A stretch of DNA of 64,000 bases from Pedobacter sp. SYSU D00535 (GTDB taxonomy: Bacteria; Bacteroidota; Bacteroidia; Sphingobacteriales; Sphingobacteriaceae): the NCBI RefSeq assembly GCF_017355855.1, contig NZ_JAFEWD010000001.1, forward strand, positions 496,001 to 560,000. The letters run 5' to 3'. Position 1 is the first letter of the stretch. Each line of letters opens with the position of its first letter. A program made the translations under genes and the position numbers. Of this stretch, positions 1 to 64,000 are shown piece by piece. Under the pieces are notes generated by a model. That model saw only the letters and a list, made by a program, of their open reading frames with translations. It did not search any database and had not been told where the DNA came from.

Positions 1-435
1 AGCAAATTCAAAACCTGGGCTGATAACTACTTCTTTATTAAACACAGAAATGAAACCCGGGGAATTGGAGGTATATTTTATGATCGACTTAATCCGGCAT
101 CGGCGGAAATCGGCTGGCCGGAGATTTTTGAATTTTCAAAAGCAGTAGGCCGGTCTTTTGTCCCCATTTATACCGAGTTGGTGAACAAAAACCGCTATGA
201 CGTCTTCACAGAAGAACAAAAGCAATGGCAATATCAACGGCGGAGCAGGTATGTAGAGTTTAATTTGGTGTACGATGCCGGCACTAAATTTGGCCTTGAA
301 ACCAATGGCCGCATAGAATCTATCCTGATGAGTTTGCCGCCTCAAGCCAACTGGGAGTACAACTATCAGCCTGCAGCAGGAAGCGAAGAAGAAAAAACAC
401 TAAGTCTGCTTAAAAAGGGAATCGACTGGGCCTAA
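1..435 (+). CDS. hemF: Coproporphyrinogen III oxidase, aerobic type (3' part only)
   Basis: The reading frame is open from the first base, so the 5' end lies outside the window; 144 codons and the stop are present. HemF oxidatively decarboxylates coproporphyrinogen III to protoporphyrinogen IX in heme synthesis, using oxygen, in the cytoplasm. The visible part has the family's C-terminal signatures: the segment GIGGIFYDRL, the motif RYVEFNLVYDAGTKFGL, and the conserved end in which a run of Leu/Met/Ser is followed by PPQANWEYNY. The frame ends in KKGIDWA, a usual length for the family's C-terminus. Identification is firm; only the missing N-terminal half cannot be judged. Confidence 0.95.
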   Translation, partial: SKFKTWADNYFFIKHRNETRGIGGIFYDRLNPASAEIGWPEIFEFSKAVGRSFVPIYTELVNKNRYDVFTEEQKQWQYQRRSRYVEFNLVYDAGTKFGLETNGRIESILMSLPPQANWEYNYQPAAGSEEEKTLSLLKKGIDWA

Positions 436-549
436 ACGGGGTTGTTTATTCGGCTATAACCGCGCTTTTTACTTCTTCTAACATACTTTTTCTGGTTTTA
501 TCCACACTTAAAACTTTTCAACAGGGAGTCGCGAACCCGCTTATTTTCT

Positions 550-557
550 TATCTTCG
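550..557 (+). promoter_or_regulatory. Putative gyrA promoter -7 element
   Basis: The octamer TATCTTCG fits the Bacteroidota -7 consensus TAnnTTTG with one change and is followed by CAG, like the candidate -7 boxes before the tRNA, mqnE and speA in this window. No good TTG -33 box is seen about 19 bases upstream. It lies about 50 bases before the gyrA ATG. Confidence 0.5.
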
Positions 558-561
558 CAGG

Positions 562-577
562 TCGCTCTGAAGAGCGA
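562..577 (+). promoter_or_regulatory. Perfect 7-bp inverted repeat in the gyrA leader
   Basis: TCGCTCT, a GA dinucleotide and AGAGCGA form a perfect inverted repeat starting about five bases after the putative -7 box. It would sit at the 5' end of the gyrA mRNA, or act as an operator. There is no T-run after it, so it is not a terminator. Confidence 0.4.
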
Positions 578-607
578 ATTAAATTTTCATAAAGGAACGA
601 TCTAAAG

Positions 608-3238
608 ATGGCCGAAGAAACAGAAAACGACAATTTACAACCTGCTAACGACCGCATCATACCTATAAATATCGAAGAAGAAATGAAAGCCGCCTACATC
701 GACTACTCGATGTCGGTAATTGTTTCTCGTGCACTTCCTGACGTCAGGGACGGGCTAAAGCCTGTACACAGACGTGTTTTATATGGGATGCTGGACTTAG
801 GTGTTACCAGCGGAAAGCCATACAAAAAGTCTGCACGTATTGTGGGAGACGTTCTTGGAAAATATCACCCTCACGGTGACTCGTCTGTTTATGACACGAT
901 GGTGCGTATGGCCCAGGACTGGAGTTTACGCTATCCTTTGGTAGACGGACAAGGTAACTTCGGATCAATAGATGGCGATAGTCCGGCAGCGATGCGTTAT
1001 ACAGAGGCAAGGCTTAAAAAGATTGCTGAAGAGATGCTGGCCGATATCAACAAAGATACTATTGACTATCAGCTTAACTTCGACGACTCTATTGAAGAGC
1101 CAACCGTCCTTCCATCAAAAATTCCAAATCTTCTTGTTAATGGAGCTTCTGGTATTGCGGTAGGTATGGCAACGAACATGGCGCCTCACAACTTGAACGA
1201 AGTGATTGACGCTACTGTAGCTTATATCGCCGATCGGGATATCGAGGTTTCCGGTTTAATGCAGTACATCAAAGCCCCTGATTTTCCTACAGGCGGTATC
1301 ATTTACGGCCACAGTGGCGTGAAGGATGCCTACGAGACAGGCCGGGGACGGGTGGTAATGCGCGCCAAAGCCGAAATCGAAACCTATGGTAACGACAGGG
1401 AGCGCATTATAGTAAACGAAATTCCTTATCAGGTTAACAAGGCGATGATGATCGAAAGAACAGCAGAGCTTGTTAATGAGAAAAAAATTGAAGGAATTTC
1501 GGAGATCCGGGATGAGTCTGACAGGGATGGAATGCGCGTCGTATACGAAATAAAACGCGACGCAAACGCCTCTATTGTTTTAAACAACCTGTATAAGTAT
1601 ACCGCGCTTCAAACCTCTTTCAGTATCAATAATATTGCCCTCGTCCATGGCCGGCCAATGTTATTGAACTTGAAGGATCTTATCAGACACTTCGTAGACC
1701 ACCGTCATGAAGTGGTGATTAGAAGAACAAGATTTGAACTGGCAGAGGCTGAGAAACGTGCTCACATTCTTGAAGGTTTACTTATAGCACTGGATCACCT
1801 GGACGAAGTTATTCAGCTGATTCGCAGCTCTCCTACTCCTGAAGATGCTCGTACCGGCCTAATTGAAAAGTTCGGTTTGTCAGACATTCAGGCCCGGGCG
1901 ATCCTCGACATGACGCTGCGTCGGCTGACCGGACTGGAGCGGGATAAAATCAAAGATGAGTACGCTGAGCTGATGAAGACAATCGAGTACTTAAAGTCTG
2001 TCCTGGCAGATGAAGGTTTGCGCATGCAAATTATCAAAGACGAACTGGTTGAGATCCGAGAGAAGTATGGTGATGAGCGCAAAACAACCATTGTCCACTC
2101 GGCAGAAGACATGCGGATGGAAGACTTCATTGAAGATGAGGGCGTAGTAATTACCATTTCGCATGAAGGCTATATCAAACGAACCCCGCTTACAGAATAT
2201 CGCACGCAAGCACGTGGTGGTAAAGGATCAATAGGTTCGAACTCACGCGATCAGGATTTTATTGAGCATATCATCATCGCTTCGAACCATAACTACATGC
2301 TGTTCTTCACGGAAAACGGACAATGTTATTGGTTAAGGGTATTTGAAATTCCCGAGGGCACCAGAACAAGTAAGGGACGAGCTATCCAAAATATTATCAA
2401 TATCCCGAAAGAAGAGAAGATTAAAGCGTATATCAAGGTTAAAAACCTCAAAGATCAGGAGTACCTTGAAAATAACTTTATCATCATGTGTACCAAGAAA
2501 GGTACCATCAAGAAAACTTCTCTGCAAGCTTACTCTCGTCCGCGGGCTAACGGTATCAATGCTATCAATATTAATGAAGGCGATAGTTTGTTGGAAGCGA
2601 ACTTAACGGACGGTAGCAGTGAGATAATCATGGCACTGAGGTCTGGAAGGGCGATTCGTTTTAATGAATCTACCGTAAGACCGATGGGACGTACCGCGAC
2701 AGGTGTAAGAGGTGTTTCGCTAGCACACGAGAAGGATGAAGTTATCGGGATGATTAGCATCAACAATCCAGAGTCGACTATTCTGGTAGTTTCAGAAAAA
2801 GGATACGGTAAGCGGACCGACCTGGAAGATTACCGAATCACCAACCGGGGCGGTAAAGGGGTAAAAACGCTGAATGTCACTGATAAAACCGGTGAACTTG
2901 TTGCCATCAAAGATGTAACAGACAAGGACGATTTGATGATCATCAACAAGTCGGGGATTGTGATTCGGATAGCCGTATCAGGTTTACGTGTAATGGGACG
3001 GGCAACACAGGGCGTACGCTTAATTTCACTGAAAGGAGAGGATGAAATTGCATCAGTTGCTAAGGTGGAACATGATGATGAGGAAGCAGTAGATACGGAA
3101 GCAGTGGTAGCACTTAGCGATGAGGAGATTGCCGCAGCGGAGGCTAGTGCGGCTGAAGAACCTGATTTAGATGAAGCTGAGGATGATTTAGATGCTGAAG
3201 ATAACAATGAGGGAGATGATTCGTTAGAGGAAGAATAA
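608..3238 (+). CDS. gyrA: DNA gyrase subunit A
   Basis: GyrA is the breakage-reunion subunit of type IIA topoisomerase, which supercoils DNA with GyrB. The N-terminal topoisomerase domain has the catalytic tyrosine in AMRYTEARL (residue 131). The quinolone-determining stretch [15 protein letters not shown] carries Ser92 and Asp96 at the sites equivalent to E. coli Ser83 and Asp87, which is the susceptible-type state. A six-bladed C-terminal DNA-wrapping domain follows, with a GyrA-box-like sequence QARGGKG near residue 534 and a second RGGKG further on; this favours gyrase over ParC. The last roughly 55 residues are an acidic tail rich in Glu and Asp. At 876 residues it has the normal length. 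Two TPR genes follow after 16 and 11 bases and are probably co-transcribed. Confidence 0.97.
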
Positions 3239-3254
3239 GAACGGCATCTATTCC

Positions 3255-4364
3255 ATGAGAAGGGCAAAATTGTTTATAATTCCTTTTTGGGTGTGTTTTA
3301 CTAGCGTACTTCACGCACAGACACTTACTAAAGAGGCTATGAACAACTTTGCCCTTTATACTTCTAAGAACGATTTTTCGGATCTGGAAAAAGCGAAAAA
3401 GACGATAGACGAGGCCTATAAAACAAAAAAAGACTCTTTCGCCTACCGAAGCAACCTGATAAGAGCTCTGGTTTATTCATCTCTTGCTTATGCTGATTCC
3501 ACCCGAAAGCTTAAGTACCAGAAAGACCCGATAGCTGAGGCTGTCTTTTCAATGAATCGATTGAAAAATCCAAAATTGAATGACGAGCACGAGCCTGAAA
3601 TATCCTTCGTAAAGAAACAATTGGCAAAAGCATGGCTGTTAAAGGCAAACAGAGCGGTTACCGCCTTAAATTACCCTGAGGCATATCAAGCTTACCTTGC
3701 AGTTGATTCCCTGAGCTCAGGTAATTATTTCGTCACGTACAACCTGGCTATTCTGAGTGAAAAATTAGGGTACATTAACAAGGCTATCGACTATTATGAG
3801 CAGCTGATAAAAGACAAGCAGAAATCGCAGCCCGATTATTTCCTGGCCCTGTCTAATTTATACGAAACTGTAAGAAATCATAGCAGGTCACTGGAAGTAC
3901 TTCAGGAGGGACGAAAAGCCTTTCCTGGCAACAGGGATATCTTATTTAAAGAAATTAACATTTATGTAGATAGCGGTTCCTTTTCAAGCGTTGAGGAGTT
4001 AATCGATAATGCCCTCGAGCTGGATCGAAACAATTCGAGTTTAAATTATCTAGCAGGATTTGCTTACGAATCCGTAGGGAAAAAACCGAAAGCAGAACAA
4101 TTTTATAAAAAGGTAGTTTCTTTAGAGCAGAATAGTTACGAAGGTCACTATTCGTTGGGACTTCTTTATTTAGATTTGTTTCTGAAATCAAAGGAAACGA
4201 AAGAAAAGTACCTGCCCTTGGCAAAGAAACACTTGCTTGAAGCGGGAGAAATTAATCCAAATTCCGTGAATGTTCTTAAAGCTCTTTCTATTTTATATAC
4301 AGAAACCAATAACATGATTGAGCTGGAAAAAGTTAACAACAAACTCAAACAATTTATATTTTAA
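3255..4364 (+). CDS. Secreted tetratricopeptide-repeat protein (first of a pair)
   Basis: This 369-residue protein starts with a Sec signal peptide (MRRAKLFIIPFWVCFTS, cleavage likely after LHAQ) and should be periplasmic or surface-exposed. The rest is helical with TPR-like units, for example around residues 150-185 (YPEAYQAYLAVDSL, then AIDYYEQLIKDK) and 255-300. No catalytic domain is visible. It lies 16 bases after gyrA and 11 bases before a paralogue of similar layout, so the three form one likely operon. The shared features are a signal peptide, an N-terminal segment with DSFAYRSNLIRALVYSSLAYAD, and a C-terminal run ending in a Lys-rich helix. The specific function is unknown. Confidence 0.8.
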   Translation: MRRAKLFIIPFWVCFTSVLHAQTLTKEAMNNFALYTSKNDFSDLEKAKKTIDEAYKTKKDSFAYRSNLIRALVYSSLAYADSTRKLKYQKDPIAEAVFSMNRLKNPKLNDEHEPEISFVKKQLAKAWLLKANRAVTALNYPEAYQAYLAVDSLSSGNYFVTYNLAILSEKLGYINKAIDYYEQLIKDKQKSQPDYFLALSNLYETVRNHSRSLEVLQEGRKAFPGNRDILFKEINIYVDSGSFSSVEELIDNALELDRNNSSLNYLAGFAYESVGKKPKAEQFYKKVVSLEQNSYEGHYSLGLLYLDLFLKSKETKEKYLPLAKKHLLEAGEINPNSVNVLKALSILYTETNNMIELEKVNNKLKQFIF

Positions 4365-4375
4365 AGAATAATAGG

Positions 4376-5548
4376 ATGAAAATTAAGTCTTTAATTGTCG
4401 CTATTGCTGTGATGGGTGCTTCCGCTCCGGCATTCGCACAGAAAGGAGCAGTGAACACTGCAAAAACAGAGTACGAGAAGTATGCAGCAATGAAAGCTGC
4501 TTCCCCAAAGTTGGCTGAACCCGCGATAAAAGCTGCGAAAGAGGCTGTTGATAAAGCCGTAGTTCACGAGAAAACACTAAATGATCCAACAGCCTGGACA
4601 TACAAAGCGCTGATTTACGCTGATCTTGCTCTAGCGGATACTGCTTTTAAATCGGATGACAAGATAGCTGAAGCTGCCAATGCGGTTCAGAAAGCAGTTT
4701 CACTTGACAAAGATGGCGCTAACAAAGCCAATATAGCTAGGGCAAATACTCTTTTAGGCTACTATGAAAGAGGAAAAGGATTGCAGAACTTTAAAGCAAA
4801 AAACTGGGCGAATGCATATACCGCTTTTAATAGTGGTTTGAAATACATCCCAAAAGATACCATCATTGCGTACTATGCCGGAGCTTCTGCACAAAATGCA
4901 GGTAACTTCGCTGGCGCAATTGAAAGTTATTCGTCAATCCTGGATCAAAACTACTCATTCCTGGAAGACGTTTATATCAACCTAGCGGAATCCTACGCCG
5001 CTAATAAGGATACTGCAAACGCTATGCGGACTTTATCTGCGGCCTCGGCTAAGTTTCCAGCAAACTCCAATCTTGTAAAAAGAGAAATTGAGTTAGGTCT
5101 TAATTCTGGAAAATACAAGGAAACCATCAGCAAAATTGAGGCTCAAGCTGCAAAAGAACCAGGAAACAAGCTGTATCCGTTCTATTTGGGTATTGCCTAC
5201 AATTCTGTGAAGGATTACAAAAAGGCAGAGGAGGCTTATCAAAAAGCAATTTCTATCGATCCAAACTTCGGAGATGCCTACATCAATCTAGGTGGATTAA
5301 TCATGAATAACGGTATCGATACTTACAACAAAGCCAATAAGCTTCCTGCTAGTAAAACTACTGAGTTCAATGCGTTGAGAAAACAAGCGGTTGCTGAATT
5401 TGACCGGGCGCTACCGTACCTGGAGAAAGCAAGCCAAATTAATCCAAAATCAAATTTAGCACTGCAAAACTTGAAGCAGTACTACATGATCAAAAATAAC
5501 TCTGCAAAAGCAGCAGAAATAGATGCAAAAATCAAAGCGCTGCAATAA
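4376..5548 (+). CDS. Secreted tetratricopeptide-repeat protein (second of a pair)
   Basis: This 390-residue protein has a clear signal peptide (MKIKSLIVAIAVMGASAPAF, Ala-rich cleavage region, AQK). Several TPR units follow; the best one reads YPFYLGIAYNSVKDYKKAE followed by AYQKAISIDP (about residues 260-300), with the A/G-Y-A positions expected of the repeat. An extended Ala/Lys-rich region with DPTAWTYKALIYADLALAD (residues 62-80) matches the equivalent DSFAYRSN region of the gene before it, so the two are likely duplicates. It is followed by a strong hairpin terminator. A scaffold role at the envelope is an inference from the fold only. Confidence 0.8.
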   Translation: MKIKSLIVAIAVMGASAPAFAQKGAVNTAKTEYEKYAAMKAASPKLAEPAIKAAKEAVDKAVVHEKTLNDPTAWTYKALIYADLALADTAFKSDDKIAEAANAVQKAVSLDKDGANKANIARANTLLGYYERGKGLQNFKAKNWANAYTAFNSGLKYIPKDTIIAYYAGASAQNAGNFAGAIESYSSILDQNYSFLEDVYINLAESYAANKDTANAMRTLSAASAKFPANSNLVKREIELGLNSGKYKETISKIEAQAAKEPGNKLYPFYLGIAYNSVKDYKKAEEAYQKAISIDPNFGDAYINLGGLIMNNGIDTYNKANKLPASKTTEFNALRKQAVAEFDRALPYLEKASQINPKSNLALQNLKQYYMIKNNSAKAAEIDAKIKALQ

Positions 5549-5566
5549 GCACCTGCGTGCATAACG

Positions 5567-5603
5567 AAAAGCCGGAAATCTGATTGATCTTCCGGCTTTT
5601 TGT
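5567..5603. terminator. Bidirectional intrinsic terminator between the TPR operon and ligD
   Basis: The arms AAAAGCCGGAA and TTCCGGCTTTT are perfectly complementary around a 12-base loop, with A and T tracts at both sides. It serves the plus-strand TPR gene and the minus-strand ligD gene, which converge here. Confidence 0.85.
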
Positions 5604-5622
5604 TTTAAGTACTTTTAGCAAA

Positions 5623-8169
5623 TCAGGCTAATCTTTTTAGAGCAGCTTTCAAATCGGTTTTTTCTTTGGTAATGTCCTGCCACAAATCGCCTTTTTCCTT
5701 AAGACGATCCATTGTATTAAATATAGTAAACTGCTTGATGTCAAGCTCCTCATTTACCTCATCCCAATCTAGAGGTGTTGAAACCGTAGCACCTATTTTC
5801 GGGCGGGCAGAGTAGGGGGCGGCAATAGTTTGGCCCTTTCTATTCTGAAGAAAGTCGAGGTAAATCTTCTTTTTCCTCTTCGAAGGACTCCTTTCGAGAC
5901 TTGTGGTATCAGGATGTTGCTGTAGTACCAGCTGTCCAAGGTACTGTACGAAGTTCTTCACCAATTCATAGTCGTATTTCCCTCCCAGGTGAATAAAGAT
6001 ATGCAGGCCGCGGGAGCCGGAAGTCTTGATGAAGGCCCGGACGCCCATTTGATCCAATATCTCTTTCGTAGTGAGCGCCACACGAACAACTTCTGTAAAA
6101 TCATCTACATCATTCGGATCGAGATCCATTACAGCAAACGTCGGATGGTCGGGCTTCTTGCAAGTGCTCAACCAGGGATTTATCTCTATGCAGCCTAAAT
6201 TCACCATCCAGAGAAGCGTGGGAAGATTGTTGCAAATCAGGTAGTCAATTTCCTTATTTACGCTTTCGGAGTAAATGGTCTGATAGCTAATCCAATCCGG
6301 TATTTTTTCTGTATCCAGATCTTTTTGAAAGAAGTTGGGCGCATCTATACCATTAGGATGACGGTTCAAGGAAAGTGGCCGGTCCTTCAGGTAGGGAAGG
6401 ATGTAATCAGAAACGTCCCGATAGTACTCGAGTAATTGCCCCTTCTTGATACCTTCTTTTTTCCAATAAAGCTTGTTTAGATTGGTCAGCTTAAGTTTCT
6501 TCTTGCCGAAAGACTCTTCCGTCTCATCTGGAAAGTCTTTTTGTTTTGTCTCTGTCTGAACCATGTTTTCTGAATCTTCTTCGGTCACTACTGGACCTTC
6601 CTGTTTTACTTCTCCAGCCGTTTTATCGAATCTTAATCCCTTGAAGACCGGGTGCCGAAGATGACGGTCACCGGTCCATTCACTAAAGTTGACTTCACAA
6701 ACCAAATCAGGATGGATCCAGGTAATGTTCTTTTCACCGGGTACTTTTTCCGAAACTGGCTTTCGGCTAGCAAGTCGCTGGGTCATGTGATCAAAAACAT
6801 CCTTTAAGGTTTGTTCCGTGAATCCTGTCCCACAATTACCGATGTACTTAAGCTCCTTTCCTTCATGCAAGCCCAGAACCAGAGAACCAAAATATTTTCT
6901 ACTCCCCGCAGGTTTAGAGTACCCTAGAATAATCGCCTCCTGAGAGCTAACAACTTTAAACTTCAACCACTTGTCAGATCGACGATCACTTTCATATCTG
7001 CTGGTTGCACTTTTTGCGATAATGCCTTCCCATTTATTTTTTTCCGCTTCTTCAAAAAGCTTTTTACCCTCTCCGAAAACATGTTCATTATACACCACGG
7101 TATCACTTTTTAGACGTGCGATCAGCGCTTTAAGCAGCTCTTTCCGCTTTACCAGCTCTAGCGACCTCACGTCGTGACCATTCAACGCCAGCAGATCAAA
7201 CACATAATACTTCAGCTTAATCTTTTTGTTTGACGCCCTGTAGTTCTGAATTTCCTGAAAAAGGGCTCGCCCTGAACTATCCTCTGCTACCAGCTCTCCG
7301 TCTAATACAGCCTGGTTTTCAATTTTAGCTAAGATCTCAGTCACAGCGGCGTATTTCGAGGTAAAATCGAGCCCGTTCCTAGAGATCAATCTCACACCAT
7401 CACCAGTAAAGGCCAGGGCGCGATAACCGTCCAGTTTTTTTTCGTATACCCAGTCTGGGTCGTCAAATACATCTGAAGAAAGCTTTGCCAGCATCGGCTT
7501 TAACGACTCCAAGTCCAACTCGCCTGTTTCTGCCTGAGTATTTTCGGGTGTATTATCATCAGCGGCAGGAGAGGGGGTTAAAGGTTTTTTTGCAACTTTA
7601 GCAAGTTTCTTACGATCCTTGCCCTGTTTTTTGATTTTTTCCGGCACGAGATCTTCTGCACTGAATTTGGCGTCAACGGCAAATTGATCCCGGTGTTTTA
7701 TGAGAAGCCAGGAATTGTCTTCGCTTCCTTTCAACTTAACCAGAGCAAACTCGCCATTTAAGATCTTTCCGTGCAGCTTGAACTTGAGATTGCCGCTATA
7801 CAGCCCCTTCTTTAGCTCTTTTTCGTCGTCTTTTCCTTCTAGAGATTCATAGGTCCCTTCGTCAAAAATTGTAACAACGCCAGCCCCATAGTTTCCTTCC
7901 GGAATTACGCCCTCGAAAGTACGATAGTCGTAGGGGTGATCCTCCACCATCATTGCCAAGCGTTTATCTTTAGGATTGAGGGAAGGCCCCTTCGGTACAG
8001 CCCAGCTTTTTAAAACACCCTCCATTTCCAATCTAAGATCGTAATGAAGATGAGAGGCATGATGACGCTGCACTACGAACCTCAACTTCCCCGATGAGTC
8101 TCTTTCATTTCCCTCAGGCTCTGAAGTTTCCTTAAAATTTCGCTTTTCCTTATATACTTTTAAACCCAT
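5623..8169 (-). CDS. ligD: ATP-dependent DNA ligase LigD (phosphoesterase-ligase-polymerase)
   Basis: This is the multifunctional enzyme of bacterial non-homologous end joining. Domain order over 848 residues is: a 3'-phosphoesterase domain (about 5-165, with HHASHLHYDLRLEMEG); a Lys/Pro-rich linker; an ATP-dependent ligase domain (about 222-540) whose nucleotidyl-accepting lysine is Lys245 in KKLDGYR, with an OB fold ending at HLRHPVFKGLR; and a primase-type polymerase domain (about 575-848) with the metal-binding DLDP in FAVMDLDPND. This is the order of Pseudomonas LigD; the mycobacterial enzyme begins with the polymerase. The ATG follows the ku stop codon without a gap, so the two should be co-expressed. 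Confidence 0.95.
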   Translation of the reverse strand: MGLKVYKEKRNFKETSEPEGNERDSSGKLRFVVQRHHASHLHYDLRLEMEGVLKSWAVPKGPSLNPKDKRLAMMVEDHPYDYRTFEGVIPEGNYGAGVVTIFDEGTYESLEGKDDEKELKKGLYSGNLKFKLHGKILNGEFALVKLKGSEDNSWLLIKHRDQFAVDAKFSAEDLVPEKIKKQGKDRKKLAKVAKKPLTPSPAADDNTPENTQAETGELDLESLKPMLAKLSSDVFDDPDWVYEKKLDGYRALAFTGDGVRLISRNGLDFTSKYAAVTEILAKIENQAVLDGELVAEDSSGRALFQEIQNYRASNKKIKLKYYVFDLLALNGHDVRSLELVKRKELLKALIARLKSDTVVYNEHVFGEGKKLFEEAEKNKWEGIIAKSATSRYESDRRSDKWLKFKVVSSQEAIILGYSKPAGSRKYFGSLVLGLHEGKELKYIGNCGTGFTEQTLKDVFDHMTQRLASRKPVSEKVPGEKNITWIHPDLVCEVNFSEWTGDRHLRHPVFKGLRFDKTAGEVKQEGPVVTEEDSENMVQTETKQKDFPDETEESFGKKKLKLTNLNKLYWKKEGIKKGQLLEYYRDVSDYILPYLKDRPLSLNRHPNGIDAPNFFQKDLDTEKIPDWISYQTIYSESVNKEIDYLICNNLPTLLWMVNLGCIEINPWLSTCKKPDHPTFAVMDLDPNDVDDFTEVVRVALTTKEILDQMGVRAFIKTSGSRGLHIFIHLGGKYDYELVKNFVQYLGQLVLQQHPDTTSLERSPSKRKKKIYLDFLQNRKGQTIAAPYSARPKIGATVSTPLDWDEVNEELDIKQFTIFNTMDRLKEKGDLWQDITKEKTDLKAALKRLA

Positions 8170-8943
8170 TTAAGCTCCTTTTCTAGACGAATCCAAACTC
8201 TGCATGAGCATATCATACAAGTTGTCGTCGGTGGCTTTTTTCGGTTTAAGTTTCTTAATGGTAGGTCGTTTACCTTTGGCTTTCGCCTCGATGATTTTCA
8301 ACAGTTCATGATGATATTCATCCTTGAACTTCTCTATTTCAAACTTGCTGCTATACTGATTAATAAGCGCAAGCCCCATATCCAACTCCTTTTTACTAAC
8401 TTCCACATTGTCAGGAGTGAGTATTTCTTCTGCTGATCTGATTTCTTCTGCAAAACGAATTTTAGAGACCACAATTACCTTATCTACAGGATGGAGAATG
8501 CAAAGATTTTCGCTCGTACGAAGTACAAATCGGCCTAATCCAGCCTTCTTGGATTTTTGCAGGGCTTTATGAAGTAGGGCATAGGCCTTCCTTCCCTGAG
8601 TCTCCGGCTCCGCATAATAGGAAGTTTCGTAAAACATAGGATTTACCTCCACCATCTCAACAAAATTCTCGATCTCAATCATCTTGCTCTTCTCGGGGCT
8701 TGCATCCTCAAAGTCTTTATCCTCCAGAATGACGTAACCATCATTGATAGGGTAGCCCTTCACAATTTGGTCATAGGGGACTTCTTTTCTTGTTTTTTCG
8801 TTGATTCGCTGGTATCTGATCCTTGATTGGTCCCGCCCGTCAAGCATATCAAGGCCAAGTGAACTGCTTTGTACTGCCGAATAGAGTTTAATCGGAATGT
8901 TTACCAAGCCAAAACCAATAGAACCTTTCCAGATCGATCTCAT
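8170..8943 (-). CDS. ku: Ku protein, DNA end-binding
   Basis: Bacterial Ku forms a homodimeric ring on double-strand ends and recruits LigD. The 257-residue sequence begins MRSIWKGSIGFGLVNIPIKL, the family hallmark, and carries the Ku core (IRYQRINEKTRKEVPYDQIVKGY, split here over residues 41-65 or so) and a Lys-rich C-terminus (KAKGKRPTIKKLKPKKA) typical of bacterial Ku tails. It lies five bases after the DUF2383 gene and directly abuts ligD. Length and context are normal for the family. Confidence 0.96.
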   Translation of the reverse strand: MRSIWKGSIGFGLVNIPIKLYSAVQSSSLGLDMLDGRDQSRIRYQRINEKTRKEVPYDQIVKGYPINDGYVILEDKDFEDASPEKSKMIEIENFVEMVEVNPMFYETSYYAEPETQGRKAYALLHKALQKSKKAGLGRFVLRTSENLCILHPVDKVIVVSKIRFAEEIRSAEEILTPDNVEVSKKELDMGLALINQYSSKFEIEKFKDEYHHELLKIIEAKAKGKRPTIKKLKPKKATDDNLYDMLMQSLDSSRKGA

Positions 8944-8948
8944 ATCAC

Positions 8949-9428
8949 TTAAAACGAAGGATCAGACTTGAACAATTTGAAATATCTCGCATCGAGCTCT
9001 ATTAAAGCATTGTTGATGGTTAACCGTTGGGAAGCAAGAAAAGTCTTCAGTTCCGTGTCTTCAAGGATTGTGCCTTGTAATACATCGTCATATCCATTCA
9101 GCACCTCAACGTCTGAACTCCTGCAGCTATCTAGAACACCTTGATCTCCACTTCCTGCAGCTGCAGCCTTGATTCCTTGCCAACCACGTTGCAGGGTTGC
9201 TAAAAAACCAGTTTCGTCGTGTTCAGGATCTCCGCCCATAGATCTTATCCTGCTTTTTAGTTCCGCCAATATAGATTCGCGCTCTGTTGCAACGCTACGT
9301 AAAAGTTCTTTGAGGTCGGCAGATTGCACGTGGTCAATCGCGTGCTGGTATGTTTTGTAACTGTCGTTTAAGAGCGCCTCGAGACGCTGCAATTGCTTGG
9401 TATAGTTCTCCGGATAAGTAGTTGCCAT
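8949..9428 (-). CDS. DUF2383 / PA2169-family four-helix-bundle protein
   Basis: The protein is 159 residues from the chosen ATG (MATTYPENYTKQLQRLEALL). An in-frame extension of 29 residues upstream exists but has no helical character and no family similarity. The helix pattern with LNDSYKTYQHAIDHV, LKELLRSVATERESILAELK and ALIELDARYFKLFK is typical of PA2169-type ferritin-like bundles, which often occur in stress genes. It is the first gene of a likely operon with ku and ligD, since only five bases separate it from ku. A role in stress physiology is inferred from context; no enzyme activity is known for the family. Confidence 0.8.
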   Translation of the reverse strand: MATTYPENYTKQLQRLEALLNDSYKTYQHAIDHVQSADLKELLRSVATERESILAELKSRIRSMGGDPEHDETGFLATLQRGWQGIKAAAAGSGDQGVLDSCRSSDVEVLNGYDDVLQGTILEDTELKTFLASQRLTINNALIELDARYFKLFKSDPSF

Positions 9429-9608
9429 AATGAAAGTGTTATATGTTAAGCAACATACCGGATAAAAAATGGTTTTAGGAGGATGAGAAGGAGAGAAACT
9501 AGAAAGTCCACGCAACTCTATTTAACATAATATTAATTATAAGACAAAGTTTTGTATAACATTTTGAGCTAAGAGTTCGACTGCTAAACTCTTGATTATG
9601 AAAAAGCA

Positions 9609-10325
9609 TTAAACAGCTCTCAGATAATCTAAGAACTTGTTTAACGCTTCCTTTTTTTTCTGATTCAGCGAATAATCGATTTTGTGCAAAAGATAATCTT
9701 CAAGATCGAAGTCCGTTCTAACCGGTAATTCTTTTAACACTTCCTGTCGATTCTCCAGCCCAAACTTTAATGCTTCGTTAAATCTTTCAAGGAAATTCTG
9801 ATCAACAGCTTTGTTAGCAGTCCAGACGGCGAATGCAAACGGAAGTCCGGTAAACTTCAGCCATTCCTCTGCTAAATCATACACGAACGGATACTGATCC
9901 TTTTTCCCAAATGTTCGGTCTCCAATTTCCACAAACGCGTCTCCGCCTTCTGCTACTATCTCAGGGTTCAGTTTCCAGTAATGTTTTAAGAGAACACGTG
10001 CTAAACCATTAGAAGTACGTGAATGGCTATCCAGCCGAAACTGCTGCACGGATTGAATGGGTTTGGTGCTAAAAATAAACACAGAGTTTACTGGGCCTGA
10101 TGCCCCAATGCAGAAGTCGGAAACGATGTGATGATCCGGAATTTGCAATAGAGCGGCTACCGGCACCAGTCCAATATCCGCCTCATCATTAATCAGTTTT
10201 TTAGCACAAACTGATGGAATATCTAAACTAAGATCTATGCAATCGAGGATTCCCGAGTGTTTTAATCCGTAAACGAAAGGTAATGTATTAGTATAAGATA
10301 CAGCGGAAACTCTAATCCTGCGCAC
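9609..10325 (-). CDS. mqnA: Chorismate dehydratase MqnA (futalosine menaquinone pathway)
   Basis: MqnA dehydrates chorismate to 3-enolpyruvylbenzoate, the first step of the futalosine route to menaquinone. The 238-residue protein has the periplasmic-binding-like fold of the family: SAVSYTNTLPFVYGL at the N-terminus, ADIGLVPVAAL near residue 55, and SHSRTSNGLARVLLK near residue 105. The length is slightly short for the family but no motif is missing. The start overlaps the 3' end of the phosphatase gene by 14 bases, and mqnE lies two genes upstream on the same strand, so the three form one operon. The mqnB, mqnC and mqnD genes are not in this window. Confidence 0.92.
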   Translation of the reverse strand: MRRIRVSAVSYTNTLPFVYGLKHSGILDCIDLSLDIPSVCAKKLINDEADIGLVPVAALLQIPDHHIVSDFCIGASGPVNSVFIFSTKPIQSVQQFRLDSHSRTSNGLARVLLKHYWKLNPEIVAEGGDAFVEIGDRTFGKKDQYPFVYDLAEEWLKFTGLPFAFAVWTANKAVDQNFLERFNEALKFGLENRQEVLKELPVRTDFDLEDYLLHKIDYSLNQKKKEALNKFLDYLRAV

Positions 10326-10941
10326 AATAAGATGTTAGATGATCGGTGTTGTTAAACTCGAGTATTTCGAATTTCTCACCGTCGTATTTTAATTTGTAAA
10401 GAGTAGTATTTTTATGTGGAAAACGATCCATCTCGTACAGAGGCAGATTCATCAGCAAGCACAAGAACAAACGCATAGCGCGACCGTGCATACATACTAG
10501 AATATTTTTAGCATCATTCTGCTCGATAAGTTTCTCCAGGACCTCAAGCTGTCGTTTATGAACATCGAGCGGACTTTCTCCCCTTTCGAACTTTAGATGA
10601 AGGTCGCCCGCCGACCAGCTTTTCATCAAATTATCAAACACAATTTTAACATCCTCTGTGCTTTCCTGACCTTCGTAAATTCCCCAAGCCAGCTCGTCCA
10701 AACCAGCATATTGAGTCCAGGGAATTCCATCAGCTATAAAGCGCTGAACCGTTTGATGAGTCCGCTTTAAAGTGGAAGTATAAATTTTATCAAAAGGAAC
10801 GTCTTTGTAAGCCTGGTAGAACGCCTCCGCCTGTTGGCGTCCGGTTTCATTCAGATCCGTGTCCATTCCCCTTCCCTGCATTACACCACGTTTATTGAGA
10901 TCTGTTTCTCCGTGACGAATTAAATAAATAAATTTCTCCAT
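10312..10941 (-). CDS. Histidine phosphatase family protein (phosphoglycerate mutase-like)
   Basis: A 209-residue member of the branch-1 histidine phosphatases. The phospho-accepting motif LIRHGETDLNKRG is at residues 7-19, and the second catalytic histidine is in CMHGRAMRLFLCLL near residue 150. The Arg and Glu positions (KRTHQTV; ELAWGIYEGQ) are also present. The substrate cannot be read from the sequence. It sits between mqnE and mqnA and overlaps mqnA by 14 bases, which suggests tight coupling, but no histidine phosphatase step is known in the futalosine pathway. It may be a housekeeping phosphatase caught in the operon. Confidence 0.88.
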   Translation of the reverse strand: MEKFIYLIRHGETDLNKRGVMQGRGMDTDLNETGRQQAEAFYQAYKDVPFDKIYTSTLKRTHQTVQRFIADGIPWTQYAGLDELAWGIYEGQESTEDVKIVFDNLMKSWSAGDLHLKFERGESPLDVHKRQLEVLEKLIEQNDAKNILVCMHGRAMRLFLCLLMNLPLYEMDRFPHKNTTLYKLKYDGEKFEILEFNNTDHLTSYCAQD

Positions 10942-10976
10942 ACGCCCTTTTAAATGCCGTAATGCTGCTTTTGTTT

Positions 10977-12170
10977 TTAATTAATGACTGGTAATTTGTA
11001 GAAACGAGCTTGTTCCTTATTGTCGAACTCAACGTTATTGTAGTCAGTAATAACATTATAGAGCGTATCTCTTTCTATTGGGTGACGGCCCACCTGCTTT
11101 ATCAGTTCCACTAATTCTCGGGTACTCATAGCGGGGGTTTGTTCTTCAGCTCCCGCCATAGAATAGATCTTAGTGGTATCGTCCAAAGTCCCATCAATGT
11201 CGTCTACTCCAAAGTTTAACGACAGTTGAGCTGTGCTCCTGCTAATCATTGCCCAATAGGCCTTAATATGGTCGAAGTTGTCTAAGTAGATGCGAGAAAT
11301 AGCATAGTTTCGAAGGTCTTCAATAACGGAAACTTCCGGCACATGAGACATCTGGTTATTCTCATGACGAAATTTTAGGGGAATAAACGTTTGAAACCCG
11401 CCTGTCTTGTCCTGCAACTGGCGCAGCTGCTCCATATGATCAACCCGGTGCCAATATTGTTCGATATGCCCGTAGAGCATGGTTGCATTCGACCTCATGC
11501 CCAGCTTGTGCCATTCCTCATGGATCGCGAGCCACTGTTCACCTGTACATTTATCCTTCGCTATCTGATCGCGAACTTCAGGATGAAAAATTTCCGCTCC
11601 ACCGCCCGGAATTGAATCCAAGCCTGCCTCTTTCATTAATCTCATTCCTGTAGCATAATCCACCTTGGCTTTTTTGAAAATATAATGATACTCGACTGGC
11701 GTTAATGCTTTTACATGAAGTTCTGGCCGATGTTCGTGTATTTTCCTAAAAAGCTCTGAGTAAAAGGCCAGATCGTACTGAGGTAGCACCCCTCCTACTA
11801 TATGAACTTCTGTCACCGGCTGCTCATCATACTTTTTAACGATATCCAGCATCTCCTCCAAAGAAAGCTCCCAACCTTCTTCGCGCTGCTTGATGAGTCT
11901 GGAATACGAACAGAACTTACAGTCGTAAACACACAAATTAGTAGGCTCGATATGGAAGTTTCGGTTGAAATACGTTTTATCCCCGTGACGCTTTTCGCGG
12001 ATAAAATTAGCAAGTGCACCGACAAAACCGAGCTCCCCCTTCTCGTACAGAAGGACGCCTTCTTCAAAATTTATTCGTTCTCCGGCACCTACTTTCTCTA
12101 CTATTTGTTTTAAACTTGAATTGAGATTTTTATCTGTGAGGAGTGTGTTCAGTGTATGTTCAGCATCCAT
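10977..12170 (-). CDS. mqnE: Aminofutalosine synthase MqnE (radical SAM)
   Basis: MqnE joins 3-enolpyruvylbenzoate with the adenosyl part of S-adenosylmethionine to give aminofutalosine. The radical SAM cluster motif is CVYDCKFCSYSR (C-x3-C-x2-C) near residue 78, in the context HIEPTNLCVYDCKFC. Other family blocks are VHIVGGVLPQ, GLDSIPGGGAEIF, and a C-terminal block with KIYSMAGAEEQ that favours MqnE over its paralogue MqnC. The length of 397 residues is normal. It heads the mqnE/phosphatase/mqnA operon and diverges from the PLP enzyme gene across 112 bases. Confidence 0.92.
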   Translation of the reverse strand: MDAEHTLNTLLTDKNLNSSLKQIVEKVGAGERINFEEGVLLYEKGELGFVGALANFIREKRHGDKTYFNRNFHIEPTNLCVYDCKFCSYSRLIKQREEGWELSLEEMLDIVKKYDEQPVTEVHIVGGVLPQYDLAFYSELFRKIHEHRPELHVKALTPVEYHYIFKKAKVDYATGMRLMKEAGLDSIPGGGAEIFHPEVRDQIAKDKCTGEQWLAIHEEWHKLGMRSNATMLYGHIEQYWHRVDHMEQLRQLQDKTGGFQTFIPLKFRHENNQMSHVPEVSVIEDLRNYAISRIYLDNFDHIKAYWAMISRSTAQLSLNFGVDDIDGTLDDTTKIYSMAGAEEQTPAMSTRELVELIKQVGRHPIERDTLYNVITDYNNVEFDNKEQARFYKLPVIN

Positions 12171-12175
12171 TGCTG

Positions 12176-12183
12176 CAAAAATA
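12176..12183 (-). promoter_or_regulatory. Putative mqnE -7 element very close to the start codon
   Basis: On the minus strand the octamer TATTTTTG matches TAnnTTTG exactly and is followed by CAGC, only five bases before the ATG. If used, the transcript would be leaderless or nearly so. No clear TTG -33 box lies 19 bases upstream. Confidence 0.4.
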
Positions 12184-12282
12184 CAATAAAGGCAGAATTC
12201 GCACTATCATTTTGTTGTAACAATGCTCGCTTTCGAATGACCTTGTGTTGATTAAACCTGTCGAGAATCTTAATATTGAGCT

Positions 12283-13401
12283 ATGAAGCTAGAAACAATT
12301 GCCATCCATGCCGGAAATAAAATTGATCCCACTACAAAGGCGGTGATCCAACCCCTTACACTCTCCACCACCTTTCAGAGGGATGAAGACGGAAATTACC
12401 CTGGAGGCTTTGTTTATAGCCGGGCTGATAATCCGAACAGACAATCACTGGAGAATGTTCTTGCGAAGCTAGAAGGAGGATTTGATGCTTGTGCTTTCGC
12501 TTCAGGAAATGCAGCAGGAGCCGCCCTGTTTCAGTCGCTAGAGCCCGGCTCCCACGTGATAGCAGCTGATGATATGTATCACGGCTTGAAAGCACTGATT
12601 AATCAGGTTTTTCCAAACATCCTTGATGTGGATTACATCGATTTATCGGATTTGGAAGCTATAAAAGCAGCAATAAAGCCCCACACCACGAAGCTAATAT
12701 GGATTGAAACTCCCTCCAACCCCTTACTAAAAGTGGCGGACATTAGGGCTATTTGTGAGATAGCGAGTACGCACGGCATTAAAGTTTGTTGTGATAACAC
12801 TTTTGCCAGCCCTATATTTCAACGCCCGCTGGAGCTAGGCGCGGATTTCGTCATGTACTCTTCCACCAAGTATTTTGGAGGTCACAGCGATATTCTAGGA
12901 GGTGCAATGATTGCCGCCGAAGCAAGTGCATTGTGGGCGCAGGTACGAAATATCCAAAGTTTATCTGGTGCTGTTCCCTCCCCTTTTGATTGCTATATGA
13001 CAGTTCGAGGGATTAAAACGTTACCCTACCGAATGAGAGGCCACGCGGCAAATGCGAGGGAGATTGCATTATTTCTTCAGCGACACCCAAAAGTGGAAAA
13101 GGTATTTTACCCCGGACTTGAATCACATCCACTACATAATGTTGCCAGGGAGCAAATGAGCGATTTCGGAGGGATGCTATCGTTTACACTAGCGGAAGGA
13201 GAAGCCGCAGCAAGAAAAGTTGCTAACGCGATGGAGATATTTACGCAAGCCACGAGCCTCGGGGGGGTAGAAAGCTTGTTGGAACACCGGGCCTCGGTAG
13301 AAGGACCAGCATCAAAAACCCCTAAAAATCTGCTAAGGTTATCGGTGGGACTTGAAGCTGTGGACGACTTAATCGACGATCTACAACAAGCAATTGGCTA
13401 G
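12283..13401 (+). CDS. Cys/Met-metabolism PLP enzyme (cystathionine gamma-synthase/lyase-like)
   Basis: A 372-residue fold-type I PLP enzyme of the transsulfuration family. The PLP lysine is in the motif SSTKYFGGHSD near residue 195. Other blocks include YSRADNPNRQSLE (substrate region), ASGNAAGAALF, IETPSNPLLKVAD, and the C-terminal SLGGVESLLEHRAS. The family includes cystathionine gamma-synthase, cystathionine lyases, O-acetylhomoserine sulfhydrylase and methionine gamma-lyase, which the sequence alone does not separate. Its place just upstream of the SAM riboswitch and metX-hom favours a role in methionine or homocysteine synthesis. It has its own start region, divergent from mqnE. Confidence 0.88.
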   Translation: MKLETIAIHAGNKIDPTTKAVIQPLTLSTTFQRDEDGNYPGGFVYSRADNPNRQSLENVLAKLEGGFDACAFASGNAAGAALFQSLEPGSHVIAADDMYHGLKALINQVFPNILDVDYIDLSDLEAIKAAIKPHTTKLIWIETPSNPLLKVADIRAICEIASTHGIKVCCDNTFASPIFQRPLELGADFVMYSSTKYFGGHSDILGGAMIAAEASALWAQVRNIQSLSGAVPSPFDCYMTVRGIKTLPYRMRGHAANAREIALFLQRHPKVEKVFYPGLESHPLHNVAREQMSDFGGMLSFTLAEGEAAARKVANAMEIFTQATSLGGVESLLEHRASVEGPASKTPKNLLRLSVGLEAVDDLIDDLQQAIG

Positions 13402-13421
13402 TAAAAGGTATTTTCTATCCC

Positions 13422-13454
13422 TTTTTGAGCTTTTTAGAAAAAAATCTATATTTG
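13422..13454 (+). promoter_or_regulatory. Promoter of the metX riboswitch transcript
   Basis: A -33 box TTTTTG is followed after exactly 19 bases by the -7 box TATATTTG, a full match to the Bacteroidota consensus TAnnTTTG and its usual spacing. It is the best promoter in the window. The -7 box overlaps the left arm of the inverted repeat by three bases, and the SAM riboswitch begins about 50 bases downstream. Confidence 0.7.
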
Positions 13455-13487
13455 ACGCAATTGATATAACGCTGTCAATTGCGTCAA
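13452..13487 (+). promoter_or_regulatory. Perfect 13-bp inverted repeat at the metX transcription start
   Basis: TTGACGCAATTGA and TCAATTGCGTCAA are perfect inverted copies separated by ten bases. The left arm begins inside the -7 box, so the repeat covers the expected start point. It could be an operator for a dimeric repressor or a 5' hairpin of the mRNA. It could also weakly terminate the upstream PLP-enzyme transcript, but no T-run follows. Confidence 0.6.
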
Positions 13488-13505
13488 CGCCCTTAAAAGG
13501 TTTTG

Positions 13506-13620
13506 ATTTATAAAGAAGCGGTGAGAGATCAGGCTCAACGACCCGCTGACAACCTAACCAGGATATTCCTGGAAAAGGTGCCAAATCCTGTTCCCGATCG
13601 CTCTCGGGAAAAATATAAAT
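13506..13620 (+). ncRNA. SAM-I (S-box) riboswitch aptamer upstream of metX
   Basis: Conserved S-box elements appear in order: GCGGTGAGAGATCAGGCTC with GACCCGCTGACAACC, then the P3 hairpin CCAGGATATTCCTGG, the signature AAGGTGCCAAATCC, and a P4 hairpin TTCCCGA-TCGCTC-TCGGGAA. The closing P1 helix is ATTTATA paired with TATAAAT at the two ends, a perfect seven-pair match. S-box RNAs bind S-adenosylmethionine and repress methionine genes; here the target is metX-hom. No strong terminator follows immediately, so control may be at translation or further downstream. The gap to metX is 225 bases. Confidence 0.88.
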
Positions 13621-13631
13621 TGAAAAAAACC

Positions 13632-13757
13632 ATGAATAGAAGATTTTTTATTTTTTATCCCGTTCAGGGGTTACCATTCTTTCTGCAACCGCTTCGTTTG
13701 CTTTCCTTTCTAACGTCTGTTTGCCCGGCTGCATCAATGTTGCCACAGTATTTTTAA
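13632..13757 (+). CDS. Possible 41-residue leader peptide between riboswitch and metX
   Basis: An ORF of 41 codons starts 12 bases after the aptamer, behind an A-rich stretch, and encodes a hydrophobic peptide beginning MNRRFFIFYPVQGLPFF. It has no Met run, so classical methionine attenuation is unlikely. It may be a real small protein, a regulatory upstream ORF, or chance. A short AGTATT-TTT-AATACT hairpin overlaps its stop. Confidence 0.3.
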   Translation: MNRRFFIFYPVQGLPFFLQPLRLLSFLTSVCPAASMLPQYF

Positions 13758-13845
13758 TACTCTCTTTAAAAGAAATAATAGCCGGGAGACGCCGACTTTT
13801 CAATCAAACCATCTTTTATAACAATTCGATCTGGATAGCACGAAA

Positions 13846-14898
13846 ATGAACTTTGATATTTACAAGCATAATAAACCTTTCAAGTTGGAAAACGGACGGC
13901 AACTTGAAGAACTTCAGATTGCGTACAATACCTGGGGCAAGCTAAATGAGCAAAAAAACAACGTAATTTGGGTATCTCATGCTCTTACTGCAAACTCTGA
14001 TGTATTCGACTGGTGGAAGGGTTTATTTGGAAGTAACGAGTTGTTCAATCCTCTGGATTACTTCATTATTTGTCCTAATATCCTCGGTTCTCATTACGGG
14101 ACCTCCTGCCCTTTAAACACCAATGCCGGAACCGGAGAACCTTATTATCTTGAATTCCCTTCTTTTAATATTCGTGATATGGCCAATGTTCAGAAGATCT
14201 TGGCTGACCATCTTGAAATTGAAAGAATCGACACACTTATTGGAGGTTCTTTAGGAGGACAGCAAGCGATGGAGTGGGCGATCATTGATCCTGAGAGAAT
14301 AAAAAACTTAATTTTGATTGCCACTAACGCTATTCACTCCTCCTGGGGGATCGCCTTTAATGAAAGTCAACGCCTTGCGATTGCAAGCGACCCGAGCTTT
14401 TTTAACAATACCCCTGAGGGTGGAAAAAACGGTCTGAAGGCGGCTCGGAGTTTAGCCTTGCTCTCCTACCGGAACTACAACACTTACGCTATTTCCCAGC
14501 AAGAAGTAAGCAATGATAAAATTGATGACTTTAAGGCCTGCTCCTATCAGAACTACCAGGGCGAAAAATTGATCAAACGCTTTAACGCCTATAGTTATTG
14601 GTATCTGAGTAAAGCGATGGACAGCCATAACGTAGGAAGAGGCAGAGGTACAGTGAGGGAAGCGCTGAGAAAAATCAAGGCCCAAACTTTGGTGATTGGA
14701 ATCGAGTCGGATTTATTATTTCCGCCTAGCGAGCAGCGTTTTCTAGCCGAGCATATTGAGGGCGCTATCTATTCAGAAATTAATTCATTTTTTGGGCACG
14801 ATGGTTTTCTAATTGAGACTGAGACGCTAACAACAGTAATCTCAGAGTTCTTAAACAACCATGACACGGACCTAATTCAACTACATAAAACGGCGTAA
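13846..14898 (+). CDS. metX: Homoserine O-acetyltransferase
   Basis: MetX activates homoserine with acetyl-CoA, the first committed step of methionine synthesis. The alpha/beta-hydrolase protein of 350 residues has the oxyanion/HGG-like region WVSHALTANSDVFDWW, the nucleophile elbow GGSLGGQQAMEWA (Ser near residue 138), Asp in VIGIESDLLFPP, and the catalytic His in FGHDGFLIE. The stop codon is followed directly by the ATG of hom without a gap, so the two genes are one transcript under the SAM riboswitch. Some homologues act as succinyltransferases; specificity is not settled here. Confidence 0.93.
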   Translation: MNFDIYKHNKPFKLENGRQLEELQIAYNTWGKLNEQKNNVIWVSHALTANSDVFDWWKGLFGSNELFNPLDYFIICPNILGSHYGTSCPLNTNAGTGEPYYLEFPSFNIRDMANVQKILADHLEIERIDTLIGGSLGGQQAMEWAIIDPERIKNLILIATNAIHSSWGIAFNESQRLAIASDPSFFNNTPEGGKNGLKAARSLALLSYRNYNTYAISQQEVSNDKIDDFKACSYQNYQGEKLIKRFNAYSYWYLSKAMDSHNVGRGRGTVREALRKIKAQTLVIGIESDLLFPPSEQRFLAEHIEGAIYSEINSFFGHDGFLIETETLTTVISEFLNNHDTDLIQLHKTA

Positions 14899-16170
14899 AT
14901 GAGTAAAAAACTAACACTTGGGTTATTCGGCTTTGGCGTGGTGGGCCAGGGTCTGTATGACATTATTCGTACTAAAGATTTAAACCTTGAAATACGAAAA
15001 ATTGCGATAAAACATCCTGAAAAGCTTCGACCTCTTCCCGCTGAACTGTTCACTACGAATCGGGATATTATTTTAAACGATCCAGAGATTAACACCGTAG
15101 TAGAACTAATTAACGATGCCGACGCAGCTTACGAAATAGTAACGACGGCTTTGAAAAACGGGAAAAACGTTGTTTCGGCCAATAAAAAAATGATCGCCGA
15201 GCACTTGGAAGAGTTGGTTGCCTTGCAAGAAGCCACAGGAACATCCTTACTGTACGAAGGAGCTGTGTGCGGAAGTATTCCCATTATTAGAAATCTGGAG
15301 GAATACTATGACAACGAGTTGCTTTATTCCGTAAGAGGTATCTTCAATGGATCATCCAACTTTATTCTTTCCAAAGTATTCAATGAGAATCTGGATTACA
15401 ACGTGGCATTAAAACAAGCGCAGGATCTGGGGTTTGCCGAGACCGATCCTACCTTAGACGTAGGCGGATATGATGCGAAGTTTAAACTGGTAATTGCTAC
15501 TTCACACGCATATGGAGTCATCACGGAACCAGAAAAAGTGTTGAATATTGGTATCCAAAATCTTTCGGTAGCAGATATAAAGTTTGCAAGAGAGAAGAAC
15601 TTTAAAATCAAACTGGTTCCAACCGTTCTGGAATTTAAAGAGAAACAAGTAGTACTATACGTTTTACCGAAGCTTTTAAGAAATGACGACTTCTTATATA
15701 ATGTGGAGAACGAATATAACGGAGTAATTGTCCAGGCAGCCTTTGCTGATCAGCAGTTCTTTTTTGGTAAGGGTGCCGGCGGGCATCCGACGGGGTCGGC
15801 TGTTCTTTCAGATATCGCTGCCCTTCGTTATGATTATAAGTATGAGTATAAAAAATACCATCAGAAAAAGGGCTTTGAACAATCGGATGATTACGTAATA
15901 AATATTTACCTCAGATACTCCGAAGAGGCCTTTATAGACGAATTGAACTTTGAAGAGATTTCGGAAAGATACTATTCAAAGGATTTCAAGTACGTGATTG
16001 GAAAGGTTGCGTTGAAGTCGTTACAAGCGAATAAGAGCAAACTGAATACGCCTGACATTTTTATCGCCGAAATTGGGAATATTAGTCCCGTTACACACGA
16101 GACGGGCTACTCTGAGGAACATTTGCAGTTTGAATCTTCCGACATTCATCCACATCTAGGTGGCTTATAA
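14899..16170 (+). CDS. hom: Homoserine dehydrogenase
   Basis: The enzyme reduces aspartate semialdehyde to homoserine with NAD(P)H. The N-terminal Rossmann motif is LFGFGVVGQGLYDII; NKKMIAEH and YEGAVCGSIPIIRNL mark the substrate domain, and the block FNGSSNFILSKV, the helix with GFAETDPTLDVGGYDAKFK and the conserved Lys are all present. The length of 423 residues includes a C-terminal regulatory-size extension, but I cannot define an ACT domain with confidence. It is a stand-alone enzyme, not fused to aspartokinase. It abuts metX, so homoserine production and acetylation are co-expressed. Confidence 0.94.
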   Translation: MSKKLTLGLFGFGVVGQGLYDIIRTKDLNLEIRKIAIKHPEKLRPLPAELFTTNRDIILNDPEINTVVELINDADAAYEIVTTALKNGKNVVSANKKMIAEHLEELVALQEATGTSLLYEGAVCGSIPIIRNLEEYYDNELLYSVRGIFNGSSNFILSKVFNENLDYNVALKQAQDLGFAETDPTLDVGGYDAKFKLVIATSHAYGVITEPEKVLNIGIQNLSVADIKFAREKNFKIKLVPTVLEFKEKQVVLYVLPKLLRNDDFLYNVENEYNGVIVQAAFADQQFFFGKGAGGHPTGSAVLSDIAALRYDYKYEYKKYHQKKGFEQSDDYVINIYLRYSEEAFIDELNFEEISERYYSKDFKYVIGKVALKSLQANKSKLNTPDIFIAEIGNISPVTHETGYSEEHLQFESSDIHPHLGGL

Positions 16171-16174
16171 AGTA

Positions 16175-16216
16175 TAAGAGCTATGAAGCCAAGCTGCATT
16201 CATAGCTCTTACTTTT
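16175..16216. terminator. Bidirectional terminator between hom and glutamate dehydrogenase
   Basis: The arms TAAGAGCTATGAA and TTCATAGCTCTTA are perfect complements around an 11-base loop, followed by CTTTTCC. The two flanking genes converge on it. Confidence 0.75.
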
Positions 16217-16218
16217 CC

Positions 16219-17652
16219 CTAAGGCCAAATACCCAAATTCATGTAAGATATGGCGATTTTGTCTATTGAGCCGACAAAGGCCGCCGTTCTCAAATCTTCG
16301 ATCTTGCTGTTGCGTAACTTTATTTCACGAATTTCGTGGTAAGAGCGGATCATGGTTTCTTCCAAACCAGAGTTAACAAGTTCAAGTTCCGTGGGGCCTT
16401 TAATCACCATGCTTCGTTGCTCTGGAGTTAAGTCAGTACCCGTCATCTTCTCAATCATACTGATTAGGTTTCTGTTTGAAGTTTCTTCATAACGCTTATC
16501 CATCCTGCCAAAGGCTACATGGTATAAGTTTTTAAGCCATTCAAAATAAGAAACCGTTACACCTCCTGCATTGCAATACATGTCAGGAATGATAATGCCG
16601 CCCTTCCTGGTAAATGCCTCTCCCGCTTCAGGAGAAGTGGGGCCATTAGCACCTTCTGCAATAACCTTTGCTTTAATTCGGTCGACGTTATGGAGAGTTA
16701 TCTGATTTTCCAGTGCTGCTGGAACCAGGATATCACAATCTTGCTCCAGACCGATAGCTGAAACTTTGAATTCCTCCTTGGCACCCTGAAAGCCTAAAAT
16801 AGACCCGGTTTCCTTTCGATGTTTTACAACTTCCTCTACATCCAGTCCATCCGGATTGTATATCGCTCCCTCATATTCACAAATCCCTACAATTGAAGCT
16901 CCGAATTCAGCAAGATACTTAGCAGAATGGTAGCCCACATTTCCAAGCCCCTGCACTATTACTCTTTTCCCGGCTAATCCGGGGCTAAGGCCAATGGCAT
17001 GCATATCTTCCGCAACATTTAAGCACTCCCTGGTGGCAATGGCAACTCCACGGCCTGTTGCTTCCTTGCGGCCAGCAATACCGTGCAGGGCAAGTGGTTT
17101 TCCTGTAACACATCCCAAGGCATCCAGCTGTCCCGGATTCATTGTATTATAGGTGTCAGCAATCCAGCTCATTTCTCGTTCGCCGGAACCATAGTCGGGT
17201 GCCGGAACGTCTATTGCCGGGCCAATAAAATTTTTCTTGATCAACTCAACCGTGTAACGCCGAGTGATATTTTCGAGCTCTGTCAGCGAGTAGTTTTTCG
17301 GGTTTATCTTAATCCCACCTTTTGCACCACCGAAAGGGACGTTAACAATAGCGCATTTATAAGTCATTAGAGCAGCCAGGGCCATTACCTCGTCCTGGTT
17401 TACCATCTCACTATACCTGATTCCGCCCTTGGTTGGCGACATGTGCTGCGAGTGCTCTACCCTCCATGCATGGATTACCTCTACCCCGTTTTGCTTCCTG
17501 ATGGGAAACTGAAAGTGGTATACGCTGTTACATGCTTTAATTTGATCAAGAAGACCGGGAGAATGATTGGTAAACTGTGCCGCATGGTCGAAGAAAGCAC
17601 ACACGTCATCGAAAAAGCCATTGGCATTAGGAGCAATTTTATTATCTGCCAT
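16219..17652 (-). CDS. Glutamate dehydrogenase (Glu/Leu/Phe/Val dehydrogenase family)
   Basis: The 477-residue enzyme interconverts glutamate and 2-oxoglutarate plus ammonia. The catalytic lysine motif is [13 protein letters not shown] near residue 120; the substrate block is [16 protein letters not shown], and the nucleotide-binding motif is [34 protein letters not shown] is also conserved. It begins with [21 protein letters not shown], a family-typical start with no signal peptide. The gene stands alone, converging with hom. Coenzyme preference and whether it is anabolic or catabolic cannot be read. Confidence 0.93.
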
Positions 17653-17767
17653 AGTAAAACAATTAGGTTTATCTAAGACATCTTAGCGAAGAATGCAAGA
17701 TGAATGTGCGATACCGCGTGTACAAGTATACACGATATCTCCAACATACCTCTGTATACTGATTTTC

Positions 17768-17980
17768 CTAATCCTGGTTCTCTAATTTTTTTACCCTTCT
17801 GTCGATTGAGAAAAGATAAAACACAAGGACAAGTAGAATCGCTGCCAGCACTGCAACTACCACATAAATTTTGCCTGAGCTGCGCAGAGCCTCGGCCATT
17901 TCAACACCATCTGCTGATTGTGCAAACGAGTTAAATACCGAAAGCAGCAGTACAATTGCAGTAACTAAAATATTTCTCAT
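17768..17980 (-). CDS. Small CcmD-like membrane protein
   Basis: A 70-residue protein with a signal-like N-terminus (MRNILVTAIVLLLSVF, then NSFAQS), a single membrane helix (IYVVVAVLAAILLVLVFYLF) and a short basic end, RRVKKLEN. This layout and its place five bases after ccmC match CcmD, the small partner in heme handling of cytochrome c maturation. CcmD proteins are too short for a decisive motif, so the assignment rests on size and context. Confidence 0.7.
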   Translation of the reverse strand: MRNILVTAIVLLLSVFNSFAQSADGVEMAEALRSSGKIYVVVAVLAAILLVLVFYLFSIDRRVKKLENQD

Positions 17981-17985
17981 CTGTT

Positions 17986-18645
17986 TTAATTAAGTTGTTT
18001 GTTTTCCAGTCTACGAATGCGATAACGCAAAGTCGCTATCCATACTCCCAATAAAATCCAGCCCAGAACTGCGGGGTAGAAAACGAGTCGCATACGACTG
18101 TCGAGATCGTAGGAGCTAAAGCCGGGATTACCTCCGTTACCAGGATGCAGGGAGTCTGTCATTCTAGGAAGAATAAACAGTAATACAATCATTACGGGAA
18201 ACGCGAAAATGTTATATATGGCTGATATTTTTGCTCGCTTTTGTTCCTCTTCCAGCGAGTTTCTAAGAACGAGATAAGCCAGATACATCAAGGTAGCGAT
18301 AGCAGAGCTGTTCAACTTAGGATCATTCGGCCACGGCTCTCCCCATGTATAGTTAGCCCAGAGCATTCCTGTAATCAAACCAAGAAAACCAAAGATAACC
18401 CCCGCATTTACACATTCTACCGAAAGAAGATCATCATTTTCATTTGCGGACCCCAAGTATTTTATGCTATAGATTACCGATACCAAATACAAGATGATCA
18501 TGGTAAACCACATGGGTACATGAAAGTAAAGATTTCGGATACTTTCATGCAGAATAGGTAGCTCCGGAACGTCTAAAAGAAAACCTGCAATTATGGAGTA
18601 AAGGATGAGAACTGAGGCTAAAATCTTCCACCAGTTTTTTTGCAT
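17986..18645 (-). CDS. ccmC: Cytochrome c biogenesis heme protein CcmC/CcsA type
   Basis: CcmC supplies heme to the cytochrome c maturation apparatus at the inner membrane. The 219-residue protein has six predicted membrane helices and the tryptophan-rich heme loop ANYTWGEPWPNDPKLNSSAI near residue 110. Canonical CcmC has WGTWWVWDARLTS; here the tryptophans are thinned to WGEPWPNDPKL, as I recall for Bacteroidota members. It is followed by the CcmD-like gene. The rest of the ccm set is not in the window. Confidence 0.85.
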   Translation of the reverse strand: MQKNWWKILASVLILYSIIAGFLLDVPELPILHESIRNLYFHVPMWFTMIILYLVSVIYSIKYLGSANENDDLLSVECVNAGVIFGFLGLITGMLWANYTWGEPWPNDPKLNSSAIATLMYLAYLVLRNSLEEEQKRAKISAIYNIFAFPVMIVLLFILPRMTDSLHPGNGGNPGFSSYDLDSRMRLVFYPAVLGWILLGVWIATLRYRIRRLENKQLN

Positions 18646-18950
18646 ATGAAATCGAAATTATTCCCCAAAGGTAAAAAAGTATGAGGGCGCTGCCAAATCA
18701 AAAAGAGGTACTTGCTCGCTTAGCATAAAATGGCTGCGTCCCTTCCGGCAGATTCAAGTACATATCCCCAGAGGGAACATTTGGAAGGAATAGATGCGTC
18801 TTTTTTAAAGCTCAAATAAATAAACTTTCTTTTGTAAGTGGAGGTGCACCTCTCCTTCCGCGTAATCACTTTCCTCAATTTATTAAAAATGATATTCAAA
18901 AATCTGTAACTTGGGCGAACACTGACTTTCCTGTTCGGTTTAATCAGAAT
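18646..18950. other. Intergenic region between ccmC and spmAB
   Basis: This 305-base gap between divergent genes should hold their promoters. I see one perfect 12-base palindrome, GAGGTGCACCTC, at 18841-18852, and a partial -7-like TAACTTGG near 18908. No coding ORF of note and no RNA family is recognisable. Confidence 0.4.
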
Positions 18951-20189
18951 ATGGCTCTTAACTACGTTTGGATCGCTTTTTTCCTTATTTCTTTTATTGT
19001 TGCCCTCGCAAAACTTATTTTTCTGGGTGACACTACTATTTTTCCTGCCGTGGTAAACGGGATGTTCGACAGCGCCAAAACAGGGGCGGAAATCTCCCTG
19101 GGACTAATTGGCATTATGACTTTCTGGCTAGGTATTATGAAAATTGGCGAAAAGGCTGGCATGATTGGATTGTTTGCAAAAGCAGTAAATCCTTTTTTCA
19201 GCAAGCTTTTCCCTGAAATCCCCAAAAACCATCCTGCTTCAGGTTCCATTATCATGAACTTTTCCGCGAACATGCTCGGGCTAGACAACGCAGCTACTCC
19301 GCTTGGACTGAAAGCCATGAAAGAGCTTCAGGAGATCAACCCAGAAAAAGAAGTGGCCAGCAATTCCATGATCATGTTTCTGGTATTAAACACCGCTGGC
19401 CTGGCACTTATTCCAACCTCTGTCATTGCGTTGAGACTAGCGAACGGTGCGGCAAATCCGGCTGATATATTTATACCCTCCCTGATTGGTACTTTTATTT
19501 CCTTTCTGGCAGGTATGATAGCAGTAGCGGTTTACCAAAAAATCAACCTTTTTAAATTACCTGTTTTAGTATTCCTCGGGATTTTTGTGGGGTTAATGCT
19601 CTTGCTTTACTTCTCATTGAACGGTCTGCCACCAGACCAAATGGAAATCTACACTGGGTTGATCGGCGGCGTGATTATTTTCTCCATCATCACTTTGTTT
19701 GTGGCTTATGGTGCAGCTAAAAAGATCAACGTTTACGATGCTTTTATTGAAGGTGCGAAGGAAGGCTTTTCCACTGCGGTGATGATTATTCCATTCCTTA
19801 TTGCCATTTTGGTAGCTATAAGTGCCTTCCGTACCACGGGATGTCTGGATTACATTATCAATGGTATTGCCTCAGCGGCGGCAGCGTTTGGGCTAGACAC
19901 TTCTTTTGTTCCCGCGCTTCCCGTAGGATTGATGAAAACGCTTAGCGGCGGCGGCGCAAGAGGATTGATGGTGGATGTGATGAAGACGTATGGAGCCGAC
20001 TCCTTCCAAGGCAGACTCGCCAGTATCATTCAAGGCTCAACCGAAACTACATTTTATGTTTTGGCTGTCTATTTCGGATCTGTTGGCATATCTAAAACAC
20101 GATATGCATTAGTGTGTGGATTGATTGCTGACTTTGTCGGCGTAATCGCGGCTATTTTGCTTGCCTATATTTTTTTCCCAATTAAATAA
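18951..20189 (+). CDS. Fused SpmA-SpmB-type nucleoside-recognition membrane protein
   Basis: The 412-residue polytopic membrane protein joins two Gate (nucleoside recognition) domains. The first includes the motif FSANMLGLDNAATPLGLKAM near residue 105, the second the motif GLMKTLSGGGARGLMVDVM near residue 330, matching SpmA and SpmB of Bacillus respectively. SpmA/SpmB are named for spore maturation, but this fused form is common in non-sporulating Bacteroidota and its substrate is unknown. It ends two bases before the mgsA ATG, which suggests co-transcription. Confidence 0.88.
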   Translation: MALNYVWIAFFLISFIVALAKLIFLGDTTIFPAVVNGMFDSAKTGAEISLGLIGIMTFWLGIMKIGEKAGMIGLFAKAVNPFFSKLFPEIPKNHPASGSIIMNFSANMLGLDNAATPLGLKAMKELQEINPEKEVASNSMIMFLVLNTAGLALIPTSVIALRLANGAANPADIFIPSLIGTFISFLAGMIAVAVYQKINLFKLPVLVFLGIFVGLMLLLYFSLNGLPPDQMEIYTGLIGGVIIFSIITLFVAYGAAKKINVYDAFIEGAKEGFSTAVMIIPFLIAILVAISAFRTTGCLDYIINGIASAAAAFGLDTSFVPALPVGLMKTLSGGGARGLMVDVMKTYGADSFQGRLASIIQGSTETTFYVLAVYFGSVGISKTRYALVCGLIADFVGVIAAILLAYIFFPIK

Positions 20190-20191
20190 TT

Positions 20192-20572
20192 ATGTCTACA
20201 AAAAGAACGATCGCATTAATTGCTCATGATGGAAGAAAAGCAGAAATGGTAGCTTTTGTAAAAGACTATCACGATATCTTAAAGGAAATGAACCTAATTG
20301 CGACTGGAACCACCGGCTCTTATATTCAGAAAACAGGATTAGAGGTTACCAAAAAACTGAGCGGACCGCAAGGTGGAGATGCGCAAATTGCCGCTATGGC
20401 GGCAGAAGGCACGGTTGAGGCGATCCTTTTTTTCCGAGACCCTTTGGGTAAACATCCTCACGAGCCGGATGTACAAATGCTCCTTCGAATTTGTGATGTT
20501 CATAACGTTCCGCTGGCTACAAATCCGGCGACGGCTAAATTGCTTTTGCTCGGGATGACAGATGCGAAATAA
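20192..20572 (+). CDS. mgsA: Methylglyoxal synthase
   Basis: MgsA converts dihydroxyacetone phosphate to methylglyoxal and phosphate, a bypass that relieves phosphate limitation in glycolysis. The 126-residue protein carries the phosphate-binding GTTGSYIQK, the block GPQGGDAQIAAM with its catalytic Asp, and the acid block FFRDPLGKHPHEPDV, all family hallmarks. The length is close to usual (about 130-150). It sits two bases after spmAB and is followed by a terminator that overlaps the 3' end of the next convergent gene. Confidence 0.94.
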   Translation: MSTKRTIALIAHDGRKAEMVAFVKDYHDILKEMNLIATGTTGSYIQKTGLEVTKKLSGPQGGDAQIAAMAAEGTVEAILFFRDPLGKHPHEPDVQMLLRICDVHNVPLATNPATAKLLLLGMTDAK

Positions 20573-20579
20573 TCTTTCT

Positions 20580-20612
20580 GCAGGGAACTTAAAGAGTTCT
20601 CTGCTTTTTCTT
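20580..20612 (+). terminator. Intrinsic terminator of spmAB-mgsA
   Basis: GCAGGGAACT and AGTTCTCTGC form a ten-pair stem with one G-U pair, loop TAAA, followed by TTTTTCTTTTT. It lies partly within the 3' end of the convergent downstream gene. Confidence 0.7.
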
Positions 20613-21149
20613 TTTCAGTCGCTCCAATATCTTTCTCCCTCTGCTTTGCATTGCTGCACTGCCATCTTTCAGTTGATAAACTATCTGCGCCCGCAGTTCT
20701 TCGCCGATCCAATCCTCGCAATCTCGCAGGTTATACAAAACGTCCATACAGTTAACCCTCACAGCTACCGGAGTCTGCTCATCAATCAGCCATCGAAAAC
20801 TAGCTTCTACGATGACATCAACCTGGTGATGGGTGAAAATCACGGGAGCTCGGTCTTTTGTCAGTGTCATCATTATTTTAGTATAATGTCTTTGACAGCT
20901 ACTATTTCGTTGTTGCGGATAATAATTCAGGAAATGTGAGCAGTTAGGGAAAAACGACTCTGGATAACAGAAAAAGATTTGCTCGAGGATCCATGAAGCA
21001 CGGAAAGCAACCGTCTCTAACTCATACAGGCTTAGGCTTATCAAGCTTCTTACGCTTTCCGGCGACTTTGCTGCAACTGTAGCCAGTTTTTCCACCTTTG
21101 CTTTTGTAAGCGCTTTTTCCAGCTCGCTAACTAACTCTTCCCGATTCAT
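20589..21149 (-). CDS. HEAT/armadillo-like helical protein of unknown function
   Basis: A 186-residue, mostly helical protein, with segments such as SVRSLISLSLYELETVAFRA and EASFRWLIDEQTPVAVRVNC that resemble HEAT repeats. The C-terminus is strongly basic (GRKILERLKKKKQRTL). Homologues in Bacteroidota are often labelled adenylosuccinate lyase, but I see no lyase motif here. It converges with mgsA and diverges from the radical SAM gene. The function is unknown. Confidence 0.7.
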   Translation of the reverse strand: MNREELVSELEKALTKAKVEKLATVAAKSPESVRSLISLSLYELETVAFRASWILEQIFFCYPESFFPNCSHFLNYYPQQRNSSCQRHYTKIMMTLTKDRAPVIFTHHQVDVIVEASFRWLIDEQTPVAVRVNCMDVLYNLRDCEDWIGEELRAQIVYQLKDGSAAMQSRGRKILERLKKKKQRTL

Positions 21150-21225
21150 TCTTATGTAAATCCCAAATTCTGACTCTTTTAAACCTTTTCCGATCCCTTC
21201 GGTTTTCCATCAAACATCTTTACCT

Positions 21226-22302
21226 ATGCTGCATAACAAAAGTATCGACAATCTTTTAGATATAAAGGAGATCTACCTGGAACCCGAGGTAAGAAATTTC
21301 AAACGGGGTTTGGAAATTCTTGAGAAATACCCCGAAGCCACTCTTACCGAGGTAGATTCTCACTGGAAGATCGCGCAATTATTCGGCTTTGAAGGATCTG
21401 TAGAGGACTGGATCTCGAACAAGAAAAATGTGCTGATCCTTGGAATTAAAAAGTCGCTATCAGCCCGACTCAATTCCCGTAGCTCCAATTGGGTGGCGCC
21501 CTCGCAGTCGAACGGCTGTACGATGTCTTGCTCCTACTGTTATGTACCGCGCCGGAAAGGCTTTGCTAATCCTATAACCATCTTCGTAAATATTGAACAG
21601 ATTTGCAACTATTTACGGAGACACGCCTCTCGGCAGGGTCCCAAAAGTGTGCCCGATCATATTGACCCCAACTATTGGGTATATGAAATTGGGGAAAACG
21701 GGGATTGTTCTGCAGACGCCGCAATTTGCGATAACGTTAAAGACCTGATTGCTCTTTTTAGGGAGGTCTCGAATGGCAAGCTTACCTTTGCCACTAAATT
21801 TGTAAACAGGGACTTGCTCAATTATGACCCACAGGAAAAAACGAGGATAAGGTTCAGTTTAATGCCTCATAAAATGTCAAAGCTCGTGGATGTTCGAACC
21901 ACTCCCATTAGCGATCGCATCGACGTAATGAACGATTTTGCGGATGCAGGTTATGAGGTGAATGTCAACTTTGCTCCTGTTATTTTTTATGATGGCTGGC
22001 TCGAAGACTGGAAAATACTGTTCGACGAAATGAACGACAAATTGAATGAGAAAACCAAAAAGCAACTGATCACCGAGATCATCTTTCTTACCCACAATGA
22101 GCAACTGCACGAAGTAAATATGAACTGGCATCCAAAGGCCGAAGATGTGTTATGGCGGCCGGAAATCCAGGAGGTAAAATACAGTCAGACTGGTGGACGA
22201 AACGTCCGGTACAAAAGAGGCTTTAAAAAAGATCTGGTGGATAGTTTGGTAGAACTTGTAGAAAAAGAACTCCCCTATTGCCCTATTCGATATGCATTCT
22301 AA
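21226..22302 (+). CDS. Spore photoproduct lyase-family radical SAM protein
   Basis: The 358-residue protein has the radical SAM cluster motif CTMSCSYCYVPRR (C-x3-C-x2-C) near residue 99 and matches the spore photoproduct lyase (SPL) family in layout: an N-terminal region, then WVAPSQSNGC before the cluster, and NVNFAPVIFYDGWLEDW in the second half. Bacillus SPL splits thymine dimers of spores. The enzyme here is in a non-sporulating lineage, so a repair or other DNA-directed role is an inference. It has its own start region, divergent from the basic helical gene. Confidence 0.85.
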   Translation: MLHNKSIDNLLDIKEIYLEPEVRNFKRGLEILEKYPEATLTEVDSHWKIAQLFGFEGSVEDWISNKKNVLILGIKKSLSARLNSRSSNWVAPSQSNGCTMSCSYCYVPRRKGFANPITIFVNIEQICNYLRRHASRQGPKSVPDHIDPNYWVYEIGENGDCSADAAICDNVKDLIALFREVSNGKLTFATKFVNRDLLNYDPQEKTRIRFSLMPHKMSKLVDVRTTPISDRIDVMNDFADAGYEVNVNFAPVIFYDGWLEDWKILFDEMNDKLNEKTKKQLITEIIFLTHNEQLHEVNMNWHPKAEDVLWRPEIQEVKYSQTGGRNVRYKRGFKKDLVDSLVELVEKELPYCPIRYAF

Positions 22303-22736
22303 TAAAAAGTGCTTTCAGCTTAAAAGTGCTTTCTTGCCGTGTTCTAACCGCAAAAACCTCCACAAGTTCAACACATCAGAAAAAGGAAAAATTTCTATTT
22401 ACAATACCAGGGACGCATCTAATAAAAAAGGGTTAGACAAAAGCCTAACCCTACATCTACCTATGAAAAACATTGTCTTTGGGAGACAACATGAACTATT
22501 ACGTCACCTTCTAATCTTTTGTTACGGTTAATTTAATTTTATTTAATATTTCTTTCCTCGCTTGTTTAGGGACGTCAATTGTATCAAAACGAAAAATATT
22601 TAGAGTACTAAAAATAAGTAATGAACATCTTACATGCTACTTGCAAGCTTTCAAGAGTAAGGAATTGAGAATAAATAAGTTAGGATAAAGGCTAAAAAAA
22701 GCTGTTTTTTTTTCTCGAAAAAGGATGAAAGTTTTC
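22303..22736 (+). other. Intergenic region before tRNA-Arg with a hairpin leader
   Basis: A hairpin AGGGTTAG-ACAAAAGC-CTAACCCT lies at 22429-22452, followed by ACATCTACCTATGAAAAAC. The ATG at 22463 opens a 22-codon ORF (MKNIVFGRQHELLRHLL and five more) that may be a leader or chance. The rest is AT-rich, with a stretch of nine Ts at 22705-22713 and no recognisable gene. Confidence 0.4.
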
Positions 22737-22744
22737 TATATTTG
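22737..22744 (+). promoter_or_regulatory. Putative -7 element of tRNA-Arg
   Basis: TATATTTG is a full match to the -7 consensus, 12 bases before the tRNA 5' end and followed by CAGCC. The same TAnnTTYGCAG pattern appears near gyrA, mqnE and speA. A TTG -33 box is not obvious. Confidence 0.55.
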
Positions 22745-22756
22745 CAGCCGTTAAGG

Positions 22757-22830
22757 GCCTCCATAGCTCAGCTGGATAGAGCATCGGTTTTCTAAACCGC
22801 AGGTCTCAGGTTCGAATCCTGATGGGGGTA
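22757..22830 (+). tRNA. tRNA-Arg (anticodon TCT)
   Basis: The gene folds into a standard cloverleaf: acceptor GCCTCCA pairing with TGGGGGT, D-arm GCTC/GAGC, T-arm TCAGG-TTCGAAT-CCTGA. The anticodon TCT is at 22791-22793, reading AGA and AGG codons. The first pair of the anticodon stem (T and C) does not match. The CCA end is not encoded. Confidence 0.93.
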
Positions 22831-22831
22831 C

Positions 22832-22861
22832 AAAAGCAGCAAGATCATTGCTGCTTTTTTT
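22832..22861 (+). terminator. Terminator of tRNA-Arg
   Basis: AAAAGCAGCAA and TTGCTGCTTTT form a stem around a five-base loop, followed by a run of Ts. It starts two bases after the tRNA. Confidence 0.8.
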
Positions 22862-22981
22862 ATGCCAAATCCTTTCCCAATCTATTTTCGAATTGATACA
22901 ACCATAGTCGATTACTGTCGTACAAGGATCGGGTTTAAATATCGGCTTTCCCCCAAAGCAGGTATTGGTTTTAATGATGAG

Positions 22982-23422
22982 ATGAAAAGAATTTCCTGCA
23001 TTAGTATCATCGACGATGATCAATTATTTCAGTATTCCATAAAAAAAGTACTACAATCAACGGATATTATCGATAATATCCTCCAATTTCGTGATGGTGA
23101 AGCGGCCTTGAATTATCTTTTAAAGAACAAAGACAACGCCGCCATGCTGCCGGAGATTATTTTCCTGGATCTGCATATGCCTTTAATGGACGGCTGGGAA
23201 TTTTTAGAAGAGTTTACTTCAAACACCGCGGTTGCTAAGAAAACAACTATATATATTTGCACTTCATCTATCGACCATACGAACCAGGAGCGTTTTAAAT
23301 CTTACAATAAGCTTTCCGGATATATTATAAAGCCCATCAGGAAAAATGAAATTTATGAGCTACTTGACAATGAATTGAATAGCTCTTATGCTGCCATTTC
23401 TCCTAACATAGTATTAGGGTAG
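22982..23422 (+). CDS. Single-domain response regulator (CheY-like)
   Basis: A 146-residue receiver-only protein. The start chosen is the ATG of MKRISCISIIDDD; a longer frame of 40 residues reaches back over the tRNA terminator and is unlikely. The acidic pair is in IIDDDQ, the phospho-acceptor Asp in FLDLHMPLMDGWEF, and the conserved Lys in YIIKPIRKNE. There is no output domain, so it signals through protein contacts. No histidine kinase is next to it; it ends overlapping the convergent MaoC gene by nine bases. Confidence 0.9.
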   Translation: MKRISCISIIDDDQLFQYSIKKVLQSTDIIDNILQFRDGEAALNYLLKNKDNAAMLPEIIFLDLHMPLMDGWEFLEEFTSNTAVAKKTTIYICTSSIDHTNQERFKSYNKLSGYIIKPIRKNEIYELLDNELNSSYAAISPNIVLG

Positions 23423-23893
23423 GCAATAAGCTTCACTGATGAAGTGGTACAAAAAGATTGTCTTACCATTAAAAGCAGGTTTCTTTTGATCTTTGACTTC
23501 GAGCTCGACAGCCAGTGTCGCTTTTGTCACCCCTCTAAGATTTAATAGCGCTTCAAGTTTTACTTTGAGGCGCACCTCGCTGTTCACCACAACGGCCTGA
23601 CCAAATCGCAATTCCTCAATGCCGTAGTTAATCTCCATCTTCAAGTTTTGTATATCTACGACTTGTTTCCAAAGGAAGGGAATAAGTGACAAGGTTAAAT
23701 AGCCATGTGCGATGGTAGCTTTGAAAGGGCTTTCGAGTGCGGCTCTTTCTGGATCTGTATGAATCCATTGATGATCAATAGTTGCCGTAGCAAACTGGTT
23801 TATCTGCTCCTGGGTGATTTGATGCCAGGAAGAAGCGCCTAGCTCTTGCCCGAGATAAGTTTCAAATTCGGAATAATTCCTAATAGTCAGCAT
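23414..23893 (-). CDS. MaoC-like enoyl-CoA hydratase
   Basis: A 159-residue hot-dog-fold protein with the MaoC dehydratase motif: ITQEQINQFATATIDHQWIH near residue 25 contains the catalytic Asp-His pair, followed by IAHGYLTLSLIPFLW. It probably hydrates 2-enoyl-CoA to (R)-3-hydroxyacyl-CoA. The 3' end overlaps the response regulator gene on the opposite strand by nine bases. The pathway is not shown by its neighbours. Confidence 0.88.
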   Translation of the reverse strand: MLTIRNYSEFETYLGQELGASSWHQITQEQINQFATATIDHQWIHTDPERAALESPFKATIAHGYLTLSLIPFLWKQVVDIQNLKMEINYGIEELRFGQAVVVNSEVRLKVKLEALLNLRGVTKATLAVELEVKDQKKPAFNGKTIFLYHFISEAYCLP

Positions 23894-23962
23894 CTGTTAG
23901 TACGTTAGACGCCAAAAGTACTAACTCGGTTTAGAAGACCCAATTATTTTACCAATATCGAA

Positions 23963-24370
23963 CTAGTGCTGAACCTCTTCATCATCAGAAACGACCATGT
24001 TAACAGCGGCTTTTCTACCCTTATATTGAATAGCCAGATCAATTATCAGAACATAAAGATTTGTACCGATAGCTGTCATAAAGGCACCGGCGTAAGGAAC
24101 CGGCAACACGCTTGTCCAGAGAAGCACAAGAAGTATAGCTAGTCCAATTATGCCTAACTTATAGGTACTTGCTTTATTGACGGTACTGTTGATAGTTCTG
24201 GTAAAAATGGTCGCACTTAAGAAGATACTAAAAATAACGGTAGGCACAACGATGAGCACGTCGAGGAGTATGTGAAAGTTGGCGCGTGCTATCCAGGAAA
24301 ACTCTGCATTAAATATTAATCCGCTAACAAACACGGAAAAAACAATTAATAACATAGATACAAGTTTCAT
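23963..24370 (-). CDS. Small four-helix membrane protein, unknown function
   Basis: A 135-residue protein with about four membrane helices (MKLVSMLLIVFSVFVSGLIF, HILLDVLIVVPTVIFSIFL, LGIIGLAILLVLLW, FMTAIGTNLYVLIIDLAI) and a charged C-terminus, SDDEEVQH. No family is recognised. It lies 69 bases upstream of the MaoC gene on the same strand and might be co-transcribed with it. Confidence 0.65.
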   Translation of the reverse strand: MKLVSMLLIVFSVFVSGLIFNAEFSWIARANFHILLDVLIVVPTVIFSIFLSATIFTRTINSTVNKASTYKLGIIGLAILLVLLWTSVLPVPYAGAFMTAIGTNLYVLIIDLAIQYKGRKAAVNMVVSDDEEVQH

Positions 24371-24609
24371 AAATAAAAAAATTAATACCTCGGGTACTAA
24401 AGCTAACCGGAACCGTGCTACTCTATAACTTCCTGAAGGCGAAAAATGCCTCTACCCTCCGTTTAATTTTAAGAACTCATAAAGGTAAACTGAGAGCTTA
24501 TACCATTAAAATTTCTTATTTGTTACAAAAAGTTCGAGTAATATAATAATAAGTTGATTAACTGGTACGAGAAGAAATATCAAACAAAATGAAACTTGGC
24601 GATTAAAAC

Positions 24610-24702
24610 ATGCGTAGAATACGCCGGAAACCAGCTGAAAAACCAGAAATTAATGAAGGTAAAGGCTTAGGTAAAACAAGAATTATCTACTTCTATCGTT
24701 AA
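24610..24702 (+). CDS. Possible 30-residue basic micro-ORF
   Basis: An ORF of 30 codons (MRRIRRKPAEKPEINEGKGL and ten more) ends eight bases before another small ORF. It is rich in Arg and Lys. There is no other evidence that it is translated. Confidence 0.2.
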   Translation: MRRIRRKPAEKPEINEGKGLGKTRIIYFYR

Positions 24703-24709
24703 AAACATC

Positions 24710-24853
24710 ATGACAACATCAATAGCCCGGATCGGAAGTCAAGCAAAAACCATTAACAAGCAAGCCTTAGGATCGTACGTCCTACTCTCCGCTCTTATCC
24801 TGGGAAACTTGCTTGTATCGCTATTCTTTCTGGCTCTCTGTTGGGTACTTTAA
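24710..24853 (+). CDS. Possible 47-residue single-span membrane protein
   Basis: The peptide has a polar N-terminus (MTTSIARIGSQAKTINKQAL) and then one membrane-length hydrophobic stretch of about 23 residues (SALILGNLLVSLFFLALCWVL). This pattern is not typical of random sequence. It lies just past the 3' end of the WcaJ-type gene, on the opposite strand. The 500-base gap from 24371 otherwise shows no gene. Confidence 0.4.
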   Translation: MTTSIARIGSQAKTINKQALGSYVLLSALILGNLLVSLFFLALCWVL

Positions 24854-24868
24854 GAGTACCGCTTGAGG

Positions 24869-26251
24869 CTAATAGGCCGTTTTTTCCCCTTTAAGAATGT
24901 TTAGTATAGTCAGAAAGATAATACGTACATCCAGCATGGCTGACCATCTTTCCATATACCAGATGTCGTACTCTACCCTCTTCTTCATCAACGAGTCATC
25001 ACGAGTTTCGCCGCGATAGCCATTGACCTGTGCCCAGCCTGTTATACCTGGTTTAAGGAACTGACGCACCATATACTGATCGATCAAAGCTCTGTACTTC
25101 TCAGTATGTTTCAACATGTGTGGTCGCGGACCAACAACACTCATATCGCCAAAAAGGACGTTGAAGAATTGTGGTAGTTCGTCAATACTTGTCCGTCGCA
25201 TAAATTTGCCAATTGGCGTTACCCTGTCATCGTCTATACTTGCTTGCTTAACGTCACTTTCCTTGTTAAGCTTCATACTCCGGAACTTGTAGCACCAGAA
25301 CGGCTGATTATCTCTACCACTTCGAAGTTGCTTGAAAAGTACCGGGCCCGGACTTTGAATCTTTATAATAAGTGCTAGAATCGGATAAAGCCAGCTTAGA
25401 ACAAAGGTTATAACTAGCAAGCTGAATACAATATCAAAAAGTCTCTTCTGAAACCTATTGCGAATATCTTCGAGCGGCTCATCACGGACACTTAAAATAG
25501 GGAACTCTCCCATATGATTAATCTTGAAAGCAGCAGTAGTAGCGGTAAGATCCGGTACAAACTTCAAACGGACGCATTGTTTTTCCGCCTCTTTTAGCAG
25601 GAACGGCGCATCTCCCATTCGTTCCGGGGTGAGAGAAACATATACATCTTTAACCCCTGATTCGGCGGCCATCTTTAATTGCTCTACGGCAGCAGGTAAT
25701 AATTCCCCGTTTGAGTCGATGTAATATCCATCTTCATCTCCTAAAAACCCGTGAAAGTGAATACTCGGCTGCTGCTCCAGGTAAGCTGCAAATTTTCTTG
25801 CCCCCTGGTTGTTCCCCAGTACCGCTACGGGTCTTCTTATTCCGAAATATCGTGACAGAACAGCTTCTAATGCGGTTCCTGTAAACCTGCTTAAAATAAA
25901 TCCAACAATCAAAAAGGTATAGAAACACACTAAAAAGTATCTGGAGAAGTCAGTATTTGTAAAGAACAAGTAGAACATAAACAGAACACCGTGAAGAGCT
26001 ACACTTCGCCAGGTGCCGCTATAAATATTCTCCAGCTTACTAATAGTATCCTCCATATATAGTCTGACAAAGCCGGCGCTTGTCAGCCACATTAAGTTAC
26101 AAGTAAGAATATTTTGCCGGTAGACGTGCTCCGGTATGTGACTTATATATTTATTTGAAAGGTAATAACTAACAAAAAAACAAACATTTATGAGAAAAAA
26201 ATCAGTAAATGCCAGAATAAAACGCAATAAGTAAAGGTATCTCGTTTGCAT
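24869..26251 (-). CDS. Undecaprenyl-phosphate sugar phosphotransferase (WcaJ type)
   Basis: A 460-residue polyprenol phosphate sugar-1-phosphate transferase that starts an exopolysaccharide repeat unit at the inner membrane. Four N-terminal membrane helices precede a Rossmann-like region (VAVLGNNQGARKFAAYL near residue 140). A fifth helix then leads to the catalytic domain with KRLFDIVFSLL, SPGPVLFKQLRSGRD, YKFRSMKLN, DELPQFFNVLFGDMSVVGPRP and KPGITGWAQVNGYRG. The sugar is not readable. It closes the minus-strand exopolysaccharide cluster. Confidence 0.92.
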   Translation of the reverse strand: MQTRYLYLLRFILAFTDFFLINVCFFVSYYLSNKYISHIPEHVYRQNILTCNLMWLTSAGFVRLYMEDTISKLENIYSGTWRSVALHGVLFMFYLFFTNTDFSRYFLVCFYTFLIVGFILSRFTGTALEAVLSRYFGIRRPVAVLGNNQGARKFAAYLEQQPSIHFHGFLGDEDGYYIDSNGELLPAAVEQLKMAAESGVKDVYVSLTPERMGDAPFLLKEAEKQCVRLKFVPDLTATTAAFKINHMGEFPILSVRDEPLEDIRNRFQKRLFDIVFSLLVITFVLSWLYPILALIIKIQSPGPVLFKQLRSGRDNQPFWCYKFRSMKLNKESDVKQASIDDDRVTPIGKFMRRTSIDELPQFFNVLFGDMSVVGPRPHMLKHTEKYRALIDQYMVRQFLKPGITGWAQVNGYRGETRDDSLMKKRVEYDIWYMERWSAMLDVRIIFLTILNILKGEKTAY

Positions 26252-26402
26252 TGTCTTTAATTTTCAAAAGGTAGTATCATATAAATCGCAAAAAACTTTA
26301 AATGTTTTTGCAATTTTTAAAGTTTTACGATGGTTGATGTCGAATGCACAAAAACTTAAATCAGAGATAGTTGTCACTATAAAAAACTTGCTCTTAACAC
26401 AG

Positions 26403-27896
26403 ATGACAGAGACTGTTCCAGCCTTAAAGGCACTTTCAAGAAACATTTTCCATTACAAAAGGCATTCTTTAAAAACCGTCTCCTTACTATGGGGAGCCTT
26501 ACTTCTTACACAAAGTTGTGGGGGGAAATCTTTACGGAGCACTAAGGTATCGGGGGCTGAAACTACAGCAAGCGTCTACTTCAGCAGCTCCACACCCTTC
26601 CTTCCACTGAAGCAGGTGCGGGACGAGCGAGAGGAGTTGCAGCGATTAATTGACGAACATGCAGAGTCAGGAACTCCACTGAAACTTCCCTCCGGGCTTC
26701 ATTATATATCTGCCTCGCTCAAAATTCCTTCGAACCTTACAATTGAGGGTACAGGAAACTCTACGGAGATCTTTCTTATGAATAGCGAGGTGAAGGGGCA
26801 AAATGTCTTTCGCATAGTAAAGGGCAGTACTAACATCAGCTTTAAAAATCTAAAAATTAACGCGAACCAACAGGGTAACACAGGAGCTGACTTGGTGGCT
26901 GTATTTGTACCAGAGAACGTAAAAAAAATCAGTTTTGAAAAAGTCTGCTTCGCAGGGGGACGTGACCGGGGCGTGGTTCAGGTGAAGGGACTAAACGATC
27001 AACCAGTGGTAGGAGTTCGCTTCGTCAACTGTGAGTTTATAGAGGCTGGAAGAACCGCAGTCGAACTAAGAGGAACGAAGGATGTAGAGATTAAAAATTG
27101 TACATTTCGCAACTGGGGCATGTTTAATGCTGATTCGCCAGCTATTCAACTACAAAGCCAGGATAATATCGACGTCAACATCAGCAATAATAAATTCTAT
27201 AACTCATTTGGGAGGCAGTTCGCAATTGAGTGTGCTGCTGCGTATGTAGTGAATGGAAAAATCAGCAACAACCAGCTTTTGGACCAACAAAATCTTGGAG
27301 GAAACGGGATTTCCGGATACTTCAAAAACACAGAGATTTCGAACAACAGCCTTGTTGGTGGGAACGGCAACCAGCGGAGTGGCCTGGAAATTTTTGGAAT
27401 CAATAACCGGATTTTAAACAACTGCGTCTCATCAGGATGCATAGCAATAGCACCGGGATTAAAAGAAGACGGATTCAACATCACTATCACAGGAAACAAG
27501 ATCGCTACAAAAGGAGAAAATGCAGCCGGCATTCAGATTGGGAATGGAAAGTACAACCTTAGAGACGTCATTATTAAAAACAACATAGTGGATACGAGAA
27601 AAGCCAAGGGAAACTCGTCAGCAGTGGTAATAGGAACGTATCATCTCCGAAGAATGGTGAAGGACATTGTGGTTGAAGAAAATACGCTGTACTCCAATGC
27701 CTTTTGTATCCGAATGGAAGCACTTCCCGGAAGTAGCAATATTGCGATCAGAAAAAACATTTGTAAGGCTGGGATGAATTGGCTGGGGGTGATCACGGAT
27801 AGCTTCGACAACGTTATCCTGGAAGGAAATATTAAGGAAATGCCAAACAAGGAGATTTTATACAGCATTAAAATGCCCTCCTTCACTGAAAGGTAA
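26403..27896 (+). CDS. Right-handed beta-helix lipoprotein in the exopolysaccharide locus
   Basis: About 497 residues from the chosen ATG; an upstream ATG at 26337 would add 22. A lipoprotein signal with lipobox LLTQSC is visible, preceded by the basic FHYKRHSLK. The rest is a parallel beta-helix with a pectate-lyase-superfamily start (LQRLIDEHAESGTPLKLPSG near residue 80) and repeated Asn-rich turns such as GKISNNQLL, NTEISNNSLVGG and NNRILNNCVSSG. No lyase catalytic set can be assigned. It is the only plus-strand gene inside the polysaccharide cluster, so a role on the secreted polymer (lyase, epimerase or binding) is an inference. Confidence 0.75.
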   Translation: MTETVPALKALSRNIFHYKRHSLKTVSLLWGALLLTQSCGGKSLRSTKVSGAETTASVYFSSSTPFLPLKQVRDEREELQRLIDEHAESGTPLKLPSGLHYISASLKIPSNLTIEGTGNSTEIFLMNSEVKGQNVFRIVKGSTNISFKNLKINANQQGNTGADLVAVFVPENVKKISFEKVCFAGGRDRGVVQVKGLNDQPVVGVRFVNCEFIEAGRTAVELRGTKDVEIKNCTFRNWGMFNADSPAIQLQSQDNIDVNISNNKFYNSFGRQFAIECAAAYVVNGKISNNQLLDQQNLGGNGISGYFKNTEISNNSLVGGNGNQRSGLEIFGINNRILNNCVSSGCIAIAPGLKEDGFNITITGNKIATKGENAAGIQIGNGKYNLRDVIIKNNIVDTRKAKGNSSAVVIGTYHLRRMVKDIVVEENTLYSNAFCIRMEALPGSSNIAIRKNICKAGMNWLGVITDSFDNVILEGNIKEMPNKEILYSIKMPSFTER

Positions 27897-27967
27897 CGCA
27901 TTCTCAAAAGTGCAAACAATGAATAGGGCCACAGTTCCGTCTACTGGAACTTTAAGAACTGAAGTTT

Positions 27968-28002
27968 AATGCGATATGGGGTAACCCTCCCATAATCGCA
28001 TT
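27968..28002. terminator. Bidirectional hairpin between the beta-helix gene and wecB-like gene
   Basis: AATGCGAT and ATCGCATT are perfect arms, extended inward by TGGG pairing with CCCA. T-rich or A-rich sequence flanks the plus-strand side (TTATTTC). Two genes converge here. A second small hairpin AGTTCC/GGAACT lies at 27933-27951. Confidence 0.65.
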
Positions 28003-28016
28003 ATTTCAGCTTGCAA

Positions 28017-28799
28017 TTAAGCGACTTTTCTTAATGGTTGTTTGTTGGGCGAATTATAAACCAAGTTCGCTTTCTCTTTAATCAGAAGATAAACAAATAC
28101 GGGACCGAAGTACAGATAACGTTTCCATAGACGCTTCGGCTCCTTTACAAGTCGTCCAAGCCATTCCATACCCATATTGATCCATATCTTTCCTGGTCGT
28201 TCTACCGTTCCAGCATAAAAGTCGAACACGGCGCCGATAGAGGTGATGATCTTAGTGTCTAGCTGAGATTTATGCGTATGAGCCCACTTCTCCTGTTTAG
28301 GGGCAGTCATGCCAACAAAAAGAACATCGGGCTTGAAGGCATTTACAGCATCAATCATCTGCTGATCATCCTCTTTCGAGAATTCCGGCTTATAGGGAGG
28401 CGAGTAAGTGCCAACCTTCACGTTGGGATATTCCTCCGCGATTCTTTCGCGAATTTTATTAAGCGTGGATTCAGAAGAACCAAGATAAAAACAAGACCCT
28501 CCCTCACGATTTAACTTTTCCAGTAAGTGCTGATGCAAATCTGCTCCAGCTATTTTCTTTATAGTTTTTCCGGTAAGTAATTTTATAGCAGCAACAATTC
28601 CTACCCCATCAGGTAAAAGCACGTCAGACTCCATCAATGCCTTTTTAAAGCCTTGATCCTGACGAGTGACGATGTATGAATATTGATTTATAGTATTAAT
28701 CAATATTTTAGACTTTGATCCCAGTTTTTCCAAGGGTGATGTAAAAATGGGAAATCCTAATAAATCAGTTTTTTCATGAGTAGATAGTTCATAGTTCAT
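28017..28799 (-). CDS. WecB/TagA/CpsF family glycosyltransferase
   Basis: The 260-residue protein belongs to the GT26 family that transfers N-acetylmannosaminuronic acid or similar sugars to lipid-linked intermediates. Seen are SDVLLPDGVGIVAAIKLL near residue 65, AGADLHQHLLEKL, FYLGSSESTLNKIRERI, and PDVLFVGMTAPKQEKWAH with the conserved PKQE. The C-terminal block RPGKIWINMGMEWLGRL is typical. It is one of the later glycosyltransferases of the cluster. The substrate is not readable. Confidence 0.9.
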   Translation of the reverse strand: MNYELSTHEKTDLLGFPIFTSPLEKLGSKSKILINTINQYSYIVTRQDQGFKKALMESDVLLPDGVGIVAAIKLLTGKTIKKIAGADLHQHLLEKLNREGGSCFYLGSSESTLNKIRERIAEEYPNVKVGTYSPPYKPEFSKEDDQQMIDAVNAFKPDVLFVGMTAPKQEKWAHTHKSQLDTKIITSIGAVFDFYAGTVERPGKIWINMGMEWLGRLVKEPKRLWKRYLYFGPVFVYLLIKEKANLVYNSPNKQPLRKVA

Positions 28800-28971
28800 G
28801 ATGTATAGTTTTTTATAGGTAAATCAAGTAGTAGATAGTAGTAAAACAAAGTAACAGAAAAATTGATTCAAAATAATTAAACTTTTAAGCAGATATTTTT
28901 ACCCTGCCTAAACCTCGCAATACTGGGACGGCAGATATTTTCCCTTGTACGCTTCGCTTAATTTCAGCCTC

Positions 28972-30606
28972 TTAGCTAATTCCTAGAGCAACTGCCGGGG
29001 CAGTTAACCGGCTGTAAATACCCAGCAACTCCTTGCGGTTTTTCTCCGGTGAATACAGTTGCTGATAGGCATTTACACAATTGTTCCGCATTTCTTTCTT
29101 TCTCCAGGTCTCCACTCCTCTCCATTCGTTAAGCCTTCTTTTTAAGTCAGACACGTCCCCAGGTTCAAAATGCATGCCATTGACGCCATCTTCAATTAAA
29201 AAAGCTGCCGAACCAATTTTAGAGGCGATAACTGGAGTGCCTGCGGCGAAGGATTCTATAATAGTAAGACCAAAAGTTTCGTACCAGACCGATGGAAAAA
29301 CCAGTGCTGTAGCTTTTTTTAACTCGGTGTAAATCTTTTCTTTGCCTTGAAAGCCAAGGTACTCTATATGGCTATACCTGTCGCAATATGACTCGACAAG
29401 CTCCTTAAGCGGCCCTGTTCCAATCAGTCGAAGATGGAAACCTGTTTCTGCAAATGCTTCAAGAAGCACACGTACTCCTTTCTCTTCAGATAATCGTCCA
29501 ATAAACAGGAAAATGTCACCTGGAACAAACTGTTCTTGGAGGAAAACAGCATTTGTAAAGTTTGGCTTTATCACAAACTTATTGGCTGGGATAGCTAGCC
29601 TGCTTTGTTCCAATACCTCTTTGGTGTGAGAAGACAGCAAAATAAATCTGTCAATGATATCCCAGGTCCCCAACTTTCTATTCAACCAAATACTGAAACT
29701 CACCCAAAAAGTAAGAACCTTTGAATTGTTATAAACACCCTTAAATACCGCATCCCAGGGAAAAGCCCGTTTTAGGCTCTCTAGGTAGAGCTGACCGTTA
29801 TGAAAGAGAGTAGCTGAGGGGCAGAGTAACCGATAGTTATGAAGCGTGTGTACCACCGGTACCCGGGCTATTTTTGCAGCCCAAAAAACAGATGGCGAAG
29901 CTGCAAACAACCAGTTGTGTACATGCAGAACCTCTATTTTCTCTTTTTTTAGCCAACTGTAAACCCGAGGCCACAGTTCCTGAAAGTCGTTGAAAATCTT
30001 ATTGATATTGGCAACGCTCGCCAGGAAGAACTCTCCCATATGATAAGCCGGAATTTCGTTCACCGGTTGCCCCAACAATTCTTCATACACTGTTTTCATA
30101 TCCTTCCTGCTGAGTCCGTGCACAACGTGGTCTTCGGGAAAGTCCATCTCAAATGAGAGAAAACCATTTTCTGCAGCTTTTGCAAAAAGTTTATCAGCAG
30201 GTTTTAGGAAAATACAATCCGAGTCAAGAATGAGGTATTGGTCTTCCGGGTTCTTATTATTTCTGGCAATGTATTCCAAGATCGAAAATTCGTAGAACTG
30301 ATTTTGAAACATTCCAAAATAACCCTTCGGTGTTCGGTACTTGAAGTCCGTGCGGATCACCTTCACTCCCAAATCGTCAAGGATTTGACTTACATGTTTT
30401 CCATCAACAACCGGTAGTGTTTTTGCGTTCGTAAACAATAAATGTTTTTCATGACGGTTAAAGCGTTTACTCGTGATAAAGAATACAATCAGACAACGCC
30501 AGTAAATATTCTGATGACTCTGACTTGAAGACTTCTTTCCGGATTGAGGGAAATAGCTTTCTTCGCCTTTCTCATCAACACAAAGCCAGGTACAAATGTG
30601 ATTCAT
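28972..30606 (-). CDS. Chimeric glycosyltransferase: GT-A-like N-half joined to truncated GT4
   Basis: The 544 residues contain two unrelated parts. Residues 1 to about 210 look like a nucleotide-diphosphosugar (GT-A) type protein with a DxD motif in YLILDSDCIFLKP (Asp128/Asp130). Residues about 218-544 are a GT4 (GT-B) glycosyltransferase with LHVHNWLFAASPSV, TLHNYRLLCPS, FIGRLSEEKGVRVLLEAF and SVWYETFGLTIIESFAAG. GT4 proteins normally begin with some 70-90 residues of their N-terminal Rossmann fold; here the HVHNW block follows the first part directly, so that segment seems lost. The joint lies near 29,940-29,975. The frame is open through it. Activity is uncertain. Confidence 0.75.
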   Translation of the reverse strand: MNHICTWLCVDEKGEESYFPQSGKKSSSQSHQNIYWRCLIVFFITSKRFNRHEKHLLFTNAKTLPVVDGKHVSQILDDLGVKVIRTDFKYRTPKGYFGMFQNQFYEFSILEYIARNNKNPEDQYLILDSDCIFLKPADKLFAKAAENGFLSFEMDFPEDHVVHGLSRKDMKTVYEELLGQPVNEIPAYHMGEFFLASVANINKIFNDFQELWPRVYSWLKKEKIEVLHVHNWLFAASPSVFWAAKIARVPVVHTLHNYRLLCPSATLFHNGQLYLESLKRAFPWDAVFKGVYNNSKVLTFWVSFSIWLNRKLGTWDIIDRFILLSSHTKEVLEQSRLAIPANKFVIKPNFTNAVFLQEQFVPGDIFLFIGRLSEEKGVRVLLEAFAETGFHLRLIGTGPLKELVESYCDRYSHIEYLGFQGKEKIYTELKKATALVFPSVWYETFGLTIIESFAAGTPVIASKIGSAAFLIEDGVNGMHFEPGDVSDLKRRLNEWRGVETWRKKEMRNNCVNAYQQLYSPEKNRKELLGIYSRLTAPAVALGIS

Positions 30607-30643
30607 AGTAGATCGTTTATATTTTTCTTATAACCAATTAAAC

Positions 30644-31930
30644 TCAGGTAACAAATTTTTCAGGCTCTTCTATTTTGCCTGATATAAAGGTGCCGCGGTA
30701 ACGATGTGTTGATTCCAGGTAGAACAAGCACATGCCCACATGGCCCCAAAACATTAGTGTTGGAACATAGTTCAGCGAAAACACTAGTCCGCAGATGCAA
30801 AAAGGCACCAGAATCAGGGATTCATCTGAAAGCTTGGATGAGAATGCTTTCAAGAGTATGTAGAATAAAAAGCCATACTTAAGAATAAGTCCAACCACTC
30901 CATGGTAGAATAGTATTTCAACAAAGCCCTGGTGAAAATGGTGTCCTGTTCCTTCGTCCCACCAGTCTACTAACGGGTTCTGCAAATCAAAACCTTCAAA
31001 ACCCCAGCCGAAGATGGGTTGTTGCGCGATGTATCCCCAGTATAGCAGTGATTGCTCGATCCGGAAATTACCTGTACTCCCCTCTTTCGATGGATTTAAA
31101 ATTTCACTAAATCGGTCGGCGAAATAATCGAGCAGGTTCGGGAAAGAATTGGCCACAATGAAGTAAGATCCCATAAGTACAACAACCGCGAGCACCAGAA
31201 TTTTGATAACATTAGGGATAGCATTCCGGCTGGTTCTGATCACCATGAAAAAGTAGATCACTGTTGCTACAATGGTACTGCTCCATACTGACCGGTGCTG
31301 ATGAATGAGGATGATCAAGAAACAAAACAAAAACAGCAGGAGCGACTTGAGGGTGCTTGTTCTGACAAACTGATTCAAATACCACAGGTAGGGTATAATA
31401 ATCATGAAGATAGAACTTGCGTGAATAATCCGCGTATCACCAGAATATGGACCTACGTTTAATTCAATCTCATACAGACTTACTGAAAACTGGTGACCAA
31501 ATAAGGCCATAAAAATCACGTAAGTGATGAGGTAAAACTTGGCAATCATTTCCAGCAGATCAGCACTGAGTTTGCGAAGTAACGACTTGATGAAAATGAC
31601 GTAAATGACGGGAAATATTACGGAGTAGATTGCGAACTGCTTAAAAGGAGTGTTATAGATAAAAACCGATTCGAGTACCAGCTTAACCATCAGGGCCATG
31701 AAAAGCCCTACGTACACCTTCTCCCGCGTTGTAAGGCTTCGAAGATCATACAGAACGAAGGCTAAGACCCCGATGCTCAACAATTTTACATAAAGCGTAG
31801 TAACCAGAGCGTTCTGAATAAAAAGCCATGAAAATGCCGGCTCTACTAATAAGTAACAGAAGAAGATGGTAAAAAACTCCTTCGTATATAGTTTGTAATT
31901 AAAAATTTGTACTGCTGCTCTCATCGTCAA
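30644..31930 (-). CDS. O-antigen ligase/polymerase-like protein (Wzy type)
   Basis: A 428-residue protein with about ten or more membrane helices and a large periplasmic loop containing GWGFEGFDLQNP and HHFHQGFVEILFYHG, the pattern of Wzy/WaaL-family proteins (near residues 300-340). In the Wzx/Wzy route it would join flipped repeat units into a chain. Together with the flippase, Wza and Wzc, it supports a Wzy-dependent polymer. Ligase and polymerase cannot be told apart by sequence alone; the context favours polymerase. Confidence 0.83.
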   Translation of the reverse strand: MTMRAAVQIFNYKLYTKEFFTIFFCYLLVEPAFSWLFIQNALVTTLYVKLLSIGVLAFVLYDLRSLTTREKVYVGLFMALMVKLVLESVFIYNTPFKQFAIYSVIFPVIYVIFIKSLLRKLSADLLEMIAKFYLITYVIFMALFGHQFSVSLYEIELNVGPYSGDTRIIHASSIFMIIIPYLWYLNQFVRTSTLKSLLLFLFCFLIILIHQHRSVWSSTIVATVIYFFMVIRTSRNAIPNVIKILVLAVVVLMGSYFIVANSFPNLLDYFADRFSEILNPSKEGSTGNFRIEQSLLYWGYIAQQPIFGWGFEGFDLQNPLVDWWDEGTGHHFHQGFVEILFYHGVVGLILKYGFLFYILLKAFSSKLSDESLILVPFCICGLVFSLNYVPTLMFWGHVGMCLFYLESTHRYRGTFISGKIEEPEKFVT

Positions 31931-31946
31931 TTAATTTTACTGGCGA

Positions 31947-32915
31947 CTACCAATAACATCCACCCTCCACTTTTTGAATTCCAGAAGGTGTTTCCGTAGA
32001 TAATGGCCTCGACCAGTGCTCATTCATCATCTTTGATACCCCTTCGTGTGTTTTTTTCTTTTCCCAGCGTTTCCCTTTGATTCCGAACAAGGTCTGCGTT
32101 GCTCCGCCCAAATGAACTGCTTTCTTACCCAATCGCTTTACGTGCGCTGCTAGTGGAAAACCGTAAGCCCCGCAGCCGATAATTGCGATATCAAAATCAG
32201 TTTCTGAGATGCGATCCTGCATGTGCTGAAGCGCATGGAACCAAGTTTTAAACCCGGTTTTATTATTTGCGATAGACTGCACCGCCCGCAAAGTTTTCAG
32301 CTCAAACTCCGGCAGAACGTTTCTATCTTCGAATAAAAGTTCTCTTTTTGAATATTGTTTTCTGATACTGTCTTCGAAAGGATGAACTACCAGCACTTTT
32401 TTTCCCTCCAGCGCCTGACTCCAGGGTCTTTCGTGATAGTATGGCTCCAAATCCAACAAACGAACACGTTCAACATGGGCAAGTTTGTCGTGGAAGAACA
32501 ATTCCTGCGACAACCACGAACCTAATACGTCTACCTCTTTCATATCCTCGAGCATCAGCTCAGCAAACATGGTGAGGTTCTTAGGATTAGAAGGAAAAAA
32601 GCCTGCATTGTCAGACATATTGGTGATGGTGTTTACATCCCACCAAAAATGATGAACCTTGCCTCTGATATACCCCAGAAAATCATTTCTGTGGTTAACT
32701 ACACTTACATAATTTGCGAGACAATTTAGTTCAACTGCACCGAATCTGGCAATCATCGCAGGCTTATCGTTTAGCAGCTTTTCAGCTATCAGGTCACTGG
32801 CATCCTGGTAGCTGTGAATTTTATACACCTCAGTAAGGTGTGTTTCGGCAGAAAACACTTTGCCGTAAACCTTTCGGGCGAGTTTTAATGAATTGATAGT
32901 AAAAGTATTCATCAT
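31947..32915 (-). CDS. GT-D-fold-like glycosyltransferase (DUF1792-related)
   Basis: A 322-residue soluble protein. The block AMIARFGAVELNCLANYV near residue 55 resembles the nucleotide-binding start of GT-D enzymes (R-[FY]-G-x-x-E). A later block, FDIAIIGCGAYGFPLAAHVKR with HLGGATQTLFGIKGKRW (near residues 240-285), has a Rossmann-type end followed by the HLGG motif of the same family. It overlaps the GT2 gene by four bases (ATGA). Assignment to GT-D is by pattern recognition; the acceptor is unknown. Confidence 0.6.
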   Translation of the reverse strand: MMNTFTINSLKLARKVYGKVFSAETHLTEVYKIHSYQDASDLIAEKLLNDKPAMIARFGAVELNCLANYVSVVNHRNDFLGYIRGKVHHFWWDVNTITNMSDNAGFFPSNPKNLTMFAELMLEDMKEVDVLGSWLSQELFFHDKLAHVERVRLLDLEPYYHERPWSQALEGKKVLVVHPFEDSIRKQYSKRELLFEDRNVLPEFELKTLRAVQSIANNKTGFKTWFHALQHMQDRISETDFDIAIIGCGAYGFPLAAHVKRLGKKAVHLGGATQTLFGIKGKRWEKKKTHEGVSKMMNEHWSRPLSTETPSGIQKVEGGCYW

Positions 32916-33820
32916 TCTTGCTCAGCTAGTCTAAATTTAAACCCATCCACCACCGCTTTGGCGATGGAAGAAACATTTTTAGGAAAATCAGCGAAGCTTT
33001 TTTTACGCACCGACAGCTTTCCGACAGCCATCACCCGGTAGAGGTTGTTATAAAGTGCTCTTGAAACTGTTATAAATGGGTTTCCGAATTTTCTGTCGAT
33101 GATAATTTGGTTCCGGATGATGTAATACATTTTCCAGTCCATATTGATGCCGACACTTTGATTTCGAATTTTCTTTTTCATCACCGCATCCCGCGCAAAG
33201 CCAACCTTAAATCCCGCCCTGTGTACCCTTGCAGAGTAATCAGTATCATCGTACATGATAAAATATCGCTTATCCGCAAACCCCACTTTCTCGATAACCT
33301 GGCGCTTGAACATGGGCCCTTCAAAAGGGAAAGACACAATCGGTTTTATTTTTTCGCCTTTAAAGTCCGATGAACGGATAGGGTCTATCGCTTCCGGCTT
33401 GAAAGGATTGGAAAAATTAAAGCGCGATCCATACTGCCACTCGGTGGCTACATCCAGATATTTCCGATCAGGTTGCAACACACTGAACTGATTGTTGTAG
33501 AGCTCGTTTGATATTAACATTTCTTCAAGACAATTTGGTAACGGTTCCACATCGTCATCCATCAACCAAATCCAGTCGAAACCTAACTTATAAGCCTCCT
33601 TCATGCCCCTATAAAAGCCCAGGGCACCTCCCCCATTTTCCTGATGCACCACATGAAGGTCGTTTTGACTGTTTAACCATTCTGTAGTCCCGTCGGTGCT
33701 GCTGTTATTTATTACAATAATTGAGTCGAGCTTCCGTGTTTGTGATTTAAGAGCACTTAAACATTCTTTTAAAAGTGATAGTCGATTGTAGGTAACTACT
33801 ACCGCTGCAATTGTCTCCAT
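32912..33820 (-). CDS. Family 2 glycosyltransferase
   Basis: The 302-residue protein has the GT-A start AAVVVTYNRLSLLKECLSAL, nucleotide-binding NNSSTDGTTEWL, and the metal motif WLMDDDVEP near residue 90. A tryptophan/tyrosine-rich C-half (YYIIRNQIIIDRKFG) is like galactofuranosyl- and rhamnosyl-transferases of GT2. Sugar specificity is not certain. It overlaps the GT-D-like gene by four bases and lies 68 bases downstream of the flippase. Confidence 0.9.
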   Translation of the reverse strand: METIAAVVVTYNRLSLLKECLSALKSQTRKLDSIIVINNSSTDGTTEWLNSQNDLHVVHQENGGGALGFYRGMKEAYKLGFDWIWLMDDDVEPLPNCLEEMLISNELYNNQFSVLQPDRKYLDVATEWQYGSRFNFSNPFKPEAIDPIRSSDFKGEKIKPIVSFPFEGPMFKRQVIEKVGFADKRYFIMYDDTDYSARVHRAGFKVGFARDAVMKKKIRNQSVGINMDWKMYYIIRNQIIIDRKFGNPFITVSRALYNNLYRVMAVGKLSVRKKSFADFPKNVSSIAKAVVDGFKFRLAEQE

Positions 33821-33888
33821 AGAGTTATGTAATTAAACCTGGTAGATATATTTATTTCAGCAAACCATGTTTGCTAGTAAAACCGTTT

Positions 33889-35247
33889 TTAGTCGATATT
33901 GTGTGTTTTGTATACCTTTTGCCTAATGGCAAAATAGAAAGGTCGCACAACTTCGAGCAGATATTTATACTTAAAGTAGTTGAGGTCGATTAATTGTATT
34001 TGCTGAAAATACAACACCGTCCACATTGAAATAGTGATAATTAACTCTGTCAGCAGCCACGCCCAGGCTGTTCCAATGGCCCCCATTTGCTTCGAAAGAA
34101 AGAAATTCAAACCCAAACCTACTATAGCGCCAAGCAGGGTGATCCTGAAAAACGACTTATCCATTTTTAAATTGATCATTGTTTGCACGCCAAACAAGTT
34201 GCTTAACGCGATGATCATTGGGATGAAACAAAGAATACGGAGGACGGTCGCTGCCTGTTTAAACTCACTTCCGTAAAAAATCTGGACAATCCAGGGAGCT
34301 GTAAGATAAATACCTATACCGGCCAACGTGGTGAAGATGGTGATGAATGGCGTAAACTGCTTCACCTTCTCGAGTCCATGGATCCTTCCCTTTCCAAAAC
34401 TTTCTCCCAGTAAAGGAAACAAGGATAAACTTAAGGGAGTGGAAATTAAGGTCTGGAAAATCACCACAAACTTCCAACCTGCGGTATAAAAGGCAACATC
34501 AGTGTTTGATTGAACTACCCCTAAAACTATCGTGTTGGTAGTAGTGTACAAAGTGACTACGACCATCGAAAAAAAGATAGTTTTTTCATTCCACAAAACG
34601 TCCAGTATCTTCCGAAGCTTAACAGTGCTTATGGTAATTGAATACCTTTTGATGGCCCAGTAAAAGGATACGATACCAACGACAATCTGAGACACACTGA
34701 TAATAAGCGGTTGCCATAGGTAGTCGGAACGCTCCTTTATCACTAGCAGAATCGCTATTGTAAAAAGTACCTTAGCGATGAGATTAAAAACTGCAATACG
34801 GTGCAGCTCCTGCATCCCCTGATATAACCAGTTGGGTGTTATCATCACCGAAAACACCATCAGGAAGGTGTAGAAGAACAACTCCCTGTCTGCTGCCAAC
34901 TTCGGCACGTAGAGCAGGACGGGAATAAAGATCAGAACAGAGATAACGGTGAGGAATAGTTTCGCAAAGAATATCTCGTTGAAGATCCTGCTTCTCTCTG
35001 CCGGATTATTCCTGTTCTTTGCAATTTCCCTGGTCGCGGAAAGGTCAAATCCATAGTTGATTAGCAGCGTAAAGTAAGTAACTACCGCTGTTGCGAAATT
35101 AATGGCCCCAAGTTTATCAGGGCCAATAACTCTTGCTATTACCGGAATAGTTAAAAGAGGTAAAAAGTTATTTGCGAGTTGTACAAGGCTTAGTGAGAAA
35201 AAGTTTTTCAATAAGCTCGTACCTGCTTTTGCTTTTGTTGCTACCAT
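33889..35247 (-). CDS. Polysaccharide flippase (Wzx / oligosaccharide flippase family)
   Basis: A 452-residue protein with about 12-14 membrane helices. The start FSLSLVQLANNFLPLLTIPV and the following RVIGPDKLGAINFATAVVTY are the MATE/MVF-like signature of Wzx proteins. It would flip lipid-linked repeat units to the periplasm for the Wzy protein. It lies 40 bases after wzc on the same strand, in the expected order. Confidence 0.9.
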   Translation of the reverse strand: MVATKAKAGTSLLKNFFSLSLVQLANNFLPLLTIPVIARVIGPDKLGAINFATAVVTYFTLLINYGFDLSATREIAKNRNNPAERSRIFNEIFFAKLFLTVISVLIFIPVLLYVPKLAADRELFFYTFLMVFSVMITPNWLYQGMQELHRIAVFNLIAKVLFTIAILLVIKERSDYLWQPLIISVSQIVVGIVSFYWAIKRYSITISTVKLRKILDVLWNEKTIFFSMVVVTLYTTTNTIVLGVVQSNTDVAFYTAGWKFVVIFQTLISTPLSLSLFPLLGESFGKGRIHGLEKVKQFTPFITIFTTLAGIGIYLTAPWIVQIFYGSEFKQAATVLRILCFIPMIIALSNLFGVQTMINLKMDKSFFRITLLGAIVGLGLNFFLSKQMGAIGTAWAWLLTELIITISMWTVLYFQQIQLIDLNYFKYKYLLEVVRPFYFAIRQKVYKTHNID

Positions 35248-35287
35248 TCTACCCTCAAACTAGTCGTATATTTTTTGAGACCAACCA

Positions 35288-37645
35288 TTAGAACCTGTTC
35301 AGGAAACTTCTGATTGTCGCCTTATAGTTTGTTTTCTGACTGGTCGGCTTCACATAGTAGCCATAATCATAGCTATATCCGTAGCCGTATTTTCCATCCA
35401 TCTGAATTCCGTTAAACACGATATTCAGCTTCCGGAACTTCTGCTGTTTATTCAGTCCTTTGATGTATTGCAAATGCTCTTTCAAAGTAGTTCCCTGACG
35501 AACAACATACAAGGATACGTCAGACAGGCGGGCCAGAATCATGGCGTCAGTAACTAAATATACCGGTGGAGTATCAATGATGATGTCATCGTATTCGGTA
35601 CGTAACCATGCGATCAAATCATCCATCCTTTTTGAATCCAGCAGTTTAGTCGGATTAGCAGGAAGCTCACCGGTTGCCATCACGAAAAGATCGGGATCAA
35701 CATTTGAAGACTGGATAATTTCAGTGGCGGTAGCTTTCCCTGTCAAGTATTCAGTAAGACCTTTATGCGGGTCCAAACCAAGGTATTCGGCAATTTTCGG
35801 TTTCCGGAAGTCCATTTCAAGGATTATTGTTTTCCGTCCTGATGTAGCCAGCGCCGCCGCCAGGTTAGTAGAAACAAAACTCTTTCCTTCATTTGGAATG
35901 CTGGAAGTAATCAGGGTAACGCGGCCACTCTCCTTCCGCTCATGCAAGTAAAGAAGATTAGTTCGCATAGCCCGGAACTGCTCAGCCACGATGCTTCGCT
36001 CGCTGTCACGCACTACCACATAGTCGTCAGTATCCATGTACATCAGCTCGCCAAGTACCGGCACAGAAGTCTCCTCAATTTCTCTCGTGTTAGTAACACT
36101 GTTATTAATCAGGCCTCTTCCGTAAACCACACCTGCAGGAATTATCAAACCTAACAGGAAGGCAACAGCGAAGGTTAGTGATTTCTTTTCAGATTCATCG
36201 TAAGTATAATCAACCGTTGTACTGGCAGTTAAGGTTTGCGCATAACTTAAGGCAGCTTCCTCACGTTTTTGCAGCAGGTAAACGTACAAGTTTTCTTTAA
36301 CGCTTTGTTGACGTTTGATACTTACAAACTTCCTTTCCTGCCCGGGGATATTCTTAATGCTCGCCTCAAAGCGGTCATTGTTGGAAGATAGCTGGCTCTT
36401 CGCAGCTAAAAGGGATCTCTTGATATTTCCGACATTTTCCCTGATTCCGGCTTTGGTAGTAGCAATCTGTTTGTTGATTGGTTCAAACACCGGGTTACTT
36501 TCAGGAGTGGTGGCAAGCAAACGGTCTTTTTGCAGTTGCAACTCCATCAGCTTATTAATATTGGCGATGAGTGCAGGATCCGAGATACCGAAAGTTGCCG
36601 GCGCACTGTTTGCGTTGTTCGAACGAAGGTAACTTTCAATTCCTTCAATAACGTTCAACTTCACATTCACATCATTTAGCTGAATATCATTAGCTTTAAC
36701 GTTCTCAAGATAAAGCTGAGCTTCAGACGAAATATTAGTGATTCCCTGGCTGCTTCTGAAGCCTTCAAAATCTTTCTCTACGCTCGTCAATTCCCCTGAA
36801 AGAGAATCAAGACGAGAGTCGATAAATTGAAGTGCATTTTCTGCAATTTTCCTTTTCTCTTCAGCCTTTTCTTCGTTGTAAGCAACTACAAGCGAATTCA
36901 CTATTTTTTTCCCTCTGGAAAGAACATTGTCCTTCAAGACAATTTCTACGACAGAAGCCTGTTTATTCAGTTTCTCCGTGCTCACTTTCGAAGCGTACTT
37001 GTCGGCAGCTTTATCAAGGTCGCTTACAGAAACTCTTATTTTATACCCTATTGATTGAGGCAGTGTTCCTGTGGTATCTAACTTCCATGTTCCCATAGAA
37101 TTGGTTACTACGTGCCCATAGCCTATCTCTTTAGTTTCACCGTTCGGACGTATCATCAGATACTTTTCCGGGCTTTTGATAATAACTTCAAAAGACTCGT
37201 TTGCTGGCACTTCGGCTGGTTTGATCATGGTAAGGCGCACAGGCGTTTGATCATAGAAGTCAAGATCATTCACCCTTCCGACTTTTTGGTAGGAAACCCA
37301 AAGGTCCAGGTCTTCTACTACCTTCTTCATGATTTTCCTTGACTGAAGCACTTCCAGCTCATTTTCTACCACATTAGAGCTGCTAAACACGTCTAGGCGC
37401 TTTAACTCTTCAGCTACAGGATTAGCATCTTTCTTGTCGTCCTTAATCAGCAACTTCGCTTTGATCTCGTATTCCGGGTCGGAGTATCTCAGGTAGAAAT
37501 AAGCAAGTGTCAGGGCCAATACAATTCCAAGCAGGAAGAGTGGCCAATGAAAAACATATTTATTAATAGTTTCTCTCAGATTAAAATCAGCGTTATCTCC
37601 CTTAACCTCACTAATCGGAGAAATAAGAATGCGTTCAGTATTCAT
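35288..37645 (-). CDS. Polysaccharide co-polymerase and tyrosine autokinase (Wzc type)
   Basis: The 785-residue protein joins a Wzz chain-length domain with two membrane helices (WPLFLLGIVLALTLAYFYL near residue 34; SLTFAVAFLLGLIIPAGVVY near residue 490) and a periplasmic coiled coil to a cytoplasmic BY-kinase. The kinase has Walker A SSIPNEGKSFVSTNLA, Walker A' ILEMDFRKPK and Walker B DDIIIDTPPV. The C-terminus is a tyrosine cluster (YGYGYSYDYGYYVKP), the autophosphorylation site. A CpsB-type phosphatase gene diverges nearby, matching this kinase. It lies 18 bases after wza. Confidence 0.95.
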   Translation of the reverse strand: MNTERILISPISEVKGDNADFNLRETINKYVFHWPLFLLGIVLALTLAYFYLRYSDPEYEIKAKLLIKDDKKDANPVAEELKRLDVFSSSNVVENELEVLQSRKIMKKVVEDLDLWVSYQKVGRVNDLDFYDQTPVRLTMIKPAEVPANESFEVIIKSPEKYLMIRPNGETKEIGYGHVVTNSMGTWKLDTTGTLPQSIGYKIRVSVSDLDKAADKYASKVSTEKLNKQASVVEIVLKDNVLSRGKKIVNSLVVAYNEEKAEEKRKIAENALQFIDSRLDSLSGELTSVEKDFEGFRSSQGITNISSEAQLYLENVKANDIQLNDVNVKLNVIEGIESYLRSNNANSAPATFGISDPALIANINKLMELQLQKDRLLATTPESNPVFEPINKQIATTKAGIRENVGNIKRSLLAAKSQLSSNNDRFEASIKNIPGQERKFVSIKRQQSVKENLYVYLLQKREEAALSYAQTLTASTTVDYTYDESEKKSLTFAVAFLLGLIIPAGVVYGRGLINNSVTNTREIEETSVPVLGELMYMDTDDYVVVRDSERSIVAEQFRAMRTNLLYLHERKESGRVTLITSSIPNEGKSFVSTNLAAALATSGRKTIILEMDFRKPKIAEYLGLDPHKGLTEYLTGKATATEIIQSSNVDPDLFVMATGELPANPTKLLDSKRMDDLIAWLRTEYDDIIIDTPPVYLVTDAMILARLSDVSLYVVRQGTTLKEHLQYIKGLNKQQKFRKLNIVFNGIQMDGKYGYGYSYDYGYYVKPTSQKTNYKATIRSFLNRF

Positions 37646-37663
37646 AGGTCAAAAAAATTCAGA

Positions 37664-38431
37664 TTAACGTGTTAATATAATTGCAATAACAGATAGAGCC
37701 GACAGTAACAAACCTACAGTCCGGTAAGAGTTGTCGACCGAAGCGTACTTAACTTTTCCTGGCTGAATGTATAATACGTCATTGCTTCTCAGGTAATAAT
37801 ATGGCGAATTAAAAAGCCTCTTGGAAGTAAGATCAATAGGGATATATTCCCTTTTCCCCTCACGTTCTCTAACAAGCAAAATATTGTCTCGCTGAGCAGT
37901 AATATTTAAATCACCCGCAAGTGCAATAGCTTCAGTTACGGTAATTCGCTCACTTTGCACAGGATAGCTACCTGGTCTGGCTACATCACCAAGAACAGAA
38001 ACCTTAAAGTTTAATAAGCGAATATTAACTACCGGTTCACGTAGATAAGTAAGTAAACGTTTGCGAATCTGATCCCTCACTTCAGTGAGCGTAAGACCTT
38101 GAACCTTCATACTACCAATCAGCGGAAGAAAAATATCTCCTTTGCTGTCAACCACATATCCTATTACCGGATTGGCTGCATTATTTACCGATGTTCCATT
38201 GATCGTGTTGAGGTTATAATTGAAGATAGAAGAAGCTTCGGGGTTAAGACTCGTTACGCTTATTCCTAATACATCGTCAGTTTCAACTTTTAAGGGAGTA
38301 AAGTTATTAACGTCTTCTCTGGATGCGTTCTTATTAAGATCCTGAAAATAGGCTATTTTTTTGTATGAATTACACGAAGAAAATGTCAAAACAAATAGCA
38401 AAAAGTAAAGGTAATGTAAACGAATTTTCAT
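37664..38431 (-). CDS. Polysaccharide export outer-membrane lipoprotein (Wza type)
   Basis: The 255-residue protein begins with a lipoprotein signal (MKIRLHYLYFLLFVLTFSSC), giving a lipidated Cys. A poly-export domain (VETDDVLGISVTSLNPEA) and an SLBB domain (VSVLGDVARPGSYPVQ) follow, and the C-terminal hydrophobic stretch TVGLLLSALSVIAIIL may be the membrane helix. It forms the exit channel for the polymer. It is the first gene of the minus-strand cluster, across a divergent promoter region from cpsB. Confidence 0.93.
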   Translation of the reverse strand: MKIRLHYLYFLLFVLTFSSCNSYKKIAYFQDLNKNASREDVNNFTPLKVETDDVLGISVTSLNPEASSIFNYNLNTINGTSVNNAANPVIGYVVDSKGDIFLPLIGSMKVQGLTLTEVRDQIRKRLLTYLREPVVNIRLLNFKVSVLGDVARPGSYPVQSERITVTEAIALAGDLNITAQRDNILLVREREGKREYIPIDLTSKRLFNSPYYYLRSNDVLYIQPGKVKYASVDNSYRTVGLLLSALSVIAIILTR

Positions 38432-38530
38432 GTTTTATTAAGATGTAAGTGTTTCAAGAAAACAGGTACTAGTATTATTTGTTTTTTATTTATCAAAAGA
38501 TTTATTAACATTTTCGCAAGCATTTTCCAT

Positions 38531-39256
38531 ATGTTTTCATTTTTTCACAGGCTTTTTCCCAGTTCGTTACCAACTTTTAAAGAAATAGGTGTAGATATGC
38601 ATTCTCACCTGATTCCGGGGGTTGATGATGGTTCTGGATCTGTTACTGAAAGTGAACATATGATCAATGGACTTTTTGATCTAGGATTTACTCATCTTTT
38701 TACTACTCCTCACACTATCTCTGAACTTCATCCCAACACTTTAACTACCATCAGTCAGGGGTTTAAAGAGCTGGAAGGGCTGCAACCTGCAATCAAACTT
38801 GACTGGTCTAGCGAATATTTCCTCGACGAACTTTTTTTGAGCCTTCTGGAGAACAACCAAGTTAAACCTCTGCCAGGCAACAGGCTACTCATTGAATTTT
38901 CTATGGTAACAAAGCCACTCAACCTTGAATCTCAATTGAGCGCCATTAGTCAAAAAGGATACCAAATAGTACTGGCTCACCCCGAACGATACCTTTTTCT
39001 GCAAAAAAAAGATCTGTATCAGAAGTTGCGAGACCAAGGAATCGAGTTCCAGGTGAATGCCCTATCACTGGTGGGCAACTACGGAAAACGGATAAAAAAG
39101 GCTGCAGATGAATTAATTAGGGAAGAAATGATCGATTTTATAGGAACAGATCTCCATCATCCGAAAGCTTTAAAAATTTTAAGAAAAGTTCCATCAACCA
39201 GTTCCTTTAAAACATTAGTAAAAAGCGGATGTCTTAAAAACCAGACACTGCTTTAA
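38531..39256 (+). CDS. Tyrosine-protein phosphatase of PHP type (CpsB/YwqE)
   Basis: A 241-residue PHP-fold metallophosphatase. Metal ligands are seen in DMHSHLIPGVDDGS near residue 22, TTPH, LAHPERYLF near residue 150 and GTDLHHP near residue 215. Such enzymes dephosphorylate the Tyr cluster of BY-kinases, and the matching kinase is in the divergent cluster. It lacks a signal peptide. The gene ends in a long intergenic stretch with a decayed REC domain. Confidence 0.92.
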   Translation: MFSFFHRLFPSSLPTFKEIGVDMHSHLIPGVDDGSGSVTESEHMINGLFDLGFTHLFTTPHTISELHPNTLTTISQGFKELEGLQPAIKLDWSSEYFLDELFLSLLENNQVKPLPGNRLLIEFSMVTKPLNLESQLSAISQKGYQIVLAHPERYLFLQKKDLYQKLRDQGIEFQVNALSLVGNYGKRIKKAADELIREEMIDFIGTDLHHPKALKILRKVPSTSSFKTLVKSGCLKNQTLL

Positions 39257-39455
39257 CTTTCCTGATGGTGCATTTGAAGGTAACGGACCAGGCCTGTCAA
39301 TAAGCAAAGAATTAATCTGCAATTTAGCGGATAAATCAGGTTAGACACAACGTTTAGAAAAGGCGTACTTGCAGTAAGGACAGAAACTAGAAAATGCTAC
39401 ACCAACTGCAGAGCATTTTGGAGGACGACTTGCAAAAATTCCTTTCCATTCATCA

Positions 39456-39636
39456 AAATTATCGAACAAGCTAGATCCGGACCTTTCCCTGAAAGGAAAA
39501 AGTTGTTCTTGCAGACGAAGCTGTTCACAGTGTTTTCACGCTTAATGCTGAGTTTGTAGAGCGTGAGATGGAGGTAATAAGTGCAGTTGACGGGCCAATG
39601 GCATTAGAGCTGCTTGAGTCTAACCCAAACTTATAA
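39456..39636 (+). pseudogene. Decayed receiver domain of a hybrid histidine kinase
   Basis: Two frames read as a C-terminal REC start: KLSNKLDPDLSLKGK in the first, then after the loss of one A in a run of As, KVVLADEAVHSVFTL and a block ending DGPMALELLESNPNL before TAA. This matches the linker and REC of large hybrid kinases (LxGKKVLIVDDDVRNVFAL type, with MEVLxAxDG and ALELL). The acidic pair is lost (ADEA in place of VDDD), and the frame stops right after helix 2. It has no start codon of its own. I read it as a remnant of a lost gene. Confidence 0.55.
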
Positions 39637-39647
39637 GCGATAAAAGC

Positions 39648-39682
39648 AAGAAGCCTTCAAACGGGGAGGATGAAGGCTTCTT
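39648..39682 (+). promoter_or_regulatory. Strong hairpin followed by TAACTAACC leader-like sequence
   Basis: AAGAAGCCTTCA and TGAAGGCTTCTT form a perfect 12-pair stem around an 11-base loop. The next bases, ATAACTAACCAATTATAAACC, are not a T-run. This is either a terminator with a weak tail or a structured 5' leader of the pectate lyase mRNA. Confidence 0.45.
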
Positions 39683-39935
39683 ATAACTAACCAATTATAA
39701 ACCGCAAGATGTTTTACAAATACGGTGCCATTAGCATACCGCTTACAATGCTTATTAATTACTCCCCATGGTAAGTTTTTTCTTTATTTCTACCGCATCG
39801 GGCATCTGCCTTACCCGGGAACGTTTGCACAAAAAATAAAAACCATCGCTTAGTAATCAAGTTGTTACCCTAGTTCCGCAGCGACTTATACCCTTCGTAA
39901 GTGCTGCAACCAATTATTAACCTTTTATAAATTTT
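39683..39935 (+). other. Leader region of the pectate lyase gene
   Basis: This AT-rich stretch holds no ORF above about 20 codons. The last 30 bases are ACCAATTATTAACCTTTTATAAATTTTATG, giving an A/T-rich initiation region and no Shine-Dalgarno sequence. No promoter with both boxes could be fixed. Confidence 0.3.
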
Positions 39936-41027
39936 ATGAGAACCAAAATTTTAGTAACTGCAAGTGCAATTGCCATGGGCACGTTTCTAGCTAGCTGTTC
40001 AAAAAAAGAAGCACCCTCCTTTGAAACAGAAACATCAGTAGCTACGAAATCACTAGGAACCACCAGCGCTGCTTTTGGCTTAGTGGGATATGCCACAACG
40101 GGCGGTGGAACTACCGGCGGACAAGGCGGAGCTACTGTTACCGCCACTACCTTTGCTCAACTCAAATCCTACCTTGAAAGTTCTACCACGTACATCGTCC
40201 GGGTTGACAGGAGAATCTATAACGGCACAAAGGGTGGCAAGATCAATGTAAATTCAAATAAAACCTTGCTGGGCGTAGGAACGGCAGGATTTCTTGACGG
40301 CGTCGGCTTAAATATTTCAAGCAAAAGCAATATCATTATCCAGAACATCAAGATTACTCTGATTTCAATAACTGATCGTACTGACCCAGCAGTGTATGAC
40401 CCGGATGGAGACGAGGGACGGCCGCAAATTATCGTAAATGGCGGAGATTGTATTTCCATCAGCGGCAGCAGCTCCAGAATTTGGGTAGACCATTGTGAAT
40501 TCTATCAACAAGACCCCGCAGTTCAGACTAATCAGGATTTATATGATGGGCTTATAGACATCAAGAATACAAGTCAGAATATCACCATCTCCTGGAATTA
40601 CTTCCATGACCATCACAAAACACATTTAGTAGGTTCTTCTGACAGCGATAACTACGACAGAAGGATCACCTTCCACCACAACTATTACAAGAACACCTCG
40701 GCAAGATTACCGTCTTACCGCTTTGGATCTGCCCATGTGTATAACAACTTCTACCAGGGAATTAAAGGTTCGGGCATCAATTCGAGAATGGGAGCATGCG
40801 TTCGGGTAGAAAACAATGTCTTCGAAACAGTAAAGAGCCCATTGATCACTGATGGCAGTCCTGCCGGTAAGTTTCACCTGATTGGTAATTCCTTCTCTGG
40901 AATAACCGGCACTGCAGCTCCAACTTCTTCTACCTGCAACTTAAGCCTGCCCTACGCTTACACCGCTGATCCTACCAGCGCCGTAAAAACGGAAGTGACT
41001 ACCAAAGCAGGGATTGGAAAGATCTAA
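39936..41027 (+). CDS. Secreted pectate lyase (PL1-like) lipoprotein
   Basis: The 363-residue protein has a signal peptide with lipobox FLASC and a Thr/Gly-rich linker (TTGGGTTGGQGGA) before the catalytic beta-helix. Family features are VNSNKTLLGVG, RIWVDHCEFYQQD, DGLIDIKNTSQNITISWNYF, and the catalytic arginine region SARLPSYRFGSAHVYNNFY. The acidic Ca-binding residues are in VDH and DGLIDIK. It degrades homogalacturonan by beta-elimination, and is likely cell-surface anchored. The product could be a pectin or related uronan lyase. A terminator follows. Confidence 0.9.
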   Translation: MRTKILVTASAIAMGTFLASCSKKEAPSFETETSVATKSLGTTSAAFGLVGYATTGGGTTGGQGGATVTATTFAQLKSYLESSTTYIVRVDRRIYNGTKGGKINVNSNKTLLGVGTAGFLDGVGLNISSKSNIIIQNIKITLISITDRTDPAVYDPDGDEGRPQIIVNGGDCISISGSSSRIWVDHCEFYQQDPAVQTNQDLYDGLIDIKNTSQNITISWNYFHDHHKTHLVGSSDSDNYDRRITFHHNYYKNTSARLPSYRFGSAHVYNNFYQGIKGSGINSRMGACVRVENNVFETVKSPLITDGSPAGKFHLIGNSFSGITGTAAPTSSTCNLSLPYAYTADPTSAVKTEVTTKAGIGKI

Positions 41028-41067
41028 GGAGAAACTTCACTCGTAAGCAATGCTTTCTTAAAAAATT

Positions 41068-41095
41068 AGTGGCTGGGAAGGGAGCCACTTTTTTT
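41068..41095 (+). terminator. Terminator of the pectate lyase gene
   Basis: AGTGGCT and AGCCACT form a seven-pair stem with an eight-base loop and a run of seven Ts. Confidence 0.8.
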
Positions 41096-41210
41096 ATAAT
41101 AGCAGATGTTGGAGACTTAATAATTCGAAACGCGTGCAAACATCATGAAACTAAAGTGTGCGGAAACCCACCCAAGAGGGTGCCAAGAATGGTAATGGAA
41201 GTGGCTTAGG

Positions 41211-41258
41211 CTAAAAACGACCGGGTGATTGCTATCCATGCTAGCCCATCACCCGGTC
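41211..41258 (-). terminator. Terminator of the copper operon
   Basis: GACCGGGTGAT and ATCACCCGGTC are perfect arms. On the minus strand the stem is followed by GTTTTTAGC. It lies 18 bases past the CopZ-like stop codon. Confidence 0.75.
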
Positions 41259-41276
41259 AGATTTCATCTAAATTTG

Positions 41277-41489
41277 TTAAGATATTTGTTCAGCAGAAAA
41301 TCCCACTTTAGCCACCAGTTGTTCCACTTCTTCGGGCTGTAGCCCATCTCCTTCCACCGTCAGGATCTTATCGGGGTTATTTGTATCCACCTCCCACCTG
41401 GTAATAGCTGAATTTCCATTAAGCTGAGGAGTTACTTTCGCTACGCAGCCGCCACAATTGATATTTGTCTTGAATTGATACTTTTCCAT
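41277..41489 (-). CDS. CopZ-like copper chaperone (HMA domain)
   Basis: A 70-residue single heavy-metal-associated domain with the metal site NCGGC at residues 11-15 and the ferredoxin-like pattern ending in VAKVGFSAEQI. It would carry Cu(I) to the ATPase encoded 42 bases upstream. The spacing suggests one operon. Confidence 0.9.
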   Translation of the reverse strand: MEKYQFKTNINCGGCVAKVTPQLNGNSAITRWEVDTNNPDKILTVEGDGLQPEEVEQLVAKVGFSAEQIS

Positions 41490-41523
41490 TTTTCAAACTT
41501 TTTTTGTTATTGTTTATACTAGC

Positions 41524-41543
41524 GCCCAAACCTATAATTGGGC
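41524..41543 (-). promoter_or_regulatory. Hairpin overlapping the copA stop codon
   Basis: GCCCAA and TTGGGC pair over an eight-base loop that includes the copA stop. It may attenuate read-through into the copZ-like gene. There is no T-run, so evidence for termination is weak. Confidence 0.35.
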
Positions 41544-43958
41544 ATATTTTAATCTTAAACTATTTGTAACTACACTTACGCTACTCAAAGCCATTGCTGC
41601 CCCCGCAAGCATTGGATTCAACAGGAAACCTGTAAACGGAAACAAGATTCCGGCTGCTATTGGTATACCGATAACGTTATAAATGAATGCCCAAAACAAG
41701 TTCTGTTTTATAACGCTCACTGTTTTCCTCGATAGCTTTATCGCTTTAGCAATGTGACGAAGCTCGGAGGAGATGAGTGTCATTTTTGCTACATCCATCG
41801 CGATATCAGTGCCCTTACCCATCGCGATACTCACATCAGCCTGGGCAAGCGCGTGACTGTCATTGATGCCATCTCCTACCATGGCTACCACTTTACCTGC
41901 TGCCTGCAGCTTTTTCACAAATTCAGCTTTGTCGCCTGGCAGTGTCTCAGCTCTGTAGCTGCTGATCCCTATCTTTTCAGATACAGCTTTGGCAGTCCGC
42001 TGATTATCACCAGTAAGCATATAAACTTCTATTCCAAGGAATTGTAGCTCCCTAATTGCAGCTGGGGAACTTGCTTTGATTTTATCCGCAATGGCGACCG
42101 CAGCCAAAGCATTAGTCTTGTCAGCAAACCAAATAACGGTATATGCTTGATCTAACCATTCATCAGATTTCCGCTGCAGGGCATCGGAAATCTTTATCCC
42201 ATTGACCGCCATCATTTTTGGACTACCTACCAGATATTCTCCGTCGGCAGTTCTGGCGCGGATTCCCTCTCCAGTGATGCTTTCGAAAAAATCCACTTTC
42301 GCTTCCGCAGATATTTGACTGGAAAAATATCTCACAATGGCTTCTGCTAAAGGATGTTCTGACTTCTTTTCTAATGCAAATAGTAAGCTCGCGTATTTCT
42401 CTTCAAATCCAGTTTCTGCCCATGCAACTTCAAGCACTTCTGGTTTGCCTTCGGTGATGGTTCCTGTTTTATCCAGAATAACAGCGTCTATATTTTTGGC
42501 CTGCTCAAGGCTTTCCGCGTCTTTAATTAAAATTCCATTCTCCGCGCCTTTCCCTACTCCCACCATAATAGCCGTGGGCGTTGCCAAACCTAAGGCACAT
42601 GGGCATGCTATCACAAGCACCGTTACAAGGGCAAGCAATCCCTGAGTAAAACCATTTTCAACACCCACCAGCATCCAGGCAATGAAACTCACCAGGGCGA
42701 TGCCTATGACAACAGGCACAAAGATGCCAGCTATTTTATCTACAAGCTTCTGAACTGGCGCCTTGCTTCCCTGAGCTTCCTGCACCATTTTAATAATATG
42801 TGCCAGGAGCGTGTCTTTGCCTACCTTTTCTGCCACGAACTGAAGGCTTCCCTTTTGATTGATCGTGCCGGAAAATACTTTCACACCTTTTTCCTTCAAT
42901 ACTGGAACAGGCTCACCAGAAATCATGCTTTCATCCACATAAGAAGATCCTGACACAACTCGTCCGTCGACCGGAATCCTTTCTCCGGGCTTCACTAGCA
43001 ATACGTCGTTTACCTTTACATCCTCAATCTCCACTAACTCTTCCTCTTGGTTTGTTGCTATTCTGGTAACCGTTTTTGGCTGAAGGCCCATCAACTTTTT
43101 GATGGCTGTAGATGTATTTGACTTCGCTCTTTCCTCCAAGAGCTTTCCAAGCAGGATAAAGGCAATTACGACAGCAGCTGCTTCAAAATACACGTGAGCC
43201 TCGAGGCCTCTCGATTCCCAGAATTCAGGATACAACGTATTGAAAACGCTGAATATATAAGCGATACCAGTGCTAAGCGCCACCAGGGTATCCATATTGG
43301 CAGAGCGATGTTTTGCTTGCTTCCAGGCATTCACAAAAAATTGCCGACCGAAAACCAGAACTACCGGCGTTGCTAAGGCCCACATGATGTAATTCGCGTA
43401 GGGCATATGCATAAAAACCATCCCAATTAACACCAGGGGAACTGAAAATCCTATGGCGAGCCAGGTCCTTCTTTTTAACGCCGAATGCTTCTCCTCCTGC
43501 AGCTTTTCGAGGGCATCATTAGCTGCCGTTGAGTTTTCTATAACAATATCATATCCAACAGATTGAACCGCTTCTTTCAAAGCTTCAGCAGAAGTAACTC
43601 CAGGAATATATTCTACGGAAGCTGTATTATTAGCGAAGTTAACGACAGCACCAACTACTCCTGGCTGCGACTGCAGTATCGTTTCGGCGCTGATAGCACA
43701 GGAAGCACAACTGAGTCCGGTCACCGGATAATTTTCTTTAATTGTATCTACATCGTATCCCAAGTCCCGGATGGCCGAAATTGCTTTACCAACTACTTCC
43801 CTATCGGCTGTCTCAATAACCGCTTTTTTGTTATTCAGCTCTACTTTATGGCTAATTACTCCAGGTACTTTACCTAGACCTTTATCTACAATTAAGGCAC
43901 AATGCTCACTTTCCACGCCGGAAAGTGGAATATCGATAATGTTAGTTGTTGCACTCAT
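41532..43958 (-). CDS. copA: Copper-exporting P1B-type ATPase
   Basis: An 808-residue heavy-metal ATPase. Two N-terminal HMA domains are present: the second has the intact site GLSCASC (near residue 84), but in the first the usual CxxC reads SEHC, so one ligand is lost. The membrane domain has the transport motif [11 protein letters not shown]; the catalytic domain has the phosphorylation site [15 protein letters not shown], the nucleotide-site motif [13 protein letters not shown] and the hinge [15 protein letters not shown]. The C-terminal [11 protein letters not shown] and [16 protein letters not shown] complete the Cu(I) signature. It detoxifies cytoplasmic copper. Confidence 0.95.
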
Positions 43959-44136
43959 AATTATATGATTTGATAATACAAAGATGACTCCAACTGGGCT
44001 GCAAAGCCTTATATAATTCTGGAAAAGGTTTATATAATTTTTCCCGCCACGGCCAAGATTTTGATTTCACTGCTTACAAAAAACCTTGCTTTATGTTTAT
44101 TGGGAGAGCCAGCGTATCAATCAAACACGAGAGCGG

Positions 44137-44916
44137 ATGAAACAAAAAGAAGAATTGAACAAGCAGCGTTATCAACTGCTAAAATCGGTAGAGAAATTCA
44201 TGGAAGGCCCTATGTCGTTTCTGGGATTTATCTGGCTAGTACTGCTTGTCTTGGAATTAACCCATGGATTAAACGATGCACTTCAGCTAGTTAGTTCGGT
44301 TATTTGGCTGGCCTTCCTTCTCGACTTCCTGGTAAAAGTAATCCTTGCACCATTAAAGCTTAATTATTTAAAACGCAACGTCTTAACGATAGTATCACTT
44401 ATTATTCCTGGCCTTCGTTTTTTCAGAGTTTTCCCCTTCATCCGCTATATCCGCTTTTTAAGAAGCGCCCGTCTAATAAAGATAGTCGCTTCCCTTAACC
44501 GCGGAATGAAAAGCTTAAATGCAACGATGAACCGGAGGGGCTTTAGTTACATTATGCTGCTGAATTTAATCGTCATTTTTGCAGGAGCGGCAGGGATGTA
44601 CGCTTTTGAGAACCAGGAGGGCGGCCTTGACAATTACGTGCGTGCCTTATGGTGGACAGTAATGCTCGTAATAACCGTCGGTACAGATTTCTGGCCGCAA
44701 ACAACCGAAGGAAGAGTTCTCTGCTTTATCCTTGCGCTTTACGGTTTCGCCGTGTTTGGATATATCACCGCGACCCTTGCCTCCTTCTTTGTGGGTCGCG
44801 ATGCGGAGGAACAGCAAGCATCCATTGCCGGCGCTGCTGAAATTAATTCGCTTCGCCAGGAAGTCCAGGAGTTAAGCAAGTTGGTACGAGAACTAAAAAA
44901 CAATGGCCAAACTTGA
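44137..44916 (+). CDS. Voltage-sensor-type ion channel with non-canonical filter
   Basis: The 259-residue protein (start at MKQKEELNKQRY; an upstream TTG frame of 17 residues is possible) has six membrane helices. The S4-like helix FRVFPFIRYIRFLRSARLIKI carries repeated Arg residues (near residue 105), and a pore loop follows. The filter reads TVGTDFWPQT, where potassium channels have TVGYGD. A C-terminal coiled coil with INSLRQEVQELSKLVRELK likely assembles the tetramer. Selectivity is uncertain. It diverges from copA across about 180 bases. Confidence 0.82.
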   Translation: MKQKEELNKQRYQLLKSVEKFMEGPMSFLGFIWLVLLVLELTHGLNDALQLVSSVIWLAFLLDFLVKVILAPLKLNYLKRNVLTIVSLIIPGLRFFRVFPFIRYIRFLRSARLIKIVASLNRGMKSLNATMNRRGFSYIMLLNLIVIFAGAAGMYAFENQEGGLDNYVRALWWTVMLVITVGTDFWPQTTEGRVLCFILALYGFAVFGYITATLASFFVGRDAEEQQASIAGAAEINSLRQEVQELSKLVRELKNNGQT

Positions 44917-45145
44917 AAGAATGTCGCCTCCTCAGCTTAATATCCTCCCTAATTGTGACTTTTTCCCTATTGCCGATAACCGATCCACAGCTAGGCGACA
45001 AAAACAAAGGAAGCTAGGCCTAAAACGACAGGTTTAGGGGGTAAACACGCTGCACCTGGCGCGTAAGCTAATGACAAACTAAAGACGAAACAAAAACAAC
45101 CTGCAGAACCATAAAAACGTAAAAGCTCATTCACAGACCAACTAC
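44917..45145 (+). other. Intergenic region before the PAS protein
   Basis: This stretch holds a C/T-rich then A-rich leader with no ORF or hairpin that I would support. Confidence 0.3.
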
Positions 45146-46408
45146 ATGCATTTTAACCTTAGTTTTTTAAAGGGCCGTCAGGATACAGAGTTTTTGAAGA
45201 AAATTATCGATGCGATAGAAGAAGCGGTTACCATTCAAGATAGCAAAGGTGAAACCATCGGCTTCAATAATAAAGCCCTGGAAATTTTGGAGCTGGATGA
45301 GGAGCAGCCTCCGGAAACATTTACCTGGAATACCAACTGGTCGCCCTTACAGGAGAGCGGTGAACCCATACCCTATGACGAGCTAGCTACGACAATTACC
45401 CAAAATACCGGTGTATCTCAAAAAGATGTTTTGATGGGACTTCGATCTGCACGGGGACATCGAAAGTGGTTGCGGGTAAACACTACCAAATTGGAACACA
45501 AGGACGACTTCTATGTTCTGGCCAGCTTTATTGACGTGACTGATCGTTATAACATCTTCAGGGAAACGAAGATTAAGGAGGACCGCTGGAAATTAGCGTT
45601 GGAAGGGAGCGAATTGGGTGTGTGGGATGTAGACCTACAAACGGAAGAAGTCTACCTGTCGGACCAGTGGTACGAGATGTTAGGTTACAAAAAGGGCGCA
45701 CTTGCTCCTAAAGAGGTACTCTACTTCGAACTTATGCATCCAGAAGATCAGCCAAGAGTGAAGGAAGAACTGGAAGACTACTTGTCTGGAACAACAGAGC
45801 AGTATCAAACGGAGTTCAGGCTTCGCTGCGGAGATGGCACTTGGAAATGGGTACACAGTAGCGGTAAAATAATGAGTAGAACGGCCGACGGAAAACCTAA
45901 ACGGGTAGCCGGAACAAATAAAGATATCTCTGCCAGGAAAGCAGCGGAAGAAGAGGTATTTTTAAGCCGTTCCATATTTTACAATGCCTACCATTACTCC
46001 GCTATCGGGATGGCACTTGTATCTCCTGAGGGCAACTGGATAGACGTAAACCCTGCTCTTCTCCGCGTCCTTGGATACACCAAAGAAGAACTGATTAAGC
46101 GCACATTTCAGGACATTACCCATCCAGACGACTTGGATGCCGACCTCGAGTTCTTACAAAAAACCTTGAACGGCGAGCTGGAAACGTACTCTATGGAAAA
46201 ACGATACCTCAACAGCAAAGGGGAAATTGTTTGGGCGCTATTGACGGTCTCTCTCGTAAGAACCGGAGGCGGAAAGCCCCAGTTTTTCATCTCTCAAATT
46301 ATTGACATTACTCCAACGAAGCTGTTGATAGCTGATTTGAACGCAAAAAATGACTTGCTTACCACCTTAAGTAAGGAGCTGGAAACTAAGCTGAACGACA
46401 AAGGCTAA
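45146..46408 (+). CDS. Three-PAS-domain protein without output domain
   Basis: The 420 residues hold three PAS domains: about 17-130 (IDAIEEAVTIQDSKGETIGF to YVLASFIDVTDRY), 150-275 (ALEGSELGVWDVDLQTEEV to VAGTNKDISARKAAEE) and 285-395 (NAYHYSAIGMALVSPEGNWI to ISQIIDITPTK). The second and third have PAC features. The sequence ends in a coiled coil (LIADLNAKNDLLTTL, then LETKLN) with no kinase, GGDEF or DNA-binding domain. A strong terminator follows directly, so the frame is not simply broken. Either the protein senses and signals by partner contact, or it is a kinase that lost its output. Confidence 0.85.
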   Translation: MHFNLSFLKGRQDTEFLKKIIDAIEEAVTIQDSKGETIGFNNKALEILELDEEQPPETFTWNTNWSPLQESGEPIPYDELATTITQNTGVSQKDVLMGLRSARGHRKWLRVNTTKLEHKDDFYVLASFIDVTDRYNIFRETKIKEDRWKLALEGSELGVWDVDLQTEEVYLSDQWYEMLGYKKGALAPKEVLYFELMHPEDQPRVKEELEDYLSGTTEQYQTEFRLRCGDGTWKWVHSSGKIMSRTADGKPKRVAGTNKDISARKAAEEEVFLSRSIFYNAYHYSAIGMALVSPEGNWIDVNPALLRVLGYTKEELIKRTFQDITHPDDLDADLEFLQKTLNGELETYSMEKRYLNSKGEIVWALLTVSLVRTGGGKPQFFISQIIDITPTKLLIADLNAKNDLLTTLSKELETKLNDKG

Positions 46409-46414
46409 ATTTTG

Positions 46415-46448
46415 AAGCCCAATCAGGTAAACTTGCCGATTGGGCTTT
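46415..46448. terminator. Bidirectional terminator between the PAS gene and clpP-like gene
   Basis: AAGCCCAATC and GATTGGGCTT are perfect arms with an inner loop of 13 bases, followed by TCGTTC. The two flanking genes converge. Confidence 0.7.
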
Positions 46449-46455
46449 CGTTCTT

Positions 46456-47154
46456 TCAATCTGCTACATTCGCTCTCAGCACCTCATCCACCATGCCAAA
46501 GTCCTTGGCTTCCTGCGCGATCATCCAATAGTCTCTGTCCGCTGCCCGATGAATCGTATCATAATCCTGACTGCTGTGTCTGGCGATGATCTCATACAGT
46601 TCTTGTTTAAGCTTAAGAACCTCCCGGGCTGTAATCTCAATATCTGAAGCCTGCCCTTGAACTCCTCCCAACGGCTGATGAATCATCACTCTAGCGTGGG
46701 GCAACGCCGCTCTCTTTCCTTTCGCTCCCGCGCAAAGCAAAACAGAAGCCATCGAAAGCGCTGTTCCCGTACAGATAGTCGCAACATCCGGGCTGATATA
46801 TTGCATCGTATCATAGATCCCTAAGCCTGCATAAACAACCCCTCCAGGCGAGTTAATATAAATCTGAATATCTCGCTGGGCGTCAGTGGACTGAAGGAAA
46901 AGCAATTGAGCTTGAATAATGTTAGCTACGCGATCATCAATAGCATCGCCGAGGAAAATTATGCGGTCCATCATCAATCTGGAAAAAACGTCCATTTGGG
47001 CTACGTTCAGCTGTCTTTCCTCGATAATATGAGGGGTCATCGCTAAAGGCTGCCAACTCCTCTCACTTTTTGAAATGAAGTGTTCCACCTGCAACGAGTT
47101 GATACGTCGATGCTTCAACGCATAAGATTTAAATTCCTCCTTTAAACTTTTCAT
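46456..47154 (-). CDS. ClpP-family serine protease paralogue
   Basis: From the chosen ATG (MKSLKEEFKSYALKHRR) the protein has 232 residues; two upstream in-frame ATGs would add 7 or 13. The core aligns with E. coli ClpP: VFSRLMMDRIIFLGDAIDD, YINSPGGVVYAGLGIYDTM, the Ser in GTALSMASVLL, the His in ARVMIHQPLGG, and the Asp in ADRDYWM, so the triad is complete. The Ser context is GTALSMAS, where typical ClpP has GQAASMGA. The N-terminal part before the core is about 45-60 residues longer than in E. coli. No ClpX gene is adjacent. Confidence 0.88.
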   Translation of the reverse strand: MKSLKEEFKSYALKHRRINSLQVEHFISKSERSWQPLAMTPHIIEERQLNVAQMDVFSRLMMDRIIFLGDAIDDRVANIIQAQLLFLQSTDAQRDIQIYINSPGGVVYAGLGIYDTMQYISPDVATICTGTALSMASVLLCAGAKGKRAALPHARVMIHQPLGGVQGQASDIEITAREVLKLKQELYEIIARHSSQDYDTIHRAADRDYWMIAQEAKDFGMVDEVLRANVAD

Positions 47155-47225
47155 AATTTTAATTTTATTGGACATACGTCTCCCCCGCCGCAAAAAAGCA
47201 GCAAACGAAGAGGCTTTAAATAGGA

Positions 47226-47498
47226 TTATTTTCTAATGAAGAGCCGCAATATCTTTTGCCTAAAGCTGCGGTGTTGCTTTTCGGAGAATAAGTTCTGATG
47301 CACTTCCTCTATCTCCTTCCGGAGCTCCTTCCGCCCAAATTCTCTGATAAGAATATAGCTTTGTTGCTGGGCTTTTACCTGCTCCGACAGATCGCCGCTA
47401 AGTAGTAGCTTCGCCTCAAGCAAAGCCGCGTCCCCGCCGTCCAGATGACCGAAAAGGTATTCCTCTACCGTTTTAATGTCCTTCAAGGAAGTCCTCAT
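47226..47498 (-). CDS. Small helical protein downstream of the sigma factor, possible anti-sigma
   Basis: A 90-residue protein starting MRTSLKDIKTVEEYLFGHLD, helical and charged, with a basic end (SFRQKILRLFIRK). It overlaps the 3' end of the sigma gene by 26 bases in another frame. Bacteroidota ECF genes are often followed by anti-sigma-type genes, which fits; but no zinc-binding anti-sigma motif or membrane helix is seen. The function is inferred from context only. Confidence 0.6.
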   Translation of the reverse strand: MRTSLKDIKTVEEYLFGHLDGGDAALLEAKLLLSGDLSEQVKAQQQSYILIREFGRKELRKEIEEVHQNLFSEKQHRSFRQKILRLFIRK

Positions 47499-48027
47499 AC
47501 TTAAGAGATTTATCTTTTACTGTTTGTCGCACTTTTTCAAGGCACTTGTATTTTTGAACGGTAGCTGACCGTTCCGTTTTAAATCCGAAGGTTTCTGCTA
47601 GCTCAGTCATTGTCAATTTATCATAGTAAAAAGACTTAAGTAGCTCGAGACACCTCTTACCACTTGCTTCGAGTACGGCTAACAAACTGCTATCACTCGG
47701 TCTTTCGCTTTCTTCGGCTTCGAGCATCCAGCTTTCAGTCTCCGGTAAAGGCTGTTTTGCCTGCTCAGCCGAAAACTCTCGATACCACAGATTCTTGGCG
47801 ATGCCCATCAGATATTTCAAATCTTCTTCCGTCGACCAGTTGGGTCTGCCTTCCAGCTTCTCGTACCAAATAACCAGGGCATCATGGAAAACATCTCTGG
47901 CCTGCTCAAAGCTTCCACCCCTTTTTGCTATAAACTTTGCTAGTGCCGGAAAAGCTCTTTTATACATATTCTCCAACCCGGCTTTCCTGTCGGTTTGGAA
48001 GTTTCTATCAAGTTTCATTTGCAACAT
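47473..48027 (-). CDS. RNA polymerase sigma factor, sigma-70/ECF type
   Basis: The 184-residue protein has a region-2-like block (FPALAKFIAKRGGSFEQARD, then VFHDALVIWYEKL) and a region-4-like helix-turn-helix (LLKSFYYDKLTMTELAETFGF, then VQKYKCLEKVRQTV). This matches short sigma-70 factors without regions 1 and 3. An acidic linker joins them. It is followed by an overlapping 90-residue gene, so both are co-translated. The regulon is unknown. Confidence 0.85.
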   Translation of the reverse strand: MLQMKLDRNFQTDRKAGLENMYKRAFPALAKFIAKRGGSFEQARDVFHDALVIWYEKLEGRPNWSTEEDLKYLMGIAKNLWYREFSAEQAKQPLPETESWMLEAEESERPSDSSLLAVLEASGKRCLELLKSFYYDKLTMTELAETFGFKTERSATVQKYKCLEKVRQTVKDKSLKYEDFLEGH

Positions 48028-48206
48028 AACAAGTGCCTTTTATTACTATATTCAAATTACATTCAAAATATCACCTCTCAATTTTATTTGGATTACTCCT
48101 TGTCGTGAAGACCCCCGCATATTGGCGCAATTACACTTTCTTGATGTCGCCGGGCAAGCTGACATTTGTATAGAAACAGACAATAACAGTTTACGGAGGA
48201 TGTAAG

Positions 48207-48281
48207 ATGAAGAAAAGATTTTATTTCCAATTTATGCTTCCATTAAACTGCCAAGGCTTTGGAATCCAACAAAAGTTATGA
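48207..48281 (+). CDS. Possible 24-residue ORF overlapping the DUF1801 start
   Basis: MKKRFYFQFMLPLNCQGFGI and four more residues end in TGA, sharing the four bases ATGA with the next gene. An A/G-rich stretch, GGAGGA, lies upstream. It may couple translation to the next gene, or be chance. Confidence 0.25.
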   Translation: MKKRFYFQFMLPLNCQGFGIQQKL

Positions 48282-48655
48282 ACAAAATTGAAACTATCGA
48301 CGCTTATATTGCAGGCTTCCCCCAGGATGTACAAACTGCAGTGACATTGGTGCGCGAAACCATTAGAACTGCAGCTCCGTCAGCTGAAGAAAAGATAAGC
48401 TACGGCCTGCCTGCCTATATCCTTAACAAAAAGCCTCTGGTTTATTTCGGTGCCTTTAAGAACCATATAGGCTTTTATGCATTACCCAGCGGAACCGCTG
48501 CATTTCAGCAAGAATTGTCACGATACAAAATCGGGAAAGGCTCTATCCAATTTCCATTAAGTGAACCGATGCCCCTCTCGCTTATCACTTCAATTGTAAA
48601 ATTCCGGATCGAGGAACTAAGCTTGGAGTTAGAAAAAAACACAAAAACCAGGTAA
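48278..48655 (+). CDS. DUF1801 / YdhG-like protein
   Basis: A 125-residue protein with the YdhG/frataxin-like layout: a start IETIDAYIAGFPQDVQTAVTL (split here into the helix and the pattern), the motif EEKISYGLPAYILNKKPLVY, then FGAFKNHIGFYALPSG and a C-terminal helix SLITSIVKFRIEELSLELE. Members are small stress-related proteins of unknown or iron-linked role. No catalytic residue is evident. It is transcribed away from the sigma factor gene. Confidence 0.85.
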   Translation: MNKIETIDAYIAGFPQDVQTAVTLVRETIRTAAPSAEEKISYGLPAYILNKKPLVYFGAFKNHIGFYALPSGTAAFQQELSRYKIGKGSIQFPLSEPMPLSLITSIVKFRIEELSLELEKNTKTR

Positions 48656-48730
48656 GAACCAAAAGTTGTGGTGGGGTATTGAAGGAGTTAAGAATGTAGC
48701 GTTAGGCCTATAACCTTCGTCTTTATTAAG

Positions 48731-49345
48731 ATGAAAAAATTCTTACATTCTTTGGTTTTTATTCTTTGCGTCGCCAGTTCATGTAAAAAAGAGGCTCCAG
48801 AAGGCGGTGGTGGAGAAAATCCAACAGCAGAAGATATTTCTTACAAGGAAGTCAACCTTACATTTGATCCCATGCAAAACACCTCGGTCTTTCTGGATGT
48901 GGATTTAAACGGGAGCAACGACTTTCAATTTTATACCGATAGGTTCGAGACAGACATCGACCAACTGGAGGCATTTCTTGTGAAACCGCTCGGTAGTAAC
49001 AAAGTGCTTGTAATTAAACTGACTGACAATCCCCTCTTCGACAGCAAGTCTCTTTTCTCTTTTAATACCCCCGAGACGATCACAGAAAACACCCCATTAG
49101 AACACGCTTGGAACACGAAAAACGGGGCTCTTGCTCTAAAGCATCACTCCACGAGCGATACGTTTATCGGAAGATGGAGCGACGGCACGCCTAAAACAAT
49201 GGCCTTTCAGCTCAGTAGCAGTGGTAAGAGTTATTATGGGTGGATTAAACTGCAGTATAGCAGAGAGAATAATGCAATGAGCATTTTAAGCTATGCCTAT
49301 AATAAGACTAGCGGCGGACCAATTAAAGCCGGTAGTTTAGAATAA
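48731..49345 (+). CDS. Lipoprotein of unknown function
   Basis: A 204-residue protein with a lipoprotein signal (MKKFLHSLVFILCVASSC) and a Gly/Glu-rich linker (EGGGGENPTAED). The body is beta-rich, with acidic stretches such as VFLDVDLNGSNDFQFY that resemble EF-type Asp loops, and a closing SGKSYYGWIKLQYS. No family is recognised. A terminator follows directly and the argS gene converges. Confidence 0.7.
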   Translation: MKKFLHSLVFILCVASSCKKEAPEGGGGENPTAEDISYKEVNLTFDPMQNTSVFLDVDLNGSNDFQFYTDRFETDIDQLEAFLVKPLGSNKVLVIKLTDNPLFDSKSLFSFNTPETITENTPLEHAWNTKNGALALKHHSTSDTFIGRWSDGTPKTMAFQLSSSGKSYYGWIKLQYSRENNAMSILSYAYNKTSGGPIKAGSLE

Positions 49346-49346
49346 C

Positions 49347-49380
49347 AAGAAGGGACTGCAGATGCAGCCCCTTCGCTCTT
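49347..49380. terminator. Bidirectional terminator between the lipoprotein and argS
   Basis: GAAGGG/CCCTTC and CTGCA/TGCAG pair around a GA dinucleotide, giving an 11-pair stem with one mismatch. The flanks are CAA and GCTCTT. Confidence 0.65.
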
Positions 49381-49385
49381 AAATC

Positions 49386-51152
49386 TTACATCCTTTCCGG
49401 CACCTCAATGCCTAATAGTGCCATTCCCTGTTTTATGATGTTTGCTGTAGCTTTCGACAAAGCCAGCCGGAAGTTCTTCAGTTGATAGTCATCTACCTTA
49501 AGTATCGGCTCTTCGTGATAAAATTTATTGTAAAGTTTCGCTAACTCATATACGTAATTTGCAATTTGAGCAGGGCTAAATTCTTTTGCTGCCGCCTGAA
49601 GTGTCTCAGAATACTTACTAAGGGCGAGAATTAGCTCCCTTTCTGTCGCGGAAAAGGTTTTAATGGCGTCGAATTCATACACATCCACGCCAGCTTTTCC
49701 TAAAACAGAGCAAATTCGGGCATGTGTGTATTGAATGAAGGGCCCTGTGTGTCCTTGAAAGTCGATGGACTCGTTCGGGTCAAACAGGAGACGCTTTTTA
49801 GGTTCAACCTTCAACAAAAAGTATTTCAGGGCTCCCATACCGATCATACTATATAACTTGCTCTTCTCCTTTTCTGAAAAACCTTCCACCTTCCCTAGCT
49901 CTTCCGTACGCTGTTTCGCTGTATCAACCATCTCCTGAATCAAATCATCAGCGTCTACAACGGTTCCTTCACGGGATTTCATTTTGCCGGAAGGAAGATC
50001 GACCATCCCGTAAGACAAATGGTATAAACCTTTAGCCCAGGATTTACCGAGTTTTTCCAGAATCAAAAACAGCACTTTGAAATGGTAGTCCTGCTCATTC
50101 CCAACTACGTAAATAGACTCGTCCATCTGGAAGTCGTCGTGCTTCAATTGCGCAGTACCCAAATCTTGGGTAATGTAGACCGAAGTGCCATCACCGCGAA
50201 GCACAAGCTTTTCATCCAGCCCCTCTGCTGTAAGATCAATCCAAACCGAGTTATCATCTTTCTTAAAGAAGACGCCTTTCTCCAGACCTTCATCTATGAT
50301 ATCTTTACCAAGCAAATAGGTGTTGGATTCGTAATAAAACTTATCAAAATTGACTCCCAGCTTCTTATAGGTTACGTCGAACCCCTCGTACACCCAGCCG
50401 TTCATCGTTTTCCAAAGACTAATGACTTCTTCGTCGCCGGCTTCCCACTTTTGCAACATGGACTGCGCCTCCTTAATTAAGGGTGCATTTTTCTTAGCCT
50501 CGTCCTCGGTTTGCCCTTGCGCCTTTAACTCATCAATCTGCTTTTTATATTCCTTGTCAAAAATCACATAGTAATTCCCAACCAGCTTATCGCCCTTCAA
50601 ACCTGTTGACTCAGGCGTCTCTCCGTTTCCGAACTTCTGCCAGGCTAACATCGACTTACAAATGTGTATGCCCCTATCGTTAACAAGATTCGCTTTTATT
50701 ACGTCATAACCACTAGCAGCAAGTATTTCTGATACCGAGTAGCCCAGGAGATTATTTCGGATATGACCCAGATGCAGGGGTTTATTAGTGTTTGGAGAGG
50801 AGTATTCTACCATCACCTTTTTGCCATTAGGGGCAGTTTCAGTGAATGAAGAACTTAGTATTTCATCACGAAAAGCGCTTAAAAGATACTCGTCTGTTAA
50901 TGAAATATTGAGAAAGCCTTTGATAACGTTAAATCGGGACACTTGGGAAAGATTAGTTACGAGGTACTCACCAATTTCGCTTCCTGTTTGTTCAGGAGAT
51001 TTTTTGGATAAGCGCGTAAGGGGAAATGTAACCACAGTTACTTCACCTTCAAACTCCTTTCGGGTTTCCTGTAAATTTATATCTGATTCTTTAAGTTCTG
51101 CAGCGTACAATGCCTTTACAGCATCAAGGGTTCCTTTTACAATAAAATCCAT
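49386..51152 (-). CDS. argS: Arginyl-tRNA synthetase
   Basis: This 588-residue class I synthetase charges tRNA-Arg. The HIGH-type motif is PLHLGHIRNNLLG near residue 118, the KMSKS-like loop is SGKMKSREGTVVD near residue 390, and the C-terminal anticodon-binding domain ends with NIIKQGMALLGIEVPERM. The N-terminal additional domain (DINLQETRKEFEGEVTVV) is typical. It diverges from the arginine deiminase gene across 105 bases and converges with the lipoprotein. Confidence 0.95.
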   Translation of the reverse strand: MDFIVKGTLDAVKALYAAELKESDINLQETRKEFEGEVTVVTFPLTRLSKKSPEQTGSEIGEYLVTNLSQVSRFNVIKGFLNISLTDEYLLSAFRDEILSSSFTETAPNGKKVMVEYSSPNTNKPLHLGHIRNNLLGYSVSEILAASGYDVIKANLVNDRGIHICKSMLAWQKFGNGETPESTGLKGDKLVGNYYVIFDKEYKKQIDELKAQGQTEDEAKKNAPLIKEAQSMLQKWEAGDEEVISLWKTMNGWVYEGFDVTYKKLGVNFDKFYYESNTYLLGKDIIDEGLEKGVFFKKDDNSVWIDLTAEGLDEKLVLRGDGTSVYITQDLGTAQLKHDDFQMDESIYVVGNEQDYHFKVLFLILEKLGKSWAKGLYHLSYGMVDLPSGKMKSREGTVVDADDLIQEMVDTAKQRTEELGKVEGFSEKEKSKLYSMIGMGALKYFLLKVEPKKRLLFDPNESIDFQGHTGPFIQYTHARICSVLGKAGVDVYEFDAIKTFSATERELILALSKYSETLQAAAKEFSPAQIANYVYELAKLYNKFYHEEPILKVDDYQLKNFRLALSKATANIIKQGMALLGIEVPERM

Positions 51153-51257
51153 CGCTCAAAATTAAACATTAAAGGGAAATAAGCCATTCTTTTATTCGCT
51201 CCTCCGATTTAATCAAGCCTTAACAAATCTGTTCCGCTTCCTGATTGTTGATAGAGT

Positions 51258-52685
51258 ATGCAATTGAAAGTTGGTTCAGAAATAGGAAGACTGCGGGCGG
51301 TGATAATCCATAGCCCTGATAGCGGCATTGGACGTGTCGCTCCTTCAAAAGCTCAGGATTGGTTATTTGAAGATATTCTGCATTTAGAGACCGTGAGAAA
51401 AAAGGAGTACGACTACTATGTGAAGCTTTTAATGTATTTTCTGGACCCTCCGAAAATTCAGGGTCAATTAGCGCAAATAGACTCGCCCGAGAGTAACCGC
51501 GAGTTTTATAAACCCGGAGCCGGCGCCTTTCACGCTTCCGCGAAGGTGATTGAAATAGAAAGCTTACTTGCTGATATATTGCATGACAAAGATATCTGCC
51601 AAACCCTTACTGCCTCCGTTTGCGCTATTGAGGGCCTTAGCTATAAGCTCCAGCAGGAACTCTTGCACACTCCAGCTAAGGAATTAGCGAAAGTGTTTAT
51701 TTCGGGCTCTTTATACGAGGGACAAATGATCTTCCCACCCATCCCCAATTTCATCTTTACCAGAGATATTAGTATTGTAATAAACGATCATATCCTGCTG
51801 AACAAGCCGGCGAAAAAAGCGCGGGCACGGGAGACCTTACTAGCCCGCTATATCTTTTTCAATCACCCTTATTTCGAAAAGTACAGCGACAATATTCTCG
51901 AGATCCCGGATACAGTAAAGTACTTTCTGCGTCCCGGCGAGGATTACGGAGAACGAGCAACAATTGAAGGTGGCGATGTGATGGTAGTAAGCCCTCAGCA
52001 CGTATTGATCGGTTGTAGCGAAAGAACCTCAGCCAGCGGCGCCAGCGAAGCAATTAAACTGCTTTTTGCTAAAAACGTAGTGGAGAAAGTGACCGTGGTT
52101 AAAATTCCTCCCAAACGGGACTACATGCATATCGACACTCTTTTTACCCAGATAAGAAGAGATGCCTGGGTAGTCTTGAAATCGATAGCTACTCAGCAAC
52201 AGAAGCGTGGTACTGACGCGGTAGATTATCTTTCGGAAGAAAGAAATCGCGAAAAGCCCGAAATAATTCAATTCCGGAAAGGTAAGATGGGTGAACCTAT
52301 CACCTATCCCTGCCTGGAGGCGCTACTTGACGATATTAGCAGAACAGATCTTAGAAGTAACGCTGAAACAACCTTCATCTATTCAGGAAACAATGAATTC
52401 CCCTTCGATATGCGAGAACAGTGGACAGACTCCTGCAACCTATTGGCATTGAAAGAAGGCGTCGTCCTGGGCTACGACCGTAATGACAAAACACTTGAGG
52501 CATTTAAAGAAAAGGGGTTCCAAATAGTCCGGGTAGAGGAATTACTAACCCGATTCGAAGAAGGAGTTACTTCACCTGAACAAGTAAGCAACACACTCAT
52601 CTTGATGCCATCGGGGGAACTCTCGCGGGCCAGAGGAGGCTTTCACTGCATGAGCATGCCTTTGTGGCGAGATGAGGTATACTAA
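51258..52685 (+). CDS. Arginine deiminase family protein
   Basis: The 475-residue enzyme has the guanidine-modifying fold: EIGRLRAVIIHSPD at the N-terminus, FTRDISIVINDHIL, TIEGGDVMVVSPQHVLIG, the His motif MHIDTLFTQI, and the catalytic Cys in GGFHCMSMPLWRD. It would hydrolyse arginine to citrulline and ammonia. It is longer than classical ArcA (about 410). The next gene, 17 bases on, is CtlX, so the two probably act in sequence. No arcB or arcC is nearby. Confidence 0.87.
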   Translation: MQLKVGSEIGRLRAVIIHSPDSGIGRVAPSKAQDWLFEDILHLETVRKKEYDYYVKLLMYFLDPPKIQGQLAQIDSPESNREFYKPGAGAFHASAKVIEIESLLADILHDKDICQTLTASVCAIEGLSYKLQQELLHTPAKELAKVFISGSLYEGQMIFPPIPNFIFTRDISIVINDHILLNKPAKKARARETLLARYIFFNHPYFEKYSDNILEIPDTVKYFLRPGEDYGERATIEGGDVMVVSPQHVLIGCSERTSASGASEAIKLLFAKNVVEKVTVVKIPPKRDYMHIDTLFTQIRRDAWVVLKSIATQQQKRGTDAVDYLSEERNREKPEIIQFRKGKMGEPITYPCLEALLDDISRTDLRSNAETTFIYSGNNEFPFDMREQWTDSCNLLALKEGVVLGYDRNDKTLEAFKEKGFQIVRVEELLTRFEEGVTSPEQVSNTLILMPSGELSRARGGFHCMSMPLWRDEVY

Positions 52686-52702
52686 AATTAAAACGACAAG
52701 AC

Positions 52703-53623
52703 ATGCTGGCTTCGAGTATACTGATGATAAGACCCGCCAGTTTCGGCTATAATCCGGAAACTGCAGTCAGTAATGCCTTTCAGACTAGCAGGGAGACGGG
52801 TGTGGCGGCGCAGGAACGAGCGCTGGAGGAATTCGATGCCTTCTCTGAACGATTACAGTTAGCTGGAATAGATGTTACTGTCGTGCAGGATGAGCAGGAC
52901 CCATATACCCCCGACTCTATTTTTCCCAACAATTGGCTAAGCACCCATCCGAACGGGAAAGTATTTCTTTACCCCATGGAAGTGCCCAGTCGTCGCCTGG
53001 AACGAAAACCGGCAGTCCTTGAAGCGATAAAAAGTCGCTTTGAAGTAACCGAGGTAATAGACCTTAGTTTCTTTGAAAACGAAGGGAAATTTTTAGAGGG
53101 GACAGGAAGTATGGTATTGGACGAAGTGACAAGGACCGCTTTCGCTTGCTGCTCCGGTCGCACCAATGTGGAAGTACTCGAGTATTTTTGTGAGATAGCT
53201 GACTTTCATCCCCTTACTTTCACCGCAGTTGACTTGCATCAAAAGCCTGTGTATCACACCAATGTGATGATGTGCCTCGGTGAGAGATTTGGGGTAATAT
53301 GCATGGACTCCATTCCGGATCAAAAAGAAAAGACGAGAGTCATAAACGAATTGAAGAACAGCGGCCGAGAGTTGATTGCTATATCTCAGGAACAACTATC
53401 GTCCTTTGCGGGGAATATGTTGCAACTGGAAGCAACTGGCAGAAAGGTTATCGTAATGTCAGAACAGGCGCGTAATTCACTAGTACCTGAACAGCTGAAA
53501 GTGCTCAAGAAATACGGAGACATAGTGTCTGCAGACCTTCGTACCATTGAATCCTGTGGCGGGGGTAGTGCACGTTGTATGATAGCTGAATTGAAACTGC
53601 CAAAAATGGTTGTAAAACGTTGA
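52703..53623 (+). CDS. ctlX: Citrulline hydrolase CtlX (amidinotransferase family)
   Basis: The 306-residue protein has the same pentein fold in short form. RPASFGYNPETAVSNAF, DEQDPYTPDSIFPNNW, TNVMMCLGERFGVICMDSI and the catalytic Cys in SCGGGSARCMIAELK are the family blocks of CtlX, the hydrolase described in Francisella as using citrulline. With the arginine deiminase it would give ornithine without carbamoyl phosphate. The intervening gap is 17 bases; the pair should be co-expressed. Confidence 0.85.
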   Translation: MLASSILMIRPASFGYNPETAVSNAFQTSRETGVAAQERALEEFDAFSERLQLAGIDVTVVQDEQDPYTPDSIFPNNWLSTHPNGKVFLYPMEVPSRRLERKPAVLEAIKSRFEVTEVIDLSFFENEGKFLEGTGSMVLDEVTRTAFACCSGRTNVEVLEYFCEIADFHPLTFTAVDLHQKPVYHTNVMMCLGERFGVICMDSIPDQKEKTRVINELKNSGRELIAISQEQLSSFAGNMLQLEATGRKVIVMSEQARNSLVPEQLKVLKKYGDIVSADLRTIESCGGGSARCMIAELKLPKMVVKR

Positions 53624-53689
53624 TTTTTGTACTTTTTGTAATCTTTTTATCCCCAAGAAATAACTCGTCATCTAAACTACATTTTTTGC

Positions 53690-53697
53690 TATTTTCG
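53690..53697 (+). promoter_or_regulatory. Putative -7 element of speA
   Basis: TATTTTCG, followed by CAGCG, matches the TAnnTTYGCAG pattern seen before gyrA, mqnE and the tRNA. The spacing to the ATG is about 75 bases. A -33 TTG is not clear. Confidence 0.4.
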
Positions 53698-53771
53698 CAG
53701 CGTAATTGTAGCCTTTTTACGTTTAGTTCGTACAAAGCGATTTACTTATTTAAAATTCGGGAAATTATTAA

Positions 53772-55160
53772 ATGCAGAGTTACGAAGAATTCATTGACCT
53801 CAGTGTTGGCTTTCCACAGGAAGGCTTCGAAGTCATAGATGATGAACTATATTTCCATGATTTGAATCTTATGGAAATGATCGAAACGTATGGTACGCCC
53901 TTACGTTTCACTTATATTCCCTTAATCTCTAAGAAGATACAGCAGGCGAAGCTTTTATTCCAGCAGGCCATCGTAAATAACAACTACCGTGGAACTTATA
54001 TGTACTGCTATTGTACAAAAAGTTCCCATTTTAAGCATATCGTAGAGGAAGCTCTGAAAAACGATATTCACCTTGAAACTTCGTCGGCATTTGATATGCC
54101 GATGATTGATGCCCTGGAGAAAAAAGGAGTTATCAATAAGGATATTACGGTAATCTGTAATGGGTTTAAAACTTATCAGTACAAGCAGTACATCATCGAC
54201 ATGTTCCATGATGGCTTCAAGAATATCATCCCGGTGCTGGACAACAAGGAGGAGTTTAACATTTATGATGATGAGCTTGACATTCCTTGTAGTCTGGGTA
54301 TAAGAATTGCCTCGGAAGAGCAACCTGACTCCCAGTTTTATACATCGAGGCTGGGTATTCGGATGGAAGATGTGATAGAGTTTTACAACAACAAGATCGC
54401 GTCGAATCCGAATTTCAAAGTCAAGTTGCTGCACTTCTTTATCAATTCAGGAATCTCGGATACCCCCTATTACTGGAATGAGCTAGAAAAGTATGTAACG
54501 CTTTACTGCAAATTCAAAAAAATCAATCCGGATCTTACCACCCTCGACATAGGCGGAGGTATGCCATTCAAAGACTCGCTGGTATTCGATTTTGACTACG
54601 AGTACATGGTAAACGAGATTGTGAAGCGGATTAAGGAGATTTGCGCAGAGCACGACGTAATAGAGCCAGATATTGTAACAGAGTTTGGAAAATATACGGT
54701 AGCGGAAGCTTCTGGTATACTGTACAAAGTATTGGGAAGAAAACAGCAAAACGACCGCGAAAAGTGGCTGATGCTGGACGGCTCGTTCATTACAAACCTT
54801 CCTGATGTTTGGGCCTTAAATCAGAAATACATCCTTCTTCCTATAAACAACTGGGACTCTGAATACGAGCGTGTAAACCTTGGCGGAATTACCTGCGATG
54901 GACAGGACTATTATAACCAGGAAGCTCACATGAACAGTGTTTTCATGCCTAAGACTCGTAAAGTACAGTACCTCGGGTTCTTCCATACAGGAGCTTACCA
55001 GGAGGTATTAAGCGGCTACGGCGGCATCCACCACTGCTTGCTTCCCTCGCCAAAACATGTCATTATTCGCCGTAATCGGGATGAGACGTTTAATTTTGAC
55101 GTCTTTGGCGAGGAACAGAATAGCAAGCAAGTGCTTAAAATTTTGGGATACACCACCTGA
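53772..55160 (+). CDS. speA: Arginine decarboxylase (biosynthetic, PLP fold III)
   Basis: The 462-residue PLP enzyme of the alanine-racemase fold makes agmatine for polyamines. The PLP lysine is in MYCYCTKSSHFKHIV near residue 80; the glycine loop is TLDIGGGMPFKDSL near residue 265, and the conserved Cys-region follows near GITCDGQDYY (residue 375). The length is shorter than in E. coli SpeA, as expected for the Bacteroidota form. It lies 148 bases after ctlX, so may share a transcript with the deiminase pair. A strong terminator follows. Confidence 0.9.
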   Translation: MQSYEEFIDLSVGFPQEGFEVIDDELYFHDLNLMEMIETYGTPLRFTYIPLISKKIQQAKLLFQQAIVNNNYRGTYMYCYCTKSSHFKHIVEEALKNDIHLETSSAFDMPMIDALEKKGVINKDITVICNGFKTYQYKQYIIDMFHDGFKNIIPVLDNKEEFNIYDDELDIPCSLGIRIASEEQPDSQFYTSRLGIRMEDVIEFYNNKIASNPNFKVKLLHFFINSGISDTPYYWNELEKYVTLYCKFKKINPDLTTLDIGGGMPFKDSLVFDFDYEYMVNEIVKRIKEICAEHDVIEPDIVTEFGKYTVAEASGILYKVLGRKQQNDREKWLMLDGSFITNLPDVWALNQKYILLPINNWDSEYERVNLGGITCDGQDYYNQEAHMNSVFMPKTRKVQYLGFFHTGAYQEVLSGYGGIHHCLLPSPKHVIIRRNRDETFNFDVFGEEQNSKQVLKILGYTT

Positions 55161-55181
55161 TGCAGCATTTGGTGTCAATAA

Positions 55182-55213
55182 TAGAAAAGCCGGGCATTCA
55201 CCCGGCTTTTCTA
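55182..55213. terminator. Bidirectional terminator between speA and the RluA gene
   Basis: TAGAAAAGCCGGG and CCCGGCTTTTCTA are perfect 13-base arms around a six-base loop. Both neighbours converge here. Confidence 0.85.
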
Positions 55214-55247
55214 CTATACTGAATTTCAACTGCATCTAGTGTCTTTC

Positions 55248-55967
55248 CTAGCTATCGTGCTTCTCGAGCAACTTTAGGAGAGTTGCAAAGTCTTTTGGGT
55301 AAGGAGCCGAGATGGTTACTTCCGTCTCCTCGTCAACTTTAAATGTCACCTCCTTTGCATGAAGTGCAAAACGTTTCATAATAGGCAACTCTTCCTGATC
55401 CTTTCCTAAATGGTAGCCCCTTTTAATCTGCGATAGAAATACCGGTTTTCCACCATACATCTCGTCGCCCGCAATAGAGGCTTTTTGAGTAGCCAAATGA
55501 ATCCGGATCTGGTGCATACGGCCCGTTACTGGCTGACACTCTACCAGGGTATAGTGCTTAAAATAGTTGATAGAATTGAAAATAGTTTCAGCAGACTTTC
55601 CCTCCTGCCGGCTGATAGACACGTTCTTATTTCCCAGGTTTAAAATGGGAAGATCAACAGTTAGGTTGTTGAATACGTGTGTTCCGTTCACTACCGCATG
55701 GTATACCTTCTTAACCTTCCGCCGTTCAAACTGCATTGAAACAGAACGGTATGCCTCCGGATTCTTAGCAATAATTAAACAACCAGAGGTTTCTTTATCT
55801 AAACGGTGACAGACCTGGGAGTCCTCGTGGTATTGTTTTGCAAGGCGAAGCATATTAATATCACCGCCTTCCCGCTCCTGTAGAGAGCTGATAAAAGGAG
55901 GTTTATTAACTACAATGATGTCATCATTTTCAAAAAGAATGAGATCTTCTAAGCGGGGAATTTTCAC
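55248..55967 (-). CDS. RluA-family pseudouridine synthase
   Basis: The 239-residue enzyme isomerises uridine in rRNA or tRNA. The catalytic Asp is in HRLDKETSGCLIIAK near residue 57, with NKPPFISSLQ and GRMHQIRIHLA further on. It has no S4 domain before the catalytic core. The target base is not readable. It has a terminator downstream shared with speA and the OmpR regulator gene upstream. Confidence 0.93.
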   Translation of the reverse strand: MKIPRLEDLILFENDDIIVVNKPPFISSLQEREGGDINMLRLAKQYHEDSQVCHRLDKETSGCLIIAKNPEAYRSVSMQFERRKVKKVYHAVVNGTHVFNNLTVDLPILNLGNKNVSISRQEGKSAETIFNSINYFKHYTLVECQPVTGRMHQIRIHLATQKASIAGDEMYGGKPVFLSQIKRGYHLGKDQEELPIMKRFALHAKEVTFKVDEETEVTISAPYPKDFATLLKLLEKHDS

Positions 55968-56017
55968 GAAGGCAAAAGTACGGAAAGCAGAAGGGTTTTT
56001 AAAGTATATGGCCCTGT

Positions 56018-56704
56018 TTAAGCTTCGAATTTATACCCTACCCCTTTAACTGTGCTTACATAACTGTCGCCCAGCTTCTCACGGAGTTTGCGAATATGGA
56101 CATCGATTGTCCTGTTAGTAACTACAACTGAATCTTCCCAGATATTTTTCAGAATAACTTCTCGGGTAAATACTTTCCCAGGTTTGGAAGCCAATAAGTA
56201 AAGAAGTTCAAACTCCTTTTTAGCAAGGACAATTTTATCACTTCCGCGATACACCAGATAGGTCTCGCGGTCGATAACCAAGTCCAAAATCTCCAGCTTA
56301 TTCTCAACCACTTCGTCAGCCTGATTATTTCTTCTCAAAATCGCGTTGATTCTGCTAACAAGTGCCCTTGGCTTAATCGGCTTGGCGATGTAGTCATCTG
56401 CCCCGACATTAAAACCAGCTATTTCGGAGTATTCTTCGCTTCTGGCTGTTAAGAACACCATGAACGTATTTTTGAAATCGCCCATAGTACGGAGCAAGCG
56501 ACAAGCCTCGATCCCATCCATTTTAGGCATCATGATATCCAGGATAATCAGATCTGGTTTCACTTTCTTAGCTTCAGAAACTCCTTCCTGGCCGTTTCCC
56601 GCCGTAAAAACCTGGTATCCTTCTTTTTTAAGATTATACTCGATCAGCTCCCTGATATCTGGTTCATCGTCTACGATAAGAACTTTTTGTTTTACTGAAC
56701 TCAT
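56018..56704 (-). CDS. OmpR/PhoB-type response regulator (RprY-like)
   Basis: The 228-residue protein has a receiver domain (acidic pair LIVDDEPDIREL, acceptor Asp in LIILDIMMPKMDG, Lys in DDYIAKPIKPRAL) and a C-terminal winged helix (EFELLYLLASKPGKVF to TVKGVGYKFE). No histidine kinase is adjacent, so the partner is elsewhere. It lies 50 bases from the RluA gene and may be co-transcribed with it. Confidence 0.92.
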   Translation of the reverse strand: MSSVKQKVLIVDDEPDIRELIEYNLKKEGYQVFTAGNGQEGVSEAKKVKPDLIILDIMMPKMDGIEACRLLRTMGDFKNTFMVFLTARSEEYSEIAGFNVGADDYIAKPIKPRALVSRINAILRRNNQADEVVENKLEILDLVIDRETYLVYRGSDKIVLAKKEFELLYLLASKPGKVFTREVILKNIWEDSVVVTNRTIDVHIRKLREKLGDSYVSTVKGVGYKFEA

Positions 56705-56807
56705 GGTTTTCTTTTACACCACTAAAGTATAGCGAAAAATGCACCAAGAGGTTAACGTCATATTAAATAATTGTTAACTCTTACTTTTCTTTAACACTAT
56801 GCTCAGC

Positions 56808-57905
56808 TTATCTCAATGTTTTCTTCAAGAATTCTTCAAGTTCCTCACCTCTCAAATTCTTAGCGAGAATTTTACCGTTCGGATCAAGCAGGAAAGATGA
56901 AGGTAGAGCTTCTACCTGAAACTGCTTGGCTACCTGACTGTTCCACTGATTCAACTCAGAAACATGGAACCAATTTAACTTATCATCCTGAATCGCTTTT
57001 GTCCACTTTTCTCTTGAATCATCCAGAGACACACTGAGGATTGTAAAGTTCCGATTTTTGAAAGTATTAAACTGCTTCACCAAATTTGGATTCTCCTGGC
57101 GGCAGGGAGCGCACCACGAAGCCCAAAAATCTAACAGAACATATTTACCCTTAAAATCGGATAACTTTAAGTTTTTTCCATCCACGGATGCAGACTCAAA
57201 GTCAGGTGCTGTTTGACCAACTGAAACTGCCTTCACTTTCTCCATTCGCTGTACAAAGTCGTTTACCGCTCTGTTGTTAGGAAATTTTCCTTTGATATCA
57301 GCAGCATAAGACAGCAACTGGGCTTCATATCTTGTTGGGTCCAGCGAGCCAATTGCATAAAAACCAGCAAGGTTATCCTTATTCTGGGCTGCAAATGTGA
57401 GTGATTCGTTAGCAAAAGCCTCGATGTTCTTTTCAAAACGAGGAATAAGAACGGCCTCTAACTGGGCCTTTTGTGATGGGTCCTGACTCAGCTTTTGCTC
57501 GTATTCCTTCTGAATATCAAGGTATACCTTGCCATACTTAGTACTGATCTTGTTATATTCCTCGAGCTTTTCTGCTACATCCGAGCCATCAATAGAATAC
57601 TCTCCAAGTGTATTTTGATAGTCGGCATTGAATGTCAGCTCATCCCCGTTCTGCGCTACAAAAAGGTAGTTTTTATCCTTTGCGGCTATGTAATAAAAGT
57701 CGGGATCGGGAGACGCCACGTTAAACTTGAACTCATTATCCTCATTTAACAACGCAGAATCAACTAATTTATCCTGCCGATACAGCATAACTTGTTTAAC
57801 ATCCTGAGCATTCGCCAATTTCCCTTCTACAGTAAACTGGTCGTTATTTTTACACGATACAAGAGCTGTTAGCGACAGCAGCGCAATGCCTACAATTCTT
57901 CTCAC
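56808..57905 (-). CDS. Thioredoxin-like lipoprotein (TlpA/ResA type with DUF4369)
   Basis: The 365-residue protein is a lipoprotein (MRRIVGIALLSLTALVSC). An N-terminal DUF4369-like domain (about 20-120) and a helical segment precede a TlpA-like domain from residue about 230 with the active site WASWCAPCRQEN. It would reduce periplasmic disulfides, for example in cytochrome c maturation. It overlaps the 3' end of gatB by four bases. Confidence 0.9.
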   Translation of the reverse strand: MRRIVGIALLSLTALVSCKNNDQFTVEGKLANAQDVKQVMLYRQDKLVDSALLNEDNEFKFNVASPDPDFYYIAAKDKNYLFVAQNGDELTFNADYQNTLGEYSIDGSDVAEKLEEYNKISTKYGKVYLDIQKEYEQKLSQDPSQKAQLEAVLIPRFEKNIEAFANESLTFAAQNKDNLAGFYAIGSLDPTRYEAQLLSYAADIKGKFPNNRAVNDFVQRMEKVKAVSVGQTAPDFESASVDGKNLKLSDFKGKYVLLDFWASWCAPCRQENPNLVKQFNTFKNRNFTILSVSLDDSREKWTKAIQDDKLNWFHVSELNQWNSQVAKQFQVEALPSSFLLDPNGKILAKNLRGEELEEFLKKTLR

Positions 57906-59407
57906 TTTAGTGACTCTAACTTTTGAACTAATAATTTATTTGCGGTTTTTGGATCAATCTTTCCACCGGAAAGCTTCATCAACTCACCCATGAATAAACC
58001 TAGAACGCCTTTTTTACCTTTATTGTATTCTGTAACCTTTTCGGGATATTTCCCTACTGCGGCAGTGATGAAGGATGCCAGCTGATCTTCATCTGTATCG
58101 ATAATTAGGTTCAATTCGTGAACAATCTGGGAAACCGTCTTCCCTGCTTCATTAACTATTGCCGGGAATAACTGTTGGGTAGCTGCCGAATTGTTAATTT
58201 TCCCTTGATCAACCAAATTAATTATTTCAGCAATTGATCCAGCGTTCAATTCCTTGATTTCGCGATTGTTCTCATTTAAATACGATTGAATAGGTCCATT
58301 GACCCAGTTAGCAGCTGCTTTGTAATTAGCAGTTCCTTCAATTACCTGCTCAAAAAACTCCGCCACAGCCCTGTCGTTTGTTAGCAAAACAGCGTCATAG
58401 TTGGATAGGCCCAGCTGCTCTGTGTACCGCTGTATCCGTTGCTCGGGCAAAGCGGGTAACAGCTGCTTCAGCTCGTCAACCCACTCCTGAGAAAGATGCA
58501 TTGGTGGAAGATCAGGTTCTGGGAAATAACGATAATCGTAAGCCATTTCCTTTGACCTCAACACACTTGTCTCGCCCGTTGCTGCATCGAAGTTCAAGGT
58601 GTTTTGTTCGATTTTTACGCCTTGTTCAATCAGTGCTACCTGACGTCTGAATTCATAATTCACCGCCCGCTGAAGGTTCCGAATCGAGTTTAGATTTTTC
58701 ACTTCACACCTCGCCCCATATTCAGATGCCCCCTTTGGGCGAACAGAAATATTAGCGTCACAGCGCAAGCTGCCTTCCTCCATATTCCCGTCGCAAACAT
58801 CTAAATACCTAACTATTTTCCGAATCTCGGTTAGGTAAGCTGCCGCCTCTTCTGCTGAGCGGATGTCCGGCTCAGACACAATTTCCAGTAGCGGAACACC
58901 TGCCCTGTTAAGATCGATAAGTGAATACCGGTCGTCTTTATCATGAATACTTTTACCCGCATCTTCTTCCATGTGAATCCGATTCAAGCGGATTTTTTTA
59001 ACCTCCTTGTCTTTCAAAGAGATCTGAATAAAGCCCTTCTGACAAATCGGAAGTTCATCCTGCGTAATTTGATACCCCTTTGGAAGATCCGCATAGAAAT
59101 AATTCTTTCGATCAAAGCGGTTGATGAGGTTAATGGTACAATGAGTAGCCAAACCTAATTTAACAGCGGAAGTCACTACTTCTCGGTTTATTTTTGGCAA
59201 GGTACCAGGTAAGCCTAAAGATACAGGGCTAGTATGATGATTAGGTTCAGCCCCGAAAAAAGCAGGGTCTGAAGAGAATATTTTTGTATTCGTTGAAAGC
59301 TGAGCATGTACTTCAAGGCCAATCACCAGTTCATATTTATCAAGAACCTCTTCGGCCGCTAATTTCTGTTCGGTTTCCATTAAAGTCATTCCGTCAAATA
59401 TATCCAT
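57902..59407 (-). CDS. gatB: Asp-tRNA(Asn)/Glu-tRNA(Gln) amidotransferase subunit B
   Basis: The 501-residue GatB carries the kinase-like domain: VIGLEVHAQLSTNTKIFSSD near residue 29, GLPGTLPKINREVV, RIHMEEDAGKSIHD and DLNRAGVPLLEIVSEPD. A C-terminal tail helical domain binds tRNA and ends KTANKLLVQKLESLK. It phosphorylates and hands ammonia to misacylated tRNA together with GatA and GatC, which are not in the window. Three ATGs at 59407, 59389 and 59380 could be the start. It overlaps the TlpA gene by four bases. Confidence 0.95.
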   Translation of the reverse strand: MDIFDGMTLMETEQKLAAEEVLDKYELVIGLEVHAQLSTNTKIFSSDPAFFGAEPNHHTSPVSLGLPGTLPKINREVVTSAVKLGLATHCTINLINRFDRKNYFYADLPKGYQITQDELPICQKGFIQISLKDKEVKKIRLNRIHMEEDAGKSIHDKDDRYSLIDLNRAGVPLLEIVSEPDIRSAEEAAAYLTEIRKIVRYLDVCDGNMEEGSLRCDANISVRPKGASEYGARCEVKNLNSIRNLQRAVNYEFRRQVALIEQGVKIEQNTLNFDAATGETSVLRSKEMAYDYRYFPEPDLPPMHLSQEWVDELKQLLPALPEQRIQRYTEQLGLSNYDAVLLTNDRAVAEFFEQVIEGTANYKAAANWVNGPIQSYLNENNREIKELNAGSIAEIINLVDQGKINNSAATQQLFPAIVNEAGKTVSQIVHELNLIIDTDEDQLASFITAAVGKYPEKVTEYNKGKKGVLGLFMGELMKLSGGKIDPKTANKLLVQKLESLK

Positions 59408-59476
59408 TTCTGGTCAAATACCTAGATTTTCTTGGCATAGGCTTTGAATATTGCTTGAGACATCAATATCTATTTT

Positions 59477-59944
59477 ATGAAAAAACTTTTTTACTCTGCC
59501 TTGCTGTGCTTTTCTCTTTTCACTTTAAACTCTGAAGCACAAGTTAAATCGCCTAAAACAAACATTGCCGAGCAACCTCTTTGGGGACCAACGGGTTATA
59601 GGCATGTAGACTACTACTTTTTGCCAGACTTGCAGGCGTACTACAGTGTAGCGGATAAAAAATTTGTCTACCTGAAAAACGGAAAATGGGAGTTCTCACC
59701 GCAACTGCCGGAGTCACAACAAAATTACGACTTATACAGCGGGTATAAAGTAGTGATCAATCGTCCTAATCCCTATACAAATCTGAGGGCACATGTGAAG
59801 AGGTATGCCAACTTTTTAGGACAGAAGAACAAGCAGACTGCTATCAAAGATAGCGACAACGAGAAATATTTTGTCGTTGAAGGACATCCAAAAAGTAAGG
59901 AACTAGAAGGTTCAGCTATCGGTTTTTCACCAAAAGTTAAATAA
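59477..59944 (+). CDS. Secreted protein of a Bacteroidota-type family, unknown function
   Basis: A 155-residue protein with a signal peptide (MKKLFYSALLCFSLFTLNSEA) and a Tyr/Asp-rich body: WGPTGYRHVDYYFLPDLQAYY, then KFVYLKNGKWEFSPQLP and YDLYSGYKVVINRPNPY. This pattern recurs in Bacteroidota hypothetical proteins. The last eight bases overlap the convergent kdsA gene. The function is unknown. Confidence 0.75.
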   Translation: MKKLFYSALLCFSLFTLNSEAQVKSPKTNIAEQPLWGPTGYRHVDYYFLPDLQAYYSVADKKFVYLKNGKWEFSPQLPESQQNYDLYSGYKVVINRPNPYTNLRAHVKRYANFLGQKNKQTAIKDSDNEKYFVVEGHPKSKELEGSAIGFSPKVK

Positions 59945-60749
59945 CGGCCTGTCTTAGTCTCACTAATTTAACGAGCAATTGTTCTAGTAAAGTCAGATGA
60001 AGCATATTAGCTCCGTCTGACTTTGCATTTTCCGGAGCCGGATGCGTTTCAATAAATAACCCATCTACCCCTACGGCAATAGCGGCCTTTGCAATTGTCT
60101 CTATTAGCTCTGGTTTACCGCCAGTTACTCCGCTAGCCTGATTAGGTTGCTGAAGGGAATGAGTACAGTCCATCACCACCGGAACGTTAAACGATTTCAT
60201 TTCGGGAATTCCCCGATAGTCCACTATCAAATCCTGGTAACCAAATGTATTACCCCGATCGGTCAAGATAACTTTATCATTACCTGATTCCTTTACCTTA
60301 TCTACTGCAAACCGCATTGAACTAGCTGACAGGAATTGTCCTTTTTTGATATTTACCGTTTTTCCCGTGGCAGCGGCAGCTATAAGTAAATCCGTTTGTC
60401 TGCATAAAAAGGCTGGTATTTGCAGCACATCTACATACTCAGCGGCCATGGCAGCTTCGTGGGTTTCGTGAATGTCTGTCACCGTTGGAACCCCAAACTC
60501 CTTACTGATTCGTGCAAGAATTTTCAAGGCCTTTTCATCGCCAATCCCTGTAAAGGAATCGACTCTGGAGCGATTTGCCTTCCGATAAGATCCTTTGAAT
60601 ATGAAAGGAATTCTTAACTTATCTGTTATGCCGACAATTTGTTCAGCGATCTGTAAAGCTATCTCTTCACCTTCAATGGCACACGGACCGGCCATTAAAA
60701 AAAAGTTATTTGAATCGAGATGTTTTAGTTGGGAAATCTGATGAATCAT
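59937..60749 (-). CDS. kdsA: 3-deoxy-8-phosphooctulonate (KDO-8-P) synthase
   Basis: The 270-residue aldolase condenses arabinose-5-phosphate with phosphoenolpyruvate to KDO-8-phosphate for lipopolysaccharide. Motifs are FLMAGPCAIEGEEIALQIAE, FKGSYRKANRSRVDSFTG, VLQIPAFLCRQTDLL, GNTFGYQDLIVDYRGI and the closing FIETHPAPENAKSDG. It overlaps the recQ stop codon by one base (TAATG), so both are translated from one mRNA. The matching isomerase kdsD diverges beyond recQ. Confidence 0.95.
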   Translation of the reverse strand: MIHQISQLKHLDSNNFFLMAGPCAIEGEEIALQIAEQIVGITDKLRIPFIFKGSYRKANRSRVDSFTGIGDEKALKILARISKEFGVPTVTDIHETHEAAMAAEYVDVLQIPAFLCRQTDLLIAAAATGKTVNIKKGQFLSASSMRFAVDKVKESGNDKVILTDRGNTFGYQDLIVDYRGIPEMKSFNVPVVMDCTHSLQQPNQASGVTGGKPELIETIAKAAIAVGVDGLFIETHPAPENAKSDGANMLHLTLLEQLLVKLVRLRQAVI

Positions 60750-62938
60750 TAGTTTCCTAATTCTGATAAAAATTTAATCCGCATTAACTGCAGCTCCTCG
60801 CGAGTGTACTCGTCAGTCCCCAACTCTTTGAGCGCTTCATCAATCGAATCCACCTCTGCTGAACGGAAATAGTCGAACACCTCATCCTGTCTATCCTCAT
60901 CAATTAATTCATCGATATAATAGTTCAGGTTAAGCTTAGTGCCCGAATTGACGATGGATTCCACTTCCCGTAGAATATCCTCGTAAGTAATGCCCTTTGC
61001 AGAGGCAATATCTTCAAGAGCCAGATGCCGGTCAATATTTTGAATGATAGATACTTTTAATGCGGACTTATTGGCAGCACTTTTAATCACCAAATCAACT
61101 GGTCGGTCGATATCATTTTCCTCCACATATTTCTTAATCACTTCTAGAAAGGGTGCACCGAACTTCAACGCTTTACCGGACCCCACTCCCTGGATTTGCT
61201 TCAGCTCGTCCACTGTAATGGGGTAATGCGTACACATTTCTTCTAAAGAAGGATCTTGGAATATAACAAAAGGCGGCAGATTCTTTTGCTTCGCGATTTT
61301 CTTTCGCAGATCCCGCAGCATTTGCAGCAGCTGTGAATCTAAAGCAGCTCCACCTTGCTGTGGCCCGTCCTCAGAATCATCTTCAACGGTATCCATTTCT
61401 CTATTAAGAATAAAACGAACATTGATAGGGCTTTCGATGTAAGACTTCCCTGATTTGGTAAGACGCAGCAAGCCATAGTTGTCAATATCTTTCGAGATAT
61501 AGTTACTTAAAAGTGCTTGACGTAATACTGACTTCCAAAGTAATACTCCATCCTCCTTACCGCTACCAAATACTGGGTGTTTATTGTGATTATATGCCAC
61601 AATCTGGGGCGTTTCTTCGCCCATCATAAAGCTGATGATATGATGATCATCGAACTTCTCACCTAACTCCTGAATTATTTTCAGCGTCAGCTGAAGTTTT
61701 TCAGTAGCATCAAAAGTAGTTTTCTGAGCACGGCAGTTATCACACATCTCAGAACATCCGGCCTCGTTAAAATTTTCCCCGAAGTAATGCAAGATCTGTT
61801 TCCTCCTGCACACAGAAGACTCAACATAGTCGATCACCTCTTTTAAAATCTGTGTACCAATCTCCCTTTCTGACACTGGCTTATCCTTCATGAATTTTGC
61901 CAGCTTTTCAATATCTTTTTCAGAATAAAAAGCCACACAAACACCTTCCCCGCCGTCACGTCCAGCCCTACCTGTCTCCTGGTAATAGCCTTCCATACTC
62001 TTTGGGATGTCGTGGTGAATTACATAGCGAACGTCAGGTTTATCAATTCCCATTCCGAAAGCAATGGTCGCCACGATAACATCTACTTCCTCCATCAAAA
62101 ACTTATCCTGGGTTTCTGCCCGGACTTTTGCCTCTAACCCTGCATGGTACGGAAGTGCCTTAATACCGTTAAGGTTGAGTGCTTCTGCAACTTCCTCTAC
62201 CTTCTTTCTACTGAGGCAGTATACAATCCCCGATTTCCCCTGATAGCCCTTAATAAAGCGAACAATTTCTTTCAGGACGTTCCTTTTTGCCCTGACCTCA
62301 TAGTACAAATTTGCTCTGTTGAAAGATGACTTGAACAGGGTGGCGTTATTCATCTGCAGGTTCTTGATGATATCCTGCTGAACTTTAGGGGTTGCTGTAG
62401 CTGTCAGTGCTATGATTGGAATGTTTTCACCCAGATTGCTGATTACCTGTCGGATTTTTCTGTACTCCGGGCGAAAATCGTGCCCCCACTCGGAAATACA
62501 GTGAGCCTCATCAACTGCAACAAAAGAAACTGTAATTAACCGCAGAAAATCAATATTCTCGGCTTTTGCCAAAGACTCCGGGGCTACGTACAAGAGCTTT
62601 GTTTCTCCGCTTAGCACGTCCTGTTTAACCTTTGTTATTTCAGTCTTATTTAAAGAAGAATTTAAAAAGTGAGCAATACTATCCGTGCCTCCAAAAGCTC
62701 TTAGCTGATCTACCTGGTTCTTCATAAGTGCAATAAGCGGCGAAATAACCACCGCCGTGCCCTCACTCATCAAAGCTGGCAACTGGTAGCAAATCGACTT
62801 TCCACCGCCAGTTGGCATAATCACGAATGTATCTTTCTTTTGTAATATATTGGTTATGATAGCTTCTTGTTCACCTTTGAAATTATCGAAGCCAAAAAAG
62901 TTCTGTAAATTATCGAATAATGATTTCTTTATCTCCAT
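60749..62938 (-). CDS. recQ: ATP-dependent DNA helicase RecQ
   Basis: The 729-residue helicase (start chosen at MEIKKSLFDNLQNF; an earlier ATG would add 15 residues) unwinds DNA 3' to 5' in recombination and repair. Walker A is TGGGKSICYQLPA, the box II is VDEAHCISEWGHDFR, and the zinc-binding Cys set (SSVCRRKQIL, GCSEMCDNCRAQ) plus an HRDC domain near residue 560 (LRDLRKKIAKQ) follow. The C-terminal extra domain runs to about residue 729. It precedes kdsA with a one-base overlap. Confidence 0.94.
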   Translation of the reverse strand: MEIKKSLFDNLQNFFGFDNFKGEQEAIITNILQKKDTFVIMPTGGGKSICYQLPALMSEGTAVVISPLIALMKNQVDQLRAFGGTDSIAHFLNSSLNKTEITKVKQDVLSGETKLLYVAPESLAKAENIDFLRLITVSFVAVDEAHCISEWGHDFRPEYRKIRQVISNLGENIPIIALTATATPKVQQDIIKNLQMNNATLFKSSFNRANLYYEVRAKRNVLKEIVRFIKGYQGKSGIVYCLSRKKVEEVAEALNLNGIKALPYHAGLEAKVRAETQDKFLMEEVDVIVATIAFGMGIDKPDVRYVIHHDIPKSMEGYYQETGRAGRDGGEGVCVAFYSEKDIEKLAKFMKDKPVSEREIGTQILKEVIDYVESSVCRRKQILHYFGENFNEAGCSEMCDNCRAQKTTFDATEKLQLTLKIIQELGEKFDDHHIISFMMGEETPQIVAYNHNKHPVFGSGKEDGVLLWKSVLRQALLSNYISKDIDNYGLLRLTKSGKSYIESPINVRFILNREMDTVEDDSEDGPQQGGAALDSQLLQMLRDLRKKIAKQKNLPPFVIFQDPSLEEMCTHYPITVDELKQIQGVGSGKALKFGAPFLEVIKKYVEENDIDRPVDLVIKSAANKSALKVSIIQNIDRHLALEDIASAKGITYEDILREVESIVNSGTKLNLNYYIDELIDEDRQDEVFDYFRSAEVDSIDEALKELGTDEYTREELQLMRIKFLSELGN

Positions 62939-62953
62939 CGTCCTCACCGGGAA

Positions 62954-62985
62954 AAAATTTAGAAAGGCTAAATTTGATGTCAAAA
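62954..62985 (-). promoter_or_regulatory. Putative recQ-kdsA promoter
   Basis: On the minus strand TTTTG and TAAATTTT are separated by exactly 19 bases, as in the Bacteroidota -33/-7 layout, but the last base of the -7 is T and not G. The -7 lies 15 bases before the recQ ATG, so the leader would be short. Confidence 0.4.
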
Positions 62986-62990
62986 TAACA

Positions 62991-62998
62991 TATTTTTG
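62991..62998 (+). promoter_or_regulatory. Putative -7 element of kdsD
   Basis: TATTTTTG is a full consensus match, 35 bases upstream of the kdsD ATG, followed by CCG. A TTTG lies 14 bases upstream, closer than usual. Confidence 0.45.
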
Positions 62999-63033
62999 CC
63001 GAAAATCTGTACCACTATTTAAAAAAATCCCGC

Positions 63034-63999
63034 TTGAAACCTTCTGCAGAAATTATCCAGATAGCTCAAAGAACACTAAAAACAGAAGTTGAAGGGATTT
63101 CGGGCTTAATACCTCAATTAAATAATGACTTTGTGGTGATAATAGAAAAGATTCTAAAAATCAAAGGCAGAGTCATTATAACGGGAGTGGGAAAAAGTGC
63201 AATTATCGCCCAAAAGATCGTAGCGACCTTTAATTCGACAGGAACACCTGCCGTATTTATGCATGCAGCGGACGCTATACACGGCGACCTTGGTATTATT
63301 CAGGAAGAAGACCTGGTCATTTGCATCTCGAAGAGCGGAAATACACCTGAGATTAAAGTGCTGGTACCACTGTTAAAGAGAGCAGGAAACGTCATTGTGG
63401 CGATGGTTGGAGACCGCAATTCTTTACTTGCGCGACAAGCAGACTTAATCCTTGACACAACTATTCAGAAAGAAGCATGTCCACATAACCTTGCACCAAC
63501 AACCAGTACAACTGCTCAACTGGTAATGGGTGATATCTTAGCCGTTTGCCTGTTGGAGTGCCGCGAGTTCAGTAGCGATGATTTTGCAAAATATCACCCG
63601 GGAGGCTCTCTCGGAAAAAAACTTTACTTGAGAGTTGGTGACCTTTACATCCATAATGAGAAACCGCAGGTAAGCCCCTTGGATCCGGTAAAAAAAGTGA
63701 TTGTCGAAATTACTAAAAACAGGTTAGGCGCGGTGACGGTAGTGCAGGGCGACAAGATTATGGGGATCATTACCGACGGTGACATACGCCGGATGATGGA
63801 AAAGTATGACTCTATAGCGGGGCTACAGGCGCAGGATATAATGGGCCGCAGCCCACGGAAAATCAAAAGCGATGAACTTGCTGTTAATGCACTTGAGCTG
63901 ATGCGTGAGAACAACATCACTCAATTGATCGTTGCGGATGAAGACAACTACAAAGGAATCATACATTTGCATGATCTTTTGAAGGAAGGAATAATATAA
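63034..63999 (+). CDS. kdsD: Arabinose-5-phosphate isomerase (KdsD/KpsF)
   Basis: The 321-residue protein has an SIS domain (RVIITGVGKSAIIAQKIVATF near residue 45, ISKSGNTPEI, PTTSTTAQLVMGD) and two CBS domains from residue about 205 (GAVTVVQGDKIMGIITDGD and NNITQLIVADEDNYKGIIHL). It converts ribulose-5-phosphate to arabinose-5-phosphate, the substrate of KdsA, so the two KDO genes lie on either side of recQ. The gene ends inside the window with TAA. Confidence 0.94.
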   Translation: MKPSAEIIQIAQRTLKTEVEGISGLIPQLNNDFVVIIEKILKIKGRVIITGVGKSAIIAQKIVATFNSTGTPAVFMHAADAIHGDLGIIQEEDLVICISKSGNTPEIKVLVPLLKRAGNVIVAMVGDRNSLLARQADLILDTTIQKEACPHNLAPTTSTTAQLVMGDILAVCLLECREFSSDDFAKYHPGGSLGKKLYLRVGDLYIHNEKPQVSPLDPVKKVIVEITKNRLGAVTVVQGDKIMGIITDGDIRRMMEKYDSIAGLQAQDIMGRSPRKIKSDELAVNALELMRENNITQLIVADEDNYKGIIHLHDLLKEGII

Positions 64000-64000
64000 T

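Follow-up and report, generated by a model that had tools for sequence, protein, structure and literature searches.

Is the long open frame in the exopolysaccharide cluster of Pedobacter sp. SYSU D00535 a two-domain glycosyltransferase of a new kind, or is it what a deletion, or an assembler, has left of two separate enzymes? It lies in the window (the whole stretch of 64,000 nucleotides analysed here) at 28,972–30,606 on the minus strand, and encodes 544 amino acids in a single uninterrupted frame, without stop or frameshift. An earlier note, made from the letters of the window, had described this unbroken frame as two joined glycosyltransferase halves; the open frame and the separate parents that we find for each half bear this out.

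The front part (residues 1–215; 29,962–30,606, minus strand) belongs to an uncharacterised GT-A-like family. The search with this half covered 399 genomes of the bacterial family and gave 16 matches besides the window's own genome; 15 of these have a full-length open frame for the front-half gene, with 63–71% identity to residues 1–215 of the fusion. The intact proteins read out in these genomes and in GTDB loci are 347–372 amino acids long, and the genera with this family of about 350 residues are Desertivirga, Pedobacter, Mucilaginibacter, Hymenobacter and Arcticibacter (L048–L058). The exception, G054, is matched weakly: the match covers no more than a short piece of the front half (L017), with two stops, near a short frame that resembles the start of UDP-galactopyranose mutase, and the polysaccharide cluster of this genome may be decaying too. 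The DxD motif claimed for this half is confirmed; it (DSD, residues 128–130; 30,217–30,225, minus strand) is invariant in the family alignment.

Pfam and NCBIfam gave no match for the front half, nor did Pfam for an intact relative; PHROGs gave weak matches only, and a PDB sequence search nothing credible. Despite this lack of a family-model match, the predicted fold of the family (L054:4001–5074 and relatives) is clearly GT-A. The intact D. arenae (G002) protein yields a confident structure prediction (pLDDT 82, pTM 0.85) that matches PDB GT-A enzymes over residues 1 to about 298, with Z about 15. Because the alignments of this confident model reach residue ~298, the GT-A fold does not end at residue 215; the fusion has the DSD motif, and the fold around it is seen on the predicted intact relative. 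Past the joint, the parent region contains 20 residues invariant across 20 relatives, among them NEEA (at 227 in G002 numbering) and WHLPxEK (WHLPAEK at 274), both absent from the fusion. The HxxGxxK motif of GT8 enzymes suggests, by analogy, that H275 of the latter block may be the third metal ligand. To the earlier note it can thus be added that the GT-A part is likewise shortened, with its C-terminal ~140 residues gone.

The back part (residues 216–544; 28,972–29,961, minus strand) is a GT4 glycosyltransferase. Pfam recognises GT4 only from residue ~210, with residues 1–219 unrecognised; the C-terminal Rossmann domain PF00534 scores 98.9 bits against a curated cut-off of 26.4, and the match to the N-domain profile PF13439 begins only at its position 59 of 170; the initial strands of the GT4 fold are therefore missing, as had been noticed from the sequence. 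Residues 216–544 match the body of a separate GT4 protein of ~395 amino acids in about 120 genomes, and it is the initial ~70 residues of this parent that the fusion lacks, including a Gly-rich loop, GGED, present in 32 of 32 GT4 relatives. Retained are the E(X)7E motif (ETFGLTIIE, residues 443–451; 29,254–29,280, minus strand), the GRLSEEKG stretch and the HTLHNY block. Three GT4 relatives (G005, G446 and G233; L087 and two further matches) have one internal stop each within the match, which suggests loss of the GT4 gene in other genomes.

The joint falls between P213 and Y216. The closest GT4 (L066, 50% identity) reads FIKCYSWLRRNKIKVLHVHNW and the window reads WPRVYSWLKKEKIEVLHVHNW; at the joint itself the former has FIKC followed by YSWLRRNKIKVLHVHNW, as against WPRV followed by YSWLKKEKIEVLHVHNW in the window, and front-half relatives have ELWPKLLERHA at the corresponding site. 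From this three-way comparison the switch was placed at codons 214–215 (about 29,962–29,967, minus strand), whose parent is uncertain; the position given earlier, 29,940–29,975, is thereby narrowed.

We examined the neighborhood of both parents in relatives. In all 15, a GT4 gene lies 1.5–3.8 kb 3′ of the front-half gene on the same contig and strand (spacing taken from coordinates), so that both halves occur as separate neighbouring genes. Six regions were read out, and in each wzy is followed by the GT-A-like gene, then two or three others, then GT4; other genes thus intervene in every one, and in four of the six TagA directly follows, or is fused to, GT4. The D. xinjiangensis (G001) and D. 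arenae (G002) regions have wzy, the GT-A-like gene, 2–3 further genes, GT4 and TagA. In the window the order is wzy, fusion, TagA, with both neighbours directly adjoining the fusion: a Wzy/O-antigen ligase-like gene (30,644–31,930, minus strand; PF04932), in relatives the upstream neighbour of the front parent, and a WecG/TagA/CpsF glycosyltransferase gene (28,017–28,799, minus strand; PF03808), which in several relatives is the next gene downstream of the GT4 parent. The genes neighbouring the fusion match orthologues of about equal length.

The fused layout was found in none of the relatives searched. A candidate second fused copy in L049/L050, which match query residues 1–253 in tblastn, was rejected, the front-half frames there being intact and separate. 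The window's own assembly was searched for an intact copy or the lost pieces; there was no close copy, and the glycosyltransferase-like matches that did appear were distant, with identities of 33% and 25%. A fusion of another kind was seen in two species of one genus (G041 and G021), where GT4 and WecG/TagA form one frame of 654–664 amino acids (L062:5100–7094, L063:11511–13475) with long matches to each of the two proteins; it may be a genuine two-enzyme fusion that the two species share.

The separate, same-strand parents in all 15 relatives strongly support the earlier proposal that neighbouring genes were joined by an in-frame deletion. The simplest explanation is an in-frame deletion of ~2.4–3.5 kb in the lineage of the window, between wzy and WecG/TagA of an exopolysaccharide cluster of the Wzx/Wzy type. 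Such a deletion would have joined codon ~214 of the GT-A-like gene to codon ~72 of the GT4 gene with the frame kept, taking out the 3′ end of the first gene, two or three intervening glycosyltransferase-like genes and the 5′ end of the second. It would be recent, its product would be catalytically dead in both halves, and the cluster would give the strain a polymer with a shorter repeat unit or none at all. We consider it highly probable that an in-frame deletion specific to this lineage produced the fusion, most likely leaving an inactive remnant.

That the fusion occurs only in this assembly among the genomes searched would also fit an assembly artefact, with both genes intact in the real genome and the intervening sequence skipped by the assembler. 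We regard this as improbable, however: no other contig carries the missing sequence, the region of the joint is single-copy, and the assembly, with 20 contigs, reaches a completeness of 99.89%. Moreover, with front-half relatives and the closest GT4 standing in for the undeleted parents, no repeat shared by the two sides and no notable microhomology appears at the joint. 

A real fusion might yet be a working enzyme, one that folds and still transfers sugar with at least one of its halves; the GT4 half would be the likelier one to be active, with the GT-A remnant replacing its lost strands. The open frame agrees with this, as do the three motifs kept in the GT4 half, and the invariant positions are undecayed in both halves: none of 31 and none of 19 family-invariant residues have been lost, which led us to reject decay by loss of conserved residues and bounds the changed residues at about 6% if unconstrained. 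This leaves a recent event or a product that is still in use; of these two readings, both compatible with the data, the structural losses favour the recent deletion. Since the deletion cuts both catalytic folds, taking NEEA and WHLPxEK from one and the first strands and the GGED loop from the other, the product is most likely an inactive chimera, and the working two-domain enzyme of new architecture that had been envisaged is not supported.

Structure prediction of the fusion bears on both sides of this question. The joint lies within one continuous predicted helix (198–221), which makes a folded chimera conceivable, but the model is poor over residues 129–222, mostly with pLDDT under 50. The front half had 3 alignment rows against 11, and with this shallower alignment the low confidence is not a clean control; alignments in which MAFFT had placed GT4 rows over the front half (A1, A4) were left out. 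When the fusion model is aligned to solved GT4 structures, the match mostly starts at model residue 204–224, a point well inside the target chains. Taken with a layout that no relative has, activity of the fused protein appears unlikely; that it is an active mixed GT-A/GT-B glycosyltransferase, with GT-A secondary structure replacing the first N-domain strands of GT4 through the shared helix, is more doubtful still, and we give it very little credence. The sequence and structure analyses yielded no positive evidence of activity.

Deletion remnants are commonplace; a chimera that works is conceivable but lacks support. As a remnant, the locus is a further example of a fast-changing surface-polysaccharide cluster that has lost glycosyltransferases. 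It also warns against reading an open, undecayed frame as evidence that the enzyme works; family-model annotation would label the fusion as GT4. For the question of how glycosyltransferase folds can recombine, the chimera would matter only if it were active. No report of this fusion was found in those parts of the literature that the search reached.

Comparison with known systems shows what each half retains. The intact front-half relative has a fold like that of GT8-type GT-A enzymes (glycogenin, LgtC) and the UGGT catalytic domain at 8–13% identity, whereas the front-half family has no sequence-family match and only part of the fold is left in the chimera. With its own family the fusion shares residues 1–215 and DSD, but not the last ~140 residues. 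With separate GT4s of Sphingobacteriaceae polysaccharide clusters (L066, L054, L057) it shares, at 42–50% identity, the C-terminal Rossmann domain and, from the HVHNW strand onward, the N-domain, but not the residues before that strand. Natural two-domain glycosyltransferases such as WbbM (PDB 6u4b, itself a fold match to the front-half family) carry two glycosyltransferase modules in one chain; WbbM-like enzymes keep two complete domains, whereas in the fusion both domains are cut.
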